From Narthecium ossifragum (Eukaryota > Streptophyta > Magnoliopsida > Dioscoreales > Nartheciaceae), in NCBI GenBank assembly GCA_963920575.1, contig OY986975.1, forward strand, positions 18,941,897 through 19,005,896: a DNA stretch of 64,000 nt. The letters run 5' to 3'. Positions 1 through 64,000 of this stretch are shown here, in pieces. Position 1 is the stretch's first letter. Every line of letters starts with the position of its first letter. Position numbers and translations under genes: made by a program. Under the pieces are notes generated by a model. It did not search any database and was not told the origin of the DNA. It saw only the letters and a program-made list of their open reading frames with translations.

Positions 1-400
1 ATGTGCTCTCCCTCCTAGTTGGACGGCCTCGGCGTCGTCGTGCCCCTGGAAGCCGCCGGCACCCATACCATACGCATCATCGGCGTCAAAATTGGAGCTC
101 CGGCCGACCATCGAGTAGAAGTCGGTGCGGTTGAAGCCGGAGACCCTTGGCGTCGGGTTCCTCAACGACTGCGGCGAGTAGATCTCGGCGTCGGTGAGGT
201 TGGACGGCCGGGTGGTGGTGGCGGAGAACCCCGGCGACCGCCTGGATTAGATAGATGTCCGACCTCGAGGCGTTGGACCGTCAACTGAAGCTTGCCGTCC
301 TCCTTAATCTCCGCCTCGATCTCCAGCGCGTCGTGTCTGACGCCCAAGTCGCTAACCACGCCGTCGAACTTCCGATCGGGCTTGTGGGCGGAGGGAAGAG
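1..400 (-). pseudogene. PIN auxin efflux carrier, central-loop fragment (broken)
   Basis: Read on the minus strand, the segment gives the start of a PIN hydrophilic loop (DALEIEAEIKEDGKLQLTV), then in another frame the conserved run [18 protein letters not shown], followed by [20 protein letters not shown] and a degenerate TPRPSN block. PIN proteins are plasma-membrane auxin exporters; only part of the cytosolic loop is present, with no membrane segments. At least two frameshifts (near 220 and near 40) and an in-frame TAG in the last block show that it is not functional. The fragment is cut by the window edge on one side and by a GC-rich MITE-like sequence on the other. The family assignment rests on the repeated RPSN / NPTPR / FN.TDFYSM signatures typical of long PINs and is fairly secure; the paralogue cannot be told. 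Confidence 0.72.
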
Positions 401-402
401 AA

Positions 403-535
403 AGAGATGGGGCTGACGTGGCAAAATAATAATAATAAAAATAATTTCTTGCCGGCCCCACGTCGGATCGGCAACGTGCCGGCCCACGTGGGCACGGAAA
501 CACTGTTTTATCTCGAGCTGGACTCGTCCGGGTTC
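403..535. mobile_element. GC-rich MITE-like sequence with CACGTGGG motifs
   Basis: A GC-rich block holding CCCCACGTCGGATCGGCAAC and GCCGGCCCACGTGGGCACGG abuts the PIN fragment. Its core resembles the sequences at 6975-7068 and 8748-8886, which share a GGTCGGC...GCCGACC palindrome and CACGT boxes. Ends are not well defined here and no target duplication is visible. Confidence 0.35.
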
Positions 536-539
536 GTAC

Positions 540-1110
540 CAAACCATGTTATATTTCTGATTTTTATAATAAATGTTATATTTGAAAATTAGACTAAAGG
601 TTGTTTGGATAGACAATAAGTATGTATAAATCTTATTTATGTATCTAGATATTTTATTTATAATCTTATATAACTTTTTTTAATACATTTATAATTTTTA
701 CTTTATTTATTATATAAACTTATATACCTTTGATAGTCCCTCACCATTATTTCTTTTAATAGTAGTTTGATTGCATTTATTATACTCACCCAACATGCAT
801 GACAACTATCATATTGCTCCTTAAAGGGAATGTTTTTAATGTATCCTTCTTGGATTAGTTATTTGGGCATATGCACATCACACGACCACAAAGAAGTGTT
901 CGGCCGATGACATTCCATCTATGTCGCCACCCATGATACAAGACTTACTCCTATTTCTTATTTTCCCTTTGTGATAAGTCATGCATTAATCTATGGCTCT
1001 TGAGCAACTGTCTGGTTCATTGTCTAGAAGTTGATGATGTAGTAATATTTATTTAAAAAAGATTTTTTGATGCAATCCAATACTGCATTACCTGATACGT
1101 CCAATCATGT
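540..1110. other. AT-rich intergenic DNA, nothing recognised
   Basis: Low-complexity AT-rich sequence with no coding signal and no repeat ends that I could identify. Confidence 0.6.
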
Positions 1111-2100
1111 TATAATTACTACATGAGGAGCTCCATGCAACGTGCCAAATAAACTATAAGATGTATCGTGAATGCAGCAAACCAAAGGGCCAATTTGTCG
1201 TGGGAATTCAAATCCGAAGAATATCATAAATTCTTAATGCTAAATACATGCATAAAACAATATTTATTGAAAAAGTAGCATTCGATGCGGTCTAACGCTA
1301 CATTATGCTTTTCAACCAACCGCTTTTGTTTGGTTGGAGGTTAGGTGGGGTTAGGGTTAGGGTTAAATGGGGTCCGTCACTTTTTCTACTTTCCACCTAC
1401 CACCTTTCTCTCTACTTTTTCAATCATTCTTTCATCATTACATTTACCCTTATCTCTATTCCTATCCTTACCTCCATCCTTAACCCCCAACCAAATGCAT
1501 TACAGGTCTCCGCATCAGGAGCTCCAGCGTAGCTAACACCAGGAGCTCCAGTGTAGCTCCATGCAACGCACACCAAATAAACTATAAGACATACCGTAAA
1601 TGCAGCAAGCCAAACAATCACTTTGTTATGATAATTTAAATTTAAAAAATACCATAAATACTTGCTAAATACATTATAAAATAATATTTGTTGAAAAAAT
1701 AACATTCGATGTCATCCAGTGCCACATTATGTAATGCCGTCAAATGCTATATTATGTGATACAACCAACCACGTTCCAAGTTACTAAAAATCAGGTGCTC
1801 CAATACAACTCCCTGTAGTGCGTTAAATAAAAGGTAAGATAAACTGCGAATCCAAAACAACCATAAATACTTAATGCAAAATACATGATAAAATAATATT
1901 CATTGGAAAGTAATCGTTAATATAGTCTAAAACTACATTACGGAATACAACCGACCGTGTTCCAAGTTACCGCATTAGGAGCTTCAATGTAGCTCCATGC
2001 AACGTGTGAAACAAACCGTAAGATATATCGTGAATGTAGCAAACCAAACAGCCACTCTCAGGTATTGCCGCGGTAATTCAAATTTGAAAAGTACCATAAT
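1110..2100. repeat. Degenerate tandem repeat with GGAGCTCCA / CCATGCAACG units
   Basis: About four diverged copies (starting near 1125, 1545, 1795 and 1975) repeat the order: GGAGCTCCAGTGTAGCTCCATGCAACG, AAATAAACTATAAGA, AATGCAGCAAACCAAAC, CATAAATACTTAATGC, TACATGATAAAATAATATT, a block around ACATTATG, then CAACCAACC. Unit lengths vary from about 180 to 420 bp because of deletions and an insertion at about 1328-1496. No coding content. Confidence 0.6.
1326..1497. mobile_element. MITE with TTTGGTTGG inverted ends
   Basis: The block interrupts one unit of the surrounding tandem repeat. It starts TTTGGTTGGAGGTTAGG and ends with the near-reverse complement CCTTAACCCCCAACCAAA, giving about 17-bp imperfect terminal inverted repeats. 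It is about 170 bp, AT- and pyrimidine-rich, and non-coding, so it needs a transposase in trans. Superfamily not determined: the target duplication is ambiguous. Confidence 0.5.
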
Positions 2101-2720
2101 TTAGGGTTACTTACATATACCTTCATGAAAAAGTTTGATTTTATATATATCCCTAAAAAAATCGAATTTACACAAGAAACCATAAAAACCTTGATCATTG
2201 TCATATAACTCATTTAATTACTTAAAAGTGAAATATTGAGGGCATATACTAGACGAAACCGTTTGATGCTAACGGTGGCTTTTGAAATTACTTATGTATC
2301 CTTATCCCTTATAACTACTGCGTTTCCGCTTCCCACGACTCAGATGATCGTTGGAGCTTAAAGCTTGAAACCGGGAACGTACTCACGTTCCTATCTGACG
2401 AGCTATCTCAACCTTCCTCTCCGGTGATCTATCTCTACCTTATTCTTTCGATTTCAGTCAATTTTGATCGATTTTCTTTTTCTATAGGTCTATTTCTGAG
2501 TTCATCATCATTAACCGTGAAAAAGTTCTCAGGTTCAACTTCATCTACATCTTCCACTTTAGATCCTCATAATACACCCGAATATTCCATTCTTAAGTAA
2601 TTAAAAAAGCTGGATGACAATAATCATTGTTTTAAAGTTTTTGATGTAAATTCGATTTTTTTTAAGAGGATATATGTAAAATCAAACTCTTTCAAGAAGA
2701 TATATGTAAATAACCCTTAA
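2101..2720. mobile_element. Non-autonomous element with about 125-bp terminal inverted repeats
   Basis: The left arm (about 2101-2225: TTAGGGTTACTTACATATAC ... TTTAATTACTTAA) is mirrored by the right arm (about 2594-2720) with the same order of blocks: GGGTTA.TTACATATA, AGTTTGATTTTA, ATCGAATTTACA, TCATTGTCAT, TTAATTACTTAA. Long inverted repeats around a short unrelated interior (about 370 bp) are typical of Mutator-like non-autonomous elements, but I could not find a clean 9-bp target duplication, so the superfamily is an inference. The interior has no convincing gene. Confidence 0.6.
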
Positions 2721-3013
2721 AGACTTATATATATTTGCGCGTCATTCTACAAGCTAAAATCAATTTATAAAGGATCAACAATTTTTCATCCGATAAGAAA
2801 AAAGAAAAATGAAGAATTCTTCCACTCTTCATTTGTTTTGATATATATATATCTGGAAAAGATAAAAAAAAAAACAAAGAACTAAAACTTTCCCAGTTTC
2901 CCATCTCTTTTAAACAGCACAACCAACTTGGAAAAAAAAATGAAAAGAGGAAAAAAAAAATAGAAAACCAAAGCCACCCAAAGGAGAGAGAAAGCGCGGA
3001 TCCAACGAAGCAT

Positions 3014-3391
3014 TCACTGCTCAGCGGGCCGCTTCCCACGCGCCGCCGCCGCCGCCTCCACAGCCGCCGCCGATGCTCCATTCTCCGGCTGCGAAGGCGG
3101 TTGTGGTTGTGACGGTGCCGGCTGCGGCGGAGGAGGCGATGACTCGACTCTCCCATCGATGCACGAGGCGCACTTCCTCTCGATCCACGCCTCGACGTCG
3201 AAATGGCCGTGGCCAAACACCCTCCGACCCGTGCACAGCCTCCCGATCACCCCGGCCACCACCCCGAGCACAGCTATCGCCACCACCACCGCTATTGCCG
3301 CCCCGATCGAACCCCCGCCCCCGAATCCTCCGCCGCTCGCCAGCACCTGCGGCGGCGGCTGCCCCTGCTGCTGATCCATCGGCGTCGACAT
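3014..3391 (-). CDS. Small glycine-rich single-pass membrane protein
   Basis: An uninterrupted 125-codon frame. The protein starts MSTPMDQQQGQPPPQVLASG, has a Gly-rich stretch (about residues 19-30), one hydrophobic segment (about 28-50, AAIAVVVAIAVLGVVAGVIG), then a basic/Cys-containing juxtamembrane part GRLCTGRRVFGHGHFDVEAW and IERKCASCIDGR, and a Pro/Ala-rich tail. This architecture resembles an uncharacterised plant family of short membrane proteins with a GVIGRLC turn after the helix and a C..C pair; the function is unknown to me. Codon third positions are GC-rich, unlike the flanks, which supports a real gene. Downstream on the minus strand (2725-3013) is an AT-rich stretch that fits a 3' UTR. 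The other frames here are shadows. Confidence 0.7.
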   Translation of the reverse strand: MSTPMDQQQGQPPPQVLASGGGFGGGGSIGAAIAVVVAIAVLGVVAGVIGRLCTGRRVFGHGHFDVEAWIERKCASCIDGRVESSPPPPQPAPSQPQPPSQPENGASAAAVEAAAAARGKRPAEQ

Positions 3392-3780
3392 CGGAAGCTT
3401 CCTCGCTTCAAAAAAAGGTGCGATCTTTCAGCTCAAAAAGCCCTCGGAATCGACGGATTCCTCGAGGATTCTTAAAGATCTTACAAAAAGATCGACGCGG
3501 ATACTGGAACAGGGTTTCAAAAATGGTACACGGGATCGTTTTCTAGGGTTTTCGAGGGGATTTAAAGCTCTTTGTTAGGGTTCGTAGAGGAGAGAGAGCG
3601 AGAGCGGTGGGAATAGTGTGAGAGATTTGTCCGAAAGAAAGGTGCAAGAATGGTGCGGGCCAGTGTTGGAAGGAGTCCATGCAATCTGGCTAGATTTTCG
3701 ACACGTGGAATGTTCGACGGTGGAGATGCTGTCACTGTTGTGGGTGGGTAGGCCTTTTGAGGTCTTGTGAAATTAATTAG
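3392..3780 (-). promoter_or_regulatory. Probable 5' UTR and promoter of the small membrane protein gene
   Basis: The sequence upstream of the minus-strand start contains pyrimidine-rich runs on the coding strand (CTCTCTCTCC near 3585-3605), common in plant leaders, and no other gene. No unambiguous TATA box seen. Confidence 0.35.
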
Positions 3781-4560
3781 CGCTATCCTAGGATTTGAAA
3801 TGCTTTTTTCTCTGGGTCATGTTATATGCACTACCGGCTTAACTAAGTGCACCTCCTTTTCTAAGTGCACATGACGCGATTTTTAAAGCACCATCCAATG
3901 TTAAGTGCACAATGTACGATTTTTTATATATCCCATTATTGTCCTTTAATTAAGAAACATGGTTTTGTATAAGAACAACATAATGTAGAGAGGGATGTTC
4001 ACGACGGCAATGAGCATAAGGGATCGGCAAACCCCAAGAAGGCGCTGAATTGACTTTCTTGCTTTGGATCTACTAGAACGAGACGCTTTTCCTGTGTTTT
4101 CAAACCTTCCATCAGCTTCCATCTTGACTGCAATGGATGCTTCTTCCTCTAGCACGATGGGTTTTTTTGCTGCTGGGTGTATGATGGCGTTACCCCTGTC
4201 GCGAGGAAGTTATTAGTCCTTTTTCGTTCATTCAGAAAATCAAACAAACTAGAGAAAATGTGCATGGGAAAACAAGAAAAGAGAAGAAGAAATAATCCAT
4301 GCATATGCTTTTCTTTTGCTGCACAAAAATGCGAGTTACAAATACTTCCCCATAATTTAATAACAACATAGCCCGAAGAAGGCATGCAAACATACCTTCC
4401 TGCCATTCCTGTACTCGATTTTGCGAGTGGAGGCTTCATTGGGGCCTTCTTGATAAGATTCATTACTCCGTCTGCATCCCAAACCATCTCAATCTCGCAA
4501 TTTTCATAATCATCCGTCCTTTACTTAAGAAACATGGTTTTGTATACAATGAAATATTAA
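3781..4560 (-). pseudogene. Unidentified exon-like fragments between direct repeats
   Basis: Two exon-like pieces lie on the minus strand. One (about 4395-4490) reads EMVWDADGVMNLIKKAPMKP and ends in GGAAG followed by GTATGT, a good donor. The other (about 4060-4155) reads EEEASIAVKMEADGRFENTG and KASRSSRSKARKS. They could belong to one broken gene, but I do not recognise it. The region is bracketed by a direct repeat of about 30 bp (CCTTTAATTAAGAAACATGG near 3945 and CCTTTACTTAAGAAACATGG near 4518), which suggests duplication or an inserted unit. Confidence 0.35.
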
Positions 4561-5600
4561 TACATGCGCACAAAAATATCAGTACATGCGCATACAAATA
4601 TCGGTGGTGAGATACCGATGGACTCTATCAACCAACCGGTATAATTCAATCGGCAGTGAGCTGCTGATTCATTGATCTAGTCTATCGGTAGTGGTCTACC
4701 GATAAACTAGAAAGAAGAATCGGTAGTGGACTACCGATTCGGTGGCATGTGCACAAAAATATCGTTACATGCGCACAAAAATATCAGTACATGCGGAAAA
4801 GAGCGCTGATTTTTCATGTAGTTCGGTAATGAGATACCGATGGACTCTATCAACCAATCGGTATCTCATTACCGATTCATTGATCTAGTCTAACGGTAGT
4901 GGTCTACCGATAAACTAGATGAAAGAATCGGTAGTGGACTACCGATTTGGTGGCATGTGCACAAAAATATCGGTACATGCGCACAAGAATATCGGTGCAT
5001 GCGCATATAAGCAACATGTACGTGAAAAATATATCATCATTTCAAAATGGTACATAATTTGAAATGGTACATGCGCACAAAAATATCGGTACATGCGCAC
5101 ATGACTCTAACAAGGGTACATCAATCTGAAATGGTACATAAACACCAAAAGTACATTAATCTGAAATGGTACATAACACAATCTACCATTGTTCCAATTC
5201 TCGAAAAAATTTCTTCAGAATTACGTGACTATTGATGATTAACGACCAATTTTGAAACCCTCGTCCTAGTTCATTGTATTGAGAGCATGAGTGATTCACA
5301 CATGCAATGGAACTAGCGCTCCCACTGCTGCCTCCACGACTTCTTTCCTGAGGATACGTGGATCGCAAAAAAAAAAAGTGCATTCACACGCTATAAGTAC
5401 ATTCACACCAAAACAAATGCTCAGCACTACGACCCATCAATCGGACAACATCCTTTATTTGCTTCCTCACAAATAGTTGTATATGTGCAAAAAAAAAATA
5501 TCGGTACATACACATAAAAATATCGGTGCATGCGCACGTTATAAGCAACATGATGTACACGGAAAATACATCACCATTTCGACATAGCTGTTAGGAAGAA
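4560..5600. repeat. Tandem block of CATGCGCACAAAAATATCGG and palindromic CGGTAGTGG units
   Basis: Two copies of a roughly 220-bp module (about 4605-4800 and 4825-5000) contain the same order: GAGATACCGATGGACTCTAT, CATTGATCTAGTCTA, CGGTAGTGGTCTACCG (palindrome), AATCGGTAGTGGACTACCGAT (palindrome), GTGGCATGTGCACAAAAATA. The short phrase ACATGCGCACAAAAATATCG recurs at least eight times up to about 5540. Related palindromic modules are at 16580-16830 and 20155-20345. Non-coding. Confidence 0.7.
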
Positions 5601-5754
5601 AAATCAAATATGCATCGGCCTACATGATCTATGAATCAAATATCTGAAGTACAAGCTCCCAGCAAAAAGACATTAATCTATAAATATGAACCCAGTATCT
5701 CCTTTAGAGCACTACTCTCTGTAGGTGACTAACGCTGAAATGAGATGGAATATG

Positions 5755-6260
5755 AAACAAGATCTTTTGGTTGAACAGTTTTTTCTTTGGGAATAGCATA
5801 CACATCGTTGCCAAAATCATCCCATTCAGATTCCATAGGCTGCAAAATTTAGAGGTCATGTATCATTATCCAGTCCTCAGTTATCAAGGCATCACAGGAT
5901 CTAGCTGAAAGAAACAAGAGCTCAAATATAAATTGCTTAGCACATCAATATTCTAGGCTACTTAAATTACATTTTTGACAGCAGAAGATGAACTCGTGAT
6001 GGCCCTGCCACTTGGCGCTGGAATATCTTCTATCTTCTTAGCTGACAACCTGCATATTAAAAAAAAAACAATAATCTGCAATCACAAGATTGAATTGTTA
6101 GCTAAAGGAAAGCATTCAATCTTCCAATGCAACCTGGAAGGCAAAGTAAAAGCAAGAAATTCGATTGGGCAAAGTTCAAGAAGTGCAAGATACATACTTG
6201 TCGTCTATCAAGACAATGGACTTTCGAAGCTGCCTTGGAGCAAGCTCATCGATCACATGG
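5755..6260 (-). pseudogene. PQT3-like (RBBP6-type E3 ligase) exon fragments
   Basis: Three exon-like pieces with splice borders lie on the minus strand: about 6192-6260 (THVIDELAPRQLRKSIVLID before a GTATGT donor), 5970-6049 (acceptor ATATGCAG then LSAKKIEDIPAPSGRAITSS) and about 5760-5845 (acceptor TTTTGCAG then PMESEWDDFGNDVYAIPKEK). The ESEWDDFGND.YAIP segment is a signature I associate with plant PQT3-like DWNN/RING E3 ubiquitin ligases; the other exons I cannot place independently. The DWNN, zinc-knuckle and U-box parts are absent. The piece is antisense to and directly adjacent to a BAHD fragment, so the two look like separately acquired gene scraps. Confidence 0.5.
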
Positions 6261-6299
6261 GTGTCGAGAAGATCTTCTCATCTGATCTAGAAGAGCTGG

Positions 6300-6510
6300 C
6301 GAGCGACGACAGACTCGACGCATGGAGAACTGGGTGAGGAGGGTGTTCGACTATGCGTCGAAGCGAGCGTTGACGGTGGCGGGGTCGCCGAAGCTGGGGA
6401 TCTACGAGGTGGATTTCCGATGGGGGCAGCCAAGGAAGGTGGAGCAGGTGTCCATGCGGCGGACGAGAGCGACAGGCGGAGAGCCGGAGGAGGGCTGGAG
6501 ATCAGAATGA
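6300..6510 (+). pseudogene. BAHD acyltransferase C-terminal fragment
   Basis: The frame reads ALTVAGSPKLGIYEVDFRWG followed by QPRKVEQVSM. This is the end of a BAHD acyl-CoA transferase: the structural DFGWG motif is present as DFRWG, after the usual AGSP..YE lead-in. The catalytic HXXXD half is missing. The frame continues to a stop at 6508-6510, but the family's final GG(L/V)EIGL block appears in another frame (AGGGLEIRMRL), so there is a frameshift after about 6470. BAHD enzymes acylate phenolics and alcohols in the cytosol; this piece cannot. It joins the antisense PQT3-like exons on the left. Confidence 0.75.
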
Positions 6511-6519
6511 GACTTAGGA

Positions 6520-6970
6520 GTCTAAAACTATGAAGATGGTTTATTAAATAAGGGTAGTATGGAGATTTAACTGTAAGAGTATAATGGGTAATATGAAAAA
6601 TATTTTGACGCGGTGCACATAACAAAAATTGTAGTGCATATAAAATTTCCTTTTTTCTCTCTTTGGTACCTTCTTTAGTATTACATATATACCCCTATAG
6701 ATATTAAAAAACTTCAAAACATACCCTCATGTTCTCACGACATTAAAATAAAAAACCTATGAAATGATCATTTTATTTTTTATTGATATTTATCAGGACT
6801 TAGTTCACAGGTTAAGAGTAAAACAGTCATTTTACAAGGCTGCTTTTTAACACTGAGATAGAGGTTTTTTTTTCTTTTTTTTTGGCTTAGTTGAGCCTGG
6901 GCATTACATCAGACATATGCTCGTCAACAGCTCCTAAACGAGCCCTAAGGGTAATATCATTAGCAATAGA
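6520..6970. other. AT-rich intergenic DNA
   Basis: No gene, repeat ends or RNA structure recognised. Confidence 0.5.
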
Positions 6971-6974
6971 GGAG

Positions 6975-7068
6975 TGATACTATGCCGACGCCACGTGGGT
7001 CGGCTGTTTGCCGACCCGACGTGGCGCACAGCGATTGGCTACTCGCTTGCTGATGTGGCATAGTATCA
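6975..7068. mobile_element. 94-bp MITE with TGATACTATGCC ends
   Basis: The segment begins TGATACTATGCC and ends with its exact reverse complement GGCATAGTATCA. The interior carries CCACGTGGGTCGGC and GCCGACCCGACGTGGC, a second nested palindrome. The core recurs at 8748-8886 in inverse orientation and, diverged, at 403-535. Too short to code; no clear target duplication. Confidence 0.55.
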
Positions 7069-7177
7069 TGGATCTATATTATGATAGATCCATCCACATC
7101 GTATCGCATCGTCCCGACACGGTGATCACCTCGAACGCCACCGCCGACACAGCTACGTCGAGTTCCCTTTACCGACG

Positions 7178-7663
7178 ATGAGGACCTCCGTCATCTCTGC
7201 CGCCGTTAGCCTCATCGTTGTTTTGCTGCTCGCAGTCGCGTCGGCGGGGTCACTGCTGCTGTTCCTGGATCATCGGAAGGAGAGCTCCTTATCGGATCCT
7301 GGAGTAAATACCTTTTGGGCTGGAGCCGGAAGCGGTGGAGGCTGTGTTGCCGGCGAGGGTCGACTGGAAGGAGAGCGGAAGCGGGAGGAGGAGAAGAAAG
7401 GGGAGACGTGGCACTGCGACGAGCGTGTTTACGGTCGGTTCTGGCGGCAGTTCCGGCTGCCGGACAACGCCGACGTGGACTCGATCTTCGCTAAGTTGGA
7501 TAACGGCGTGCTCACGGTGACTTTTCCCAAGCTGTCGCCGGAGAAGTTCAAGGGGCACAGGGTGGTCAGCATCGTTGAGACGGACTGTGATAAGCTTGCC
7601 GGCGCGGCGGAGACGATCAGCGAAAAGATCACCGGAGAAGGCGGCAAGAAGGAGGAGCTCTAA
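7178..7663 (+). pseudogene. ER-type small heat-shock protein with internal deletion
   Basis: The frame opens with a hydrophobic signal-peptide-like N-terminus (residues 1-25) and GSLLLFLDH, and ends with the C-terminal half of an alpha-crystallin domain: [49 protein letters not shown], and a KKEEL tail resembling an ER-retention signal. The first half of the crystallin domain is missing. In the second frame (about 7295-7372) the original middle is still legible: RILE, a TAA where a Gln codon is expected, [22 protein letters not shown], and then the deletion. So an upstream indel changed the frame, and the deletion at about 7370 (joining DWKE to GERKRE across a shared GGAG) happened to restore it. 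A shortened secreted protein could in theory be made, but chaperone activity is unlikely. Confidence 0.75.
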
Positions 7664-7760
7664 TGGGTGGTCAACAAGGGTATTAAAAAACACGTCCGCA
7701 AGCATTAAAAAACTGTATACTTGATGCTTCGGCAAGAAGGAGGAGCTCTAATGGGTGGCC
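7640..7760 (+). repeat. Duplicated 3' end of the small heat-shock pseudogene
   Basis: The block GGCAAGAAGGAGGAGCTCTA with the following ATGGGTGG occurs at 7642-7669 and again at 7731-7758, so the last codons and stop were duplicated about 89 bp downstream. Confidence 0.8.
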
Positions 7761-8608
7761 AAAATGATCCGTCGGGAAGTCGACGCCGTGGAAGAGTTGC
7801 AGAGGTGGAGGCGTTGGTGGATGCAACCATGTAAAGAACAAGGGATCTCAGAGCTGGTTGATGGAAAAGGCTGCGTTCTTGAAGGAGGGGTGCTTAGGAA
7901 ATACTTGATGCTTAAGGGGGAGGCATGAGACATGGTTATGTATATATATTTTTTAAAAGAAATTTAATTAAGTCCAGCGGCTGAGACTGGACAAACAATG
8001 CAAACAAAGAAACAGAACAAAAACAAAGCTAGGAAAACGCAGAGGAGAAGAAAGCAAAAAAGAAAAAAGAAACGCGAAACCGATAACAAGGAGATCCCTC
8101 GTACGGAAGCACCCGTCAAGGAGATATCCTCAAAGCTTCCCGACGGGCAAGACCAGCAACACAGCGAACCCATTCACCGTCCTGAAGATATGGGCGGAGT
8201 TGATCCAGATGGATCCTCATAACCTGGTCATGTATAGCTTTTTGTCACTGATTCCATGGTTGGATTCCAGATATTACATTAAATTTGTTCATCTATGAAA
8301 CTTGTGTAATTTCTGTCTCAGTATCCATGGTGTAATGCTATATGCGTGCATGGCAGGGCTGTCGGCTCTGTCTCAGTAAGGCTTGAGGCGATGATCGATG
8401 TCAAGAACTTGGGCTTTAAGAAGGTGTTGGAGAAGGCATTGCGTCTGAAGGCGACGGCATGGAACTTCTGGCATCGGTGGTTCGATTTTGTGGTAATGGG
8501 AGGGCTGGCAGTGAGAAAGACTCCATCGTGGAGAGCAGCAACGGCGTGGAGCTCCCGGAGTTGGAATAGCGATTGCGAGATGGCGTTGACTTCCCGACGG
8601 ATCATTTT
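7761..8608. repeat. Inverted repeat flanking unidentified coding-like fragments
   Basis: A 21-bp sequence, AAAATGATCCGTCGGGAAGT plus C, at 7761-7781 is exactly reversed at 8588-8608 and both continue with similar bases (GACGCCGT / GGCGTT). Both arms encode KMIRREV(D/N)A when read inward on opposite strands. The interior (8346-8700) has open frames on both strands but no family I recognise. It may be an inverted duplication of one gene fragment or the ends of a transposon. Confidence 0.5.
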
Positions 8609-8747
8609 GACGCTATATCTCATCGGAGGCCCAAACCGAGTAGTCGTCGATGTCCGAGAAGGTGAATGGCCCGCTGGTGATCTACGGCGTTGCCGTCAGA
8701 TTCTTCTGCATCTCACGTGTCTCTGAGTTCTAGCAAAAAAGACATGT

Positions 8748-8886
8748 CTATGAATAACGAGAAATGATTTCACGCTGACGCCACGCGTGGGGGGAGTGGG
8801 GTCCCTTTCACGTGCGTGCACCCGCCACGTCGGGTCGGCAAACAGCCGACCCACATGGCGTCGGCATAGAAACATTTCTCTTAGCA
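8748..8886 (-). mobile_element. MITE with GAGAAATG ends, related to 6975-7068
   Basis: The segment starts GAGAAATGATTTCACGCTGA and ends CGTCGGCATAGAAACATTTCTC, giving short inverted ends (GAGAAATG.TTTC). Its right half reversed matches the core of the 6975 element (GCCGACGCCA.GTGGGTCGGC and TGTTTGCCGACCCGACGTGG). Confidence 0.45.
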
Positions 8887-9019
8887 ATATTATTAAAGGT
8901 ACGAGAGATATGTACAAATATAGCCCCCTTAGGTTCGCACTCAAACTCTGTAGTTTCCTAAGAATCGGGATGCAGCTCCACATCCCATACCTGATACCTC
9001 TCTTCCATTCAGGAAGGGT

Positions 9020-9220
9020 GCGTTTGGCAACCTGAAATCTGACGAATGAGCTGAATGAGAAATGAACTGAATGAGTTGAATGAGAAATGAGCTGAATCTG
9101 GTGATTCTGTGAGTTTTGATTCTGTTGTTTGGCTGGTTTGTATGGAATGAGCTGAATCTGTTGATTCTGTCGTTTGGTTTGTCTAGTATGAATGAGCTGA
9201 ATCTGTTGATTCTGTGAAAA
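9020..9220. repeat. Minisatellite AATGAGCTGAATCTGTTGATTCTG
   Basis: Diverged tandem copies of an AATGAGCTGAATCTG.TGATTCTG unit, with shorter AATGAGAAATGA(A/G)CTG variants at the left, run through this stretch. Open frames here are repeat artefacts. Confidence 0.6.
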
Positions 9221-9229
9221 TTAGTGTTT

Positions 9230-9785
9230 GATTCATAAATCTCTGAATTATATCTAGTGAATTTTGATAGCATGTTAATAATAAATATTTTGATTTTCTT
9301 CAATAAAAACTTATTTTCTTTTATAATAATGACAATACCCACAAGACATAAATAATTTTCAACTTTTACTTATGCATTGATCTTTAGTCCTTATAACTCG
9401 ACAAAGGTATTACAAACCAAAAAATCTCCAAAATAGTACAAATATTATAAATTATAAAAAATCTAAATCTTACAGTAATTAGTTGAAAATTGTCGGCGTC
9501 TAATTTGTAACCAAGTCACTCAAGAGGGCCAAGACTCCATGGACCAACCCAAACCCCAGCCCTCACCTCTCCGACTACTCTCCTCCGCCCACCACCACCA
9601 ACGGCCTCGTTCTACAAAACCAGCTTCGTCTCCAACTATAGCTCCGTCCATCTCCACACTGACTACCGCTCCTCGCCCCGATGGTGTCGTGGTCGTTGGC
9701 TTCGTGGGAAGGAGAGCCTCCATTGATACCACCCATCTCATCAAAAAACAGAGCATCACCGGCGACGAAACATAGCATCACCTTG
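9230..9785. other. AT-rich then mixed intergenic DNA
   Basis: No supported gene. The GC-richer right part (9530-9785) has open frames on both strands without a recognisable domain and leads into the glycosyltransferase-like fragment. Confidence 0.4.
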
Positions 9786-9789
9786 TGAT

Positions 9790-10140
9790 CGTCCTCCACC
9801 GCGAAGGCAAACTCATCGTCCGACGCCGGCCACCACACCTCAAGCCACTGTTCCTGGAGCCCAGCATTCGCTGTACGGTAGTGCACCCACTTCTCGCCAT
9901 GGGACCAACCGAACCCATCGATTAGCTCCAAGATCCGGTGGGATCGAGCGAGCTTGCTGTCGAGATCAGCGCCAGGGCCCGCGGATCCAGCGGGGAGGGG
10001 GAAGGGGTCAACGAAGATGTGGAGGTGGACGAGATCGCCGGTGTCGTCAGCAGCAGCGAGGGAGCGGAGGCAGCGGCGGATGGAGGTGACGCGGTTAAAC
10101 CCACGCGCAAGGGACGCTCGAGATCTCGGCCAGCTAAGGT
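9790..10140 (-). pseudogene. Glycosyltransferase-like protein fragment
   Basis: On the minus strand the frame reads FNRVTSIRRCLRSLAAADDT, GDLVHLHIFVDPFPLP, ILELIDGFGWSHGEKWVHYR, TANAGLQEQWLEVWWPASDD and EFAFAVEDDHK. This matches the N-terminal part of a plant protein family annotated as transferring glycosyl groups (nucleotide-diphospho-sugar fold, with R.N.SLRRLL-type start and a VEDD acidic motif). The rest of the enzyme is missing: after VEDD the frame runs into unrelated sequence. The right side lies about 20 bp from a hAT-type terminus. Substrate unknown. Confidence 0.65.
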
Positions 10141-10567
10141 GGAAGAATGCTCGGGGTTTAGGATAGGGATGGCAAAATTGACCGCCCCGCTGGATAACCG
10201 ACCCGATCCGCACCGATGGGGACGGGTATGGTATAGATTTTTTACCCGTGGATACGGGTATGGTTTACAAATTTAAAATCTGCGCGGGTACGGGGCGGAT
10301 TATGGTATTGGGTAATATCCGCCCCGCCCCGCCACTAAATATTGGTTTGGTGGATTTTAAAGAGTCTATTTTTGTAATAATACTCTAATAAAGACTAATT
10401 GTTAATGAGTGTTTGGTGGATCTAGATTTTAGAGACCGAATGTTGATGATAGTTTGGTGGATTTAGATTTAGATTTTAGAGGCTAAATGCTAATTGAATG
10501 GTTTTTTTAGGTTTTGCGGATAACCGCGGATTGCGGGTAATATCCGCGTACCCGCGGGGATGGTTAT

Positions 10568-12855
10568 TGTCGCGCCCCGGCCCAGAAAACCCATCCCGGA
10601 CCGGGACACGAGGGGGAAACCTACATCTACTGACAACCAACAGCGGAGACAGAATACAATAAACGAAAGGCGGAAGTAAAGTTAACATTAACTATAACAA
10701 AACGTTATAAACATCAGAGTTACATGTACAATTAACAAAAAGAGGTTACATCTTCTGGAGTCTCCGCAAACGCACAGACAAAACCGTCCTGGCCCTCAAG
10801 CATGGTCTCCTGGCGACGCGCTGCCGCAGGATGAGCACCGGGGGCCCACAGGGGAAGCGCTGGTACCTGTACCTACAAACACCGCGGTCCAGGTAGGGAT
10901 GAGCAAAAAGCTCAGTAGGGTTCTACTCTACGACACACACAAAGAAGGGCGACTCCAACCGGACTAACTCTATGCCAGTACAACCCCTAAACCCAAACTT
11001 CTCAAGCACGACATCACAACACAAGGAAAACATAACATGCAAGATGGCATACATAGTATAATCCAACTAGAACAGACACTGCCTGGGCTGGGATTACTCC
11101 GACGGCCCCGGGGCTGGGCTTACTCCGACGGCCCCTAAAGTACAAGAACACTGGGCTGGGCTTACTCCGACGGCCCTTGGGCTGGGCTTACTCCGACGGC
11201 CCTTGGGCTGGGCTTACTCCGACGGCCCCTAAAGTACAAGAACACTGGGCTGGGCTTACTCCGACGGCCCTTGAAGTACAAGAACCGACACGACCTCGAA
11301 TGCACAGGAAAGCAAGACAAAGATACTACCATAGAACAAACATGCAGATAATTAACAATATTAACAGACATATAAAATAACAGTAAAGCAGGTAACAAAC
11401 AAGACAAAATAAACAAAGCAGTAAAACAGACAATTTAAACACAGTAAAGCAAGCAACAAACAGGACAAATATAAATAAAGCAGTAAAACAAACAAATAAT
11501 AAACAAACAAATAATAGAACAATATAAACAAACAAATAATATAACAATATAAACAAGCAACAAATAAGGGCACACCTTCGGCCCATTTATACTAAACATT
11601 CCCAAAAACCGCTAATGAACAGTAGAGGAATATAATATTATATTCCAGCATATAATATTACATTCCAAACATCAAATGTTCTCTACATGGCAGCGGTTTG
11701 GTCCGTCGATCCGTTGGGATCCAAGCTAGCCCCCAGTAGATCTATAAGCATGGATCAACATACCCAAAATCCAGATTCATCCAACGGTTAGATTAACGGG
11801 AAAACGTTAATCAAAATCACTAATTAAACTACCTTACCAGTTAATTACTGCAACGCAGCCCGCCAGTAATCAATTCATAACAATTCGTAGAAAAATAGGA
11901 AAAATGCGAAATAAGATGGAATGGAAAGCTAACTCATAGATCTACAACTCTTGTATTCAATAAAACCCAAGATCATGCTCGTACCGGCCGGGAATCTCGC
12001 CGCAAGCCGGCTGTTCTTCATGAACAGTAGAAAACCTGGAAAACCGCGAGTAATCATGCATAAATCCCACTCAAAACTCATCCAAAGATCATGAAATTTA
12101 ACACAGAAACTCTACTAGGTAAGATGCATCTAATACATGAAGATCAGCCGGATCCATCGGTTAGATATGGAGAAACCCATTAAAGAATGCAAGTGGGTAG
12201 AACACCTACCGAACAGCTAAACCTTGGATGATCCCCGCTAAACCGCTGCTAACCAAGCTACTAAACCACGTCTAAGATCGTCCTCACGTCGCCACGATTC
12301 CAACGAGCCTTCAAGCTCCCAAAATGGTGGCTGGAGGAGGGAGAACGACGATGGAGAGCGGGCTGCCGGAAGAGAAAACAGAGCAAGCAAGCTCTGCTTG
12401 CGGGAAGAAGAACCAGCCAAGGAAGAAGAAGGGAAGAGAAGAGAAGGGAAAGAGGGGAAGAAAAGAGGAAGGAGGAGTAGGGGAAGGCCGGGAAAATCGG
12501 GAAAGAGGGGTGAGGCCATCCCTTCGCTGACAAACGGAGTGACGGCCACGACGGGCGTACTCGCGGAGGAAAACAGGGCCGACTCATATATGAGTCCGAT
12601 CGATCGCTTCTAATAGCGATCGATCGCTTCTAATAGCGATCGCTCACGAGCCGCCAGCTGCCCAAAAGCAAGCTTCTGCGCGCCCGAGCTGGGATCCTCC
12701 GATCCCGGGTCCACCTAGCCATTCTAATCAAACACATACACCAAAACAAGGCCTGTGTGTGCACACGGGTGTGAAACAAACCAACAATGTGCAATTTACC
12801 AAATTGCCCTTATGGTCAACAACGAGCCATAGGATTTGAGGGACGGGTCCTCACA
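10568..12855 (-). mobile_element. Solo LTR (2,288 bp), minus orientation
   Basis: The block starts TGTCGCGCCCCGG and ends GGACGGGTCCTCACA, with TG...CA termini and a perfect 5-bp target duplication GTTAT at 10563-10567 and 12856-12860. There is no gag/pol, primer-binding site or second LTR, so it is a solo LTR left by recombination. Read in its own orientation it begins TGTGAGGACCCG. The same start is found at 63684 and related ends at 57459, so a family is present. It carries a minisatellite (11090-11280) and duplicated CGATCGATCGCTTCTAATAG units (12595-12645). The superfamily is not provable without internal domains. Confidence 0.85.
11085..11282. repeat. GGGCTGGGCTTACTCCGACG minisatellite inside the solo LTR
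   Basis: About seven copies of GGGCTGGGCTTACTCCGACG plus GCCC, some separated by CTAAAGTACAAGAACACT. All copies have the same strand orientation. Confidence 0.85.
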
Positions 12856-12999
12856 GTTATGGTCCGCGATCCCCATTATCCGCGCGGGGACGGGGCGGTT
12901 ATGGTATGGGCGGAGGAGTGCGGGGATGGGTATGGTATTTCCAATATCCGCCCCGATCCGTCCCGTTGCCATCACTAGTCTAGGATGAGGAGATCCCGG

Positions 13000-13195
13000 T
13001 TGGAATGAGAGAGCGGATTCCGAATGGGATGAGGAACGGCGTCCGCTCAATTTGAGCGGACGCCGCGATTCCTAATATTTGGAATGGGAGGGTGGTCGGT
13101 TCCGTGAATTCCAAATGGCATTGCGAGCCAAACATAAGAATGGGCTGAATGCGGAATCCGCTCATTCCCCATTCCATCTAATCCACCCCATACCA
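13000..13195. repeat. Palindrome-bearing GC-rich block
   Basis: A perfect hairpin with arms GGCGTCCGCTCAA and TTGAGCGGACGCC lies near 13039-13065. The flanks share GGATTCCGAATGGG / GAATGCGGAATCCGC, so the whole block may be a MITE, but no target duplication is seen. Confidence 0.45.
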
Positions 13196-13462
13196 TGGCA
13201 TTGAAACACACTCGAAGTTGATTGCATTCCTTGAATATGATTCCACCATCACCCTACCAATACCCATTGCTTGCTCTAGCCCTTTCCATATCACAATTAA
13301 CTCAGCTTCGTCGCTTCTTTTGGCCAGCACTTTCTGCATAATCGTCCACTCCGGAGTCCCATCACCCCTCCAACCGACCACTCTAATGTCAGCCTTTGTA
13401 AATCCATGTACTCAAGTGCCATCAGTTTGTATCACTGTGCAACCGACCTCTCTTCTTTGATG
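13196..13462 (-). pseudogene. RNase H-like domain remnant (LINE-type)
   Basis: On the minus strand: VIQTDGT, a stop, VHGFTKADIRVVGWRGDGTP, EWTIMQKVLAKRSDEAELIV, IWKGLEQAMGIGRVMVESYS and RNAIN. This is the plant RNase H-like fold found at the end of non-LTR retroelements and related host proteins: the first catalytic Asp (TDG), the Glu in the DEAE helix and the V.ES.S segment are visible, with the usual final DS changed to YS. The in-frame stop makes it a relic. No reverse transcriptase is nearby. Confidence 0.55.
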
Positions 13463-13479
13463 AGCTACGTAGCCATGGT

Positions 13480-14440
13480 CACCGCTCCATCCCTCCCCAC
13501 TGAGGACAGTGAGGTATGTATCGAATCTTTTCGATGTTTGCATATCATGTGATATGTAATATAAAAGAATGTAGAGGAATATGTATAATATAATAGGTTT
13601 TGAGGGGGTGGATATGTAAGAAATCCTCCTTCTAGCTTTGGTCTACTCCCGCCTTTAGGTTTGGAACCCTCTAAACCATATCTATGAAAATTAAATAACT
13701 CATTAGTGGGAAGGTGGGCAATTTAAGTAATGGTTAGTGGAACTAAGGTTTTTAGTTAGATGGTCCACATGAGTGGCTTCTTTAAGACTTTAGAAATGAG
13801 TTGGCTAATCATCCTCATTATTTTTTTCAAATGGTGGTCAACATACAAGAACATGCAACCTATCAAGTGCAAGATGGACACAAATGTCTGCCCACTCATG
13901 CAACCTATCAAGTGCTACCAACTGCGTCTGCGTGATATGGAGAAATTAATTATTGGGATATATGGGATTCTGCATGGAGTTGCATTGTAGCACTTGTCGA
14001 TGTTACATGCACATTGAAAAACAGACAATTTAGTCGTATCGTACATGTCAATGTCAGGCTGCATCAGAACAGTGGTCATAATAGATTCGAAACGTAAGGC
14101 ATATGCCCTCTTAGGACAAGGTAAAAGTATTAAAAAAAGGATTAACTAATAAATAAATAAATAAAATGCTATATTATATCGAAGCTTTTAAATAATAATA
14201 GGTGGAGGTGAATTAGACGCTCAATAATTGTCTGATTAAAGATCATAATTAATGCATATCATAAGAGTATATTTGACATCATCGGATGCATGTATAAGAT
14301 AATACAAAACGAACAGGTAGTCGGTGCGTCAAATTATTACATGGGTTGTTGGTTGGCTACTCAGCTTAGAATCTACATGGAGCTTGGGCCCAAAACTTAG
14401 ATCAGTCAAGACAGGGCCCATGAGCACCCTATGTAGGCCA
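13480..14440. other. AT-rich intergenic DNA
   Basis: No gene or element ends supported. An open frame at 13760-13990 has no recognisable domain and ordinary AT-rich composition. Confidence 0.5.
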
Positions 14441-14949
14441 TATGCCGGCTTGGGTTAATTTAAGGCGACCGATCCGGAATCCGCCCGGACCCGGATTCCG
14501 TGAACGACACCGAACTCCATTTTTCCGGATCGCTTATCCAAACTCGCTTATCCAGACGCGTGGATAAGGCTTTATAATATGACGCTCCCATCCTCCGGAT
14601 TCACCGGATCGCCGGCTTATCCAAACATGCCATTATTGGATTCGAAATTAAGTGTTGTTTAAATTATCAAGTTCTCTAATTTAGAGTACTTGGCATTGAT
14701 AGTATTAGCATATTATTGTTAAATGTTGGTATAACTTTCGAGAAAACTTTCAGATCCGAGTCAACTGGATTGATAGTGGATGCGTTTATTTAGGCCCGCA
14801 GAGCCCAAAAGCTATTTCTACTAACCAGAATCATAGTAGTTAATTTCTGTGATATTTTCTGAGAATCTCAAATTGATCCATTCTGATATTTTTCAGTGCT
14901 AAATAATTTAGCTTTGATCTGGATAATGGAAAGAAATAGCATAAAATTA

Positions 14950-15245
14950 GAAAACCTTTGTTGTTTGGTAAGGGATAAGCTATTCTGGATTAAGGGATTT
15001 TGGAGTTAGAAAAGTTGAGGTAACGAGTGAGAATAGATCAAAATAGTTTTTTTAATAAAAAATAGAAATGATGATACAAAACGGGGGTGGAGTTAAATAG
15101 GGATAAAATAAATGATATTTCTATTTTTTGGAATGACCCACCTTAACTCACATTATCCCTATTTTATTAACCTCATTCTGTTTGGAGATAAGGTGAGGAT
15201 AATCTTGGGGATAAACCATCTTATCCCCAAACTAAACAAAGGCTA
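14950..15245. mobile_element. MITE-like sequence with GGGATAAG inverted ends
   Basis: The left end CCTTTGTTGTTTGGTAAGGG followed by ATAAG is mirrored by the right end CTTATCCCCAAACTAAACAAAGG. The arms are imperfect (about 24 bp). About 290 bp, AT-rich, non-coding. Confidence 0.45.
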
Positions 15246-15291
15246 GAATTTGATCCGTCAGATAAAAATATAAAATCAATGTTATCACCTA

Positions 15292-15324
15292 AAACTCATA
15301 TATATATATATATATATATATATA
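15292..15324. repeat. (TA)n microsatellite
   Basis: An uninterrupted run of TA dinucleotides, directly adjacent to a Helitron-like terminus. Confidence 0.95.
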
Positions 15325-15360
15325 CTAGTGGATTCCCGTGCCCCTGGCACGGTTTAATTG
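15325..15360 (-). mobile_element. Helitron-like 3' terminus
   Basis: On the minus strand: a perfect 7-bp hairpin CCGTGCC-AGG-GGCACGG, then seven bases GAATCCA, then CTAG, then T. A small GC hairpin a few bases ahead of CTRR inserted before a T is the canonical 3' end of plant Helitrons. A second end with the same spacing is at 22723-22751. The 5' TC end was not located, so the element's length is unknown. Confidence 0.55.
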
Positions 15361-16320
15361 ATTGGTCATGACTAATCCATGATTTATATATTTTAATGAA
15401 AAAAATGCAACATCTCCGTCTTTATGCGGATGCCGCAACCTTATGCATGCCAAGAGGGTAATGTACAATCATGTCAAGGAGCAAACAAAGTTTACTTGGA
15501 TTAAAAAAAAAAAGAAAGATAAGAGATTCTTGTTTATAAGAAACGTAATAACCACCCCCACAATTTTTTAGGATAAAGATAACCGTATTTTATGAATAAC
15601 TGAACTCATGTGGTGGGGGTGTTTCTTGACCGCTAGATAAAACTTTTCTAGCATCTTGCGGGCCGTCAAATATACTAAAACCTTGTCTTATAAGATTATA
15701 TATATATATATAAATAACGTTTAGGTTGGTGCCGTCCGATATTGGATAAATTGATGCAAGGTCAAATAAGTTACTTAACTCAAATAAAATTCCCCATTCT
15801 TGCTTTAATTTGTTGCTGCTTATGAACCATACGTGTTCCATGCCCAAATTTCGACATCAATGTTATATCGGATCCGGATCCTTATTTTCCTCCCTGATAT
15901 TTTATCGGACCCATTCAGGATCCAATCCGAATATCCAACCAGTTGACAGCCTGATTGATCATCAAAGTGGCCAAAAGATGCAAACCAATTAATATCAAAT
16001 CTTCATATGGCCAGCCAGTATGATTTTGATTGCTGGCATATAATTATGGCGCGTTCTCTCTCGCTCTCTTCTTTTCTTTTTTTTAGTGAAAGAGGGGTGT
16101 TACCTCATAAATTAATAATTATGGCTCTCAATCTCACGTCTCCAAGTGGATGTTTTTTGGACCCATATTTATCAGATCCATGTGTATTCCAAGAGCCGAA
16201 GAGGTGTCATGACTGAAAAATGCGAATAAATGTGGCAGCGTGTGTTTTAGGAATTTTTTTTTCTTCTTTTTTTTTTCTTGAGGGAGTCATCCAAGTATGA
16301 TGGAAGATAAATATTACATT
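15361..16320. other. AT-rich intergenic DNA
   Basis: May contain the body of the minus-strand Helitron-like element ending at 15325; no coding region supported. Confidence 0.4.
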
Positions 16321-16334
16321 CATTAGATTCTGAT

Positions 16335-16570
16335 TTGTTAGCAGGAAGTACCTAGGAACGATAACGACAAACACACGAAGACAGGATTTACGTGGTCTAG
16401 CAAATTGCCCACGTCGACGAGAGAGAGAGGGGCAATGCTCACTACCAGGTTAAAAGTTGTACATAGGGGTTAACGAGATGTACTGATATACTAACCCTAG
16501 TATTGTAGGGTACTAATTAACTTAATTTAATATAGAGCGTTTATTTGTGTACATGGTCGAAACTATGTAT
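16335..16570. mobile_element. Copia-type LTR fragment
   Basis: The phrase GATTTACGTGGTCTAGCAAA followed by TTGCCCACGTCGACGA matches a sequence widespread in plant Copia LTRs (GGATTTACGTGGTTC.GCAA..TGCCTACGTCCACG). It is followed by GGGGCAATGCTCACTACCAG. Only part of an LTR is recognisable and no ends are defined. Confidence 0.45.
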
Positions 16571-16579
16571 GTTACACAT

Positions 16580-16830
16580 GCTCTCTAATCGGTAGTGAGG
16601 TACCGACTAATTGTTCTAGTCCATCGGTACCTCACTAGCGATGGAATAGATCAATCAGTCGGTACCTCACTATCGATTGAATTAACAATTGATCAGATCG
16701 GCAGTGAGATACTAATTACCGATGGAACAGATCAATTAGTTGGTACATGAAATACCGATAGAATAGATCAATTAGTCGGTACCTCAATGCCGATCATGTG
16801 GCATGTGCATTACACATACCACGTGGTCAT
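16580..16830. repeat. Palindromic TCGGTA(C)CTCACTACCGA module
   Basis: Repeated 20-25 bp phrases such as ATCGGTAGTGAGGTACCGAC, GTCGGTACCTCACTATCGAT and GATGGAATAGATCAATCAGTC alternate on both strands, giving many small hairpins, and end in GTGGCATGTGCATTACACAT. Relatives are at 4605-5000 and 20155-20345. Confidence 0.65.
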
Positions 16831-16844
16831 GTACTTATACTTTT

Positions 16845-18055
16845 ATTCTTTACAGATAATTGTCATTTAGTCTCATTTGGAGATATTTATTGCTCTACAG
16901 TCTTCTAACAAATCTATAAGGCATTTAATCATTTTTAGGGTTATTATGGTAACTTTCATGACCAAAATACCCTTTCAAATAGAAAAAGTTTGGGCAAAGA
17001 TGGCATTTCCTGGAATCCAAAATAAATGGGTGCGGTTTTTGGGAAAATGTAACTTTTTGAGAAAGGCATAAGTGAGTGCGGTAATTTCATATGCATTAAT
17101 GACTTGCATGCATTAATGGTTTTTTTTTCAAATTTGTTGTAGTTACTTTCCAGATTTTTTGGAAGTAACTTTTCAGTTTTTTTTTAGAAGTTATCTTTTA
17201 TTTTGTAGTTACTTTCCATTTCTTTTTTTAGTCTGTTGACTACCACCATTTATTTGATTGGTGGTTTTTTTCATTTTTTTTGGAAGTTACTTTACATTCT
17301 TTTTTTCTAACTACTATAATGAAATTGAAAAGTTATCACAAAAAAATGAAAAGGTACCACAAATAAATTGAAAAGTTACATCAAGAAAATAGAAAAGGCA
17401 CCACAAAATTGAAAAAGTACAAAAAAAACCACAATTGAAAAGCTCTCCCCTCCACCGATAGCAACTGGACGACGTCGAACTTCCGGTACGTTCGGCTCGG
17501 TTGGACGGGGAACCCGGATCGGTGACGGGGGAGGCGGATTGGCGACGGGGGAGCCCAAATCGGCAACGGGGGGAACCGGATCGGGGACAGGGGAGCCCGG
17601 ATCGGTGAGGGGGGAGGTGGATCGGCGACGGGGGAGCCCGGATCGGCGACGGGGGAGCCCGGATCGGTGACGGCGGAGGCGGATCCGCGACGGGGGAAGC
17701 TGGATCTGTGGCAGGGGAGGCGGTTTGGTGACGGGGGAGGCGGATCCGCTACAGGGGAAGCTGGATCGGCGGCGTGGGAGGCGGATTGGCGATGGGGGAG
17801 GCGGATCGACGACGTGGGAGTTCGGATTGGTGACAGGGGAGGTGGATTCGTGACGGGGGAGGCGAATCAACGACGGGGGAGGCGGATCGGCGACGACCTC
17901 AGGATATGGTCGGGGGGACGGCTGCGGGGCGCCGGACGCGTCGCAAGGGGGGGGGGGGACGGCGGACGGGGACACGACAGGGGGGGGGACACGGCAGGGG
18001 GGGGGGGTTTAGGGGGGGTTTATGGGGGTATATAGATAGTAGATAGGGGATAGTT
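16845..18055. repeat. Composite repeat with G-rich minisatellite, related to 61160-62330
   Basis: It opens with GTCTCATTTGGAGATATTTA, TTGCTCTACAGT and ACCAAAATACCC, passes through many (A)GTTACTTTCCA phrases (17140-17300), and then holds a minisatellite of roughly 21 bp (GGATCGGCGACGGGGGAGCC and variants) from about 17500 to 17900, ending in long G runs. Long open frames here (up to 199 codons) come from the repeat having no stops and are not genes. Confidence 0.6.
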
Positions 18056-18064
18056 TTATCTTTA

Positions 18065-18490
18065 GGGTGCCTCTATCTACACCGCGGAAATGTCTAAGGA
18101 CATCGCTATTTTTTTGTTTTCCCTAAACTACCATTATTCACACTTTCGATTTTTAAAACCCGAACACTAAGTCGACTTTTAAAAACCGAACATTAACTAC
18201 ATATTCGACTTTTTATATCTGAACAGAAACCAAAAGTTTGATTTTTTAAAGCCGAACACTGCCTTCGTTATTAAAAACTAAAAGATTCGGTTTTTAAAAA
18301 CTGAAAAAAAACACAGTAGTTCGGTTTTTAAAAACCGAACTGCTCCGACGGGAGAGAGAGAGAGAGGGGGGGGGGGGGGCGAGATAGAGGGAGAAAGAGA
18401 GGGGGAAAGAGGTGAGGGCTTCGGGAGGTTGCATGCAAGCTTAATTTAGCCGCCCGGAGAGATCCACGAGGGAGATCGGCGAGAGAGAGA

Positions 18491-18555
<65 letters not shown>

Positions 18556-18773
18556 GCGGTGGCTTCGGACATGGTGTTCAACCACAGAGAGCAGGCCGGT
18601 GGGGGCGACGTAGGGGTTGTAGGCTGGCGACGGGCAATGCCAGTGGGAGAGAGAGAGAGGGTGATCGGGGAGAGAGAGAGGGAGGGAGGGAGGTTAAAAA
18701 CAAGAATAGTTTAGAAAATAAAAAAAAATAAGCGATGCCCTAAGTAATTAGGACGGTGTAGATAGAGGCACTC
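18065..18773. mobile_element. Mutator-like MITE with 9-bp target duplication
   Basis: The ends are GGGTGCCTCTATCTACACCG and, reversed from the right, GAGTGCCTCTATCTACACCG; similarity continues inward (CATCGCTATTTTTTTGTTTTC against CATCGCTTATTTTTTTTTATTTTC), so the inverted repeats are about 55 bp. The flanks carry a perfect 9-bp duplication, TTATCTTTA, at 18056-18064 and 18774-18782. The 709-bp interior is non-coding: palindromic GTTCGGTTTTTAAAAACCGA units at left and a long (GA)n tract (18480-18548). Confidence 0.85.
18480..18552. repeat. (GA)n microsatellite
   Basis: A long GA/AG run inside the Mutator-like element; the Leu/Ser-rich open frame on the opposite strand is an artefact of it. 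Confidence 0.95.
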
Positions 18774-18799
18774 TTATCTTTATTCCTCTACGATGATAC

Positions 18800-19420
18800 T
18801 AAAAGACCGAAGAATTTGTCTCGAGCACCAAATGACAAATCGGTCTCTAGAGACCGTTTGACGAATCACACTATTCTTTACGTAATTATCACGGAGCTGA
18901 GTGGGTGCGTCAACCGCGCTTGGCTTTATTCACTGATCTATTCATGTTACTCCCGCTGTAACTTCCGGTAGAATATGACCCATCTCCACCCCCAACATGA
19001 TTTTATAATTTAAGATGGTGTTTTGTTTTCGTTTCGATACATGCCATTAGTATACCAAGTCCTTATAGTTAGAGAATCCAGACTCATAAATCAGGATTCT
19101 GAAACAAAATAGCATGTTTAATTTGTAATGCAAACACACAAGACGGCCATAAATCGTAAAATCATAGATCTAAGTGGATTTAATATGCAAAATTTCCAAA
19201 ACGGGTTTAAAAACACAAGACATAGCAATAATAATATTGCAAAGTGAGAAAGAGAGAGAGAGATAGAGAGATCTGGGGAGTTTTCAAAACACACAAATAG
19301 TTATATACATAGTATTCCAACGGGACATCTTTCATGTTTTGTTTTCATGAAAGTCTTACTGAAACGAAGGAGCTATAAAATTAAGGAACTATATATGGTT
19401 TTTCTTCAGAACAGATTTAA
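18800..19420. other. AT-rich intergenic DNA / 3' flank of the next gene
   Basis: No gene recognised. It may include the 3' UTR of the minus-strand gene that ends at 19429. Confidence 0.4.
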
Positions 19421-19428
19421 ATAAATCT

Positions 19429-19770
19429 CTACGCACCGATACATCCCAACATCCTGCAGCTCCCAAACCGGAACAATTCCTTGCCCGCGCGAGGCCGCCG
19501 TTCGTCGTACCTCTCCTCCGAGAAGTGGTCGCCGGAGAACTGCTCCATCGATGAATGGCGGCGGTGGCCCTTCGGCGGCTCCTCGTGCCGGAATCCTCTA
19601 GGAGTATTCTTCTTTTCCGGCGAGGCGGCGGTTAGGTGAGAGTAGTCGTGGGGCTTCGGCGAGAGGCACTCGTAGCCCCGGCGGTCTTTCTTCTTCTTGA
19701 TTGCCCGGAGAATGAGAGGAATGAGACCCTCCATGGCTGATTCAGGAGAAGAAGATGGTGATTGATACAT
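19429..19770 (-). CDS. Short MEGLIP-type plant protein of unknown function
   Basis: A single open frame of 113 codons from ATG 19770, or 101 codons from the second ATG at 19734, which gives MEGLIPLILRAIKKKKDRRG. Plant genomes encode a family of short, basic, mostly uncharacterised proteins starting MEGLIP....AI with a following YE.L.. motif; here YECLSPKPHDYSHL fits. I prefer the internal start for that reason. The remainder is rich in Arg, Lys, Pro and Glu with no membrane segment and ends LFRFGSCRMLGCIGA. A TATA-like CCCATAAAAG lies about 75 bp upstream on the minus strand (about 19840-19850). Codon third positions are GC-rich against AT-rich flanks. Confidence 0.65.
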   Translation of the reverse strand: MYQSPSSSPESAMEGLIPLILRAIKKKKDRRGYECLSPKPHDYSHLTAASPEKKNTPRGFRHEEPPKGHRRHSSMEQFSGDHFSEERYDERRPRAGKELFRFGSCRMLGCIGA

Positions 19771-20154
19771 GTTGTTGTGAGAGTCTTTAATTAATTGGCT
19801 TTGGTGGAAAACAAGAAGAAAACGCTTAGCTACGGTGGTCTTTTATGGGAGGCTGGAGTTATTGACCTGCCTATGTTTACCGTGTTTTTTTTCGAATAAA
19901 CTATGATATGGATAAAGTTTTGGGTCTAGTCTGGGTAGTACCATTTCTCCATACTATCATCATACAAACGGTTGAAATCTAGAGAGATATCATTCAACGA
20001 TTGAAATCATTAGCATCAGAACCTCGATCATCATTTTATTAATCATGTGAACCGTTGGATGAGATCTAAATAGAGATGAGATCTAAGTAGATATCATTAC
20101 CCAAACTGGACTCAAACTGTGTACATGATAACGTGGCATGTGTAATGCATATGC

Positions 20155-20345
20155 ATTCTAATCGGTGGTGAGATACTGATTGATTGATCTATTCCATCGG
20201 TATTATCGATGGACTAATCATCCAATCAGTATATCACCACCGATTCAATCATTTGTACATTCAATCGGTAATGAGATATCAATTGGTTGATATAGTCCAT
20301 AGGTATATCAATCAATCGATATCTCGCTATCGATTCTAGCATATG
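20155..20345. repeat. Palindromic ATCGGTGGTGAGATACTGAT module
   Basis: Alternating direct and inverted copies of phrases such as AATCGGTGGTGAGATACTGA, AATCAGTATATCACCACCGA and ATCGATATCTCGCTATCGAT. Same family as 4605-5000 and 16580-16830, and like them ends near GCATATGTGTATTGTATATG. Confidence 0.6.
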
Positions 20346-20746
20346 TGTATTGTATATGCTATGATTATGTATACTAATCAGTGCTCATATAATATTAATT
20401 TAAAATAAAAAAACAAAGCTCAGAGAGACGTCAACGTGCACGTCATTGAGCATTATTTAGACACTCCTCGTCGCGTTTGACCAAACTCTTCCAAAGACTA
20501 TTATTAGCACACCATATCGGCATGTCCTTGTATTTATTTTATATATATAATTCAGGGGGCTTTCTTGCCTCTTATCTCAATCCCTTTCGATCTTTCATAT
20601 AAATGAGTAGTGATTGCCAGCCCATTATTAGCACACCATATATAATCGTTACTTGTTAGTCATGACTTGGCTTCCATGGTCGTTACCTAACCTTATTTTC
20701 GAAAGATATGAGTTACCACCTTTCTATATATTCTATAGAATAATTC

Positions 20747-21691
20747 AAATTACACTTTATACCTCATAGTTTCATAAATTAACATTTTAATATCTTCATC
20801 TTTCAAAATCACATAAAATTATTTTATAGTTTCAAAACCTAACAATTTAGTCCAGGTCGTCAAACACCGTTAGGTTGAGTCACGGAAAACCGGTCACGTG
20901 ACACACATGTGACTGGCCAAATTACACTTTCATACTCTATAGTTTTATGGATTAGCATTCTACTACCCTCATCTTCCAAAATCACATAAAACTACTCTAT
21001 AGTTTTAAAATATGGCAATTTAATCCGTGTCGTCAAACGTCGTTAGGATGAGTCATGGAAAACCGGTCATGTGAAACACATGTGACCGGTTTTCATCCAT
21101 TCCCCGCGAGCGAAACTGCTTTAGCGGAGACCGATGACGCCCAAGGTGAAGGCGGCGATGGGGTTCCAGTGGAGCACGGCGATGCCAAAGGTGACGACAG
21201 CGGAGATGATGGCGGTGACTTGGATGGCGATGAAGCTGGTATGACGAACGTCACCATGAAATAAGGGAACGTGAGGACCGCCTTCTGCCATGCGTCCTCC
21301 ACCACCACCACCACCTTCTCCACCGTCTCATCACCTGTCACGTATGTATGAAAACCAGTCACGTGCATGTTGGGTTTTCCGTGACTCATCCTAACGGTGT
21401 TTGACGACCTAAACTAAATTACAAGGTTTTGAAACTATAAGATTGTTTTATATGATTTTGGAAGATGATGGTACTAGAATACTAATCCATGAAACTATAG
21501 GGTATTAAAGTGTAATTTGGCCGATCACATGGCACTCACGTGACCGGTTTTCTATAACTCATCCTGACAGCGTTTGACAACCCTGACTAAATTGCCAGGT
21601 TTTGAAACTATATGGTAGTTTTATGTGATTTTGAAAAAGGAGGGTAATAGAATGCTAATTCATGAAATAATAGGATATTAAAGTGTAATTT
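20747..21691. mobile_element. Long-TIR element with doubled ends and a captured fragment
   Basis: Each end carries two tandem copies of a sequence of about 185 bp. Left copies start AAATTACACTTTATACCTCA (20747) and AAATTACACTTTCATACTCT (20922) and run through ATCACATAAAA, CGTCAAACACCGTTAGG and GAAAACCGGTCACGTGA. The right side has two inverted copies ending near 21520 and at 21691. Such long inverted repeats suggest a Mutator-like element. Host flanks GAATAATTC / AACCTATTC are only a weak 9-bp match. The interior (21095-21340) holds a coding-like fragment. Confidence 0.65.
21095..21345 (-). pseudogene. Membrane-protein-like exon fragment inside the long-TIR element
   Basis: On the minus strand one frame reads GDETVEKVVVVVEDAWQKAV and LTFPYFMVTFVIP; after a frame change it continues SFIAIQVTAIISAVVTFGIA and VLHWNPIAAFTLGVIGLR, then stops. 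The second part looks like two hydrophobic helices. Composition is GC-rich with codon-like periodicity, unlike the AT-rich arms. I do not recognise the family. Confidence 0.4.
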
Positions 21692-21699
21692 AACCTATT

Positions 21700-22700
21700 C
21701 CATAAGATCCTAGAAATATAGTACTCTTTTATTTGACATAAAAGTCATCAATTTAGTTGTCATCGTGCATGAAGTCTTGCATCTCACCATCTCACCAACC
21801 CTCTGTTTTTAGACAGGTCATTTTGACTTATAAGTTATAACCCTTCTAATATGTGATTTTGTATAGCGCAGGGAACGATATGCGTCACACCTAATAATAA
21901 AGCCGGCAATTATGATACTATATAAAAAAAATTGAGTATGATGATCAAGAATGTGCCTAAGTATGAGAAAATAAGGTCGGCAATTATCGACACTCTATCA
22001 AAGAAGTAAATAGTATGACGTGTATTGTTTAAAATTATACCAAATCAGAGGTGATATAAAGTCATAATAACGCATACTTTTATCTTATATATTCTCTTAT
22101 ATAGACTTAGTGATAAGATATTATGATATCTACCTCTATGGAGATCACAAGTTTTGTCCTCGATGGTAGAAACTTATGCAGGAAATTAAGTTGATATATT
22201 TATGGCGTAAAAAAATAAACCTTAATAATTAGAGACCAATGAAACAAGGGCCATAGTAAACATTTTTAAACATTATTATATTTATATTCACCACTAAATG
22301 GCATGTTCTTGTGGGACAAGGGCCATAATAACAAGTAACAACTATTTCTTTCTTTTTTTCCAAGTTCAATCAATGTAGGCCCATCAGGGGGAGCAAATAC
22401 CGGGACAGATGCAGGCATTCAAAATTATATGTGACATGCCCGTCTATAACAGCATGCATGTCTCAAAGTTCAAATCTAATGCAAGTATACCATTCAAAAA
22501 ATGGTATTTATCTCAATACCCTCCTAAAATCTGAATTTGTAAATATACACTCCCAAAGGGATTTTTTTAATTTTTTTTTTGTGTGTATACCCATCGCTGT
22601 TCTCAAAACTAGTGTAATCAAGATTTGGTCAACATTAAGCCTGATCATTCAAATCTTGATTAAACTAGTACATAAGATTTGTATTATATATCTGTTCATC
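21700..22700. other. AT-rich intergenic DNA
   Basis: No supported gene or element termini. Confidence 0.5.
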
Positions 22701-22722
22701 CAAATCCCTGCATATAAAGGAA

Positions 22723-22751
22723 CTAGTGGTGCCCCGTACCACCTGGTAGGG
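22723..22751 (-). mobile_element. Second Helitron-like 3' terminus
   Basis: On the minus strand: a hairpin CCCTACCA-GG-TGGTACGG (one mismatched pair), then seven bases GGCACCA, then CTAG and a T. The spacing and the CCACTAG end are the same as at 15325, so both probably belong to one family. The 5' end was not found. Confidence 0.5.
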
Positions 22752-22759
22752 TAACCACC

Positions 22760-24000
22760 CAGCTACTACTCCTAACCAACCACCCATCCACTACCTCTAA
22801 CCAATCACCCAGACCACATAGGATGCCATGTAGAATATCAGGTGCCACATAGGATAAAGGAGTGATAATAGAACAATGGAATAACTGCCGTTCTATCATA
22901 TAAGGATGATATAAGAGTACATAATTATGGTCATTAGATTCTCTTTATCTTTCTCCTCTATTAGCTGTCTCTGTCTGCCATGTGATAAGAATAATAACAA
23001 CATTAAACAAGACAACAATGTCAGAAGAAATTAGCCAATATCAGCAAGAACATACATGCAACACAAACAATGCCAAAATCTTTTGATCAACACCATGGTA
23101 ACCATTGTCATCATCTAAGAAACACAGATCAACACGCATCAATGGAAGGAAAAAAAACTTAGTTGTTGTCCATTTTTTGTTGCAGGATGTCATCTGTATA
23201 CAATTACTTATTTGCTACACATAAGCAACCCCTTTGATAGCTTCTAAGAAAAAAAACTTCAGATGGATTTGATATACACTCAAATGGCAGCATTTAATTC
23301 CAGTGATTACAAGCACAATATAGTATGAGCTAACTATATCTTGGCAATGCAAAATATAACGGATATGATAAAATCAACAACATCCAGCGGCGAGACTTTT
23401 AGATGTTACCCAGAATAGGGTTGCAAGCAATTCTTTTCACTCACATTGAAAAGCATACAACAACATAATTACCATGTAATACAGTTAATAGGATATCCTT
23501 GTATGCCATCTGAACATTCATTAAAAAAACTGCAGCATTTGCTTATGAAAGACTGCGACTGTAAACGATTTCGCAGTTCTGAAGACGATTCATAAGAATT
23601 AACTAAGCCAAGCAAAGCCTGGTCAAAATTTCACATGGTGATAGCCATCATTGACAAAGATTCTCTATTTCTCTCAAGTATTGATGTTTTAGGTGTTCCA
23701 TTAACGTCAGGTAAAACGGCTTCGAAAATCTCCTAAAGGACTCCTAGTTGAACTCCCTCATTGATGTCATGGACGTGAAGAAACATGATAATATTGTTAA
23801 TTATCAAGGAAAAAAATACAAATAATACAACTACTGTTATGAACATCCTTATATATATACATGAAACGGAAGTAATATTTTCATCAATTGCAAACATAGC
23901 TGATTGGCGATGACCTCGACATCCTAACATCGCATGTCATAGTAGAAAGTGATGACTCGACTTTAGCAGCAAAGTAAGATGGCCAAAATGAGCTCTTAAG
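22760..24000. other. AT-rich flank, probably including the ATG10 3' UTR
   Basis: No coding sequence supported. The part next to 24019 is expected to hold the ATG10 3' UTR and polyadenylation site. Confidence 0.4.
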
Positions 24001-24018
24001 TTCAAGACATAATATGGG

Positions 24019-25898
24019 CTATCTACTAGACAGATCACATTGCAAACTCTCAGAAATAGACTTAGATTGCAGCTCAAGGGGGACTTTCAGCCCAACTGCC
24101 TGTCCAACAACTGATAGCCAAGAGAGCAAATAGTGCAGGATATCAGGGTTCTTCATGATCGTGCCATGAAATAGTAGCTTCATCCAGTCACTTGTTCCAC
24201 ATGGGTGCAACATGAACCATGGTCGATGCAAGATGGGATGTTCCTGCTAGCATTAGAATGTAATTAGTTTCTTTTGAGCAGAATAACTAGAAGTATGATG
24301 CACCCATTTCTTGGAAACTAAGAGAGTGAAAAGGTTGTGCCAGCAAGAAGAAAAGCCACAGAATTTAGAACATGTGTCACCCACAGCTATGAATCGTGCA
24401 TCCATAGAGTCATCAATATTCACTATCCAACATAATCTGCAAGCTGAGGTTTAAAACTATATACAGGCATTTTGCGTGCTTATGCATTAATCATTAACTT
24501 CCACACCTGCAACTGACCAGTTTATCTCATAGACAAAGAACAAAAATTAAGCACCTCTCACATACTTTAGATCATCCTAAAGATTCCATGACACTTCATT
24601 GATTTTACTAAAACAATTCTAAATTCAAAGCATACAGATAAGCAAACATAGTAGACACTTATCCCATACACACACATAAAAAACTGGAAAACTACAGAAT
24701 GCAACTCTAAATTAAAAAAGAAAGGTCTGAAAACTACATTTACCTCCTGTGTCATATATGTCCATCTTGACTCCCTTAGTATACTAAGAGAATAACACGG
24801 AAGGTCTTTCTCAATCTCATCCATTTTCAAGGATTGGCCATCTACAAAATCAATCAGCTATTAATTTCAGTTCACTAAAACATGCATCACTTCCAGAAGG
24901 AAATTATCTGAGAGACATACCAGATCGGTATCCACGAAAGTACAGTACAGGGACTTTATAGGAGAAGTTGTATACTATGTGGAAATCATAAATATGTCTT
25001 GCATCATCATAGCTCTCGACCTAGCAAACAAAGTGCACAACCTGACTGTCAAATGTCGGGCAAACTTCAGTTAATAGAGCATGATGCAAAAAACAAAAAG
25101 ATAGGAATCACGAATAAGAGCTACAAAATCTTGCTTCCTGGGTTTCTATTAAGAAGCAATTTCTGCACATTTACGATGAGAGATTGAGCTTTAAGATAGA
25201 GAAACATAGAACAAGAAAACAAAATAGAATGAAAACGATTAAAAAAGCTAAAACAAAAATGGTCTACAATTCAGAGATGCCTACAGTCATATACAGATAT
25301 AAAAATGAAAAGTTCAACTTCTCAATGAAAATCATAAGGAAACTATAAATGGTGGATACAACGAACTAACGTAATCTCAATAAGAGTGCATACCAAAGTT
25401 GCAATATCCACTGGTTCCTCCTCAAAGATGATGGCTTCGTCTGTATGATCCTGCAGAAGAAAGCTATCTTGGTAAGTCAGTCATCAGCCACAAAATACAG
25501 TGAATCATCAGCATTTCCTTGTTGATCAGCAACAAATTACTTCCATGGTATGATTTTCGAATGCTTAACCTACGCTGGAGTTTTGGTGGCAAACCTCATT
25601 CCAAATATGGTGATAAATCCCCTCGAGAGACAAATACCCCTCATCCTGAGCATAGAAACTAGCAGTCTAAGCGAGTCTAAGTGACGCAAGCAATAAGAAT
25701 TTTTGGAAACACAGCATGCAAGTAACAAGAAGCATCACAGACATTACATGAAGCACCAAGTGTTATTGGCCTGAAAGGTATCCATGTCCACTGGGGCATC
25801 ATAGGGGTAATCTGTTTCCATCTTTCAGCAAGTTCTTTGGCACTGACGTAGAAATCATCTGACGATAAAGTCCCATCCCAAACGATACCACCTTCCAT
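24019..25898 (-). CDS. ATG10: ATG10, E2-like enzyme for ATG12-ATG5 conjugation
   Basis: Six coding exons on the minus strand: 25743-25898, 25595-25645, 25394-25450, 24921-25020, 24744-24841 and 24019-24243, each with GT/AG borders and matching phase, giving about 228 residues, close to the usual plant length of about 225. The start gives MEGGIVWDGTLSSDDFYVSA. Conserved parts follow in order: PQWTWIPF, EGYLSLEGIYHH, HIVYNFSYKVPVLYFRGYRS, ESRWTYMTQEEHPILHRPWF, the catalytic MLHPCGTSDWMKLL (Cys of the HPC motif) and LLSWLSVVGQAVGLKVPLEL. ATG10 receives ATG12 from ATG7 and passes it to ATG5 in the cytosol during autophagosome formation. The first donor used here (AAT before GTCTGT) was chosen because it keeps the frame; a nearby GTAATG donor would create a stop. 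A leader exon seems to end at about 26553. Confidence 0.93.
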
Positions 25899-26553
25899 GG
25901 GATGCTTGATTTCTACAAACTTCACAACAAAGTGCACCCACTGTTATCATTTATAGAAATTCCCCTAACCATACTAAGTCTTACACATCCACAAAGCACA
26001 ATTTTTGGCCAACTAAAATTCCCGTAACCAGTGACATAAATTTTATGAAGTTGCAAAGAGATTCACCAGGAACACCTAACAGGCCATCAAATTCACTACA
26101 ACATAAGTACACAATCATCGTTCGGGCAATAAGGATATCTGAATACAGCATAGATTCAGCAAATTCAAGCTAAAGTTTAGGAGGAAATAAAAAAACTGTA
26201 AGAACCCAACTGTTTACCATCTCCAATGCTTGATTTCTACAAACTTCATACCGAAATAGTTCATCAGATATCGACTCACTAAAAATTACCCAACCAGTCA
26301 AATAAATCTTAACAAGTTGCAAAGTGATTCTTCAGGAACACCAAAATAGTTCATCAAATTCACTATAACAAACGTACACAATCATCAAATTGGGCAACAA
26401 GGACCTCTAAAAACAGCATCCTTTCAGCCAGAAATCCAAGCTAAAAATTAGAAGGAAATCAAAACTATATACCATGAAGATATTATTAACCATAGAAAAG
26501 AAAAAAGATTGCTGATACAAAGGCAAGAGGGAAGGTGGTGGTCGATGGTTTAC
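25899..26553 (-). other. ATG10 5' leader intron with an internal tandem duplication
   Basis: The leader exon likely ends at AATCAG before GTAAAC (26552). The coding exon acceptor is TTTGTAG before AAATCAAGCATCCCATGG. About 325 bp upstream (26228-26248) the same acceptor and exon start recur (TTTGTAG, AAATCAAGCATTGGAGATG) followed by a GTAAAC donor, and the downstream intron sequence is duplicated as well (26046-26190 against 26314-26460). This tandem duplication may create an optional extra leader exon of about 20 bp. Confidence 0.6.
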
Positions 26554-26745
26554 CTGATTAAAGCCAAGTGATCAAATAGTTTGGATTCGAGAGGAGAACT
26601 GAGATCAAATAGTTTTCGCTTTCCCAACTTAAAAAAAAGATCGAGGTCTTTGGGGATGCGAACGGAGTTGTTAACGGGTCGGATTCATCGGGATCCAAAT
26701 CCGATTAGGGGGAGAGCTTCAAAGCGAGGAGGGAGAGGGCGAGAG

Positions 26746-26776
<31 letters not shown>
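26554..26776. promoter_or_regulatory. Bidirectional promoter / leader segment between ATG10 and PARG
   Basis: Only about 220 bp separate the ATG10 leader-exon donor from the PARG start codon, and the genes are divergent, so their promoters and leaders must overlap or adjoin. A (GA)n tract at 26747-26776 directly precedes the PARG ATG and would lie in its leader. No clear TATA box; such GA/CT tracts are typical of TATA-less plant promoters. Confidence 0.55.
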
Positions 26777-34343
<7,567 letters not shown>

Positions 34344-35560
34344 TCGGAATTCATGCAAGCAGTTTAAGTTTCCTCTTAATAGAACCCCTCTCTCAAGAGC
34401 CCCATAAACTTTCCTCTTAATAGAGAGGTCCCTTTTTAAGCTATTGTGGGCCTTATCTTATCACTCATATCACCCTCTTTGCATGTAGAATGGCACCGAC
34501 TCCACTGCTATTGCAAGATCTTTCCATCGCAATACAAAACTCACCCGTTAACCTCGGGTTAACAAAGAGGATCTCTGGAGGGTACATCTCCAGGCAGATC
34601 ATAGTTACAAAACTACAAAGCCAAAACGCGAGCACACCTCGCCACCCAATCTGCCCCATAGTTACATTCCCTAGGTATATATACAGCTTTAACATCAGTA
34701 AACTTTCCCATCCATGCCCAGAGTTCTTGAAGAACACCAACTACCTCTGCTGGTTTTGATTTGAAACAGCTAGTGAAACAATTGAAGAAACTGGATGATG
34801 GAACTTATGCCCAGTGGCAGCGTTATGGTGATAAAGGTTCAGCAATATTGCTCAGATGAATCGCCTGAGTCGCATCAGGCAAAGAGCTCTTATTTTAGCA
34901 AGTTTATGAAATGGAAGAGAAACACCAGTGCATGTACGTAACTACAAGAGGCGTTTGTTGGAGCCGTTTTGTTGAAAACGGAGGCCAATATGCTACTCCG
35001 AAGACTACTTTTATATCTGGAATCATAAGTTACTGCTCGTAGCAAGAACCTCTAATCAGGCCAGCAGTGCAGCAGCGACACCCCTCTCAATCAGCAAACA
35101 TCTGAACTGAGCCAATCTTGGTGTTACTTGCCTTGGGGTTTCCGGCGAGTCTCTCAAAGGCTTTCCAGGGCGCTCTTTAGTCGCAAAAGTATGTGAACAA
35201 GGTGAGTTACATGATGAGGAATTTTAGCAAAATATGAGTCACATTGGTGATCAATTGACAGACCATAAGCATTTCTATCATTTCTTTTTCCTCCTATAGT
35301 TAGCAATAGAAATAACGCGGCACGGTCTTGGGGCACAATTTGCTGCCAAACTTGTTGATTGTCTCCTTTCTGCTTAAGTTGTTTGACTTGATCTTTTACC
35401 CACTTAGTCTAATGACAGGTATAATGCTGCTAGGTATTGTACATGTCTATCTTCTCTGTAACATATAGCTAGTTTGCCCTCTTTGTGTTCAGTTTAAGCT
35501 GTTATCGGAGTGTGGGCGATAGTTGGTTTGCTTAATCTGAAATGCAAAATTTAATATTTA
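34344..35560 (+). repeat. PARG 3' flank, copy A of a segmental duplication
   Basis: From about 34767 to 35300 the sequence (AGCTAGTGAAACAATTGAAG, GCCAATCTTGGTGTTACTTG, AAAAGTATGTGAACAAGGTG) is repeated with small changes at 48878-49420. Exon-like text is visible (ETYAQWQRYGDKGSA-like) but I do not recognise a gene. The stretch 34370-34745 is unique to copy A. Confidence 0.65.
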
Positions 35561-35635
35561 GTAAAACATTTTACACCTTGCGACCCTTCCTCATTTTCAA
35601 AATTCAAGGAACTTCATGCCTACACTCCAATGCCA

Positions 35636-35850
35636 TACAGGTTTTGTGCTCTGTGGATATTGTATTGTGACAAAGGATGGTTTACCTACTAAGTATAAGG
35701 CTGAAGTACAGGCTATTGGGCATGAATGTGATTTAGCTCTTCTCATGGTGGAAAGCGAAGAATTTTGGGAGCGATGCATTTTCTGGAGCTTGTTGACATT
35801 GCTTTCTCACAGGGAAGCAGTTGTTGTTGTTGGCTACCCTTTAAGGTGTC
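35636..35850 (+). pseudogene. Deg/HtrA protease fragment
   Basis: The frame reads VTKDGLPTKYKAEVQAIGHE, CDLALLMVESEEFWE, and after indels AVVVVGYPL. This corresponds to the part of plant Deg (protease Do-like) trypsin-fold domains that contains the catalytic Asp in the ECDLALL motif, ahead of the VVGYP strand. Two frameshifts (after EEFWE and within the next 60 bp) separate the blocks, and the catalytic Ser and PDZ regions are absent. Confidence 0.7.
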
Positions 35851-35859
35851 TAGTCTGAC

Positions 35860-36200
35860 TTGATTTGATGATACAATAGCTATTGAGTGTAAACCCGTTT
35901 CGTATAGATTGGATTGCACAGGATTCTGATTTGAAAGAAGTCCGTAACCACAAATTTCCACATATGGGCTTGTTGTTTTGACATTCGAGTTGGAATTCCA
36001 ATAAGTAATTAATTTTGTGTTAAACAGTGCATATCGTGATGAACCATGTAGGGATTTTGTTAGGAAAGGGGTAGTACTATAAGAGTTACATTACTATACA
36101 TCAGTAGAAGCAAGGAACTTGTGGGCCTCTCCTCAGCGGGATCCTCTCCAAGCTGGATATGACAATTGTCGCAGGATCCCAGCTCGCTCCTTGAATTCGA
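35860..36200. other. Unannotated spacer before the repeat array
   Basis: No gene or repeat end identified. Confidence 0.4.
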
Positions 36201-37911
36201 TTTTTTTTCACAAAACATAAATCAATTATTTCAATAAAAATTCATAATAAAATCCTAGATTCAATTTCTTAATTTTTTTAAGCACATGGAACAATATACT
36301 TGTTGACAACATGAATATTGTCATAAATATTTTAATATCATTTAATAATAAAATCCTAAATTCGATTTCTTAATTTTTTTCAAGCACATTAAACAACATG
36401 TTTGTTGACGGCATGAATATTGTCATAAAAACAAGTACAAAACATATGCGATTACTGAACTATGGTTAGGGCCAAGGGATAATTTTCTACTTTGACAAAT
36501 TATAATTAGACGGAGCAAAGTATTAAACACGGAGAATCCACTATAATAACAAAGTCGAGTTAGGATTCAAAAAATTAAGAAAGTAAATAAAAATCGCATA
36601 AGAAATAAGAAATGATTAGCCGCATCTTTAGAGTGAGCTTGTCATTGAGCATTTGAATGTCTTTATTGTGCCAAATGTCCGGTCTTAGACTATATTAATA
36701 ATAAACTCGTTCTCACCCACTGGTTTAAGCTTTTGAGTTGAGTGGTTAAAATTCTTTCATGATATCACAGTGAGTTTATTATTTATATAATCTAGCACTC
36801 AATCCTAGTTTTGATTTCTTAATTTTTTTTTCAAGCACATGGAACAACATGGTTGTTGACACCATGAATACAGTCATAAAAGACTGACGATATTAAGTTC
36901 AAAAGATATACACTGTGGCTAGGGCCAAGGAATAATTTTCAACTTGACAAATTATAGTTAGACAAAAGCAAAGTATCCAACACAGGAAAATCCACCGCGA
37001 CAACAAAGTCGAGTTAGGATGCAAAATATTAAAAAAAAAAATAAAAAATAGCAAAAGAAATGATTACATGCATCTTTGGAGTGACCTTGCCGTTGAACAT
37101 ATCAATGTCTTTATTGTGCCAAATGTTCAGTCTTAGACTATGTTAATAATAAACCAGTCCTCACTTAACGATTTAAGCTTTTGGGTTGAGTGATTAAATT
37201 TTTTTATGGTATCAGAGCGAGTTTATTATTAATATAGTTAGACAGAAGCAAAGTATCCAATATAGGAAAATCCAACACGACAACAAAGTCGAGTTAGGAT
37301 GCAAAAAATTAAGAAAGTAAGCAAAAATGGCAAAAGAAATGATTACACACATCTTTGGAGTGAGCTTGTGATTGAACATTTCAATGTCTTTACCGTGCCA
37401 AATGTTCAGTCTTAGACTATATTAATAATAAACTCGCCCCCACTCAACGATTTAAGCTTTTGGGTTGAGTGGTTAAATTTCTTTTTTGGTATTAGAGCGA
37501 GTTTATTATTAATATAATCGAACACTCAATCTAGATTTGATTTCTTAATTTTTTTTTTTCAAACACATAGAACAACATGTTTGTTGACAATATGAATATT
37601 GTCATAAAGACCCACGATATTAAGTACAAAATATATGCGATTATCCAACTGTGGCTAAGTTCAAGCAACAATTTTCTAATTTGATAAATTGTAGTTAGAC
37701 AGAAGCAAATATCAAACACTGGAAAATCCACTTCGATAACAAAGTCGAGTTAGGATGTAAAAAATCAAGAAAGTAAGCAAAAATGACAAAAGAAATGATT
37801 GCATGCATCTTTGGAGTAAGCTTGTCATTGAACATTTCAATGTCTTTATTGTGCCAAGTGTTCAGTCTTAGGCTATATTAATAATAAACTCACCATCACT
37901 CAAGAAAGTCG

Positions 37912-37953
37912 GTAAGGAAGTTTGCTCCGGTACCCACGACATCCATTCTGTAA
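37912..37953 (+). other. Stray piece of PARG exon 8 inside the array
   Basis: TAAGGAAGTTTGCTCCGG then TACCCACGACATCC matches the end of PARG exon 8 at 32343-32379 with only a few mismatches, including the start of the intron (CTGTAA against CAGTAAG). It lies at a break in the array. Confidence 0.7.
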
Positions 37954-38139
37954 CATTTCAATGTCTTTATTGTGCCAAGTGTCAGTCTTAGATTATATTA
38001 ATAATAAACTCGCCCTCACTCAACGATTTAAGCTGTGGGGTTGAGTGGTTAAAGTTCTTTTATGGTATCAGAGCGAGTTTATTATTAATATAATCGAACA
38101 CTCAATCTAGATTCGATTTCTTAATTTTTTTTAAGCACA

Positions 38140-38975
38140 TGGAACAACATGCTCGTTGACAGTATGAATATTAATCGAACACTCAATACATCCATATTTG
38201 TTTTCCAATTCCAGATTGAGAGTCTAGAAATTCAAACTACACAATTCGTGGCACCTTGCAAGGTGAAGGGCAGTGGAACAAATACGTTGACACCAGTAGA
38301 CAAACTCCAAACAAAAACAAAAACAAAAACAAACCGCTCCTTTATCTGATAAAATGATGGTCACTGGTCTCTCTAGCCAGTTCGGGATACTCACAAGAGA
38401 CAGAAAAGTGAGCACTGGTGAGGAAATACGCGACACAGGGTTTGAATATAGGATCCTGCTCTGATACCATGAAAGAACTCTAACCACTCAACCCAAAAAA
38501 CTTAAACCTTTAGGTGAGGGCGAGTCAATATAAATATAGTCTAAAAGCGGCGTCGTTGGCATTTTCAGCATCTTCGTTTGAGAGATATGTGGCTCCATGA
38601 TTTAGAAGCTCCATGATTTAGAAGCTCGAGTACTCCAAGGGGTTTTAGGTTATGTGGTCGAGAGGTTTTAAGCACCAACGGGTCTGACAATTAATGGACC
38701 CAGATTCACACCAGATCCTAAACTTTGGCAACAATAATGTGATTTAACGGGTCCAAAATTAGACCCGAAATCTATATATGGGTGCAAGGGACCCGTTTTA
38801 TCTTTTGAATGCACCACTTACAAGATGAATAGCATCGGCACATGGAGGATTTGAGTTTTATGCTTTATAATTTCTAGCTTACTATGGTCTAAGCTGTAAA
38901 TTGGATATTTTTATGTTTAAAAGCTTTTACTTTTTGAAAGAATCTTATCATTTATTGATATACTATATGATTCAA
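38140..38975. repeat. Segment duplicated at 43180-43414 + 47183-47690
   Basis: The order ACAAACTCCAAACAAAAACA, GGTCTCTCTAGCCAGTTCGG, ACTCACAAGAGACA, GGAAATACGCGACACAGGGT, GATTTAACGGGTCCAAAATT is shared. Here no hAT element is present, so this copy shows the unoccupied site. Confidence 0.8.
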
Positions 38976-40330
38976 AGACAAAAAGATCAAGAAATAAATA
39001 CTTGGACATCACCTATTCAAAAGCTACTAGAGTGCAAGAACTTACTCAATTGATTTTCCTAGAACAAATGAGAACAGATTAAGCTCAAGGACAAAAATTA
39101 AAAAAAACTAATGCTGAAAATTTTGATGTTCTCAGATTGGATAGCAGGTTTGAAACTGCAAAGTTCAAATGAATAGATGAAGGGTCTGCAGCAGAAATGC
39201 AAGAGAGAAAAAAAAGGAATTTAAAACTAATAAGCATGTGTTATTTTTTACATAGCATATGTGTGCTTCTCTTTGGAAAAACACGACCACATGTTCATTT
39301 GGATTAAGGTTGTAATAGGTCAATTTCGAATGCTTTTTAATGGTTTTAGATATACGAAAAAAATAAAGATATGAATAAAAGTCGCACTTACACCGTATGT
39401 CCCGACATTGATGATGTTAAATTATATTAATAATAAAATCACCCTCACTTGAACTTTGGCTTAAGCTTTTGGGTTAAGTGGTTTAGAGTTTGTTTTATGG
39501 TATCAGAGTGGAGGTCCTGTGTTCAAACACCGTATCACAGACTATATTAATAATAAACTCGCACTCAATATTAGACTATATTAATAGGTTACTCGTCCTC
39601 ACCCAACGGCTTAAGATTTTGGGTTAAGTGGTTGGAGTTATTTCATGGTATCAGAGCGAGTTTATTATTAATATAGTCTAACATCCGCATTCTTCTTCCA
39701 GGTCCAGATTGAAAGTACAGAAATACCAATCGAGATTACACAGGTCCACCATTCAAATGAGACAATTCGTAAACAAAAGCTTAAACCTCAATTGTCCAGT
39801 GAAGTTGGGTACTTATCCAATCTAAAATCAATGATGGTTGTTACCCTTAATTAGAAAGGACAATCTAAGAGCTGTAATCAAAATATCTTTCTTTTCTTTA
39901 ATGCATAGCATCTCCTAGTTTAGATTCCTACCTAACAACATCTTTTCAGATTTAGCTTTAATACGAGTACAAGCATCTTAATCGCTAGATCGAAGTAAAC
40001 CTTTTGGGCGATAAATATACAGTTGAAAACTGATATGCTATATGATTCAAAGACATAAAAAGATCAAGAAATGAAAACTTGAACATCACATATTCAAAAG
40101 CTACTAGAGTGCAAGAACTTATTCAATTGATTTTCCTAGAACAAATGAGAACAGATTAAGCTCAAAGGCAAAAATTGCAAGAACTAATGCTGAAAATTTT
40201 GATGGCCCGGATTGGATAGCATGTATGAAACTGAAAAGTTCAAATGAATAGATGAAGGGTCCTCAACAGAAATCCAAGAGAAAAAAAGAAATTTAAAACG
40301 AATAAGGATGTGTTATTTTTTGAATAAAAG
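38955..40330. repeat. Tandem duplication, period about 1.08 kb
   Basis: The block TATATGATTCAAAGACA ... AAGAAATAAATACTTGGACATC ... GAACAAATGAGAACAGATTA at about 38955-39250 is repeated at about 40035-40320; the GTCGCACTTACACCGTATGT block after it is repeated too (39383 and 40329). Confidence 0.75.
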
Positions 40331-42208
40331 TCGCACTTACACCGTATGTCCCGACATTGATGATGTTAAATTATATTAATAATAAAATCGCCCTTACTTG
40401 AACTTCGGCTTAAGCTTTTGGGTTAACTGGTTTAGAGTTTGTTTGATGGTATCAGAGCGGAGGTCCTGTGTTCAAACACCGTATCACAGACTATATTAAT
40501 AATAAACTCGCACTCAATGTTAGACTATATTAATAGATTACTCGTCCTCACCCAACGACTTAAGCTTTTGGGTTAAGTGGTTGGAGTTATTTAATGGTAT
40601 CGGAGCGAATTTATTATTAATATAGTATAACATCCGCATTCTTCTTCCAGGTAAGATTGAGAGTACAGAAATCTCAATCGAGATTATCCAGGTTCACCGT
40701 TATTAATATAGTATAACATCCGCACTCAATCATAAATTCGATTTCTTAATATCTTTTTTCAAATACATGGAACAACATGCTTGTTGACAGCATGAATATT
40801 GTCATAAAGACCCATGATATTAAGTACAAAAGTTATATGATTACCTAACTGTGGCTAGGGCCAAGGAACAATTTCCAACTTTGACAAATTATAGATAGAC
40901 ATAAGCAATGTATCCAACACAGGAAAATCCACTGCGATAACAAAGTCGAGTTAGGATGCAAAATATTAAGAATGTAAGCAAAAATGACAAAGGAAATGAT
41001 TACCCCTATGTTTGGAGTCAGCTTATCATTGAACATTTCAATATCTTTATTGTGCCAAATGTTCAGTCTTAGACTATATTAATAATAAACTCGCACTCAC
41101 TCAATGATTTAAGCTTTTGGGTTGAGTGGTTAAAGTTCTTTTATGTTATCAGAGCGAGTTTATTATTAATATAATCAAACACTCAATCTAGATTCGATTT
41201 CTTAATTTTTTTTCAAGCACATGGAACAACTTGTTTGTTGACAGCATGAATATTGTCATAAAGACTTATGATATTAAGTACAAAATATACGTGATTACCC
41301 AACAATGGCAAGGGCCAAGAAACAATTTTCTAAGTTGACAAATTGTAGTTAGCCAGAAGCAAAGTATCAAATGATAACAAAGTCAAGTTAGGATGCAAAA
41401 AATTAAAAAAGTCAGTAAAAATGGCATAAGAAATGATTACCCGTATATTTGGAGCGAGCGAGCTTGTTATTTAACATTTCAATGTCTTTAGTGTGACAAA
41501 TGTCCAGTATTAGATTATATTAATAATAAACTCGTCCTCACCAAACGGTTTAAGCTTTTGGGTTGATTGGTTAGAATTCTTTCATGATATCAGAGCGAGT
41601 TTATTATTAATATAATCTAACACTCAATCATACATTCGATTTCTTAATTATTTTTTTTTCAAATACATGGAACAACATGCTTGTTGACAGCATGAATATG
41701 TCATAAACACCCACGATATTAAGTACAAAAGATATGCGATTACCCAACTGTTGTTAGGGCTAAGTAGCAATTTTCAACTTTGACAAATTATAGATAGACA
41801 GAAGCAATGTATCCAACATAGGAAAATCCACTGCGATAATAAAGTCGGGATAGGATGCAAAATATGAAGAAAGGAAGTAAAAATAACAAAAGAAATGATT
41901 AGCCGTATCTTTGGAGTGACTTGTCATTGAACATTTCAATGTCTTTATTGTGTCAAATGTTTAGTCTTAGATTATATTAATAATAAGCTCACACTCACTC
42001 AATGATTTAAGTTTTTGGGTTGAGTGGTTAAAGTTTTTTTATGTTATCAGAGCGAGTTTATTATTAATATAATCGAACAATCAATCTAAATTTGGTTTCT
42101 TAATTTTTCTTTCAAGCACATGGAACAATATGCTTGTTGACAACATGAATATTGTCATATAGACCCACGATATTAAGTACAAAACATAGGTGATTACCCA
42201 ACTGTGGT

Positions 42209-42512
42209 CGGACCACCATACATGACGGTGTTTTGATCCGGCGGACAAACGCTGCCTTTGTCACTCATGCTACTTGCCTTCTTGATCTCATCCTCAGTAG
42301 GGTTTCGACCTTCAACGTCGACGGCCTTCATCTGGCTTGTCAATAATCTTTCCACAATATGAGCTATTCGCATCAACAACTCCTCTGGGCGATCCGTGGC
42401 GGCAACAAGCATTGCCTGCTCGAGGACCTCAAAGATATATGAACCAGAGCACCGAAAAAAGAGCCTCCAGTAATTGAGAGATCTCGATTCCCTTGCCGCC
42501 ATTGCCGATCGA

Positions 42513-42562
<50 letters not shown>

Positions 42563-42905
42563 ACTTGGATCAAAAGATCAACTCTGAAAGCAAGCCTGAC
42601 AATGATCGATGAAATAAGCCTTAAATCAAGAATGCTTCTTGTGTGGAAAAACTAAACCAAGGAAGGAAATATCTATCTATAGATCGACTATAGAGCCTGT
42701 GTTGATCACAGAAGAACCATATATATAAGAAGAGAGAGATGAGATTCTAGCTATTACGTACGGTACGTACCGTGTTGTGATCTCCTAGCTAGACGGTACC
42801 CCTGCTCCTCGTACTCGATCGTATGTACACTAGTCTCAGTTTCTCTCTCTTTTCTCGATCGCCTCTCGATAATCTGAGTTTGAGAACGAACACGGCCGGT
42901 ATGGA
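42209..42905 (-). pseudogene. MED26-like first-exon fragment inserted in the array
   Basis: From ATG 42502 on the minus strand the frame reads MAARESRSLNYWRLFFRCSG, SYIFEVLEQAMLVAATDRPE, ELLMRIAHIVERLLTS. This is the start of a plant Mediator subunit 26 (TFIIS N-terminal/LW-type helical domain), where LDYWR.FFR..., IFEVIE.AI.VAA.D.P and .I.ERL are usual. The frame runs 103 codons but leaves the family after about residue 58 and ends in array sequence. A promoter-like segment with a (TA)n tract (42512-42560) is included upstream. The fragment replaces about 65 bp of one array unit. Confidence 0.65.
42512..42560. repeat. (AT)n microsatellite
   Basis: An uninterrupted AT run just upstream of the MED26-like start codon. 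Confidence 0.95.
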
Positions 42906-43439
42906 TCAGAGTATCCAACACAGGAAAATCCATTGCGATAACAAAGTCGAGTTAGGATGCAAAAAATTAAGAAAGTAAGTAAAAATGGCAAACGAAATGA
43001 TTACCCACATTTTTGGAGTGAGCTTCTCATTGAAAATTTCAATGTCTTTATTGTGCAAAATGTTCAGTCTTAGACTATATTAATAACGAACTCGTTTTCA
43101 CTCAACGATTGAAGCTTTTGACTTGAGTAGTTAGAATTTAATTTTGGTATCAGAGCGAGTTTATTATTAATATATTCTAACACTCAATAAATCCATATTC
43201 CTTTTCCAAGTCCAGATTGAGAGTCCAGAAATCACAATCGAGATTATTAGCTCCACCATTCAAACCACAAGATTCGTGGCACCTTGCAAGATGAAAGGGA
43301 GCACATTCGTTGACACAAGTAAACAAACTTCAAATAAAAACAAAAACAAACCCCTCCTTTATCTCATAAAATGATGTTTACTGGTCTCTCTAGCCAGTTC
43401 GGAATACTCACACGCAGGGGCGGACCTATGCACAACCCA

Positions 43440-43690
43440 GGGGGGGCCCAGACCCCCCTGAATTTTTTTTTTCAGACCCCCAGTGGGCCCCACGTCCCAC
43501 ACAACCCCCCGGGTCCCCATCCCAATGCCCACCCCGCCCCCCCTGGCCCTGCCCTGGCCCCCCTTGGGCCCCGCGCCCCCCCCAAATCCCAACGCCCCCC
43601 TGGCCCCCCTTGGGCCCCGCGCCAGTCAAATCCCAATGCCCCCGCCCCCTGGCCCTGCGGCTGCCCTGGCCCCTATGCCCTGCCTCTTCC
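43440..43690. repeat. C-rich subterminal repeats of the hAT element
   Basis: Repeated CCCCTTGGGCCCCGCGCC and CCCAATGCCCCC phrases, with a duplicated block of about 60 bp (43545-43605 and 43590-43650). Proline-rich and glycine-rich open frames here are artefacts. Subterminal motifs of this kind often bind the transposase. Confidence 0.6.
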
Positions 43691-44690
43691 TTCACCCTCT
43701 TCATTGAATCCTTTCATGCCAAGCCTCTTCCTTCACCCTCCCAATTCCCAAATCCCCTCCTCTAGTCCTCCGTGACTCCGTCGCCTCCGAGTCTCCGACC
43801 ACCGGGCCACGGTCACCCCGCCGCCGGCTGCAAGAGGTTGGCACTTGTCTTTATGTTGCATTTGTCTTGCTTATATCAGTTTTCATAGATTTTAAGTCCC
43901 GGACTTATGGTCTTAGGAGACCTTCAATCCTGCCCTTCTTGACTGTATTTGCCATTGTGGTCAGTGGTCAGTGGTCACTCCTGTATACAACAATCTGGTT
44001 GTTGATCATCCTGCGCTTACTGCTCATCCATGAACTCTTGCTGGTTGTAATCTTTTTAGCTATCTTTGTCTTACTGTTCATCATATGATTCATATCTCTG
44101 AGTTTACTATATTTTCTCTGCCAATCAATTTTTAGCTTATAGTTGCATACTTGCATAGTCTGCATGGCCCCATAGTGGAGGACGATCTGTAAGAGTTATA
44201 AATACAAGGGGCTTTATTAATATGAAAGAATCATTCTAGTTTTACTTTCCAAGTATTGGTGGCATCATTTTTCGTGTGAAATGCCAGTCCATAATGTTGC
44301 GGGGGAGTCTAGAATTCATAAGAGAATGCTAGAATTCATATGATTCATATAGTCCATTCAACGCTGAAGTTTATTGACTTCGAATTGCAGGGTTTGAACT
44401 TTGTGCTTTCACTTGCATGGATTGAGACCGTGCTGCATCTAGGGCTGGGGAAAATTGAGCACTGCTTGGTTGAGTTCTTATTAACTTCTCTAGAGATAAT
44501 CAGGCGAGGGCACTGACAGGTTAGATCATCAATGAACGCTCTTCATATGTCTGAAAATTTAGAATAATGTTCTCATGCTTTGTTGATATGCTTTGATTTT
44601 TTTACGAGTTACCGTAGCATTTGGTTTATTGGTTGGATTTTAATATACTCAATGTTTGTGACTTTGGCTAGGTTTTACTTGAATTATTAT

Positions 44691-47063
44691 ATGGATAGAT
44701 ATTTTAAGAGAAAGTCAGTGGGTGATTCATCTCAAAATCTTGAGGCACAATCTTCTAACTTTAAAAAGACTTGTGAGAAACTGAAAGTTGATGCTGCAAA
44801 TTTTCCTTCTGATCCTGGACTTCGACCTCCAATTTGGAGTTATAATGTGAACGATAGGGATGAATATCGAAGGGTCTATTTACAAAAGGGTCCTTGTCAA
44901 CCTCGGACTCATGACTTTTCATATTCATCTTTTGGGGATCATCGTCGAAGGTTCAATCCAGAATGGTTCAATGATTTCTCATCTTGGTTGGAGTATAGTG
45001 TGGATAAAGATGCAGCATTTTGCTTATTTTGTTATCTCTTCAAACGAGAATCAGATTGTTCTTCTGATCAAGGCGGTGGTGATTCTTTTGTGGGGAAAGG
45101 TTTTCGAACTTGGAAAAAGAAGGAAAAGTTGAGAGCTCATGAGGGAAGACATGATAGTCTTCACAATGAAGCAAGGAAAAAATGTGAAGATCTAATGAAG
45201 CAATCGCAAGGTATTCAACACATGTTCATGAGCAAGACAGACAAGGATAAAAAGGAATATCGAGCCTTAGTAACTGCAGCTGTTGATTGTGTTCGATTTC
45301 TTTTACGGCAAGGACTTTCATTTCGTGGTCACGACGAAGATGAAAGTTCACTAAATCAAGGAAATTATTTGGGGCTTTTTCATTTTCTTGCTGCACACAA
45401 TGAAGAAGTAAAAAATGTGTCATTTTCTAATGCTTCAGCAAGTTTGCAAATGACTTCACCGAAAGTGCAAAAAGATATATGTCGGGCAGCTGCTGTGGAG
45501 ACATTGAATATTATCATGAAAGAGATAGGTGATTCTTATTTTTCTGTCCTAGTTGACGAATCTCGTGATGTTTCAATAAAAGAACAGATGGCTGTTGCAT
45601 TGAGATATGTTGACAAGAATGGGCATGTCATCGAGCGCTTTGTGGGTCTTAAGCATGTCACCTCCACCACTGCCGTTTCACTTAAAGCTGGTTTAGAGGA
45701 TTTGCTTGCTCAACATAAGTTAAGCATATCAAGAATCCGTGGTCAAGGTTATGATGGAGCAAGTAATATGCAGGGAGAGTTTAATGGGTTGAAATCACTT
45801 ATTTTGAGGGATAATCCATATGCTTTTTATGTGCATTGTTTTGCTCATCAACTACAATTAGCATTAGTGGCGGTTGCAAAAAAACACTTTCAAGTGAAGG
45901 CACTATTTGAATTTGTTTCTATGATTGTTAATACTGTTGGAGCATCTTGTAAACGGAGCGATGCTCTTAAAGCAATCCAACATGAGGAGATTCTTAAAGA
46001 ACTCAAAGATGGAAACTTATTTAGTGGACAAGGATTGAATCAAGAAACTAGCTTGCAGCGTTCTGGTGACACTCGTTGGGGTTCTCTTTATACTACATTG
46101 ATCAGTCTTCGACATATGTACTCTTCGGTGCTAAAAGTACTTGAAATTGTTATGGAAGATGGGATTCATGATCCAAAATCAATTGAAGCTAGTGTCTTGT
46201 TGGATCAGATGCATTCTTTTGACTTCATATTCAGTATGCATTTAATGATAAATATTCTTGGAGTTACTAATGAATTGTCACTGGCATTACAAAGGAGAGA
46301 CCAGGATATTGACAATGCAATGAGATTGGTCAGCATATCTAAGTTGCTTTTGCAAAAAATGAGAGGTGAAGGATGGCATTCTTTATTAGCTAATGTTTCT
46401 TCTTTTTGTAACAAATTTGAGGTTGATGTGCCAAACATGGAGGATAAGTTTAAAACTCGTGAGCGTCCGAAACGGGGAGTTGAAGAAATGACAAATGAGG
46501 AGCATTATCGTATTGGGGTATTCTATACTATAGTGGATTGGCAGATTCAAGAGCTTGATAATCGATTTTCTGAAGCAAGTACAGAGTTACTTTGTTGTGT
46601 TGGAGCTCTTAATCCGAGTGACTCATTCTCTGCTTTCAGTAAGGATAAGTTGCTTCATCTTGCTCAATTATATCGAGATGATTTCTCCCCGATTGATCTT
46701 GTGGTTCTTGAGAACCAACTTGAAGTTTATATTACCAATATGCGAACTAGCAGTATATTTCTAGAAGTACATGGCATTACTGGACTTGCTGAAAAATTGG
46801 TGCAAACAAAAAATCATTTGGTATATCCTTTGGTATATAGGCTGATTACCTTGGCATTGACTTTACCTGTTGCGACAGCGACTGTTGAAAGAGCATTTTC
46901 AGCAATGAAGACTGTGAAACATCGATTGCGCAATCGAATGGGAGATGAATGGCTCAATGATTGCTTGATTCCATACATTGAGAAAGAAATCTTTGATCAA
47001 GTTCCCAATGAAGTTATCATTCAGTATTACCAAAATATGAAGACTCGAAAAAAACAGTTGTAA
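44691..47063 (+). CDS. hAT transposase, TTF zinc finger / ZMYM1-like
   Basis: The frame is open upstream to 44580, but ATG 44691 gives the family's usual start MDRYFKRKSVGDSSQ and 790 residues. Order of parts: a TTF-type zinc finger (about 60-160; FNDFSSWLEYSVDKDAAFCL, FCYLFKR), a DUF4371-type region (about 170-400; DICRAAAVETLNIIMKEIGD, SYFSVLVDESRDVSIKEQMA with the first catalytic Asp in VDES, GQGYDGASNMQGEFNGLKSL with the second, HCFAHQLQLALVAVAKKH), a long helical insertion, and a C-terminal hAT dimerisation domain (LTLPVATATVERAFSAMKTV, KHRLRNRMGDEWLNDCLI; conserved Trp and ERAFSAMK). It would cut and paste the flanking element in the nucleus. There are no internal stops or frameshifts. 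Confidence 0.93.
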   Translation: MDRYFKRKSVGDSSQNLEAQSSNFKKTCEKLKVDAANFPSDPGLRPPIWSYNVNDRDEYRRVYLQKGPCQPRTHDFSYSSFGDHRRRFNPEWFNDFSSWLEYSVDKDAAFCLFCYLFKRESDCSSDQGGGDSFVGKGFRTWKKKEKLRAHEGRHDSLHNEARKKCEDLMKQSQGIQHMFMSKTDKDKKEYRALVTAAVDCVRFLLRQGLSFRGHDEDESSLNQGNYLGLFHFLAAHNEEVKNVSFSNASASLQMTSPKVQKDICRAAAVETLNIIMKEIGDSYFSVLVDESRDVSIKEQMAVALRYVDKNGHVIERFVGLKHVTSTTAVSLKAGLEDLLAQHKLSISRIRGQGYDGASNMQGEFNGLKSLILRDNPYAFYVHCFAHQLQLALVAVAKKHFQVKALFEFVSMIVNTVGASCKRSDALKAIQHEEILKELKDGNLFSGQGLNQETSLQRSGDTRWGSLYTTLISLRHMYSSVLKVLEIVMEDGIHDPKSIEASVLLDQMHSFDFIFSMHLMINILGVTNELSLALQRRDQDIDNAMRLVSISKLLLQKMRGEGWHSLLANVSSFCNKFEVDVPNMEDKFKTRERPKRGVEEMTNEEHYRIGVFYTIVDWQIQELDNRFSEASTELLCCVGALNPSDSFSAFSKDKLLHLAQLYRDDFSPIDLVVLENQLEVYITNMRTSSIFLEVHGITGLAEKLVQTKNHLVYPLVYRLITLALTLPVATATVERAFSAMKTVKHRLRNRMGDEWLNDCLIPYIEKEIFDQVPNEVIIQYYQNMKTRKKQL

Positions 47064-47189
47064 TTAGTGATTATAAACTGAGTTAGATGAAATTATTCGA
47101 TATTTTTATAGTATTTAATATTTTATTTCTGTTGGAAGTCCTCCCTCGCCCCCCCTAACTCGAGAGGCTGGGTCCGCCCCTGCTCACAC

Positions 47190-47690
47190 GAGACAAAAAA
47201 GTGAGCACCGGTGAGGAAATACACGATACAGGGTTTGAATATAGGACCTCGCTTTGATACTATGAAAGAACTCTAACCACTCACCTCAAAAAACTTAACC
47301 CTTAGGTTGAGGGCGAGTCAATATTAATATAGTCTAAAAGCAGCGACGTCAACATCGTCAACGTCGTTTGAGAGATTTGTGGCTCCATGATTTAAAAACT
47401 CGAGTTCTCCAAGGGTTTTAGGTTATGTGGTGGAAAGGTTTTAAGCATCAACGGTTAGACAATTAATGGACCCAGATTCACACCAGACTCTAAACTTTGG
47501 CAACAGTAATGTGATTTAACGGGTCCAAAATTAGACCCGAAATCTACAAATGGGTGGTGCATCAGCACATGGAGGATTTGAGTTTTATGGTTTATAATTT
47601 CCAGCTTGCTATGGTCTAAGCTGTAAATTGGATCTTTTTATGTTTAAAAGCTTTTACTTTTTGAAAGAATCTTATCATTTTAGTGTAGAA
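47190..47690. repeat. Right half of the duplicated segment interrupted by the hAT
   Basis: Continues the paralogue of 38394-38975: GAGACAAAAAAGTGAGCACC, GTGATTTAACGGGTCCAAAA, GTAAATTGGATCTTTTTATG. Confidence 0.8.
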
Positions 47691-48870
47691 ACCGTGGAGT
47701 AAATCGAATTTGCATAGACAATGAATTTGTTTTAAAGTCATCCTGAGCATCAAAAACATTGCGATGATAGAAAAGCAAAAGTTTTGCATCATATAATGTC
47801 TTTAAGCCAACTTATATGAGCAAATAGTATCAAAATTGACCGGACCGGACAATGAAACATTCAAAAAACATAAACAGGCCTTTGACCCTGGTGAATTATG
47901 TATGACCTGATAATTATTTTATTGACAAACATGACATTCTACTGCTGTTCGTTCTATGATAGACAAATGCACCTTCTTGGTGGATGGAATAAAGACTCAT
48001 ACATAGATAAAACTACATCTAATCTTACAAAGATGGTCTTCTTAGGTTCAGCTGCCTGGTTACATCACTAGACATAGCTGATGGTATTCTGTGGCGTTTT
48101 AGAATTCAAGAGGCCGCCAACCAGTTTGCATTTTGGTAGTTCAACAGTTGCACCCTTTCATCGTCGATGCAGCCTTTCACAAGCCTACACATACCTGGAC
48201 AAGTTGAAAATTTTTTCTTCACCCCCCCAAAAAAGAAGGAACAAAAGACCTGCTGAGCTCCAAAAAAAACCTCCACAATTGTCACCTACTTATGATAGAA
48301 ACAAAGACCATGTAGGCCGTATTACAGCGTGGAATAAGTCGGGGATGGCAGTTCGGCTTTGGCAGGTTGGCACGGCTAGAATCTCGGTTCTCCAGTGTAT
48401 TAGGTGTGTATAGCAAATCATTTCAGGCCAAAAGCAGATTAAAGAGTTAAATCTGATATTTCACAGATTAATTACTGCTAGTATTATGTTACCCTAAATA
48501 GTTCTGAGAGAATAAATATGGTTTTGTAATCTAGGTTGAGGACCTCATGGTATTATAATCTGGGATGATATACTTTGTTTGTGTGATTGATTGCTAAAAT
48601 TCTTCTATCAGATGACTCTCATATGCATGGTTCCCTCTGAGCAGTTGCAATCCTCGGTCACAGCTAGAGTGACGATCTTGAGTATTGCCACAATATGCTG
48701 GCATTGGATTTAATTCATGTGAAAAGTGAGTGAAAGGACTTTTAGATATGCTTGCATTAAATTGGATTTAATTCATGCCATTATTGAAAATACAGGCCAC
48801 CTCATGCAGAAAAAGGTTATAAAACAACTAAGCACTATTTTGCGTCTGGAAAGATGGGTTTGAGAATATG
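47691..48870. other. AT-rich spacer, nothing recognised
   Basis: Open frames (for example 48081-48413) have no recognisable domain. Confidence 0.4.
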
Positions 48871-48877
48871 TTGTCAG

Positions 48878-49431
48878 TCAACTGGTTTCAGCTTGAGACA
48901 GCTAGGGAAACAATTGAAGAAACTGGACGTGAAACTTATGCTCAGTGGCGGCATTATGGCGATAATTAAGGTTCACCAAGATTGCTCAGGTGAACTGCCT
49001 GACTCGCATCAGGCAGAAAGGTCTTATTCTAGCAAGTTATGACATGGAAGAGAGGAAGAGAAACAACAATGTATGTCTGTAACTACAATAGGCATTTGTT
49101 GGAGCCATTTTGTGGGAAATGGAGGCCAATATGCTACTTCACAGACTATTTTTATACGTGGAATCAGAAGCTACTGCTTGTAGCAAAAACCTGGTCCTGA
49201 TGGAGCAGATCGACCTAATCTGGCCAGCGGTGCAGCAGCAACACCCGTGTCAGCAGGCATCTGAAGTGAGCCAATCTTGGTGTTACTTGCCTTGGGCAAG
49301 CTTTCTCAAGGCTGTCCACAGGCGCTCTTTAGTCACAAAAGTATGTGAACAAGGTGATGAAGTGTCAGACAGTAAGCATTTCTGTTAATTCTTTTTCCTC
49401 CTTCTATAATAAGTAATAAAACTAATAAGAC
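48878..49431 (+). repeat. Copy B of the PARG 3' flank, cut by a solo LTR
   Basis: Aligns with 34767-35300 through AGACAGCTAGGGAAACAATT, GAGCCAATCTTGGTGTTACT and CAAAAGTATGTGAACAAGGT. It ends where the LTR begins at 49432. Confidence 0.75.
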
Positions 49432-50493
49432 TGTCACGCCCCGCTTCAATTAAATACAAAATATCCTAAAATTTCTAAAAAATTTCGACATGACCCTTAA
49501 ACACAGGTACGTGATCACACAATCTACAACCTGTCAACAGATACAAACCACACCTCCTATGATATTTTATCTGGTATTTACAACATTCATCATAATTCAG
49601 GGGACATCATCACCCCATCTCATTCAATTACATCTTTCACAATACATAAGAGTGAATAATTTTCCAATTACAACATAACAAGGCCACGAGACTATAATAT
49701 ACAATTTCTCCAAAATTTTCAACATACACGAGCGTCAAATACACAAATTGAGAGTTAAGGTTTAGTACAAAATAAAATTGGGATACAACTCACAACCCTC
49801 TACCTAGTACAAAGCTAACTCTCAATCAATAAGTACAAGACTGACACCTGATCACCACTGACCACCTCGATGTGGTGTACTGATCTCGGGCCTACCTCAT
49901 GCACAACAAAAACCCAAGAAAAAATGAGCTCGAAAGCCCAGTAGGAGTCACCTGACGACAATCTAGGACACTGGTGTACACCAAACCTATCCCAATATAC
50001 TGATTCTAGTATGGTCTGGCTAGTCTGGGCAGTGTTACATGCACAACACCGCGTCCGACGGCCAACGCTCATCCAGACCCCTATAGACTCTATACCGGTT
50101 TCAGTATACTAGTATAGGCAACACAACCGACACACCCACCTATCCTAGTTTATTGATCCTAGTATGGTCTGGCTAGTCTAGGCAGTCTTATATGCATAGC
50201 ACAGCGTTCGGCCGCCAACGCTCACCCAGACATCTATAGACTCTATACTGGCCTTAGTATACCAGTATAGGTCCAACATCCTCAGTTAGATCAAATCCTC
50301 AAGTCAAGTCAAAGTCCTTGATCGATATATGGAGATCAAAATCCATCCGTCAAGTCGTCGACATATCCCCTAGACTCTGACTAGTCTAGCTACATGTTCT
50401 GACTAGACCCAATCACAATCTCTGTCCTAAGACAATCTGACATTCCTAGCATGTATGCATAAACCAGATACATAATAATAATCAAATATAATA

Positions 50494-51949
50494 GGGGTAA
50501 AGTATGCGTTTGATACCTGGATTTTCAGGCAAATTTTTATGTGATACCCGTGTTTTCAAAAGTAAGCATTGAATACCTATGTTTCTCGAACTATTTTTAA
50601 TTGATGCCTCCGTCCACCTACCGTTCGCCGGTCTAACGGCGGCCCGAGCGAACCGGTCACGTGCCTACACCTTCAAGATCATCTTCGACAGCATGTCGTC
50701 CTTCCTGAGATGGGGATGATTCAGGGTCGGTATCTAGATCTCCATTGCCGCTGCTGATCTGGTCGAGGATGAGCACGAGTCCCATAGCGAAAGCTGCATC
50801 AAAGCGGGGACGGAGGCAGAGGCTGAACACGTCCTTTCCCAGCACTACATGAACGGACTCGTCCACCTTCCGCTTGATCTCCACCACCAACACTGCCCCC
50901 GCCGCCCTATCTTCTGTTGTACTCCCATCCACTTGATCTACATGCCCTCCTCCCTCATAAAGCACCCTGCAGCACCTCTGGGCAAAGGAGCCCTCAATGC
51001 GATACTCATCAGCTCCGCCATCAACACAGTGAACCTCCGCCGTGATGTCACCGCGCTCTCCGCCGAAGATGGAGGACCTCCGCACCGTGAAGAGGGGCTT
51101 CTGCCCTTCCGTCCTCTCTCCAAGGAATCCCTCCCATCGCTGATGTAGGCTCGGCCACTGCATGCGTACGATCACGTTAATTTCTTATTGTATTTAGAGT
51201 GGAATATAACACGCAATCTGACAAGTATGAGCTGATCCTGGATTATAATGTAACTCGCCAATACGAAATATATAGAAGAAAAAGGCCAAGAAGAACATCA
51301 ACAATTAATAGTGTTGTCTAATTAATTAAGGAACCTGAGAAAGGGAAATACCTTCCTGCGGACAGTGAGGATTGGAGCACCGGAGGGGTCCATGAGGACG
51401 AGCTGGTCGGCGATGGTGGGACCTCGTCGGGTGTACATATTGACGCGGAAGATGAGATCCCCGGAGGCGTGATCGTAGGCGGCGTACCCGTCGCTGGGGT
51501 AGAATAGGTACGTCTTCCGCACGGTGAGCTCCCGCTGCCCAACACCGCAGTAGACCTCTCCCACTACCACCCTCGTCCCATCGCAGTCGACGATCGGCTC
51601 GTCCTTCATCATTTCACACCGGTCTGCACTACCCAGCCCAAGAACTTTTTCAACAATCGGAACAGTGAGAGCCCGGAGAGGAGGAGAGATGATAATAATC
51701 AAGGAGCTAGAGGCGGTAGGATCAGCTGAGATGTCCGTAGCTAGAGATGACGAGGTACGGTGTTTACTGAGAGAGAAAAATAGCGAAACTCGAGAGAGGA
51801 GGCGCCGTTAAACCGGCAGACGGCAGGTGGACAGAGACATCAATTAAAAATGATTCGAGAAACATAGGTATTCAATGCTTACTTTTGAAAACACGGGTAT
51901 CACATAAAAATTTGCCTGAAAACCCAGGTAGTAAACGCATACTTTACCC
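50494..51949. mobile_element. Mutator-like element carrying a LURP-one-related gene (Pack-MULE type)
   Basis: Terminal inverted repeats of about 148 bp (50494-50642 and 51802-51949) are about 90% identical: GGGTAAAGTATGCGTTT, ACCTGG.TTTTCAGGCAAAT, TTTTATGTGATACCCGTG, TTTTCAAAAGTAAGCATTGA, ATACCTATGTTTCTCGAA, ATTTTTAATTGATG, then GTCCACCT.CCGT...GCCGGT. A perfect 9-bp target duplication AATATAATA lies at 50485-50493 and 51950-51958, which is diagnostic for the Mutator superfamily. No transposase is present; the interior is filled by a two-exon host gene on the minus strand. It sits inside a solo LTR and so is younger than that LTR. Confidence 0.93.
50657..51738 (-). CDS. LURP-one-related (LOR, DUF567) protein inside the Mutator-like element
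   Basis: Two exons on the minus strand, 51352-51738 and 50657-51157, with GT/AG borders and phase 0. Exon 1 encodes SSSLIIIISPPLRALTVPIV, GLGSADRCEMM, RKTYLFYPSDGYAAYDHASG, DLIFRVNMYTRR and LVLMDPSGAPILTVRRK. Exon 2 encodes WPSLHQRWEGFLGERTEGQK, PLFTVRRSSIFG, EYRIEGSFAQRCC, VVEIKRKVDESVHVVLGKDV and FSLCLRPRFDAAFAMGLVLI. This is a full tubby-like LOR fold; LURP1 itself is linked to defence against oomycetes. The expected start codon is ACG (51738; ACGGACATC where ATGGACATC is likely), and the next in-frame ATG is well inside (CEMM). So either initiation is non-AUG or the gene is damaged at one base. The stop lies about 15 bp from the left inverted repeat. Confidence 0.85.
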
Positions 51950-53344
51950 AATATAATAATTCATAAGTTCTCATCAATGCATACAATACAAGAATACCAT
52001 AGTATAATATTTCATAACACAATTAAGCAAATAGAGGGCTCAGCTAACCCAACAGATCATAACATATCATGCAACCATCATCGCAAATGTATAGCTATAT
52101 AACATGCCATACAATCACAACATTGCATCACATATAAACATAACATATAAAAAACAATCATACAATTCCTAATATGAGGTAACTCCTACCTCAAAAGGCG
52201 ATTGATGTGAAATCCCTAAGCATTGGGGTCCACGTCACGCTCCGAACCTGACGACTACCCACCTGATCGCCTAAAACACAAGAACAAGGAAAGCGGTCAG
52301 GTAGGGCTCCAAACGCGATTCAATCTACAAAAATTAGATATAACCCGGAAAACCGGTCGAAAAGACCCGACAAAGACCGAAATCAGATGTCGGCTGCGCG
52401 ACGACTCCGCCCACGGTGGACCAGCCGCCCGACGTTCCCAACATGGCGTCGACGCTCGACCGCGTCACGGCTACAAATTGCCGCTCCTGCGACGGAACCC
52501 ACCGCGCCAGCGACGGAATCTGCCGCGTCTACGATGCCCCAGCCCCGGTGACGCGCACCCTTCCACCAAGAAGGGCTGTCGGAGCTCCGCCGAAGCTCCA
52601 CTGATCTCGGGCTTAACTGCCGGATAGCCACCACGAAGACGAGGGGAGCTTGATCGCTGCCCCAAGCTCCGGGTCCCCCAAGGGAGATCAACGGCCACGG
52701 CTAGAGGAAAGCCGGCCGGACCTTCGCCGGAATCCATGCCATAGAAACGCTCGGACAGGGCTGCCCCGGACCACGGGGGCGGGGGGGGAGGGGGGGTGGG
52801 TTTCCTTCTCCGGCGCTGCAGTCGCCGAGGGAGGTCCCCGACGTCGTCCATGACATTTCTCCGGCGGTCCAACGCCGGAAAAACCACGAAGCCCCACCAA
52901 AAACCCACCGGAAAATACCCAGAAAAGGAAGAGATCGGAGGGGAAAGAAGAGAGGAGCTCACCTGAGCCAAGGAGGAGATGAAATCCGACGGACACCTCG
53001 CCGGATCTACCCTTTTTCCCGGCGAGTTCCACCTCTCCTCCCGGTTTCTTCCTCCTTTCTTCTCTTCCTTCTCCGGCACCGGCGATCTATACCTCCACCC
53101 ACTCCCTCTCCCTTCCCCTCCCTTCTCTCTCCCTTGATCTCTCTCTGGATCTCTCTCTCTCCCAAGCTGGTTCAAATGAGGTGAGGGTGAAGAGATAGAA
53201 AGAAATATCGGGGAGAAGAAGAAGAGAAGCGGGGGTAGGTGGGGATTTTTTCGGAAAACCCCCCGCAAGACTCAAAATTACGCGAAAGCCCTCTAATTTT
53301 ACCAAAAAACCCCAGTAATCTTACAATTAGGCCCTTACAGAGAC

Positions 53345-53880
53345 ATTTATTCCACCAATTTTAGGATGCCGAGACATTATGAGGCATACAAAAAGAAAGA
53401 AACCAAATGCCCAGAAGCCAAAAAGAGCAATCTGTGTTGTGTCCCTTGTCTTATGATGTGCCTATTCTGCATTTATTTTCCATGCTAAAGGTTCTTTCAT
53501 GCCAAGATAGCAACTTTGTGAGATCTCCAATGTAATTAGTTAAGCCTGTCAGTCTTATCTTACGATATCTCTTACGATCATGCTACTAGATGATGAATGT
53601 TACTAGCTTAAAGACTAAACTAGATAAAAGGTTGCATGACACCCGCAAATTTGTATAAGATTGTAGCTTATTTCGTTAATCAAAATCAGATACATGAGGA
53701 ATATGTATACCAAACTAAGCTTCAGCAACTAAGTTAGGTAATCTATGATCAATTGTGGCAGTTGTAACAATTGAGAATACAATTGACTCCTGTAAACCTC
53801 ATAACGAACTTAACATAAATGATTGTTTGACAAGAGGATGTGCAAATCTTTCATATGTTAACAACAAAATGTACATCAAG
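53345..53880. other. Spacer after the solo LTR
   Basis: AT-rich, no element ends or genes recognised. Confidence 0.4.
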
Positions 53881-53884
53881 TTAC

Positions 53885-54090
53885 CTGCTGCAGCTGCCGC
53901 ACGAGGCCAGATTGTTTGCTCAACATTTGATGCATCGACTGTTTCTCCCCACATACATACTTTGCCGCCAGTGATCAATTTCTGCTGTTCTGGTTCCAAA
54001 TATTAGCAAGGGGCTCATTCATATAAAACTGCTGCCATGTGGTTTCTAAGTGATCTAAGTACCACTTATCCTGGTTGCTGACGATGCACC
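53885..54090 (-). pseudogene. Beta-hexosaminidase exon fragment
   Basis: On the minus strand: CIVSNQDKWYLDHLETTWQQ, FYMNEPLANI, then after a one-base shift near 54000 EPEQQKLITGGKVCMWGETV, DASNVEQTIWPRAAAAAG, ending at a GTAACT donor (53884). These are the conserved GH20 blocks of plant beta-N-acetylhexosaminidases, including the Trp-bearing MWGE segment and the WPRAAA.AE-type helix. The catalytic DE pair lies upstream of this part and is not found. The frameshift and missing exons make it a relic. Confidence 0.75.
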
Positions 54091-55380
54091 TACCTCAGCC
54101 CAGCAGGAGTTGCTTTCTGAGTAACTCCACCACCAAGCCTATTATTTCACGAGAATTGCGAATATAATTGATCTGATGAAGTATATTATGAGAAGATTGA
54201 TAACATTCATCGATGCGAAGCTGGAGATCTCACAAAAGCTTGTTACCACTGTTTGGGTCTCAATTTGCTATGAAAGTTGTTGACTGTCTACTTCCTGCAC
54301 TCCAAAAGAGATACTTAAGTGATAAAACTAGTGAGAAATAAGACAGCCACAATCAAGACTATTTTACCAGTTAACAGGTTCATAATCTACTTCCTTGGTA
54401 GCACTAGTCTGAAAGGTAAAGCATGGGTTCAGGCAAGTGGAAAGTTAAGTAATTTGTTTTGGCTTTTTTGTATATACTTTTCGCTTGGGTTTGGTGGGTC
54501 AGATGTTAGCATCAACGAGATGAGGATTAGGATAGGAAAATTTTGGTTTTTTTTTCGCGATACCCAATATGGGTTTGGAAATTCCATCTCTCTGTTAGGT
54601 TCTACATTGTATGAAGAGTGGAAGAAATCCAAACTTGGTGATAACTTCATGCTTCATGATTGTTATTGGTTTTATGAATCCACAAATTGTTCATTGCTGC
54701 AAGAACAAGTTGAGAGACCTACCTGAGTTGGTATTTCGATCCAAAATTTCATCTTCATCACTAGATTCTTGCTTTTATTCCAGCACTGATATGACGAGAC
54801 TGTACTAGGGAGTTCTTTTTGGTGGTGGCCTGAAGATTAGTTTTGATTTTGTGATGCAAAGCTGCGAAGTTTCTAGATTTATCAACGCAAATTGCAAAAC
54901 TATAAGTTGGCTAGTATGTGGTTTAATTAGTCTTCTTTTGTCATATGTAAGGTAGCAATAGGACTAATACTGACAGTGCATTTAGTCAAGTTGGAGTACA
55001 GTGTAAAATTGCTGAGCAAAGGGTACTCTCTCCACATGTAGATGAAACAGGTTTAAAATCTCTTTAAGATAGGAGAGATTTTGAGGTTAAAGTCGATGGC
55101 TACCTGTTTGAGCTGTTCTGGGTTATCTACATAGATTCTACTATTTGTTGTTGCAATAGTACATGAAAATGATATTTCCTTGATGCCATCTTGGAGGTCG
55201 AATTCAGAGTAGACGATGCAATTATTTGGCCATACAAATAACTGCTTAAGTTGTTTGAATATATCTTTGAGGAAAGTAGTTTAATTGTTTCCATACGCAT
55301 TCCCTGTGGATTCGACTCGGACTCACCGCTAGCTACCCCCAAAGGTAGTTAGTTAGTAGTTCGATTATAAATTTGTAATT
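54091..55380. other. Spacer, no gene recognised
   Basis: An open frame at 54319-54726 (135 codons) has no recognisable domain; a phrase near 54255 (TCTCAATTTGCTATGAAAGT) recalls the PARG 3' flank at 35337, so part of copy B may continue here. Confidence 0.35.
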
Positions 55381-55389
55381 TTGATCGGG

Positions 55390-55650
55390 CGCGTTAAGCC
55401 GCGACACTTTCTACGTCCCATCACGCTCCACTTTGTGCGCCCCCCTTCCATGATCCCATCCCGGCCTCCTCTTCTCTCCTCCCTGCTATCGGCATCCTCT
55501 CTCGCCTCCTCTCCTCCCCGATCCCGGCCTCGCCTCATCTCCTCTCCTCCTATCACGTCCTCCCACGGCATGCCCTCTCCGACAATGACTCGTCTCCTCT
55601 CCTCACCTATCTCCTCCCCGATTCCGGTCTCCTCTCCTCCCTGATCCCGA
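55390..55650. repeat. CT-rich low-complexity block
   Basis: Repeated TCTCCTCCCCGATCCCGG-like phrases in pyrimidine-rich DNA; open frames on both strands are artefacts. Confidence 0.6.
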
Positions 55651-55655
55651 TCCAG

Positions 55656-55780
55656 GGCATCCAACTGTGCAATTTCTTCGAGTGGCATGACCCTGCAATT
55701 TGTGAACGTGGGAAAAGGGTGATTCTTGCTCTCAGAGCAAGAAATATGGAAATGGAGGCTGTGATTGAGGATCTCAGTTG
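55656..55780 (+). pseudogene. GRF-type zinc-finger exon fragment
   Basis: After a TCCAG acceptor the frame reads GIQLCNFFEWHDPAICERGK, RVILALRARNMEMEA. The C.FF.W.DP..C.R pattern is the second half of a plant GRF zinc finger, followed by the usual basic helix. The first Cys pair (CxCG...) is not in the adjoining CT-rich sequence. It is a single exon with no partner exons seen. GRF fingers bind nucleic acid and often occur in transposon-derived proteins. Confidence 0.6.
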
Positions 55781-55789
55781 CAAATACTC

Positions 55790-57040
55790 AAAGAATGGAT
55801 CGATTGATCAATGATCCAAGAGCAGAGATTAAGAGATTGGATGTAAAAATTGATATATGTTGTTGGATGTACTGTGGGTGATGCTCCATCTCTCAGTTGA
55901 TATATGTTGTTGGATGTAAAAATTGGATGTCCCCCTGCAATGTAATAGAGAATCTATCTAGCAGATCTCTCCTTTCTTGTATTGTTGTAGGATTGATGTT
56001 GTAAAATTGGATGTCTACAATGTTATCTTTGACAGCAAGCTTTGTAATGCTTTGTATTTCATTTCTTAAAAAACTGGATGTCTACAATGTTAGCTTTATA
56101 GTGCTTTGTTAACTGTTGAAATTCAGTTGTTAATTAGTAATGCTTTGTCTACAATGTTGTAAAATGACTTATTTAGACTGTTCGTACTTGCAAACATTAC
56201 TTTGCTAGATTGTATTCTCTATCATCAACACATTCTCTAAATACAAATAAAGCAATAGTTGACAAGCATGACTACATTAGTAAAGCTCTAGTAATGCATA
56301 AATCTCTACATTAGCAACTAGAATTCCTTCACCGTGTCCCTTCTGACAATTACAAAAGTCCCTTCTGACAATTACAAAAGTCTGACAGTTACAAAATAGC
56401 ATATGCAGAAAGATTCATAGAAACAACATGACTGAACTTAGATTGATCCAGCATGATGAGAAATTAAAACAATATTGTTTTCAGAACTTTGAGATCAATC
56501 ATCAGCTGGACACATTTGTTGTACAATAAGAAGAGCAAAAGCTCATTTCAAGAAAATTCTAAGAAAAATATAAGTTCCTCTATCTTTGAACAGATGTCTG
56601 GGCAGACTTAGCAACTATTGAGGCACCGTCGGATTTACAACTCCGTTGCAACCACCATATGGATTCATCCCCCCCACAGGTAGCGCTGCTCCATCGGTCA
56701 TCTGAGCTGGAGGCATTCAATGCATATCAGAGTAGCCAGGAACATCCAAAATTACCGGCAAAATAGGCAGTGGCATGGCCATAGCTTTGGAAGTTGACAT
56801 ATGGGTTTGCAGCTGCCAGAAAACAATGTGAAGTCATTTGGAAGTTGACATAGGTACAACATAAAAGAGGATAAGCTACTTGCATATATCCAATCTGATG
56901 AGGAACCTGGCCAATCAAATAGTAATATCACATTAAACCAACAATGATGCACGGACATTGTAGAAATGGCATATTTCAAAATAGTTGATATGTCAACAGA
57001 AAGCAACATATATGTTGTTTTTTGCCTATTCAAGTAGAAA
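55790..57040. other. AT-rich spacer
   Basis: A coding-like Pro/Gly-rich piece on the minus strand near 56640-56780 (MTDGAALPVGGMNPYGGCNG) is not identified. Otherwise nothing. Confidence 0.35.
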
Positions 57041-57049
57041 CACCTACAA

Positions 57050-57459
57050 GTACTAGCTGGGTAGACGATCTACCAATCACCCGGCTCCGATTGCTCCAGA
57101 TCCGCCTCAAAATTCCACAACCCTCACTCCAATCCGGCAACCAAAGGGGAGAGAGAAAAGGAGAAAGAGAGAGAGAGAAAGACTAGACTTTATATAGAGA
57201 TCTGAACTGATCTCGACGGTCCGATTCAATATTTCCTGATCGAGCTTCGATCTTCCGATCAGGAGCACCCCTAATGTTATAATCAATCACATATATTACT
57301 TCAAGACAGTGTGTGCACTACGCGGGTGTAAAACCGCCCGTCATGAAGCAATTTTACCAAATTACCCCTGGGGTCCAAAAATAACAAGACCAACCGGGCT
57401 AAACTAACTAAACCAAATCCTCAACCTAAAACAGCCGGGTTGAAGGTACGAGTCCTCAC
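57050..57459 (-). mobile_element. Truncated LTR of the TGTGAGGAC family
   Basis: The right end GGTACGAGTCCTCACA and the preceding CAATTTTACCAAATTACCCC and GTGTGCACTACGCGGGTGTA parallel the right end of the 10568-12855 LTR. The left part is missing or too diverged. Confidence 0.55.
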
Positions 57460-58077
57460 ATGCACAACGCAATACAGTTGATCCAGTAGTAAAGTCCAGA
57501 ATAATCAGGCTCCATAACCTCAACAATCACAAACCTTTGTACTCCGTTATTTTCTTGAAAATCAAAAACCCTGTCACGAGAGCATTGCATCCACATACTT
57601 GTAATTGTCCATATATTTGAATTAACGTTTAGGTGTTTGGTATCTCAACCAACGCCATTCTCTCTCATTTCTTTCACTCAATATTGTGTTGAGTTTGAAT
57701 TTGATCATAGTTACAGGGGATGAGGAGGATTCCGGTATCCGGGGATCTTTGACTCGGATGAGGTTGAGCGAGCAGGTCATCTGCACTAGTAGCATGGGGA
57801 GGTCGATAATGAATTTCCATAGAATATAATACCAATATTCGAACAACTACAACAAAAATACATAAGCCCTATTAGCCGGGCTTAGGGCAACAAATGCCCT
57901 ACATACTAACTTATACAGATTTACGGTTAACTCTACAAATAAAAAAAGAGAAAAGAACTTGATGAGTTGCTAATTAAAATAAATGAGTTGTAGAAAGAAG
58001 CACTAAATTCTCATGCTTAGATGGCTAGCTTTGATACATTCTTCTGATCAAAGTACAAATATATATAGGTTCGTTGA
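57460..58077. other. Spacer / 3' flank of the F-box gene
   Basis: AT-rich, with no supported gene. Confidence 0.4.
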
Positions 58078-59228
58078 TCATATATCGTTGATCATAGAAG
58101 GTTTAGGATAAAACCAGGATTTTCTAAAACCAGGTCTATACTTGGCAAGATGAGCTTCCACTCTTGCCCCGTCTAAAAAAGAATACACTTCAAAAGTGTT
58201 GAGCCTCCATTCTGAAGAAAAGTAGATGCAATCTCTCATGACCCCCTTCGTCCTTGCGGCATCCAGCACCTGGCATCCACCAAGGAAAGATGCGAACAGC
58301 GTCCGGCCATTCAAGCTCTCAATCCTCACCCACTCCATCGCCGCCATGTCCAAACGCATGACCACGAACCGGCTACCAGGACCTTTGTCATACCATCCTT
58401 TGTCCGACAATACCAGTAGCTCCCCATCCCAATCCCCCACACATAGACAACATGCACGCCGCTGCTCCAATGTGAAGGGAAATTTCTGAAACTTCAAGGG
58501 GCCGGGGCCGATGAGATGCATGAAGTAGAGATAACCGCCCAAGGATCTGGTATACAACGTGTTCTTGATAACAATGGCACGTCGCACCATGTAATCGAGC
58601 TGATCATCAATAGGTGGAGTCGAATATGGCGGCCATGTACAGTCGGCCCAGTCCGCTTTGGTGAGCCTTCCATGTTCATCTGGAGATGGGAAGCGCCGGC
58701 GCCGGACTTATCGAACAATATCAGCCGGCATTCCGTACAACCGGGTTGCACCCATAGAACTCCGATATTGAAAGGACGAGGGAAGTCCGGTAACCTGCCC
58801 ATATGTCTTCGATTGGTGATGTATGTGATTATCGCGATCAACTCCTTTCTCGAGTGGAAGACGTAATTGTCGTGCCGTTGGGAGAGATACAGTGATCTTT
58901 TCTGCATCGGAGATCTGCGCGGTTTCAGGCGCCTCCGTTCGGTGATGTCATAGAAAGTATAGTCGGTATGGAACACGTCCCCCTTGCCTTCCATGAGCAG
59001 TGGAGGTAGCGATACCATGAAGTCGGCCATGGCTTCCTTGTATACTGACCTCCATGCTTGACATGTCCTGCCGTACGCCACGTAGGTCGGCACGCTGCTT
59101 AGCTTCATGGCGATGGTGTGGAGTACCACGTCGGGAAGATCCGACCATCGCCTCTTCTTATTCTCATTGCCACTGCCGTCGTCATCGTTGGTTATCTTCT
59201 TGTAGTTGTTCGACAGCACTTGCCCCAT
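58078..59228 (-). pseudogene. KIB-type F-box protein (DUF295) with one frameshift
   Basis: ATG 59228 opens a frame starting MGQVLSNNYKKITNDDDGSG. An F-box lies at about 27-65 (WSDLPDVVLHTIAMKLSSVP, GRTCQAWRSVYKEA). A beta-propeller part follows: PPLLMEGKGDVFHTDYTFYD, RSLYLSQRHDNYVF, FNIGVLWVQPGCTECRLILF. In this frame the family is lost after about 58660; the next frame carries on with GRLTKADWADCTWPPYSTPP, DYMVRRAIVIKNTLYTRSLG, LLVLSDKGWYDKGPGSRFVV, WVRIESLNGRTLFASFLGGC and SEWRLNTFEVYSFLDG to the stop at 58078. One indel between about 58660 and 58710 explains this. The full product would be about 380 residues, a normal KIB length. F-box proteins bring substrates to SCF ubiquitin ligases. 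It may be a young pseudogene or a base-call error. Confidence 0.8.
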
Positions 59229-60060
59229 GAGAGCAGGAGAAGCCGAAGCAGCAGCAGCAGCAAAGATGAAGCTGTGAAACTTTTATTGATGGGAAAAGCA
59301 AAAGATTTCTGTTCTGTTTTCTGCAAATTAAGAAGAAAGAAGAAGCTGTTGGTTGATAGAAACGTGGGAAGAAACAGATAGACTTATATTACCTAAGAGG
59401 CAGGCTCACCTACAAATCAAGAACAGGGCGCTCTGCTGCTCTCTTCTTACTCTGTCTCCGTACGGTGCTCACGATATAGAAGCCGATCACCTGTATTTTA
59501 TTTATAGATATACATGTGTTTCTGAATCCAGCCAAGAATCCTTTTTCATATCTTAATCAAAACAAAATCCTAACTCAAATCAAACACCAACCCGATCATA
59601 TCTAAATAAATAAGGAAACCAAACACAAAATCCTAAGGATTTGGGAGCGCCGTAGCCGTCGGATGATACGGCATCATATATTATACAATCCATGAAAACA
59701 AGACTCCAACTCAAATCAGCGATGCCCAAAACAAAATCCTAGATTTTTGGGTTATCCAGCTTCCACCTTAAAATTGCAATATGAACCAAATGATGGCATT
59801 CAATCCTCAAGGAAACTGCTTCATAAAAGGTCATTCTTCAAAAAAAAAATCGAGGAGAGGTCAAAACAAAGGAAAAATAAAATAGTATAAGAAAAAAATA
59901 TGTCAGTAACTTGAGCTGTTGCTGGAATCGGATCCATATCGAAGTGCGGCACCGCCGGCCACGATTGATCAGATGGCGGTCCTGGACATTCTCCCCAATC
60001 AGCAAACCTTGCAATTAGAGGAAAATAGGGGAGCAAAGTGAAGAAGAGTTTCACCTCATA
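59229..60060. promoter_or_regulatory. Upstream region of the F-box gene and spacer
   Basis: Promoter and leader of the minus-strand F-box gene are expected in the first few hundred bases; no clear TATA box or other element ends were found. Confidence 0.3.
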
Positions 60061-60069
60061 GATCAATCG

Positions 60070-61045
60070 GCCAAGTTCGAGTCGGACCAGGACTCGAAAT
60101 GCCTAGGCGCGACGTGGTTGGCCATGGAGGTCAAATTGAGCATGTAAAAGTCCTAATTTCAGTTGGATTGGGATTTCTGGAAGGACATGACGCCACAAAG
60201 GAGAGATTTGGCACGGGAGAAGTCCAAGTTGCTCGGAAGTTCTAGTTGGACTAGGACTCGACTCGCCCGGTGGAAGGCAGTTAGACCATGGAGGTCAAAC
60301 TGAGCGTGCAAGTGTCCTAATTCCACTTGGCTTACATCTCCAGCTTGGGATGACACGACAAATATGGAATATGACATGGGGAAAATTATACTTGGCTCCT
60401 GGAAATAGGAAGGAGTCCTATTTCGAGCCAAAGTGCAATGGATTTAGGCAAATAGCCATCTTTGGTAAGTCTTAACTCATGTAAGAGTCCAAGTAGGCTA
60501 GGAAGCTTTGTAATTGGTTGATTGAATGTTTGGATAAGCATGAAGCCTAGGGCTTGGGGTTGGACTAGAGAACTTGACTTGTTGGAGGAAGTCATGGACT
60601 CTCTTCTATATAAGGAGAAGGCCGGGTAGATGGGAGGATCTGGAGACATGTGGGGAGCTCACGGATTGGGCATCTGAGAGTTAGGTTTTGGAGTCATCGT
60701 CTACAACGGATTGTGAGACGTGATTCTAGGGTTTTGGGTTGAGAGCGTCTTGTATTGAGAGTGATTGTACTCCAAAGGGCTGGGGGCGAGAGAAGAGTGC
60801 TCTTGTAATCACTACTCAATAAAGGAGTTGAGATATCATCCCTTACCCAAATTTGTGTGTGTCTTGTGTGTGCAAGGCAAAAAGGAGGGCTGGTCAAGAG
60901 GCAGTCGAGCTGCCAGGCGGAGTGCACAAGTGGTGCACAGACGGCGCGCAGACGACTCGCGAGTGGAGGACAAGCACGGCGGCGGTGTGCGGGTTTGACA
61001 AGGGCTCTCTTGGCGCCTTCACTGGGTAAAGGTAAGGTGAAAATT
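60070..61045 (+). mobile_element. LTR-like sequence with TATA box and polyadenylation signal
   Basis: The stretch has LTR layout on the plus strand: repeated GACCATGGAGGTCAAACTGA / GCCATGGAGGTCAAATTGAG units (U3-like), a TATA box TCTATATAAGGAG at about 60616, AATAAAGGAGTTG near 60819, then a GT-rich downstream element TTGTGTGTGTCTTGTGTGTG. No TG...CA ends or target duplication could be fixed, and no internal retroelement region follows. Open frames here have no recognisable domain. Confidence 0.45.
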
Positions 61046-61159
61046 TATCCCTCTTACAGCCCCGTGGCACGGGCCGAGGGGTGGTCGTCGAGGGCATTTA
61101 AATTTTGGTTTTTTATATTGTAGGGTCTTTCGTATATGTGTGTATATTATGTATATATT

Positions 61160-62335
61160 ATAGGATTAATTGGTGATTAGTCCCATTTGGAGACTCTTCT
61201 TGCTCTGTAGTTTGGATAAAAGATTTTAAGTCATTTAGTCCCATGATCCATAATTTTATGATGAAAATGCCCTTATCCTCAATGAGGAGATCGTGATGGG
61301 AGGAAATTGGAAGGAGGAGGAGGTCGTCGGAGGTGGTGCGGGGGATCGGGTGGGTGATGAGGATGTCGGAAGGAGGAGGAAAGAGGAAGGAGGAGGAGAG
61401 AGGAGGAGGCAGGGAAGGAGCAACAGGTCATCGGTGGAACATGGAGATTGCGACGGGGAAGGCGGCGCCGGGGATCGAAGGAGGTCGCGACGGGGAAGGG
61501 GGCGTCGGGGAAGGAGGTCGCGATGGGAAAGGGGGCGCCGGGGAAGGAGATCGTCTGGAAGGAGGTCGCGACGGGGAAGGGGGCGCCGGGGAAGGAGGTC
61601 GCGACAGGAAAGGGGGCGCCAGGGAAGGAGATCGCGACAAGGAAGGGGGCGTCGGGGAAGGAGGTCGCGACAGGGAAGGGGGCACCGGGGATGGAGGTCG
61701 TGACGGGAAAGGGAGCGCCGGGGAAGGAGTCGCGACAGGGAAGGGGGCGTCAGGGAAGGAGCTAGGTCGTGATGGGGAAGGGGCCGCCGGGGAAGGAGGT
61801 CACGTGAGGAGATCGGGGATGACGAGGCCGCCTTAGGAAGAGGTGAGAGGAGAGAGAAAAAGCAGGGGAGGATAGGAAAAAGGTAGAAAAATAGGGGAAA
61901 ATAATAGAAAACTGGAAAAAATGTTGGAGAATAGGAAAATATGCTGAGAAAACAGGTGAAAAATACCAAAATTGTGGTGGAAAGTAACTACTAAAATTGT
62001 GAAATGTAACTATCAAAATGGTGGTGAAAAATAAGTAGTAGAACTGTGGAAAGTAACTACCAATATTGTGAAAAAGTAACTACCAAAATTGTGAAAAGTA
62101 ACTACCACCAATATTGTGGAAAGTAATTACCACTTAAGTCGGCCCTAATTTTTTGAAAAGTAACTACCGTAGAGAAGGGGACCCCACTATTTTTCAGCTA
62201 TTATTTTTGGAAAGTAACTACCGTATTTTCCCAATATTGAAAAGTAACTACAAATATTTCAAAGTAACTACTGTATTTTCCCAACTAGGTTCTCTATGTT
62301 TACGGAATCAAAAAGCATTTTCTATATATTAAAAT
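61160..62335. repeat. Composite repeat with 33-bp G-rich minisatellite
   Basis: It opens with GTCCCATTTGGAGACTCTTC, TTGCTCTGTAGT and AAAATGCCC, like 16845. A minisatellite of 33 bp (GGAGGTCGCGACGGGGAAGG plus GGGCGCCGGGGAA, with variants) fills about 61440-61800. From 61970 to 62290 AAAGTAACTACCAAAATTGT phrases repeat. Because 33 is a multiple of three, every frame can stay open for long; the [16 protein letters not shown] frame on the minus strand is therefore not evidence of a gene. Confidence 0.65.
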
Positions 62336-62689
62336 AATACTATTTTATATTCTCTCTCCTCAGCCACATCAGCATAAACCACTCTTGTTCTTTCTCTTCT
62401 CCGTTCCATCTAGTCGACCAGCCACCGCACCTCACTGGCGTCCGTCAACTCTGGCAAGTCCATTACTTCCGGCGACATCACCGACTACCGCACCACCACC
62501 ATTTCTCTCAAGCATTCAAGACCCCAACTCCATCAACTCTTTCGCCTCCCGCCTCACCAACCTCCCAAGCCGAGCTCGGGTTGGGGTTTCGACGATGAGG
62601 AGGGAGGATGAGGAGGTCGTGGATAGGGCCGAGTGAGGAAGAAGGACACCACACGGTAGGCGCGCCGATGGGGGGGGGGGGCTAACCGC

Positions 62690-63060
62690 TGTGCTCGGAG
62701 CTCGAGGAGGCGCGGTTGTCGCCAGAGGTGTCGATGATCACCGGGATCGGAGTGGTTGAGGTCGTAGGCTTCTGTTGGAGGCGATGGCAACCTTGGGCGA
62801 CAACGGTGAGATGCTGGTCGAGGTTGGAGGAGCTCGACGACGATGGGTTCCGGAGAAGATGGGTTGGTGCTAGCCACGATGCTCGGAGCTCGAGGCAGCA
62901 CGGTTGTCACCGGACACATCGATGATCACCGGACGCATCGATGATCACCGGGGTTGGAGTGGTTGAGGTCGTGGGATCATGCTGGAGGCGATGGCGACCG
63001 ACCTTGGGTGGTGACGGTGAGATGCTGGTCGAGGAATTAGTGGGGTTCCGAGGTTCTCAC
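62690..63060. repeat. Tandem duplication, about 185 bp
   Basis: The order GCTCGGAGCTCGAGG, CGGTTGTC.CC, TCGATGATCACCGG, GGAGTGGTTGAGGTCGT, GGAGGCGATGGC, GACGGTGAGATGCTGGTCGA occurs twice. GC-rich, with no recognised domain in any frame. Confidence 0.65.
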
Positions 63061-63189
63061 CGGCATTAATGGAGGTAGAGACACGCCGGTGATGGGATAT
63101 GTGGTGACAAGCAAGAGATGGGGGTTTCAATTGGCTACGATAGTGGAGGAATGAGATGAGTGGAGGTAGGTGGATTTGGACCTAATGCC

Positions 63190-63305
63190 TAATTGATATA
63201 GAGAATCAATATAAATCTGTTGGTTGAATAAGTCAAAAGGTGAAAGGGAATCACTTTTTGACTTGTTCAACCATCAAATTCCCTATATTGATTCTATATT
63301 ATAAC
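63190..63305. repeat. Hairpin-forming inverted repeat
   Basis: The arms GAATCAATATAAATCTG..GGTTGAATAAGTCAAAAGGTGA and TCACTTTTTGACTTGTTCAA..CATTATTGATTC-like sequence are near-reverse complements over about 50 bp. Probably a small MITE; no target duplication identified. Confidence 0.5.
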
Positions 63306-63468
63306 CTTTAAAATTTAAAATTCCATTCACGATTGAGAGAAGGAAAAGACAACACATGTTCACGCTTTTATCTGTTTTGAGTTCCATCACTTCCAGCTAC
63401 TGCAGTCTCTTCTTTGCACCAAATTTTGATTCAAAGCCTCCATAGAAACAAACCCAAGTTCTCCAGAA

Positions 63469-63683
63469 ATGGCTTCCAAAAGTCATGACGGCGGTGGCGC
63501 CCACACCCATCATAGTCAGTCCTCTAGTGCCAGTAACCTCCGTTCGCAGCCGCCGGGGACCGCACCGTAGACTCAGTGAACAAGGCGATCACGCAGTATA
63601 TGATGGAAGCCCGACTCCACGCTATGTTTGAGCAGTCCGGCGAGTCCGGCAAAAGGTCCGACTACTCCCAGTCCGTCCTCGGC
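63469..63683 (+). pseudogene. PHYB-like: Phytochrome B N-terminal fragment, frameshifted and cut by an LTR
   Basis: ATG 63469 gives MASKSHDGGGAHTHHSQSSS, the His/Ser-rich start of phytochrome B, and stops after 33 codons. One base of shift later (near 63550) the frame carries on as [42 protein letters not shown], the conserved N-terminal extension of PHYB (V.KA..QYT.DARLHAVFEQSG.SG..FDYSQS). The sequence ends exactly where an LTR starts at 63684. The AT- and CT-rich region 63320-63468 fits its 5' UTR. Downstream GAF, PHY and kinase-like domains are not in the window, so whether the rest of the gene survives beyond the LTR is unknown. Confidence 0.8.
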
Positions 63684-64000
63684 TGTGAGGACCTGCCCCT
63701 CTACCCCTGTGGCTCGTTGTAGACCGCAAGGGCAATTTGGTAAATTGCGCCTTGTTGGTTTGTTTCACACCCGCGTGTGCACACACTGGCCTTGTATGTG
63801 TTAGTGTTTGTTTAGAATGGCTAGGTGGACCCAGGATCGAAAGATCTGGACTTGGGCTTGAGTTCTTGCCCAAGTTTAGCTTTCAGCACACAAAGGATCG
63901 ATCCTCTCTGGCTAAGGGATCGATCCTCTTCGTGCCAGAAAGCCTTGTGAATCGTCTTGAAGGATCGATCCTTCATTGAGGAAGGATCGATCATTTATAA
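63684..64000 (+). mobile_element. LTR of the TGTGAGGAC family, running off the window
   Basis: Starts TGTGAGGACCTGCCCC and continues AAGGGCAATTTGGTAAATTG, GTTTGTTTCACACCCGCGTG and AGAATGGCTAGGTGGACCC, which is the same sequence as the 10568-12855 solo LTR read on its own strand. Four AGGATCGATC(C/A) palindromic units occur between 63890 and 63990. The right end lies outside the window, so solo or full length cannot be decided. Confidence 0.75.

Follow-up and report, generated by a model that had tools for sequence, protein, structure and literature searches.

The unit at positions 50494–51949 of the window (the whole 64-kb stretch of DNA analysed) is very probably a Pack-MULE, i.e. a non-autonomous Mutator-like element, that has captured the complete coding region of a monocot LOR5/LOR12-type gene (LOR, LURP-one-related) as DNA. 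An earlier reading made from the sequence only had proposed that a Mutator-like element had packaged a LOR gene here, and the terminal repeats, the target duplication, the intact two-exon frame and the full domain bear this out. The assignment to the Mutator-like family is a purely structural one, and as such it is supported.

Structure and ends of the element

The element (1456 bp, with no strand assigned) is bounded by two terminal inverted repeats of 147 bp, close to the ∼148 bp estimated earlier. The left repeat (50495–50641, plus strand) adjoins the 3′ side of the LOR stop codon, while the right repeat (51803–51949, minus strand) lies upstream of the gene and is 93% complementary to the left one; aligned without gaps they match at 136 of the 147 positions, and 10 of the 11 mismatches are transitions. 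Directly outside both ends stands a perfect, AT-rich, 9-bp target site duplication, AATATAATA (50485–50493 and 51950–51958, likewise unstranded), in agreement with the sequence-only reading and with the ∼9–11 bp expected of a Mutator-like element. A chance inverted repeat was ruled out by the length and identity of the repeats together with this duplication. The symmetric ends of the element are GGGTAAAG...CTTTACCC, the left end bearing a single G (50494) more than the right. An alternative reading of the ends is an 8-bp duplication, ATATAATA, on either side of 50494–51950, with the outermost base mismatched. In the interior of the element the G+C content is 54%; the repeat has 42%, one flank 41% and the other 48%.

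The window was scanned for exact direct repeats of 8, 9 or 10 bp lying immediately outside inverted ends of 30 bp in which 21 or more positions match. At 8 bp there were three places (the LOR element included), at 9 bp another three and at 10 bp no place at all; it is because of the extra G at 50494 that the LOR element appears in the 8-bp list and not in the strict 9-bp list. Applied to block-shuffled windows, 10 per setting, the same scan gave no places. The six places found need not all be transposons. At 20734–21704 there is a unit with long inverted arms (316 nt at 80% identity); each arm is made of about two 173-bp repeats, so that tandem copies lie within the inverted repeat.

The intact frame, which resembles that of a normal gene, would also be seen in a resident LOR gene on either side of which the same repeat had inserted independently and in opposite orientations. 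However, one perfect 9-bp duplication brackets the entire 1456-bp unit, and the gene is tightly packed, with 15 bp to one repeat and 190 bp to the other, which makes such a double insertion highly improbable. No other copy of the 147-bp repeat was found within the 64-kb window. An empty site was sought with the joined flanks (49000–50493 plus 51959–53500), and no junction-spanning match was present elsewhere in the window; the left flank alone, which contains a tandem pair at 49985–50278, matched 34866–35205 at 77%, and the right flank gave short, weak matches near 18.5 and 26.8 kb. Between positions 36244 and 43188 of the window, long tandem arrays are clustered together with dispersed copies, the units being ∼280–450 bp in length. 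The element had no match in a plasmid collection, a 39-base stretch of the repeat had no exact match in prokaryote genome contigs and a 23-base stretch had none in viral contigs, plant DNA not being expected in any of these collections. A search of 49500–53000 against Rfam at gathering thresholds returned no match.

The LOR gene between the repeats

The gene is read on the minus strand as two coding exons, exon 1 at 51352–51612 (beginning ATGATGAAG) and exon 2 at 50657–51157 (including the stop codon), separated by a 194-bp GT-AG intron in phase 0 (51158–51351; 34% G+C). The spliced product is 253 aa long, with a single stop, at its end. There were 100 candidate GT-AG pairs by which a long open frame is preserved; of these, the pair chosen gave the best alignment with a date palm relative, and it was also best against a yam relative among the six candidate pairs listed. 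Since the intron is retained with a clean junction, capture must have occurred at the DNA level; a processed gene copy was ruled out by the presence of the intron. The earlier description of a LOR gene with its intron and both splice sites was accurate, as was the placing of the stop codon about 15 bp from one repeat (15 bp were found). The start, by contrast, had been put ∼64 bp from the other repeat, and this has to be corrected: the first in-frame ATG is at 51612, 190 bp from the right repeat, and there is no ATG in any frame between the two. An in-frame ATG within the repeat itself (51840) is followed by a stop after 10 codons. The 190 bp separating the repeat from the first in-frame ATG (51613–51802, minus strand) are presumed to be a 5′ leader. 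Several relatives start within some 10–15 residues of the same place, and others further upstream.

The spliced product matched the Pfam LOR model PF04525 over positions 2–187 of 187 (135.1 bits, cut-off 24.5; E = 2.8e-39), so that the whole fold, as had been suspected, appears to be present. The solved LOR structure 1zxu (At5g01750) was matched as well (query 15–222 against residues 26–211 of the 217 in the chain; E = 9.7e-20). In the spliced product and in the ORFs of the two exons, no family other than LOR exceeded its Pfam cut-off; the scan of the exon ORFs also gave one sub-threshold match (E = 0.27). The sequence-only reading had called the gene nearly complete, which was right as to the packaging of a LOR gene but understated its integrity, given that it has its start and stop codons, the two splice sites and the domain in full. 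A single intron is reported to be common among LOR genes, being found in 15 of 36 in soybean (PMC8624885).

When ∼5.8 billion proteins were searched, 575 of 1857 candidates matched at E ≤0.001. Among the 120 listed, the best-scoring relatives were proteins of Dioscorea zingiberensis and D. alata (66% identity over 81–82% of the query), and by the names of the best matches they are monocot LOR5/LOR12-type proteins; in two alignments of relatives, Typha reached 69% and 68% identity. With 66% identity, the best-scoring protein is too distant to point to a donor, and the age of the capture is inseparable from older divergence. In a 27-row tree the copy in the element fell within the group containing all monocot rows (support 92/89, below the level starred by the tool), but no sister relationship was supported. 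The branch leading to it (0.48) was the second longest end branch of the 27 (median 0.22; that of Brachypodium was the longest, 0.85), which could reflect relaxed constraint or merely an unsampled lineage. When the protein was aligned with 20 relatives picked from the 120 listed matches, it departed at 3 of the 47 columns invariant in those relatives and at 5 of the 39 nearly invariant ones. For 17 of the 20 relatives the corresponding leave-one-out count of departures was 0–2, and for the remaining three it was 3 or 4. Judged by these columns, the copy in the element is conserved like a gene, yet at the looser end. The long history that it shares with relatives was a constrained one, but all of that history may lie in the donor gene.

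Origin, age and possible expression of the captured gene

The following series of events would account for the locus. A non-autonomous Mutator-like element very probably took up a complete monocot LOR5/LOR12-type coding region as DNA, intron included, the donor presumably being a host LOR gene in a monocot, and inserted into an AT-rich site. Only 1161 bp lie between the repeats, leaving no room for a transposase beside the LOR gene; since none fits inside the element, the transposase was presumably supplied from elsewhere, and a related autonomous element would be its likely source. If the gene is transcribed, the start would lie either within the repeat upstream of it or within the presumed captured leader of 190 bp. 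The capture may be so recent that the intact frame can be accounted for without selection.

Neutral decay was simulated with 600 copies per rate, assuming a transition bias and an indel rate of one tenth that of substitution. The copies that remained intact were 40% at 1% change per site, 14% at 2% and 2.5% at 3.75%; when indels were ignored, 83%, 67% and 48% (respectively) were still free of stops. The highest rate corresponds to the 7.5% difference between the two repeats, i.e. ∼3.75% per arm, if these were once identical. In elements of this type, however, the two repeats are not necessarily identical at the outset, so their divergence does not provide a clock. An intact frame is therefore not by itself sufficient evidence of selection.

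The CpG observed/expected ratio of the element was 0.95; the flanks gave 0.47 (left) and 0.90 (right), and the window as a whole 0.77. The element thus bears no sign of long methylation in its base composition, though the right flank is about as high. Promoters have been reported in the repeats of maize MuDR and of Pack-MULEs (PMC3310237), and expression of the LOR gene driven from the repeat of the element is possible by analogy. Within the Pack-MULE reading, the captured gene might have been kept by selection as a working gene transcribed from the repeat. Such maintenance would agree with the intact 253-codon frame and splice sites, with the high CpG of the element and with the published role of repeats as promoters of Pack-MULE contents; but a recent capture would look alike, many simulated neutral copies stay intact, the CpG of the right flank is similarly high and the end branch is long, all of which leaves selection a rather unlikely explanation. 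It is equally doubtful, though again compatible with a Pack-MULE, that the element is silenced and acts mainly via small RNAs against the donor LOR gene; maize Pack-MULEs, and further elements that capture genes, are reported to behave in this way (PMC13317346), but the element shows no loss of CpG. Going further, one might imagine the element to be one of a family of transposons by which a functional LOR gene is spread together with its leader and a promoter in the repeat, forming a selected, transposon-borne gene family in the lineage; this we consider very unlikely. A role in defence has been reported for AtLURP1 and AtLOR1, which belong to one LOR subgroup whose other members are without reported function (PMC8624885). 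The best matches of the gene in the element carry the names LOR5 and LOR12 instead. The earlier suggestion that the element may mobilise a defence-family gene under promoter activity from its own repeat is thus conjectural as to present movement, promoter and defence role.

Comparison with other elements

A second gene-carrying Mutator-like element (1912 bp) was found at 6969–8880 of the window (6960–8889 with its duplications). Like the LOR element, it has inverted repeats, a perfect 9-bp duplication on both sides (TTAGCAATA) and host-type gene sequence, which indicates that gene capture is not unique to the LOR locus. Its repeats, however, are different (58 bp, 53 of 58 positions matched), and its coding region seems not to be intact. 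The HSP20-like ORF at 7178–7663 begins to match its Pfam profile only at position 35 of 102, and a stretch in another frame, recognised by eye from a motif, is what we take to be the upstream part. The captured HSP20-like gene therefore looks broken, judging from its reading frames, and provides a local contrast to the intact LOR element. A third MULE-like unit, of 709 bp (18065–18773; 18056–18782 with its duplications), has the duplication TTATCTTTA and imperfect inverted ends; only short ORFs, partly of simple-repeat sequence, were seen in it.

Two further features of the window can be mentioned. An open ORF of 827 aa at 44580–47063 specifies a hAT-type transposase with DUF4371 and hAT dimerisation domains, the best match of which was a protein from Dendrobium nobile (64% identity; scoring was confined to the 7971 candidates with most words in common). 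At 58078–59228, overlapping minus-strand ORFs in different frames contain a KIB1-4 beta-propeller piece (above the Pfam cut-off) and an F-box-like piece (below it), an arrangement that would suggest either an intron or a broken gene; the KIB-type F-box ORF had no match among 151 candidate proteins.

No report of a LURP-one gene in a Pack-MULE was found in the literature searched, although many subscription papers lay outside the search, so that absence of such a report is unproven; among the papers retrieved for LURP-one-related genes together with transposons, none was about capture, as judged by title and the start of the abstract. Elements of similar build have been described. The barley element Hvu_Abermu resembles the LOR element in its long repeats (138–145 bp), its GGG...CCC ends and its TA-rich duplications, which are of 9 bp in 267 of 278 elements (PMC9168764). 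It differs in its size (8,176 bp) and in being seemingly autonomous (PMC9168764); the likeness drawn here is one of structure. The KIU/Kaonashi MULEs, with their Ulp1 domain, are also Mutator-like elements carrying host-derived coding sequence; they are, however, non-TIR MULEs in which an old, conserved capture has placed the domain inside a gene of the element (PMC13317346). With Pack-MULEs, the LOR element shares long inverted repeats, a 9-bp AT-rich duplication, a length of 1–2 kb and captured host coding DNA (PMC3310237, PMC4858842, PMC8903248). Three rows of a tomato Pack-MULE table, for example, list elements of 944–1372 bp with outer repeats 87–94% identical and AT-rich duplications (PMC3310237).

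The difference lies in the cargo. Pack-MULEs are often described as carrying gene fragments, and a review states that captured sequences are often fragments of this kind and usually non-functional pseudogenes (PMC13317346), whereas the LOR element contains the complete coding region of one gene. A complete, spliceable coding region between repeats offers a clean case for studying if elements of this type are able to give rise to functional copies of genes. Published definitions do admit whole genes, Pack-MULEs being carriers of ‘genes or gene fragments’ (PMC3310237) or of ‘intact or partial gene fragments’ (PMC4858842), which places the LOR element inside the definition; a complete captured coding region is probably less common than fragments, but within a known kind.
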